Origin: Pseudomonadota bacterium
GTDB lineage: Bacteria; Pseudomonadota; Gammaproteobacteria; Burkholderiales; Thiobacillaceae
Assembly: GCA_021836225.1 (NCBI GenBank)
Contig: JAKBJA010000148.1
Coordinates: forward strand, 1-5,090
Direction of reading: 5' to 3'
DNA: 5,090 nucleotides
The notes beneath the pieces were generated by a model. That model was not told the DNA's origin. It saw nothing but the letters and a program-made list of their open reading frames with translations, and did no database searches. Each line of letters opens with the position of its first letter. Position 1 is the first letter of the stretch. A program made the translations under genes and the position numbers. Positions 1 through 5,090 of this stretch are shown one piece after another.

Positions 1-578
1 CGCGGCTTAATTCCGGCCGCGCGCGCCAGCGAGCCGACGATCTTCAGGCGCGGCTGGAGAAGCGGCTCGCCGAACTTCAGCAGGAGCGTCAGTTATCGGC
101 GATGCCGCCGGTCGTCATCGGCGGCGCTCTGGTCGTTCCCGAGGCAATGGTCGCCACGGTCAATGGCGACACAGCGACAACCGCTGGCGCACAGGCACGC
201 GAAACTGCACGGGTGGAACAAGCAGCGATGGCTGCGGTGATGGAAGCCGAGCGGCGATTGGGCTACCAGCCGCGCGACGTAAGCGCCGACAATTGCGGCT
301 ACGACATCGAGTCTAAGGTCCCCGGCACTGGCCGGCTCCGGTTCATCGAGGTCAAAGGCCGCGCCGCCGGCGCCGACACGGTGACGGTAACGCGCAACGA
401 AATCCTGACCGCCCTCAACAAGCCCGACGAGTTCATTCTCGCGATCGTCGAGGTGGACGGCGATTCGGCCATCCCCCGATACGTCCACCGTCCGTTTCAG
501 AAGGAGCCGGACTTCGCTGCCGCCAGCGTGAACTACCGGCTTAGAGAGATCCTTGCCGAAAGCGAGAAGCCGAGCTGA
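1..578 (+). CDS. Helicase C-terminal end with DUF3883 nuclease-like domain (5' partial)
   Basis: The frame is open from the window edge (first full codon at base 3) to TGA at 576-578, giving 191 visible residues; the start is outside. Residues 6-33 are a charged, coiled-coil-like helix (repeated RxxxLxxRLxEL). A short linker containing PPVVIGGALVVP follows. This helix-linker-DUF3883 order is typical, in my memory, of the ends of large SNF2/DEAD-like helicases in defence loci. Residues about 70-180 form the DUF3883 domain: a helix (VEQAAMAAVMEAERRLGY), then GYDI with D101, then FIEVKGR with E116 and K118. This D...ExK arrangement is that of PD-(D/E)xK (Mrr-like) folds, so DNA cleavage or binding is possible; activity is inference. 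The helicase motor itself is not visible and is inferred from the family ending. The gene lies 57 bp upstream of the TIGR04255 gene on the same strand, probably in the same operon. An alternative is a non-helicase DUF3883 protein. Confidence 0.78.
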   Translation, partial: RLNSGRARQRADDLQARLEKRLAELQQERQLSAMPPVVIGGALVVPEAMVATVNGDTATTAGAQARETARVEQAAMAAVMEAERRLGYQPRDVSADNCGYDIESKVPGTGRLRFIEVKGRAAGADTVTVTRNEILTALNKPDEFILAIVEVDGDSAIPRYVHRPFQKEPDFAAASVNYRLREILAESEKPS

Positions 579-621
579 GGACGGGCGTGCCCGGCGTACG
601 CCGCTCCGTTACAATTGGAGG

Positions 622-626
622 GGAGG
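622..626 (+). promoter_or_regulatory. Shine-Dalgarno site deciding the TIGR04255 start
   Basis: GGAGG lies inside the purine-rich run GGAGGGGAGGAA (617-628), 9 nt before TTG at 636. This spacing is good for TTG 636. It argues against the upstream in-frame TTG at 615, which would sit before and inside the Shine-Dalgarno run. It is the strongest ribosome binding site in the window and falls in the only real intergenic gap (579-635), so the TIGR04255 gene appears to have independent translation initiation, unlike the coupled genes after it. Confidence 0.75.
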
Positions 627-635
627 AACCGCCTC

Positions 636-1391
636 TTGACAACTGCCGAGGAGCACCCAACTTACCCCAATCCGAGCATCCAGGAAGCCATCTGCCAGGT
701 AAGGTTTCGTCTTCCGGGGAACTGGGAACCCCCGTTCTTCGAGCTTTTTTACCGGCAGGTAAAAGATCAGTTCCCCGTGTTCGAGCCGGCCTCGATCGTG
801 GACCTCCAGATGCAGCTCGGCCCCGGGGCGCAAATGGCCCACTTCCTGGCCCCGCCGCGCCCCATGATGCGCTACAAGCGGCGCGACAACATGATGCTGC
901 TCCAGTTGGCTGCCGATTTCCTCACGGTCAACCTGCTGCCGCGCTACCCTGGCTGGGCCGTTATGCGAAGTGCAACGCTGGAGGCTTGGGAGCGGCTATC
1001 GAAAGCGCTTGAGCCGAGCGCGATTGTCCGGATCGGGCTAAGGTACATCAACCGGATCGAGCTGGCCGACGCCGCCGAGTCACCGGGAGGTTGGCTCGCG
1101 CCGAGCGACTACCTCGCCGCGGCCGCCGTTTGCTCGGCCCCAGGCCTGCTCTACCGGCTTGAGTGCCGGCCGGAAGCCCACACGAGCCTTATCGTGACCC
1201 TGGGTGAGGTGCGCCAGCCCGAGCCGAGAGCGCTAATCTTCGACATTGACTGCGTGAGCGACCGGGAGCATCCACCCAAGGCCGAGACAGTGGGGAGCAC
1301 CATTGACGCGCTGCACCGGCAGGCGTGGCAGGTCTTCAGCGCAAGCATGACGCCGCGCCTTCGGGCGCGCCTGGAGGGCCGACAGCCGTGA
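636..1391 (+). CDS. TIGR04255 family protein, function unknown
   Basis: A 251-residue soluble protein, about the usual length of the sporadically distributed TIGR04255 family. The recognisable parts are the N-terminal YPNPSIQEAICQVRF (10-24), a central stretch RYKRRDNMMLLQL running to LPRYPGW (79-107), RIGLRYINRIEL (132-143) and an FDIDC strand (202-206), ending FSASMTPRLRARLEG. No signal peptide, membrane segment or catalytic motif is seen. TTG 636 is chosen as start because GGAGG lies 9 nt upstream and the conserved N-terminal YPNP motif then begins at residue 10; TTG 615 would add seven residues encoded by the Shine-Dalgarno run. The stop TGA (1389-1391) overlaps the next gene's GTG, so both should be translated from one message. 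The family has no established biochemical role that I know of; members turn up in variable regions. Here it sits between a helicase and a DNA methylase, suggesting a defence accessory. Family assignment is from pattern memory, not a search. Confidence 0.8.
   Translation: MTTAEEHPTYPNPSIQEAICQVRFRLPGNWEPPFFELFYRQVKDQFPVFEPASIVDLQMQLGPGAQMAHFLAPPRPMMRYKRRDNMMLLQLAADFLTVNLLPRYPGWAVMRSATLEAWERLSKALEPSAIVRIGLRYINRIELADAAESPGGWLAPSDYLAAAAVCSAPGLLYRLECRPEAHTSLIVTLGEVRQPEPRALIFDIDCVSDREHPPKAETVGSTIDALHRQAWQVFSASMTPRLRARLEGRQP
1373..1377 (+). promoter_or_regulatory. Shine-Dalgarno site for the GTG-started small gene
   Basis: GGAGG lies inside the end of the TIGR04255 gene, 10 nt before GTG at 1388. 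It supports the GTG start over longer in-frame possibilities such as ATG 1325, which lies well inside the TIGR04255 gene and has no comparable site at the proper distance. Confidence 0.6.
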
Positions 1392-1795
1392 ACCAAACTC
1401 CTATCGCCTATCGCAGCTCCAGCGTAGCCTCCGGGGAGCTCCTGCTGGCCCTGGAAACATCGTTGCCCCCCGCGACGCAGAACATTGTCGCGCTGGCTCA
1501 GCTCGATCCCGTGGCAACGACCGGCCCCGATCTGCTCCGCCAGGTTTTATGCCGCCTGTTCGAGTCAGCCTCCGAAGCCGTTTCGGCGTCGGGGCCGGCC
1601 ACGGCGCTGGCAGGGCAAGCCGCAAAGCTTGTGCTGCCCGGCAGCGAAGCGCAGCGGCAAAAGAACCAGCCGGCGATCTCCCTGCTCCGCCAATGGCTGG
1701 CCGAGGACTCCGGCTACGACGAGGCGGTTTGGCCGGAACTCAAACGCTCCGTCGAAGAAAACCGCCTCTCCCCACGCAAGCGCTTCCATGATTAA
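1388..1795 (+). CDS. Small antitoxin-like partner of the downstream PIN protein
   Basis: A 135-residue protein starting at GTG 1388, which overlaps the preceding TGA as GTGA (4 nt) and has GGAGG upstream. The first ~85 residues are helical-looking and Ala/Leu-rich (LLALETSLPPATQNIVALAQL; LLRQVLCRLFESASEAV), without a recognised DNA-binding motif. The last ~40 residues read NQPAISLLRQWLAEDSGY, then W-x-ELKRSVEENRLSPRKRF. This tail (N-x-x-x-I-x-LL-x-x-WL, acidic stretch, W, LK, ENRLS-x-RK-x-F) matches, from memory, the tail of many small proteins encoded immediately upstream of PIN toxins, notably in cyanobacteria. That, together with the 8-nt overlap with the PIN gene, supports a toxin-neutralising role. 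This is an inference: the N-terminal half is unfamiliar and is not an obvious AbrB, RHH or Phd-type repressor. It could instead be an adaptor of the defence complex. Confidence 0.62.
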   Translation: MNQTPIAYRSSSVASGELLLALETSLPPATQNIVALAQLDPVATTGPDLLRQVLCRLFESASEAVSASGPATALAGQAAKLVLPGSEAQRQKNQPAISLLRQWLAEDSGYDEAVWPELKRSVEENRLSPRKRFHD

Positions 1796-2216
1796 GGCGG
1801 TGATGCTCGACAGCGGACCGCTGGGGATGGCCTGCCATCCGAAGCCGAATGCTGACTTCGCCCGCTGGCTTGAAGCGATTTGCGAGGCCGGCGTTACCGT
1901 GATGGTGCCGGAAATCGCCGATTACGAAATCCGCCGGGAGCTCTTGCGCAATGGACTGCAAAAGAGCGTCGAGCGCCTCGATAGCTTTAAGCAAAGCCTG
2001 GTGTATCGCCCCATCAACACCAACGTTATGTTACGCGCTGCCCGGTTCTGGGCGGACGCCAGGAACAGAGGAGTGACAACTGCCCACCCAGCCGCACTCG
2101 ACGGCGATGTCATCCTGGCTGCTCAGGCGCAAGAGGCCGGAGCGCTCGTCGTAACCGACAACCTCGGACATCTTTCTCAATTTGTCGACGCCAGACGCTG
2201 GACAGAGATTCGTTGA
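1788..2216 (+). CDS. PIN-domain ribonuclease, VapC-like toxin
   Basis: A 142-residue single PIN domain, the normal length for a VapC-type RNase. Expected metal-binding acids are present: D8 in VMLDSGPLG, E42/E47 in VPEIADYEIRREL, D105/D107 in LDGDVILAAQA and D124 in VVTDNLGHL, so it looks catalytically intact. By family, PIN toxins are Mg2+-dependent endoribonucleases cutting tRNA, rRNA or mRNA; the target here is unknown. The sequence closely recalls a widespread PIN subfamily (VLDSGPLG, VPEIADYEVRREL, DADVILAAQA, GHLSRF) common in cyanobacteria. ATG 1788 is the first good start and overlaps the upstream small gene by 8 nt; no Shine-Dalgarno is seen, so translation probably depends on reinitiation from the upstream gene, as in toxin-antitoxin pairs. 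Its TGA overlaps the methylase TTG by 4 nt, which ties it to the methylase message rather than leaving it a free-standing module. Confidence 0.85.
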   Translation: MIKAVMLDSGPLGMACHPKPNADFARWLEAICEAGVTVMVPEIADYEIRRELLRNGLQKSVERLDSFKQSLVYRPINTNVMLRAARFWADARNRGVTTAHPAALDGDVILAAQAQEAGALVVTDNLGHLSQFVDARRWTEIR

Positions 2217-5074
2217 CACCCCCAACGCGAAGAAAGCTGATTGAGGTGGCGCTGCCGCTGGAGGAGATCAACAAGCAGGCGGCGCGCGAGAAGTCCATCC
2301 GGCACGGGCATCCGAGCACGCTCCATCTATGGTGGGCGCGACGGCCGCTCGCGGCGTGCCGGGCCGTGCTGTTCGCCCAGCTCGTCGATGATCCCTCGAG
2401 CCATCCCGAGAAATTCCCGACCGAGCAGGCGCAGGAGCAGGAGCGCAAGCGGCTCTTCGGGATAATCGAGAACCTCGTCAAATGGGAGAACTCCAACAAC
2501 GAAGCCGTACTTCATGCGGCGCGCGCCGAGATTCTGAAGTCCTGCGACGGCAACCCGCCGCCGCTGCTGGACCCGTTCTGCGGCGGCGGCTCGATCCCGC
2601 TGGAGGCGCAGCGGCTCGGGCTCAAGGCCCACGCCAGCGACTTGAACCCCGTCGCCGTGCTGATCACCAAGGCGCTGATCGAGATTCCGCCGAAATTCGC
2701 AGGCAAGCCGCCAATCAATCCCCAGGCACGCAACAAGATGATCGCGGGGTCGTACCGTGGCGCGCAGGGACTGGCCGAAGATGTCCGCTACTATGGCAAG
2801 TGGATGCGCGACGAGGCGGAGAAGCGCATCGGCCATCTTTATCCCAGGGTCAAGGTCACGCCCGAGATGGCGAAGTCTCGCGACGACTTGAAGGGCCTGG
2901 TCGGCAGGGAGCTTACCGTAATCGCGTGGCTGTGGGCGCGGACGGTCAGATGCCCGAATCCGGCGTGCGGCGCGATGATGCCGCTGGTGCGCTCGTTTTG
3001 GCTCTCGACCAAGAAGGGCAAAGAGACTTGGGCCGAACCGATCGCGGAAAACGGATCGATTCGGTTCGAGGTGCGCGTAAAGGGCAGCCCGAAGATTGAG
3101 GGGACAGTCAATCGCAAGGGCGCAACCTGCGTCGCCTGCAAATCGCCGGTTCCGTTCGACCATGTACGACGGGAGGGTCGGGCGCACCGGATGTCGGAGA
3201 AGTTGATGACTATCGTGGCTGAAGGCATCCGAGGGCGCATCTACCTCGACGCCAATGACGGGCACGCGCGCGTTGCGGAACGCGCAAACCCAACTTGGCG
3301 CCCCGATTGCGAATTGCCGAAGAAGCATCGCAACTTCCAGACTCCGGCGTACGGCATGCCTAACGTTGGCGATCTCTTCACCCCGCGGCAGTTGGTGGCG
3401 CTGACGACGTTCAGCGATCTGGTGGGCGAGGCGCGCGAGCGCGTGCTCAAGGATGCGCGCGCATCGGGGATGGCCGAGGATCGCAAGGGCATCGACGAGG
3501 GCGGCCTCGGCGCGACAGCCTACGCCGACGCCGTCGCAACATATTTGGCCTTCGCCGTGGACAAAGTCGCCGACCGAAACTCAACCGTCGCAACTTGGGC
3601 AAGCAACAGGGAACACGCGAGAAACACGTTTACAAGACAGGCCTTGGCCATGGCTTGGGACTTCGCCGAGAGCAACGTGTTTTCAGGGTCGAGCGGTAAC
3701 TACGATGGAGGTGTTGACAGTATAGCATCCTTGCTTTTCGACCTGCCCGTTGCCGTCGAAGGCCGCGCCACACAGCTTGACGCGACCGCAGCTATCAACG
3801 GCACTGCGTCGCCTTTTATCTCTACTGACCCGCCTTACTACGACAACATCGGGTACGCAGATCTTTCTGACTTCTTCTACGTATGGCTCCGTCGATCGGC
3901 GGGAAATATTTACGCGCAGCTCTTCAGCACGCTGCTGGTGCCTAAGGCGCAGGAGCTGGTAGCGACTCCGTACCGATTCGAGGGCAGCAAGGAAAAGGCG
4001 CAGCGGTTCTTCGAGGAAAGATTAGGCAAGGCGTTCGCGCGAATGCGCGAGGCGCATAATCCCGCGTATCCCTTAACCGTCTTTTACGCCTTCAAGCAGG
4101 CGGAGGAGGAAGACAACGAAGACGAGGACGAAGCATCTTCGACGCTCGTTTCGACCGGCTGGGAGACAATGCTCGAGGGTTTGATCCGAACGGGATTTCA
4201 GATCACCGGTACTTGGCCGATGCGAACTGAGCTGGCCAGGCGGATGGTGGGCCGCGGCGCCAACGCGCTCGCTTCATCCGTTGTGCTCGCCTGCCGCCAG
4301 CGCCCCGACGATGCCCCGCTCGCTACCCGGCGCGAATTCGTCGAGGCTCTTCGCAACGAGCTTCCCGCCGCGCTCAAGAATCTCCAGCATGGCAGCATCG
4401 CGCCCGTCGATCTGGCGCAGGCCGCGATCGGCCCCGGCATGGCGGTCTTCTCGCGCTACTCGAAGGTGCTCGAAACCGACGGATCGCCGATGCGCGTGCG
4501 GACCGCGCTCGGACTCATCAACCAGGCGCTCGATGAAATCCTCGCCGCGCAGGAGGGCGAATACGACGCGGAGACGCGATGGGCGCTGGCATGGTTCGAG
4601 CAGTACGGAACCGCCGAGGGGAAATTCGGCGACGCCGAAACCCTCTCGCGCGCCAAGGACACCGCGGTCAACGCGCTCGAAGAAGCCGGAATTATCAAGG
4701 CCAAAGCCGGCAAGGTAAAACTCGTCCCTCGCGAAGGCCTGAACGGCGACTGGGACCCGGCCTCGGAGAAGCGGCTGACCATTTGGGAGCTGACGCAACA
4801 TCTGATTCGCGCCTTGGAGACCGGAGGCGAAGCGGCGGCGGCGCGGATCATCCGGCGCGTCAGCTCGTTGGCCGAGACGGCGAAGGACCTGGCCTACCGG
4901 CTCTATACGATATGCGACCGCAAGGGATGGCCGCAGGAGGCGCTCGCCTACAACATGCTGGTAAAATCCTGGCCGGAGCTTCAGAAGCTGGCCGCGAGCA
5001 CCGCCGGGACGGTTTCCGAGCTGCTTTCCGCAACTTCTCCCCCTGCGAGGGGGAGATTAAGAGGGGGTCCTTAG
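2213..5074 (+). CDS. DUF1156 domain DNA adenine-type methyltransferase
   Basis: A 953-residue SAM-dependent methyltransferase. Residues 5-62 are the DUF1156 signature (KLIEVALPLEEIN, REKSIRHGHPSTLHLWWARR). Motif I is DPFCGGGSIPLEA (120-132), with acidic D143 in ASDLNPVAV. The catalytic motif is DPPYYDNIGYADLSDFFYVW (539-558), an (N/S/D)PPY motif typical of exocyclic-amino (N6-adenine or N4-cytosine) methylation. Between them lies a ~390-residue insertion with C247-x4-C252 and C306-x2-C309, a likely zinc ribbon, and probably target recognition. An acidic EEEDNEDEDE patch is at 631-640; the C-terminal ~170 residues look helical. TTG 2213 is used because it overlaps the PIN stop (TTGA) and gives the family N-terminus directly; the Shine-Dalgarno is weak, consistent with translational coupling. 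The role is inferred as self-DNA marking in a defence system; such methylases are often followed by a DUF499 ATPase. The last ~13 residues (TSPPARGRLRGGP) are encoded by a REP-like hairpin and are unlikely to be ancestral. Confidence 0.92.
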   Translation: MTPPTRRKLIEVALPLEEINKQAAREKSIRHGHPSTLHLWWARRPLAACRAVLFAQLVDDPSSHPEKFPTEQAQEQERKRLFGIIENLVKWENSNNEAVLHAARAEILKSCDGNPPPLLDPFCGGGSIPLEAQRLGLKAHASDLNPVAVLITKALIEIPPKFAGKPPINPQARNKMIAGSYRGAQGLAEDVRYYGKWMRDEAEKRIGHLYPRVKVTPEMAKSRDDLKGLVGRELTVIAWLWARTVRCPNPACGAMMPLVRSFWLSTKKGKETWAEPIAENGSIRFEVRVKGSPKIEGTVNRKGATCVACKSPVPFDHVRREGRAHRMSEKLMTIVAEGIRGRIYLDANDGHARVAERANPTWRPDCELPKKHRNFQTPAYGMPNVGDLFTPRQLVALTTFSDLVGEARERVLKDARASGMAEDRKGIDEGGLGATAYADAVATYLAFAVDKVADRNSTVATWASNREHARNTFTRQALAMAWDFAESNVFSGSSGNYDGGVDSIASLLFDLPVAVEGRATQLDATAAINGTASPFISTDPPYYDNIGYADLSDFFYVWLRRSAGNIYAQLFSTLLVPKAQELVATPYRFEGSKEKAQRFFEERLGKAFARMREAHNPAYPLTVFYAFKQAEEEDNEDEDEASSTLVSTGWETMLEGLIRTGFQITGTWPMRTELARRMVGRGANALASSVVLACRQRPDDAPLATRREFVEALRNELPAALKNLQHGSIAPVDLAQAAIGPGMAVFSRYSKVLETDGSPMRVRTALGLINQALDEILAAQEGEYDAETRWALAWFEQYGTAEGKFGDAETLSRAKDTAVNALEEAGIIKAKAGKVKLVPREGLNGDWDPASEKRLTIWELTQHLIRALETGGEAAAARIIRRVSSLAETAKDLAYRLYTICDRKGWPQEALAYNMLVKSWPELQKLAASTAGTVSELLSATSPPARGRLRGGP
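5036..5067 (+). repeat. REP-like palindromic element at the methylase 3' end
   Basis: TCTCCCCC (5036-5043), a 5-nt loop TGCGA and GGGGGAGA (5049-5056) form a perfect 8-bp stem. TTAA and a second GAGGGGG copy (5061-5067) follow. The order palindrome-ATTAA-GAGGGGGT recalls dispersed intergenic repeats frequent in proteobacterial genomes (memory, not a search). It lies inside the coding frame and supplies the last codons. There is no T-run after the stem, so it is not a classic intrinsic terminator, though it may stabilise or attenuate the mRNA before downstream genes. Confidence 0.55.
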
Positions 5075-5090
5075 CGCCGAGCGGTCCCCC

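What the first reader, a model, noticed from the sequence alone, without database searches (positions are those of the whole stretch)
1..5074. Candidate multi-gene defence operon: helicase-DUF3883, TIGR04255, antitoxin-like, PIN, DUF1156 methylase
Five same-strand genes, three of them joined by 4-8 nt overlaps, combine a helicase ending in a nuclease-like domain, a protein of unknown function, a toxin-antitoxin-like pair and a large DNA methylase. DUF1156 methylases and DUF3883 helicases are known from defence islands, where they commonly occur with a DUF499 ATPase. The specific insertion of TIGR04255 plus small protein plus PIN between helicase and methylase is not an arrangement I recognise from DISARM, BREX or Pgl.
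Basis: partly seen in the sequence, partly recalled or inferred. Interest (0 to 1): 0.72.

Follow-up and report, generated by a model that had tools for sequence, protein, structure and literature searches.

The report
Swappable toxin module inside Hma operon
This DNA carries part of a known bacterial antivirus operon with a three-gene toxin-control module inserted between two of its core genes; relatives of that module carry different toxin-like genes behind one conserved partner gene whose job is unknown.

Summary
In detail: five same-strand genes, the last four joined by 4-, 8- and 4-nt overlaps. The outer genes are hmaA (3' end only) and hmaB of the known Hma system (Type-1 BREX-related). 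The middle three form a separate module inserted at the hmaA-hmaB junction, a cargo slot: 45 of 58 relatives with both junctions measured carry 300 nt or more there, and the nearest relative carries different cargo. The same gene order recurs in one Planctomycetota-sample Hma operon; another has the module between hmaB and hmaC. The TIGR04255 tree separates the three, so I infer independent insertions. Outside Hma, TIGR04255 is often followed by a class-specific small gene and a swappable third gene: PIN, PemK/MazF, HEPN-like, HicA-like, or a class with predicted ADP-ribosyltransferase fold. The two downstream genes co-vary. The window's small protein ends in a tail also found upstream of the same PIN family in cyanobacterial two-gene modules. 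I read it as a three-gene toxin-antitoxin working like toxin-antitoxin-chaperone systems, with TIGR04255 as hub; no SecB match was found, so its role is unproven. No paper in the held library contains the word TIGR04255.

The parts
3..578 (+). 3' end of hmaA (SNF2-type helicase; only the C-terminal 191 aa are in the window), with the NOV_C / DUF3883-type nuclease-like domain at about 213-482
   Evidence: PADLOC HmaA 213 bits to positions 979-1172 of 1176; Pfam NOV_C E 2.4e-24; 85% identical to the L001 hmaA end
579..2212 (+). cargo slot at the hmaA-hmaB junction, filled here by the three-gene module
   Evidence: DNA similarity to the nearest relative L001 covers window 1-572, 2229-3042 and 3377-5001, not this slot; junction lengths in relatives vary from about 0 to 7.7 kb
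617..626 (+). purine-rich Shine-Dalgarno-like stretch before the TIGR04255 start
   Evidence: read directly from the sequence
636..1391 (+). TIGR04255 family gene, proposed hub / control protein of the module
   Evidence: NCBIfam TIGR04255 118.8 bits, cut-off 30; AlphaFold model pLDDT 94.8
1388..1795 (+). small gene, proposed antitoxin; the part coding for residues 90-135 (about 1655-1792) is a PIN-antitoxin-like tail; for residues 1 to about 89 no convincing relative was found
   Evidence: no family; one protein cluster only; tail similar to genes upstream of PIN relatives in cyanobacteria and to a relic in the slot of L056
1788..2216 (+). PIN-domain gene, proposed ribonuclease toxin
   Evidence: Pfam PIN 25.3 bits, cut-off 23.6; 1299 relatives; invariant acids D8, E42, D107
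2213..5074 (+). hmaB, DUF1156 DNA methyltransferase (nucleotide-binding motif DPFCGGG and catalytic motif DPPY)
   Evidence: PADLOC HmaB 1274 bits; DUF1156 113.8 bits; motif names recalled

Best explanation
The window is the hmaA-end/hmaB part of an Hma (Type-1 BREX-related) defence operon whose hmaA-hmaB junction has been filled by a self-contained three-gene toxin-antitoxin module: TIGR04255, small antitoxin, PIN toxin. Proposed working: Hma is the first line (methylate self, cut unmarked DNA). The PIN is a ribonuclease held silent by the small protein, whose C-terminal tail contacts the PIN. TIGR04255 is the constant partner that keeps the antitoxin functional, probably by folding, protecting or assembling it. 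When a phage product or loss of the operon disturbs TIGR04255 or the antitoxin, the PIN is freed, cuts RNA and stops the cell, as a backup. Shown by sequence: gene identities, overlaps, slot variability, recurrence of the module in other Hma operons, swapping of third-gene classes behind TIGR04255, shared antitoxin-like tail. Inferred: toxicity, neutralisation, the role of TIGR04255, the trigger.
For: Hma core. Slot: insert of 300 nt or more at the hmaA-hmaB junction in 54 of 67 loci, and in 45 of 58 against 26 of 58 at hmaB-hmaC. Proteins in the slot include MqsRA, GmrSD, Schlafen, NYN and Abi families. Same module in two more Hma operons: L253 in the A-B slot, L254 in the B-C slot (HmaA, HmaB and HmaC by PADLOC for L253, HmaA and HmaC by PADLOC and HmaB by similarity for L254). 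The TIGR04255 tree places the three apart: window with L086 (99), L172 (=L253) with non-Hma L170 (99), L174 (=L254) with two DUF7689-type rows (100) (quick method, SH-aLRT only). Module outside Hma: L138 and L255. Survey: the next gene starts within 30 nt in 92 of 118, and at a 4-nt overlap in 50 of 118 against 58 of 631 control ORF ends. Third genes by Pfam at E 0.01, of 113: DUF7689 7, PIN 6, PemK 4, HEPN 4, HicA 2; for 115 upstream ORFs no family was matched by more than 2, and the two matched twice are DNA_pol_A and HTH_17. The largest unnamed third-gene class models as an ADP-ribosyltransferase fold. Second and third gene classes co-vary over 111 loci (AMI 0.75, at most 0.15 in 1000 shuffles); the TIGR04255 tree needs 27 class changes for 11 classes (least 10, shuffled mean 60.5). 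Antitoxin-like tail: 9 of 29 genes upstream of cyanobacterial PIN relatives match at E 0.01 or better in that small set.
Against: TIGR04255 gave no SecB match by sequence and SecB is not among the fold rows shown, so a chaperone role is analogy only. No shared domain was found among the small proteins of different classes, so a common TIGR04255-binding part is not seen. The PIN family and tail-type antitoxin also exist without TIGR04255 in the held flanks of cyanobacterial loci, so TIGR04255 may be dispensable for neutralisation. None of the 80 nearest Hma loci shows TIGR04255 in the held DNA, so this cargo is rare in the slot. 26 of 118 surveyed TIGR04255 genes have no next gene within 30 nt, and some third genes are plainly not toxins (dihydroorotate dehydrogenase in 2, beta-lactamase fold in 1). 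HEPN and HicA representatives score below Pfam's cut-offs. The upstream control has an AbiEi antitoxin match in 1 of 115. Third-gene classes of 19 and 9 loci have no family in the representatives tested.
Confidence: 0.6

Rival explanations
1. TIGR04255 is the infection sensor or an enzyme that regulates the toxin, not a helper of the antitoxin: the small protein plus toxin is an ordinary two-gene pair, and TIGR04255 switches it on or off (for example by modifying it).
Confidence: 0.2
2. The module is a parasite of the slot, an addiction cassette that keeps the Hma operon from being lost (or uses it as a protected landing place), with no part in antiphage response.
For: Modules occur free of Hma and TIGR04255 occurs on plasmids. 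An orphan antitoxin-like relic stands in the slot of L056, and L086/L138 carries a probably decayed copy, as expected of selfish pairs.
Against: The insert lies exactly between hmaA and hmaB with translational overlap into hmaB in the window. Three insertions that look independent, all PIN-type, and slot cargo with defence families point to use in defence.
Confidence: 0.15
3. The five genes work as one five-component defence machine in which TIGR04255, small and PIN are obligate parts of Hma.
For: Chained overlaps into hmaB; the same order in L253.
Against: The nearest relative L001 has different cargo; 11 of 67 loci have less than 60 nt between hmaA and hmaB; the module occurs without Hma.
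Confidence: 0.05

Closest known systems
Hma system (PADLOC) = Type-1 BREX-related (BR) system
   Same: HmaA C-terminal end and HmaB match the PADLOC profiles; relatives carry HmaC. PMC12839542 sections 29 and 35 (part 1) describe helicase-nuclease, DUF1156 N6-methyltransferase, DUF499 ATPase, and auxiliary nucleases including PIN inside or next to core loci.
   Different: No paper of the library, this one included, contains the word TIGR04255 (supplements not seen); in what I read there is no such three-gene module. The junction lengths and the swapping were measured here.
Toxin-antitoxin-chaperone (TAC) systems, e.g. Mtb HigBA1-SecB(TA) (PMC5105189, passages) and CmdTAC (PMC11618068, passages)
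   Same: A constant third gene accompanies several unrelated toxin-antitoxin families; the antitoxin has an extra region not present in two-gene relatives; toxins include RNases and an ADP-ribosyltransferase (CmdT).
   Different: TIGR04255 is not recognisably SecB by sequence or in the fold rows shown; the extra part of the window's antitoxin is N-terminal, while the chaperone-addiction part of TAC antitoxins is C-terminal; TIGR04255 comes first in the module.
VapBC-type PIN toxin-antitoxin pairs
   Same: A PIN gene preceded by a small overlapping gene; the antitoxin-like tail is shared with cyanobacterial pairs.
   Different: A third conserved gene upstream, and an N-terminal part of the small protein without a convincing relative.
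Panacea hyperpromiscuous antitoxins (PMC8832971, listing and abstract start only)
   Same: One conserved protein partners with many unrelated toxins.
   Different: There one domain is itself the antitoxin; here the conserved protein stands beside a separate class-specific small gene.

Membership tests
Hma / Type-1 BREX-related | HmaA: SNF2 helicase with C-terminal nuclease domain | tested here: inconclusive
   Only the last 191 aa are in the window; they match HmaA positions 979-1172 and NOV_C. In the six relatives looked at, the matching stretch ends a frame of 1169-1191 aa.
Hma / Type-1 BREX-related | HmaB: DUF1156 DNA methyltransferase | tested here: met
   1274 bits, residues 5-931 of 953; DUF1156
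Hma / Type-1 BREX-related | HmaC: DUF499 ATPase downstream | not testable with these tools
   The window ends 16 nt after hmaB and no genome is held. A relative of HmaC with its N-terminus is found downstream of hmaB in 66 of 80 relatives.
TAC systems | toxin of a known toxin family | tested here: met
   PIN in the window; PIN and PemK above cut-off, HEPN and HicA below it, among relatives
TAC systems | SecB-like chaperone | tested here: inconclusive
   Profile A2 against PDB sequences: 3 rows at E 0.03, 0.44 and 0.51, none named as SecB, one of them unnamed; SecB not among fold rows shown, which does not exclude it
TAC systems | C-terminal chaperone-addiction extension on the antitoxin | tested here: not met
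   The shared antitoxin-like tail reaches the C-terminus; the unmatched part is N-terminal. Not filed as a TAC member.
Type II VapBC | PIN domain with catalytic acids | tested here: met
   D8, E42, D107 invariant over an alignment of 22 sequences including the window; that these are catalytic is recalled
Type II VapBC | antitoxin that neutralises the PIN | not testable with these tools
   Only tail similarity and gene overlap
TIGR04255 | profile score above the curated cut-off | tested here: met
   118.8 bits, cut-off 30
BREX / Pgl | PglZ and BrxC/PglY with PglX | not testable with these tools
   No PglZ or BrxC match in the five proteins, but the window holds only part of the operon; the methyltransferase matches HmaB far better than PglX (1274 against 17.6 bits)
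DISARM | DrmA, DrmB, DrmC set (recalled) | not testable with these tools
   No Drm family among the matches of the five window proteins; flanks not held

The most novel reading that the evidence does not exclude
TIGR04255 is the control hub of an undescribed, widespread class of three-gene toxin-antitoxin systems, unrelated to SecB, in which one conserved protein governs interchangeable antitoxin-toxin pairs (PIN, MazF/PemK, HEPN, HicA, ADP-ribosyltransferase and several unknown effectors). PIN-type versions have been placed repeatedly inside Hma operons as a backup that fires when phage anti-restriction disables Hma.
Probability: 0.35. Interest if true: 0.8.

Novelty: new variant of a known kind. 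Interest (0 to 1): 0.62.

Why it matters
If right, a family that no paper of the held library names becomes the handle on a polymorphic class of toxin-antitoxin systems and on several candidate toxin families without a name, and the core junctions of Hma become a place in which to look for backup effectors. It also gives a testable case of layered defence: a DNA-marking system carrying its own RNase suicide module, and a second design, beside SecB-based TAC, in which a constant protein licenses interchangeable antitoxins.

Tried and rejected
Reading the five genes as one new operon type: rejected, since the outer genes are Hma and the nearest relative has other cargo. Assembly chimera: judged unlikely, since the same order occurs in L253 and the small protein sits on 6 contigs. 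TIGR04255 as SecB: no support found; absence from the rows does not exclude it. TIGR04255 as a guanidino kinase: fold resemblance only, not adopted. A shared domain in the small proteins of the eight larger classes and the window pair: not found. TIGR04255 in viral contigs: 12 pattern matches, none a relative; phages: 1 record of 50,697; plasmids: 4 of 72,556. NCBIfam names for 8 third genes and 2 small proteins: none. PIN relatives in ten handled genomes: only the copy in G015. Literature: TIGR04255 0 papers; DUF7689 0; the combined searches gave 0 papers with at least 3 of their terms; of the 40 papers, 12 were listed and none was read on its account. Shared contig lengths (3341 and 4014) between the TIGR04255 and PIN protein lists suggested common contigs, but chance coincidence is plausible and they are not used.

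Choices that affect counts. The 80 Hma loci are the best 80 of 213 confirmed, so they lean towards the window's type. 13 of 80 had no HelC match upstream, all with hmaB starting 48-1754 nt from the held start, and were dropped from the junction counts. 100 insert ORFs of at least 100 aa were listed and 93 were sent to the family scan; the 7 left out are short minus-strand ORFs. In the TIGR04255 survey 127 loci were held, 122 re-found by my profile, 118 had 500 nt downstream; 27 of the genomes searched first were chosen because they hold Hma. The picker preferred a 4-nt overlap start where one existed, hence the control, whose 631 ORF ends are stop-to-stop frames of 100 codons or more and include spurious ones. 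Loci fetched are the best-scoring ones, and not every listed match became a locus. In the tree 114 rows were used and 95 carry a class; the classes of L127 and L135 (by eye) and L086 (by profile and eye) were set by hand. The upstream control takes one ORF of 70 codons or more on either strand per locus, so some are probably spurious, which weakens it. The Pfam tables show only the first 25 families, so a toxin family matched by a single upstream gene could be hidden. The cyanobacterial E-values are for a set of 29 upstream genes. The chance estimate for two modules in Hma slots (1.6e-6 to 1.4e-5) rests on my round figures (40 modules, 4500 junctions, Hma in 10-30% of genomes) and ignores defence-island clustering; I do not lean on it.
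Full report
What is in the window. Five same-strand genes fill the 5090 bases. Gene 1 (3-578) is the 3' end of hmaA: it matches the last part of the PADLOC HmaA profile with 213 bits and the Pfam NOV_C domain with 85.6 bits. Gene 5 (2213-5074) is hmaB: 1274 bits to PADLOC HmaB and 113.8 bits to DUF1156. Between them lie a TIGR04255 gene (636-1391; 118.8 bits), a small gene without any family (1388-1795) and a PIN gene (1788-2216; 25.3 bits against a cut-off of 23.6). The last four genes are chained by overlaps of 4, 8 and 4 nt, the last of them into hmaB. GC content is 59-65% in the five, so composition does not mark the insert. The window is probably a whole contig: the longest contig holding the small protein has 5090 bases, and no genome is held.

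The frame is a known system. PADLOC's authors named Hma after a helicase, a methylase and an ATPase (PMC8565338, passages found by term). Rakesh and Krishnan renamed it among DUF499-centred BREX-related systems; of PMC12839542 I read sections 28 and 29, the first part of section 35 and passages found by term. Section 35 reports auxiliary nucleases, including PIN, next to or inside such loci, so a PIN near Hma is not new in itself. That paper calls the methyltransferase N6-adenine-type; the PADLOC paper calls it m5C.

The hmaA-hmaB junction is a cargo slot. Of 80 relatives fetched by HmaB (best 80 of 213), 67 show the hmaA end upstream. The distance is under 60 nt in 11, 60-300 in 2, 300-1000 in 9, 1-2 kb in 24, 2-4 kb in 13 and over 4 kb in 8. 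In the 58 loci where both junctions could be measured, an insert of 300 nt or more is present at hmaA-hmaB in 45 and at hmaB-hmaC in 26. Cargo is diverse: among 93 insert proteins Pfam finds HATPase_c_4 in 7, AAA_15 in 6, AAA_21 in 6, Schlafen AlbA_2 in 5, GmrSD_N in 3, NYN in 3, MqsR and MqsA in 2 each, Abi_2 in 1 and others (25 of 68 families shown). The nearest relative, L001 (85% identical at the hmaA end and 78% in HmaB), aligns to the window at DNA level over 1-572, 2229-3042 and 3377-5001 only; its slot holds a protein with an Abi_C domain instead. None of the 80 loci shows TIGR04255 in the held DNA.

The same kind of module sits in other Hma operons. In L253 (from the sample of the phylum of G022, the genome of L056, which is titled Planctomycetota) the order is HmaA, TIGR04255, small, PIN, HmaB, a 101-aa gene, HmaC, on one strand. 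In L254 (same sample) it is HmaA, HmaB, TIGR04255, small, PIN, HmaC, the module being in the second junction. PADLOC confirms HmaA, HmaB and HmaC for L253 and HmaA and HmaC for L254; L254 HmaB rests on 30% identity to the window's. The three TIGR04255 proteins share only 19-26% identity pairwise, and the PINs of L253 and L254 are not of the window's close PIN family. In the TIGR04255 tree each lies with a different partner: window with L086 (SH-aLRT 99), L172 (the L253 gene) with L170 (99), L174 (the L254 gene) with two rows that carry DUF7689 third genes (100) (quick method without bootstrap). L170 is not in an Hma operon (L255). I read this as three independent insertions; that is an inference from the tree. 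Of 30 Hma loci fetched from 294 genomes of that phylum (85 with a match), 2 show TIGR04255 within the held flanks of about 1.5 kb, these same two.

The module also lives alone. L138, from the genome that also holds L036, carries TIGR04255, small and PIN with 4-nt overlaps, among genes that look like housekeeping genes by eye. There an in-frame TAA lies within the family match, before the first Met of the open frame, and the PIN lacks an internal stretch, so that copy is probably decayed. L255 is a second free-standing case. On plasmids TIGR04255 appears in 4 of 72,556 records: near an argonaute-domain gene, VapC, a DNA methylase and cas6 (Thermus), a type I restriction set (Crinalium), a multiubiquitin-ThiF set (Rhizobium) and mobilisation genes (Kocuria).

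TIGR04255 is the constant gene of a polymorphic module. I fetched 127 TIGR04255 loci from six genome searches; 122 were re-found with my own profile and 118 have at least 500 nt downstream. The next gene starts within 30 nt of the TIGR04255 stop in 92 of 118, and at an exact 4-nt overlap in 50 of 118; among other ORF ends in the same loci 58 of 631 have such an overlap start. Clustering the second and third genes of 111 loci gives matching classes: adjusted mutual information 0.75, at most 0.15 in 1000 shuffles. Relatedness of loci contributes to this, but the classes do swap on the TIGR04255 tree: 27 changes for 11 classes, the least possible being 10 and the shuffled mean 60.5 (95 of 114 rows carry a class). 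So classes are inherited for a while and are exchanged repeatedly.

The small protein looks like an antitoxin with an addition. In a cyanobacterial sample 29 of 146 genomes have relatives of the window's PIN. All 30 loci fetched lack TIGR04255 in the held flanks, and 29 have a gene ending close to the PIN start; 9 of these 29 match the C-terminal part of the window's small protein at E 0.01 or better in that small set (best L220, 1.1e-8). An orphan gene with the same tail starts in a 4-nt overlap with the hmaA stop in the slot of L056 (53% over 38 residues). For the first 89 residues of the window's small protein I found no convincing relative, and small proteins of different classes share no domain that profile comparison can see.

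How it most likely works. Hma marks and restricts DNA; the PIN is a silent RNase kept off by the small protein; TIGR04255 licenses the small protein, by analogy with SecB-based TAC systems, where a chaperone protects an antitoxin and, in CmdTAC, capsid protein draws the chaperone away and frees the toxin (PMC5105189 and PMC11618068, passages by term). The analogy covers architecture and toxin variety; TIGR04255 is not shown to be a chaperone, and the extra part of the window's antitoxin is at the other end from the TAC addiction sequence. I give this reading 0.6 as a whole: what the parts are is close to certain, the role of TIGR04255 is not.

Novelty. No paper in the held library contains the word TIGR04255 (subscription journals are mostly absent and bioRxiv is not held), and two combined phrase searches gave nothing. 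The slot and its nucleases fit what section 35 of PMC12839542 describes in general. The new points are the TIGR04255-centred module with interchangeable toxin-like genes and its repeated placement inside Hma.

Noticed in passing
window 3043-3376: Within hmaB, DNA similarity to L001 breaks between 3042 and 3377 while both sides align at 82-88%; this may be the target-recognition insert of the methyltransferase, diverged between close relatives.
   Followed up: no
L056:6552-6788: In a 4-nt overlap with the hmaA stop, an orphan small gene ends in the same PIN-antitoxin-like tail as the window's small protein, with no PIN of that family found in the locus: perhaps a relic of an earlier cargo.
   Followed up: partly
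L107:609-1001 and the rest of a class of 30 loci: The commonest third gene behind TIGR04255 has no Pfam or NCBIfam name in the members tested, but its model matches the ADP-ribosyltransferase fold.
   Followed up: partly
L100:593-1033 and six more loci: DUF7689 proteins occur as third gene in 7 of 113 TIGR04255 modules, which suggests a toxin or effector role for that family.
   Followed up: no
L047:7922-9986: Another Hma A-B slot holds a NYN gene, an unnamed 268-aa gene and a PIN gene overlapping it by 4 nt: a different PIN arrangement in the same place.
   Followed up: partly
L159, L173, L178: TIGR04255 matches lie in open frames of 456, 517 and 425 codons, possibly fusions.
   Followed up: no
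hmaB-hmaC junction of 58 relatives: A second cargo place: 26 of 58 loci carry 300 nt or more there; L254 carries the TIGR04255-PIN module there.
   Followed up: partly
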